Part shown: in pieces, positions 1 to 6,624 of the stretch
Numbering within the stretch: the stretch's first letter is position 1
Layout of the letters: each line of letters begins with the position of its first letter
NCBI GenBank assembly: GCA_016926475.1
Contig: JAFGON010000066.1
Coordinates: 1-6,624, forward strand
Origin: a candidate division WOR-3 bacterium
Lineage (GTDB): Bacteria; SDB-A
Length of the DNA stretch: 6,624 nt
Direction: 5' to 3'
Notes under the pieces: generated by a model
Database searches by the model: none
The model's input: the letters and a program-made list of their open reading frames with translations, nothing else
What the model was told of the DNA's origin: nothing
Position numbers and translations under genes: made by a program

Positions 1-1583
1 AAAGGGTCATATACGTCCCGGCTCAGGACCATCCCCATGGTTCATGGAGGATGGTCTATCCGACGGCGGTTGCCCTTGGCGAGTTGCCGGATTACAACTG
101 TTTTCTGGAACCACGTCTTGTTTGCCCCGAACGCGGTCCCGGTTACGACACCCCTAAACATCTCCAAACAATCCCTCTTGATTCGATACCCCAAATCGCT
201 CGCACTTATGCGTATTTCGATGGAAGTTACGGAATAATAAACGAGCACCAACTCATGATAGGTGAATGCACTAACGGCGCGAAAATCCAGCTGAATTGCG
301 AGCCAGGAAAGAGAATCTTCTACTCGAGCGAACTCTCAAGAGTTGCCTTGGAAAGATGCAAAACTGCAAGGGAAGCAGTCGAATTGATAGGCTTCTTGAT
401 AGAAAATTACGGATACTACGGGACGGGTGAAACACTTCTTTTGGGTGACCCAAATGAGGGATGGGTCATGGAAATGTGTTGCGGAACACCGGACAGCTCA
501 GGGGGATTATGGGTCGCCAGACGTGTACCCGACGGCGAAATATTTGTAGCCGCGAATGAATTCAGGATAAGAGATATCAATCCGGAAGATCCGGACCTTT
601 TGTACTGCAAAAATCTTTTTGAGAACGCAATGGCCATGGGATGGTGGAAACCGGAGGACGGCGTCATGGATTGGCTAAAAACAGTTAGCCTCGGAGAATA
701 CAACCACCCCTACTATTCCCTCAGAAGGGTGTGGCGGGTTCAGAGTCTCGTTGCTCAGAGTTTGAATCTTTCCCCGTGGGTTGAGGATGGGTAGACAAGA
801 TACTACCCCTTTTCGGTAAAACCGGACCGTCCTCTGACACTGAGGGAAGTGATGAACCTTCACAGGGACTGCTACGAAGGAACAGAATTCGACATGACAA
901 AAGGCACGGCCGCGGGGCCTTTTGGCTTTCCATACCGTTACTACGGTCCATACGGCGGTCAGGGCGACGTCGGAGATCCTTCAAGAGTTCTCGAAGGAGC
1001 ATGGGAGCGCACACTCTCGGTGAGCTACTGCGGGTACGTCTACGTCAATCAAGCCCGGAAATGGCTTCCCGATGCCGTCGGGGGAATTTGCTGGTTGGGA
1101 CTGGACCGGCCCTCGGAAACGTGCTTTATACCGTTTTTCGTCGGAGTCAGCGATCTTCCGCCTTCAGTGCAGAACTGCAACACCGCTGAATTCTCTTTTG
1201 AGAGTTCATGGTGGGCGTTCAACACTGTATCTAACTACACAGAGATAAAGTATTCTTACATGATTGAGGACATAAAGACGCTGAGGGACAGTATTGAAAC
1301 TGCTGAAATCGAATTCGTAGATTCCATGGACTCATTGTTCCGTGCCGGGAAAAGAACAGATGAAATCACCGAAAAAAATACACTTTACCTGACGGAAAAA
1401 TGTTTTGAAAATACCGATTTAGTGACGGCGAGATGGTGGAAACTACTCGTTTATTTGATCGTCCGCTACGACGATGGCTATATAAACACCGAAGGCCACA
1501 TGGCTCATGAAGTCGGGTATCCGCATTGGTGGCTGGACCAGGCCGGATGGAGAAACGGACCGACGAATTACGACAAACCGTGA
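1..1583 (+). pseudogene. Family C69 (PepD-like, U34) dipeptidase, 5'-partial, interrupted by one in-frame TAG
   Basis: The reading frame is already open at position 3 and runs to TGA at 1581-1583, broken only by TAG at 792-794. It reads as one family C69 dipeptidase, an Ntn-hydrolase-type cysteine peptidase. Family-like blocks occur in order on both sides of the stop: IPQIARTYAYF, INEHQLMIGE, YGYYGTGETLLLGDPNEGW, RRVPDGEIFVAANEFRI, then after the stop YYPFSVKPDR, YEGTEFDMTKGTAAGPFG, PDAVGGICWLGLD, SSWWAFNTVSNY, KYSYMIEDI and HEVGYPHWWLD. The N-terminal nucleophile Cys and roughly the first 35-40 residues, judged against remembered relatives, lie left of the window, so catalytic competence cannot be judged. 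About 526 codons are visible, consistent with a family length near 550. The ATG at 51 is internal, and no good start follows the TAG, since GTG 849 and ATG 852 lie inside a conserved block. The family call is strong. Whether the gene is dead, read through or misread is open. Confidence 0.85.
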
Positions 1584-1624
1584 AAAGTTTTGGTAATATT
1601 ATTCTGAAAACATAAAATATAAGG

Positions 1625-1990
1625 TCAGGGCTTTCCCGAGATTTCCAGGAGGTTTCCATCGGGGTCTTCGAACTTGAACAGCGCGAAATCCGGCGCGAAT
1701 TCCTGGTATTTTTCGAAAATTTTCACCCCTTCGCTTTTCAAAAAATCGTGGCATTCTCTGACGTTGTCGACTGAAAAACTCGGTGAATACTCCGCGTATT
1801 CCCTCGCCTGATCAGACCTTTTCTTTCTCCCTGGTTCCGCATATATAGTGACTTTTCCCGACTTGAGAATAATTCCCGGAGGCATCTTCCCACCTTCCTC
1901 AAATCCGAGTTTTTCCTTGTAGAACTTTTTTGCTGCTTCGATATCCGAAACATACAGTGTCAGAACGTTCAGTTCCCTCACTTTCTGCAT
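1625..1990 (-). CDS. VOC-superfamily (glyoxalase/bleomycin-resistance-like) protein
   Basis: A complete 121-residue protein with the two beta-alpha-beta-beta-beta modules of the vicinal oxygen chelate fold. The first is around residues 6-52 (VLTLYVSDIEAAKKFYKEKLGF, cut here as VLTLYVSDIE and AAKKFYKEKLGF) and the second around 69-118 (FSVDNVRECHDFLKSEGV, ending FEDPDGNLLEI). The C-terminal metal-ligand Glu of the family is present at E116. The usual His near the start of strand 1 is replaced in VLTLYV, so metal binding and a glyoxalase I activity are doubtful. Members include lyases, dioxygenases and antibiotic-binding proteins, so no substrate is assigned. The ATG at 1990 is supported by GGAG in CCGGAGATGATGA just upstream. 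The gene ends in TGA and converges on the dipeptidase gene with a 41-base gap. It lies 56 bases downstream of the membrane-protein gene, with a palindrome in that gap. Confidence 0.88.
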   Translation of the reverse strand: MQKVRELNVLTLYVSDIEAAKKFYKEKLGFEEGGKMPPGIILKSGKVTIYAEPGRKKRSDQAREYAEYSPSFSVDNVRECHDFLKSEGVKIFEKYQEFAPDFALFKFEDPDGNLLEISGKP

Positions 1991-2009
1991 TCATCATCTC
2001 CGGTTTATT

Positions 2010-2023
2010 TGTGTATTTACACA
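2010..2023. promoter_or_regulatory. 14-bp palindrome upstream of the VOC gene (possible operator)
   Basis: TGTGTATTTACACA is a perfect inverted repeat with 6-bp arms and a 2-bp centre, 20 bases upstream of the VOC start codon and just before its ribosome binding site. Its position and symmetry suit a dimeric repressor site. No convincing -35/-10 pair was found beside it, and no regulator is encoded in the window, so the role is inferred from geometry only. Confidence 0.35.
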
Positions 2024-2046
2024 TTTCAGATTTTTTACGTCTTTAA

Positions 2047-2364
2047 TTAAACAAGCGCGAGAAAAACCAGAAAAGCGTGAAGGTAAAAAGATCCGAGGAG
2101 CAGTGCCGGAACACAGAACAATAGTATCATAAGAGGCGCGACAACTTTGTTTGCCTTTCTCAGCATGAGATACGTGCCGTAATTTCCGAGAAAAAGACTC
2201 ACTGAAGATGAAAACGCAAGAACTGAAAGGGAGAGAAATCGGTTCAACGAATACGGTACAACTCCTTTATCGGAGTATAAAGCCCATGACAATACGTATA
2301 TCAGAACCGGCGGGATGATCGGAAAAAACAAAGCCGATATGGGGACAAAGTATATTTTTTTCAC
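2047..2364 (-). CDS. Small integral membrane protein of unknown function
   Basis: A 105-residue hydrophobic protein that I do not recognise. Likely membrane segments are at about residues 5-29 (ending LIYVLSWALY), 42-62 (LSLSVLAFSSSVSLFLG) and 76-104 (APLMILLFCVPALLLG and onward), the last long enough for one tilted span or two short ones. Short basic stretches (MKK at the start, LRKANK near 68-73) would face the cytoplasm. Translation starts at GTG 2364, with GGGAG six bases upstream. The start overlaps the stop of the preceding caspase-like gene in the 4-base sequence GTGA (2361-2364), so the two were evidently co-transcribed and translationally coupled. This overlap supports the start choice and shows that the sequence upstream, beyond the TAA at 2580, is or was coding. 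The stop is TAA at 2047-2049. Confidence 0.72.
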   Translation of the reverse strand: MKKIYFVPISALFFPIIPPVLIYVLSWALYSDKGVVPYSLNRFLSLSVLAFSSSVSLFLGNYGTYLMLRKANKVVAPLMILLFCVPALLLGSFYLHAFLVFLALV

Positions 2365-3038
2365 CTAACACTCCCGTCTCCAGTGAACTCAGCCTCGGAC
2401 TGTGACCAGGCTTTTTCGGCGTCGAATTTCCCTCCCGTCGCAAACTCGAGTCTGTTGAAAAAAGACTTCATCCTCTCGTTGGATTCCCGGACAGCTCTCA
2501 CAAGAGACTGCCCTCTCGTCCAGCGTCTGACAAAGAAAAAATAAAATACCGGGGATTTACTCTCCCCAGGGTAACCTATTTAAGTGTTTGCGCCGGCATC
2601 GAGCCACATTGGCGCTTGTGAAATATCGTTGCACCCCGTGTTGTAGACCAATCGAAGATTCATAGCCAGTTCAGAATCGAGATCCCACATCCAATACACC
2701 AAGTCGTTATCGTGAGCAAGTATAAAAAGGTCGACTTCAGAACTCCTTTTAAAAGCAGTGATCATAGCTGACAGAAATTCCTGTTTTTTGTCTCCTGGAC
2801 ATGATTGAGTCAGATATATGACAAAACCGTAATACTTTTCAAGGTAGGGCACTGTGAAATTTTCTGTTCCCCATTTCTGGAAACAGGACACGTCATCCCT
2901 AATGGCAACTGCGGCACGGCGCTCTCTTCCCTCAACTCTTGTAAAAGGATTGAATACCTTGTCCGTCAAACCAGCTATGAAAACCCATGAAAGAACAGAA
3001 AGTATGATTGTCGTCGAGAGAGCTTGATTTTTTTTCAC
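2361..3038 (-). pseudogene. Membrane-anchored caspase-like (clan CD-type) protein interrupted by one in-frame TAA
   Basis: The frame runs 225 codons from GTG 3038 to TGA 2361, broken only at codon 153 by TAA (2582-2580). Residues 9-25 (TTIILSVLSWVFIAGL) form an N-terminal signal anchor. The rest resembles a caspase/clostripain-like fold. Hydrophobic strand VDLFILA leads into His109 (AHDND), and LRLVYNT leads into Cys136 (TGCND), the His/Cys spacing and 'hydrophobic block then catalytic residue' layout of clan CD peptidases; the usual Gly after His is Asp here. Past the stop the frame continues as IGYPGESKSPVFYFFFVRRW and then GQSLVRAVRESNERM, which fits the expected C-terminal part (conserved glycine loop, aromatic strand, final helices). 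It ends by overlapping the next gene. The stop falls where a residue such as Tyr would suit (GANT-x-IGYPG). Protease activity is inferred from motifs only. No Shine-Dalgarno sequence precedes GTG 3038, but a mini-ORF ends across it. Confidence 0.6.
2536..2570 (-). other. GC-rich hairpin plus U-rich tract just after the in-frame TAA
   Basis: Nine bases downstream of the TAA, the minus strand can fold CC-T-GGGGA / GAGTAAA loop / TCCCC-GG: a 5-bp GC-rich stem extended by two G-C pairs past a bulged T (2549-2570). The next bases are T-rich (TATTTTATTTTTT, 2548-2536). The shape resembles an intrinsic terminator, but it lies inside the continuing frame, where the T-rich part encodes FYFFF. It could end transcription early, stimulate stop-codon readthrough, or be coincidence of codon use. 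Confidence 0.35.
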
Positions 3039-3112
3039 TTCACCAGATTTCGTATAGACATTATTCCGCCGGAGAGAATTATTTCAGAAAAACCAACATC
3101 TACCAGCTTCAT
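3035..3112 (-). CDS. Possible 25-codon mini-ORF preceding and overlapping the caspase-like gene
   Basis: ATG 3112 opens a 25-residue frame (MKLVDVGFSEIILSGG, then IMSIRNLVK) whose TGA overlaps the GTG start of the caspase-like gene in GTGA, the same arrangement as at 2361-2364. There is no clear ribosome binding site before ATG 3112. An internal ATG (the M of MSIRNLVK) has GGCGGA four bases upstream. Reinitiation after this short frame could explain how GTG 3038 is used without its own Shine-Dalgarno sequence. No homology is recognised and it may be chance. Confidence 0.2.
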   Translation of the reverse strand: MKLVDVGFSEIILSGGIMSIRNLVK

Positions 3113-3133
3113 TCTGCGAAAATATTTCAATTA

Positions 3134-3616
3134 TTAAACCATCTCAAGTTTTTTTAGCAAATCCCCGAGAATTTTGAGTCTTTCACTTAATATTTCGTCG
3201 TCCTTGTGAAGACAGTCGTCGAAAAGCTTTATATCTTCCTCCAGATGATCGTTCTCTGTGCACACCGAAAAGTTCATAGCTCCGCCCTGAAGACCGATTC
3301 TGTCGAGGAGTGGGTAATTAGGGTAATCCCCTTCATTCTTCATGTACCTCTCAGCAAAAAAAAGCTTGGTCCTGCAGATGAGAATGGCAAGGTCCAAGAC
3401 CCTGTGAAATGGGAGTTCCTCGGACTGACGAGACCATTTTTTACCAGTGTGCCTCCATATTTTTGCTGAAATGTCTACTTTTCCCCTTTCGTTCCACTGA
3501 GCCAGACCCAGAGATAACCCTTTTGCCTCGCTGGTATAAGCAGACCTCCCGTCGACCTTATCGTATTCCTCCGAGATTATCACCGGCTTGTGTTTTAAAT
3601 CTGTCGGTATTTTCAT
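3134..3616 (-). CDS. DUF6530-like protein of unknown function
   Basis: A complete 160-residue soluble protein without signal peptide or membrane segment. It resembles, from memory, the uncharacterised DUF6530 family: KHKPVIISEEYDKVDGRSAY near residues 8-27, then AKGLSLGLAQWNERGKVDIS (31-50), KIWRHTGKKWSRQSEELP (52-69) and HRVLDLAILICR (71-82). The C-terminal part from about 120 is acidic and helical (HLEEDIKLFDD, then ILSERLKILGDLLKKLEMV). The dense charged and Trp residues in 40-70 look like a conserved functional surface, but no catalytic motif is evident. ATG 3616 has the ribosome binding site AAGGAAGG seven bases upstream. The gene ends in tandem TAA TAA, about 95 bases before the caspase-like gene, and it is the first gene of the leftward cluster behind a well-defined promoter. 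The family name is a recollection; function is unknown. Confidence 0.75.
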   Translation of the reverse strand: MKIPTDLKHKPVIISEEYDKVDGRSAYTSEAKGLSLGLAQWNERGKVDISAKIWRHTGKKWSRQSEELPFHRVLDLAILICRTKLFFAERYMKNEGDYPNYPLLDRIGLQGGAMNFSVCTENDHLEEDIKLFDDCLHKDDEILSERLKILGDLLKKLEMV

Positions 3617-3638
3617 TTGTCCTTCCTTTTTTATTAAA

Positions 3639-3660
3639 TTAGTAGTTTACTAAATTAGTA
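3639..3660. promoter_or_regulatory. Operator-like cluster of three TTAGTA/TACTAA half-sites
   Basis: Reading the plus strand, TTAGTA (3639-3644), 3-bp spacer, TACTAA (3648-3653), 1-bp spacer, TTAGTA (3655-3660). The first two form a perfect inverted repeat, as do the second and third. On the minus strand, TACTAATTTA also occurs as a direct repeat with 16-bp period. The array overlaps the -10 and spacer of the leftward promoter, as expected for a dimeric repressor that blocks RNA polymerase. The regulator is not in the window. Confidence 0.5.
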
Positions 3661-3672
3661 AAAATTTGTCAA
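3644..3672 (-). promoter_or_regulatory. Sigma70-type promoter for the DUF6530-like gene and the leftward cluster
   Basis: On the minus strand a perfect -35 TTGACA (3672-3667) is followed after exactly 17 bases by TAAACT (3649-3644), a 4-of-6 match to the -10 consensus. Transcription would start near 3637, giving a leader of about 20 bases that contains the AAGGAAGG ribosome binding site. The repeated half-sites at 3639-3660 cover the -10 and most of the spacer, so the promoter is probably repressed by a bound protein. Confidence 0.65.
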
Positions 3673-3755
3673 GATTTTTTCGAATTATAAACTTTTATGT
3701 TGATTTACAATTTTTCGTTTCAAAAACAAAAATGCTAAAAAGGTTAATATAAGTA

Positions 3756-3764
3756 TGCTATAAT
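3756..3764 (+). promoter_or_regulatory. Extended -10 promoter element for the nifS-selD fusion
   Basis: TGCTATAAT is a perfect extended -10 (TGnTATAAT). No -35-like hexamer lies 16-18 bases upstream, which is usual for extended -10 promoters. Initiation about 7 bases downstream would place the 5' end near 3771, only some 8 bases before ATG 3779, so the transcript would be almost leaderless. This agrees with the missing Shine-Dalgarno sequence. Confidence 0.5.
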
Positions 3765-3778
3765 ATAAAGTTAATCCA

Positions 3779-5998
3779 ATGAAAATTTACCTTGACTACA
3801 ACGCGACAACGCCAATTGACCCGGAAGTCGCTGATTCAATGAAGCCTTATCTCTCAGAATATTTTGGAAACCCTTCGAGCTCTCACAGCTTCGGGACAAA
3901 GACAAAACTTGCTGTAGAAAAAGCTCGTAAACAGGTCGCTTCTCTCATACAATGCAAACCAAATGAAATAATATTCACCAGCGGAGGGACAGAATCGAAC
4001 AACTACGCTATAAAGGGCTATGCCTTTGCCAATATGAAAAGAGGCAATCACATAATCACTTCCGCAATAGAGCACCCCGCAGTATCAGAAGTCTGCAGAT
4101 ATCTTGAGGGAAAAGGTTTTCGCATAACATATATCGGTGTCGACGAGTTTGGCAGGATTGATTTAGACGAACTGGAAAACTCCATCGGGCCTGAAGCAAT
4201 TCTTATCTCCATCATGCACGCAAACAACGAAATCGGAACCATTCAGCCCATCAGCCAAATATCACAAATAGCAAAAAAAAATAATGTCGCGTTTCATACC
4301 GACGCGGCTCAATCTGTAGGAAAATACTCTGTAGATACCACCGAAATGGGTGTGGATCTATTGTCTATAGCCGGTCATAAACTTTACGCTCCGAAAGGAG
4401 TCGGCGCCCTTTATATCAGAGAGGGAATAACCCTCGAAAAACTAATACATGGAGCTGATCACGAACAAAACAAAAGAGCCGGGACCGAAAATGTCTTGGA
4501 AATAGTCGGGCTGGGAAAAGCCTGTGAAATCGCCCGGCGAGACATTGAAAAAAACATAATAAATATGACGAAAATGAGAGATATGCTGTACAGCAGACTG
4601 AAAGAAAAAATTCCCGATATAAAACTAAACGGGCACCCTGACTTTCGTCTTCCTAACACGCTAAACATCAGTTTTTATGGATTGGAAGCAAATGTCATCA
4701 TAAATGAACTGGAACTGAAAGGCATAGCCGCTTCTGCCGGAGCCGCCTGCCATACAGACTCAATAGAAATTTCTCCCGTTATCAAGGCAATCGGCTTAAA
4801 TCCTGACCTCGCGATGGGGACAGTTAGATTTTCCGTAGGAAAATTCACGACAAAAGATGAAATTGAAAGGTCTTCGCAGATAATAATCCAAACTGTGAAC
4901 AGTTTAAGGCCATACGGAAAAACCAATATCGAACAACCAGAAAATTCTGATGTAAAAATAAAACTCACGAAATACACGCAAGGATTGGGTTGCGCGTGTA
5001 AACTGAGGCCGCAGGAGTTGGAAAAGGTTCTGAAACTGATGCCAGTCACAACCGATCCCAATGTTTTGATAGATATAAAAACCTCTGACGACGCGGCTGT
5101 GTATAAGATAGACGAAAATACAGCCCTTGTGCAGACAGTAGACTTTTTCACACCTGTTGTGGACAACCCCTACGATTTCGGAGCTGTCGCAGCAGCTAAC
5201 GCTTTGAGCGATGTTTACGCGATGGGAGCAAAACCATTATTCGCTCTGAATATCGTTGGTTTCCCTTCCAACAGACTGCCTCTCACCGTTCTAAGCGAAA
5301 TTTTAAGAGGCGCTTCGGACAAAGCGAAACAAGCAAATATATCAATACTCGGAGGTCACACAATAGACGATTCAGAACCTAAATATGGAATGACCGTCTG
5401 CGGAATCGTCCACCCTCAAAAAATCTGGTCCAATTCGGGCGCCAAAGAAGGAGACGCCATAATACTGACAAAGCCTATTGGGACAGGAATTCTGACTACA
5501 GCTCTTAAAAAAGGTTTACTAAGCAAAAGGGCTGAAATCGATTTGATAAAATCTATGTCCGAACTAAACGACAAAGCCGCGAATGTTTTAAGTGATTTTT
5601 CTGTTCACGCCTGTACAGATGTTACCGGGTTTGGTCTTATAGGCCATCTCAGCGAGCTGACAACAGCAAGTGGCGTCGACGCTGAAATCTTTGCCGATAG
5701 TATTCCAGTTTTCGCCGAGACAAAAAACCTCGCCGCCGCGAATATCGTCCCCGGAGGATCAACAAATAACCTCAACCATTTTTCAAAGAAGGTAATATGG
5801 GGTGAAGATCTGTCCGAAATTACAAAAATAGTGTTGTGTGACGCTCAAACTTCAGGGGGCCTCCTGTTTGCTGTTCCAAAAAATGAATCTGGACAAATTA
5901 TCGATGATCTCAAAAAAGGCGGAATAAAAAGCGCGTCTCATATAGGAAATTGCTTGAAAAGAGGTAAGGGTTTGATTTTTGTCAAAAAATCAAAGTAA
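3779..5998 (+). CDS. selD: Fused cysteine desulfurase / selenocysteine lyase-like domain and selenophosphate synthetase (NifS-SelD)
   Basis: A 739-residue bifunctional protein, probably cytoplasmic. Residues 1-380 are a complete class V PLP-dependent NifS/IscS-type desulfurase: start MKIYLDYNATTPIDPEV, SGGTESNN (68-75), HANNEIGTIQP (147-157), HTDAAQSVGK (173-182), PLP lysine K201 in AGHKLYAPKG, RAGTEN (233-238), and catalytic Cys324 in SAGAACHTDS. After a short linker (about 381-392), residues 393-739 are a complete selenophosphate synthetase: catalytic Cys405 and Lys408 in GLGCACK, DDAAVY (437-442), VDFFTPVVDNPYDFG, metal-ligand aspartates equivalent to D478 (LSDVYAMG) and D614 (TDVTGFGLIGH), GGHTIDDSEP (525-534), and CDAQTSGGLL (687-696). 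SelD makes selenophosphate from ATP and selenide for selenocysteine tRNA or selenouridine synthesis. The fused desulfurase would supply selenium directly. The SelD nucleophile is Cys, not Sec. The start fits NifS N-termini, no internal SelD start exists, and there is no Shine-Dalgarno sequence. Confidence 0.95.
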   Translation: MKIYLDYNATTPIDPEVADSMKPYLSEYFGNPSSSHSFGTKTKLAVEKARKQVASLIQCKPNEIIFTSGGTESNNYAIKGYAFANMKRGNHIITSAIEHPAVSEVCRYLEGKGFRITYIGVDEFGRIDLDELENSIGPEAILISIMHANNEIGTIQPISQISQIAKKNNVAFHTDAAQSVGKYSVDTTEMGVDLLSIAGHKLYAPKGVGALYIREGITLEKLIHGADHEQNKRAGTENVLEIVGLGKACEIARRDIEKNIINMTKMRDMLYSRLKEKIPDIKLNGHPDFRLPNTLNISFYGLEANVIINELELKGIAASAGAACHTDSIEISPVIKAIGLNPDLAMGTVRFSVGKFTTKDEIERSSQIIIQTVNSLRPYGKTNIEQPENSDVKIKLTKYTQGLGCACKLRPQELEKVLKLMPVTTDPNVLIDIKTSDDAAVYKIDENTALVQTVDFFTPVVDNPYDFGAVAAANALSDVYAMGAKPLFALNIVGFPSNRLPLTVLSEILRGASDKAKQANISILGGHTIDDSEPKYGMTVCGIVHPQKIWSNSGAKEGDAIILTKPIGTGILTTALKKGLLSKRAEIDLIKSMSELNDKAANVLSDFSVHACTDVTGFGLIGHLSELTTASGVDAEIFADSIPVFAETKNLAAANIVPGGSTNNLNHFSKKVIWGEDLSEITKIVLCDAQTSGGLLFAVPKNESGQIIDDLKKGGIKSASHIGNCLKRGKGLIFVKKSK

Positions 5999-6140
5999 AA
6001 CGCACATACTGAGGGTTAAATTTTACTCAAATACCCCTGCTTTTTTAGGTTCGTATCATGCTTAATAACCGAGATTTCAATATCTTTTGTTTTCTGCCCC
6101 AGATCTAATCCCTGGTTTTAAAATTTATCATAAAAAAAAA
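5999..6140. other. Intergenic space between the convergent nifS-selD and roadblock genes
   Basis: No gene is supported here. A short GGGT (6013-6016) could pair with ACCC (6033-6036) across a 16-base loop, followed by CTGCTTTTTT; this might be a weak terminator for nifS-selD but the stem is only 4 bp. The rest is AT-rich without recognisable motifs. Confidence 0.4.
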
Positions 6141-6175
6141 GAGTTAATTATATAAAATGTCTATATAATTAACTC
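6132..6175 (-). terminator. Intrinsic terminator of the roadblock gene
   Basis: A perfect 14-bp inverted repeat, GAGTTAATTATATA (6141-6154) and TATATAATTAACTC (6162-6175), encloses a 7-base loop. Read on the minus strand, the hairpin follows the roadblock stop codon by 20 bases and is followed by nine T residues (6140-6132), as in a rho-independent terminator. The stem is almost all A-T. The plus-strand side lacks a T-run, so it is not a good terminator for nifS-selD. Confidence 0.85.
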
Positions 6176-6195
6176 CAAGAAAAAAGAACTAAACT

Positions 6196-6573
6196 TTAAC
6201 TACTTTGAAATTCAGGAGCTAAACTCTTGGCAGCTTTTAGCATCTCATGTTTTATCAAACCAAGATTTCCGTCTTTCGTTACGATAACTGCCATGGCAGC
6301 CACGCCGGGAATTATGCAAGTGTGGATAAATATGTAGTTATCGGTTCGAACTTCCACGAAATTAGCCATTCCCAATCCCATTCTGTCTGTGATAATTTTT
6401 GACGCCCTGTAAAGCTCAACAGCCAAACCACCGATGTTGACATCAGCCGTTTCCTTTTTTGATTTAGATAAAAGTGTCTCACCAGATCCGAGGTAGATGT
6501 AGGTGGCTACAAATCCTGTAATACTCTCAAGATGATTTCAGACAGCTTCCAAAACAGCTTCGTTTAAAGCCAC
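6196..6573 (-). CDS. Roadblock/LC7 (MglB-like) small protein with in-frame TGA at codon 12
   Basis: From GTG 6573 the frame is 125 codons long and ends in TAA at 6196, with a single internal TGA (6540-6538, codon 12). It reads ALNEAVLEAV-TGA-NHLESITGFVATYIYLGSG, split here as NHLESITG and FVATYIYLGSG, then IGGLAVELYRASKI, MGLGMANFVEVRT, YIFIHTCIIPGVAAMAVIV and DGNLGLIKHEMLKAAKSLAP. This is the alpha-beta roadblock/LC7 fold of regulators of small Ras-like GTPases such as MglB. Residues on both sides of the TGA fit the first helix, and AAGGAGGTAACC gives a near-ideal ribosome binding site at GTG 6573, so the true gene includes the upstream part. A later start (TTG 6426) would lose the first helix and strand. 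Either TGA encodes selenocysteine, or the gene is newly inactivated, or the base is wrong. The nearby SelD gene makes the first option testable. No GTPase gene is in the window. Confidence 0.75.
6507..6521 (-). promoter_or_regulatory. SECIS-like hairpin downstream of the roadblock TGA (candidate)
   Basis: In the minus-strand RNA, UUACA-GGAUU-UGUAG forms a 5-bp stem (one U-G pair) with a 5-base loop beginning GG. The loop occupies nucleotides 22-26 after the UGA, inside the roughly 16-37 nt range of bacterial SECIS elements, and G at the loop start is a family feature. A weak lower stem is possible (GTA with TAC, GA with TC). The helix is short and AU-rich, so it may be coincidental. Confidence 0.25.
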
Positions 6574-6590
6574 GGTTACCTCCTTGAATA
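6574..6590 (-). promoter_or_regulatory. Strong ribosome binding site that fixes the roadblock start at GTG 6573
   Basis: AAGGAGGT lies five bases before GTG 6573 on the minus strand, an almost perfect anti-16S match. It shows that translation is designed to begin upstream of the in-frame TGA rather than at a downstream start. Confidence 0.8.
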
Positions 6591-6608
6591 ATTGTTAGTT
6601 TTTGACAA

Positions 6609-6614
6609 ATTATA
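6609..6614 (-). promoter_or_regulatory. -10 box for the roadblock gene at the right edge
   Basis: A perfect TATAAT on the minus strand would start transcription near 6602, about 29 bases before GTG 6573. The matching -35 would lie beyond the window. On the plus strand TTGACA (6602-6607) overlaps it and could be the -35 of a divergent gene outside the window. Confidence 0.5.
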
Positions 6615-6624
6615 CACAATTTTA

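Follow-up and report, generated by a model that had tools for sequence, protein, structure and literature searches.

A NifS-type cysteine desulfurase fused to selenophosphate synthetase in a WOR-3 bacterium, with relatives in at least eight phyla

Introduction

A 2026 review (PMC13188914) describes the in vivo delivery of selenium to selenophosphate synthetase (SelD) as incompletely understood. A fusion of a NifS-type desulfurase to SelD has been published for Geobacter sp. FRC-32, where the synthetase is of the selenocysteine form (PMC2398784), and the survey by Mariotti et al. (2015) described a second prokaryotic NifS–SelD together with NifS–SPS proteins in Acanthamoeba and Naegleria (PMC4561486). 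In T. brucei, Sec lyase and SPS form a complex both in vitro and in cells (PMC7595633), and loop-to-loop transfer of selenide between a separate lyase and SelD has been proposed earlier (PMC7595633, PMC3266270). With respect to specificity, human Sec lyase relies on Asp146, whereas other desulfurases have Lys or His at that position (PMC3266270).

Here we analyze a fusion encoded in a 6,624-bp stretch of DNA (the window), which is the complete contig C66 of a WOR-3 genome (G000; 2.15 Mb, 106 contigs). The initial annotation of this stretch had pointed to a NifS–SelD fusion in a Geobacter strain; this was correct, the strain being Geobacter sp. FRC-32.

Results and Discussion

Gene, domains and active sites

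The fusion occupies positions 3779–5998 of the forward strand as a single open reading frame with an ATG start, 739 amino acids and zero internal stops. The gene and its main parts are as follows.

3756–3764 (+): TGCTATAAT, an extended −10-like promoter match found by inspection (consensus match only), ending 14 nt before the fusion ATG
3779–5998 (+): NifS-type cysteine desulfurase/Cys-type SelD fusion, 739 aa
3785–4909 (+): desulfurase domain, aa 3–377; TIGR03402 (492 bits) and PF00266, with an NFS1/IscS-like fold (rmsd 1.9 Å)
4913–4951 (+): interdomain linker, aa 379–391; pLDDT <50, length similar across the family
4961–5887 (+): SelD domain, aa 395–703; TIGR00476, 397.5 bits

The NifS and SelD profile matches within one 739-residue frame bear out the initial claim that a desulfurase and SelD are joined in an uninterrupted polypeptide, and neither a stop nor a frameshift, either of which had been named as grounds for abandoning that claim, lies between the domains. 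The best match of residues 3–377 is TIGR03402 (NifS), at 492.1 bits; because this score falls under the curated cut-off of 530.75, the desulfurase half is by profile comparison a relative of NifS rather than NifS sensu stricto. Nor is the fusion a selenocysteine lyase of the SclA type, as profile NF040779 gives it 113.7 bits against a threshold of 525. The SelD half is covered over the full domain by TIGR00476, and its 394.6 bits are more than three times the cut-off of 125.

The linker, put at about a dozen residues in the initial annotation, has 13 (379–391). Among 24 aligned fusions its length is 13–16 residues in 23 and 46 in the remaining one, and its sequence is unconserved. The further claim that no internal start exists held in that the junction contains no ATG, but in-frame GTG (Val373) and TTG (Leu403) codons are present there. 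No ribosome-binding site was evident at either codon, and internal initiation at the junction appears unlikely rather than impossible. Upstream of the gene, TGCTATAAT has no −35 match and is hence unlisted by the promoter scan; its position suggests that the fusion transcript may be leaderless or carry a very short leader.

For the active sites, SelD residues were mapped by alignment to E. coli SelD (3u0o), with numbering counted by hand, and conservation was counted in the alignment of 24 fusions.

4073–4078 (+): His99-Pro100, the His that stacks on PLP followed by the residue that corresponds to Asp146 of human Sec lyase; both in 24/24 fusions
4379–4381 (+): Lys201, the PLP lysine (AGHK); invariant in 24 fusions
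4748–4753 (+): Cys324-His325 in the SAGAACHTD loop, with the (sulfo)selenide-forming Cys; invariant in 24 fusions, in a predicted mobile loop (pLDDT <50)
4991–5002 (+): Cys405-Ala-Cys407-Lys408, equivalent to E. coli SelD C17/C19/K20 by alignment to 3u0o and conservation
5087–5092 (+): Asp437-Asp438, with Asp438 equivalent to E. coli Asp51 (alignment to 3u0o)
5141–5143 (+): Asp455, equivalent to E. coli Asp68 (alignment to 3u0o)
5210–5212 (+): Asp478, equivalent to E. coli Asp91 (alignment to 3u0o)
5618–5620 (+): Asp614, equivalent to E. coli Asp227 (alignment to 3u0o)

The residues invariant in all 24 fusions comprise His99, Lys201, Cys324, Cys405, Lys408, Asp438, Asp455, Asp478 and Asp614, and every residue initially named as key to either domain is present and conserved. 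The SelD active-site codon (4991–4993) is TGC, encoding Cys and not selenocysteine. An AlphaFold2 model built from 24 sequences contains two confident domains (pLDDT 86), with low-confidence stretches at the Cys324 loop (322–329), the linker (379–391), the Cys405 loop (403–409) and residues 223–236; its pTM of 0.54 makes the relative placement of the domains unreliable. Foldseek matched the two halves to human NFS1/IscS (1.9 Å) and Aquifex SelD (about 2.2 Å), and among the best matches listed no chain spanned both halves.

Distribution and phylogeny

A search for the two-domain architecture across genomes recovered, after removal of duplicates, at least 35 other distinct fusions from at least eight phyla, all 52–70% identical and with the same layout. 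The scan of named genomes gave at least 23 further in-frame fusions, one of them lacking its N-terminus at a contig end, in hosts whose MAG labels read Bacteroidetes, Eisenbacteria, Zixibacteria, Calditrichaceae, Caldisericaceae, Chloroflexi, Phycisphaerales, Deltaproteobacteria and KSB1. The description of such fusions as rare did not survive this sampling: 12 of 385 other genomes carry one (13 of 386 with G000), and SelD itself was found in 173 of the 386, 13 of which, G000 counted, have the fusion.

In the SelD tree, the SelD halves of 36 deduplicated fusions form one group (SH-aLRT 92). All 36 are of the Cys type, with a GxGCACK motif at the SelD site, and the group has SelDs of the selenocysteine type (GUACK) close by in the tree, whereas E. 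coli-like Cys SelDs (GCGCK) are placed away from it. A TGA in the G004 fusion was considered as a selenocysteine site and rejected, as it is the terminal stop and the active site holds Cys. For the NifS halves, nearly all of which have an S-x-GAACH loop, monophyly is rejected (AU p 0.00014 under LG+G4, a simpler model), and with it a common origin of the entire fusion. In the NifS tree, fused and free-standing desulfurases are intermixed. Because the AU test rejects a single NifS clade, free-standing desulfurases have probably split off from fusions, or the NifS partner has been swapped.

Related arrangements were also encountered. One Bacteroidota genome (G075) carries two different NifS–SelD fusions (L049 and L141). 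Adjacent unfused genes occur as SelD(Sec)–NifS in a Firmicutes MAG (L095, 6001–8183), as NifS–SelD(Cys) in a Xanthobacteraceae MAG (L055, 3233–5401) and as SelD–NifS in a deltaproteobacterial MAG (L091).

Selenium pathways in fusion-carrying genomes

We searched 30 genomes (27 fusion carriers, 2 of the same genus without the fusion and 1 in which the two genes are adjacent but unfused) for SelD, MnmH, SelA, SelB and YqeB, with gene absences being provisional in genomes reached through loci, for which completeness is unreported. About ten Bacteroidota have mnmH (selenouridine), lack selA and encode no SelD other than the fusion. Genomes with mnmH, no selA and the fusion as sole SelD are G060, G061, G062, G065, G066, G073, G076, G078 and G080; G075, likewise mnmH-positive and selA-negative, has its two fusions and no other SelD, and G077, of the same mnmH and selA status, has an extra Cys SelD beside its fusion. 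That extra protein (L188, on contig C536 of this Bacteroidota genome) is of the Cys type (GGCSAKL) and divergent, with a long branch in the tree. The fusion is also the sole SelD in G070 and G083, which combine mnmH with selA/selB, and in G004 (59% complete) and G082, which have selA/selB. A further group (G000, G003, G047, G063, G064, G068, G069, G071, G074 and G079) has selA/selB, lacks mnmH and, in addition to the fusion, encodes a separate SelD whose reading frame contains a UGA. G072 has the fusion with selB and yqeB. No mnmH, selA, full-score selB or yqeB was found in G067, a Zixibacteria MAG (L041/L227), whose fusion may be an orphan SelD unless contigs are missing.

In terms of gene context, mnmH lies immediately upstream of the fusion, on the same strand and with gaps of at most 46 bp, at L040, L044, L052 and L058; other than mnmH, the immediate neighbors show no common theme. 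Because some genomes depend on selenophosphate and have only the fusion, the fusion would have to be active as a SelD there, which is the strongest functional evidence at hand. In the sample of 386 genomes, a second SelD is present in 10 of 13 fusion genomes versus 5 of 160 other SelD genomes (Fisher p 1.6e-10, kinship ignored).

Selenium or sulfur specificity

Catalytic Cys324 is followed by His, a feature shared with mammalian Sec lyases, in which changing this His had little effect (PMC3266270). At the position of human Asp146, all 24 fusions have Pro100 (an equivalence based on the alignment to NFS1 and on the EHD motif that a primer in PMC3266270 implies), so that the hallmark of human SCLY-type specificity is absent. 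Because Pro100 replaces Asp146, Cys is probably also a substrate, and the desulfurase domain is probably active toward Sec and Cys alike. Selectivity for selenium would then lie in the SelD domain or in substrate supply.

The initial annotation had further suggested that the SAGAACHTD loop may mark a selenium-dedicated group. The loop (SAGAACH[ST]D) is also found in many free-standing desulfurases, which do not adjoin selenium genes. SelD was found in 22 of 25 genomes with such relatives versus 173 of 386 in the background (p 1.8e-5), in a 25-genome sample that is taxonomically biased toward lineages generally using selenium. As proof of selenium dedication the loop was rejected, given the location of its free-standing carriers and the absence of the human selenium-specificity residue.

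The WOR-3 locus

The genes flanking the fusion (a C69 peptidase, a glyoxalase, two small ORFs and DUF6530) occur in the same order in the same-genus genome G001 (L179), where they are mostly 75–91% identical (64% for one small ORF), and the order is partly kept in G002 (L180), also of this genus. A chimeric contig is ruled out by this synteny. The fusion is missing from both of these sister species, with flanking synteny retained, and is thus dispensable in this genus. It groups with the Bacteroidota fusions L034, L035, L036 and L063 (98 and 99 in two analyses) and not with the fusion of the same-family genome G003 (61% identity). The gene was probably acquired horizontally, with its nearest kin in Bacteroidota; loss in the sister species instead of gain is possible.

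Two neighbors of the fusion are interrupted. The C69 dipeptidase gene (3–1583, +) is broken by one in-frame TAG at 792–794. This position is Tyr in the G002 ortholog (L180) and the G001, G002 and G003 orthologs are uninterrupted, on which grounds pyrrolysine was rejected; the TAG is, judging by these orthologs, a fresh nonsense mutation or an assembly error. A small roadblock-like ORF at about 6196–6573 (−), assigned to its family by inspection and giving no significant Pfam match, has a GTG start with a good ribosome-binding site and one in-frame TGA near codon 12.

Elsewhere in this genome, selC (tRNA-Sec), selA and selB are clustered on contig C90, and the genome search found no mnmH or yqeB. 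A selenophosphate-using pathway, the lack of which would have counted against the initial reading, is therefore present. Contig C89 (L183) holds a standard selenium operon with a second SelD.

C89, 169–3964: YedE-like transporter (by inspection), TIGR01977 EF2568/SclA-like desulfurase, PF11823 Se/S carrier and UGA-containing SelD

This second, selenocysteine-containing SelD was missed in the initial sequence-only reading. We infer that the fusion acts in this genome as a second, Sec-independent selenophosphate synthase feeding SelA/SelB, probably after horizontal acquisition.

Proposed mechanism and alternatives

Overall, the fusion is probably a bifunctional selenium-activating enzyme with tethered delivery from Cys324 to SelD, serving in the WOR-3 bacterium as a Sec-independent second synthase. 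This reading is based on the intact domains and catalytic residues, the single SelD origin, the SelD-dependent pathways and the frequent status of the fusion as sole SelD; mnmH directly upstream at four loci, the low pLDDT of precisely the Cys324 and Cys405 loops and the linker, and the T. brucei complex also speak for it. Specifically, the PLP desulfurase domain would take selenium from L-selenocysteine, or accept it onto a Cys324 persulfide, and the selenium adduct formed on Cys324 in its mobile loop would be handed across the flexible 13-residue linker to the SelD domain, whose mobile Cys405/Lys408 loop and Asp cluster would make selenophosphate from ATP. Tethering would keep reactive selenide local and limit its free form. 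Transfer from Cys324 to Cys405 would presumably occur by direct contact and with a preference for selenium, and the fused layout fits the loop-to-loop proposal made for separate proteins. Counted against this mechanism are Pro100 in place of Asp146, the unreliable interdomain placement in the model, the absence of the gene from both sister species and the NifS halves, whose failure to form one clade means that the two partners have come apart or been joined anew.

The tether might, however, provide no channel and serve only to fix stoichiometry and co-expression, with both domains working as usual and selenide either leaving the enzyme to be captured again or moving from one molecule to another. 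A flexible linker of unconserved sequence, 46 residues long in one fusion, is in keeping with this, as is the NifS tree, where the interleaving of free-standing and fused enzymes indicates that the desulfurase can do without attachment. Yet 23 of the 24 fusions, which come from several phyla, keep a linker of 13–16 residues, both catalytic loops are predicted to be mobile (low pLDDT), and a lyase–SPS complex exists in trypanosomes (PMC7595633); we regard a mere tether as doubtful, though deserving of real weight. Far less probable is a sulfur role, in which the desulfurase would use cysteine and the SelD domain would make a thiophosphate-like donor without involvement of selenium. Pro100 and Ala198 do replace the Asp and Val of the Sec-specific human lyase, and a sulfur role has been proposed for SelD-like proteins of archaea (PMC4210487), but every SelD catalytic residue is kept, the SelD half scores more than threefold above its curated cut-off, and the fusion both adjoins mnmH and is the sole SelD in mnmH-positive genomes.

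For the WOR-3 gene itself, the C89 operon with its YedE, SclA-like and Se-carrier genes and UGA-containing SelD could already supply selenophosphate, leaving the fusion as a recent, redundant passenger, a view that also accords with its absence from both sister species at otherwise syntenic loci and with its nearest kin being in Bacteroidota. We nonetheless consider this unlikely, as all 739 codons are intact although two neighboring genes carry nonsense codons, and coexistence with a second SelD recurs among fusion genomes at the frequency given above and is no one-off. An assembly or binning artifact, which the short contig and the in-frame stops in two of its other genes might suggest, is extremely improbable for this copy in light of the flanking genes shared in order, and mostly at 75–91% identity, with a same-genus genome; for the architecture it is already refuted by the at least 35 other distinct fusions. 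Turning back to the bifunctional enzyme, a more speculative proposal, which we put forward only tentatively, is that the Cys-type fusion serves, independently of Sec, as a starter or salvage synthase mining free selenocysteine. In genomes where the main SelD is a selenoprotein, whose own production requires selenophosphate, the fusion could restart selenocysteine synthesis after selenium starvation. Such a role, if true, would explain the excess of second SelDs in fusion genomes.

Comparison with known systems

The proteins described here share with those of FRC-32, the second prokaryotic case, Acanthamoeba and Naegleria an N-terminal NifS and a C-terminal SelD/SPS in one polypeptide. They differ from the FRC-32 protein, compared by its published description, in that all 36 have Cys (GxGCACK) where FRC-32 has selenocysteine at its SelD site. 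Ndh–SelD fusions (PMC2398784, PMC4561486) likewise place an enzyme N-terminal to SelD, usually of the Cys form, but the partner is an NADH dehydrogenase-like domain and no desulfurase is present. The same two activities reside in two polypeptides where IscS/NifS or Sec lyase and SelD are separate, as in E. coli and trypanosomes. Finally, operons of SclA/EF2568-type Sec lyase, Se/S carrier and Sec-SelD, such as that on C89, also pair a desulfurase-family protein with SelD; they differ in using another desulfurase subgroup, separate genes and selenocysteine in SelD.

The published NifS–SelD reports, in the portions accessible to us, cover few cases and mention neither a link to mnmH nor a second-SelD pattern; within the same bounds, we found no account of the breadth of the family, the common origin of its Cys SelD group, its operons with mnmH, the sole-SelD status or the recurrent pairing with Sec-SelD. 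A natural single-chain donor–acceptor enzyme that is widespread, and the sole SelD of some bacteria, offers a clean system for studying selenium delivery, in which the linker can be cut, either cysteine can be mutated and stoichiometry is fixed. In genomes, moreover, members of the family indicate that selenium is used, a marker that a "cysteine desulfurase" annotation can hide. A handful of genomes had already shown the NifS–SelD architecture; new are its extent, as a widespread and horizontally spread family, and its genomic setting.
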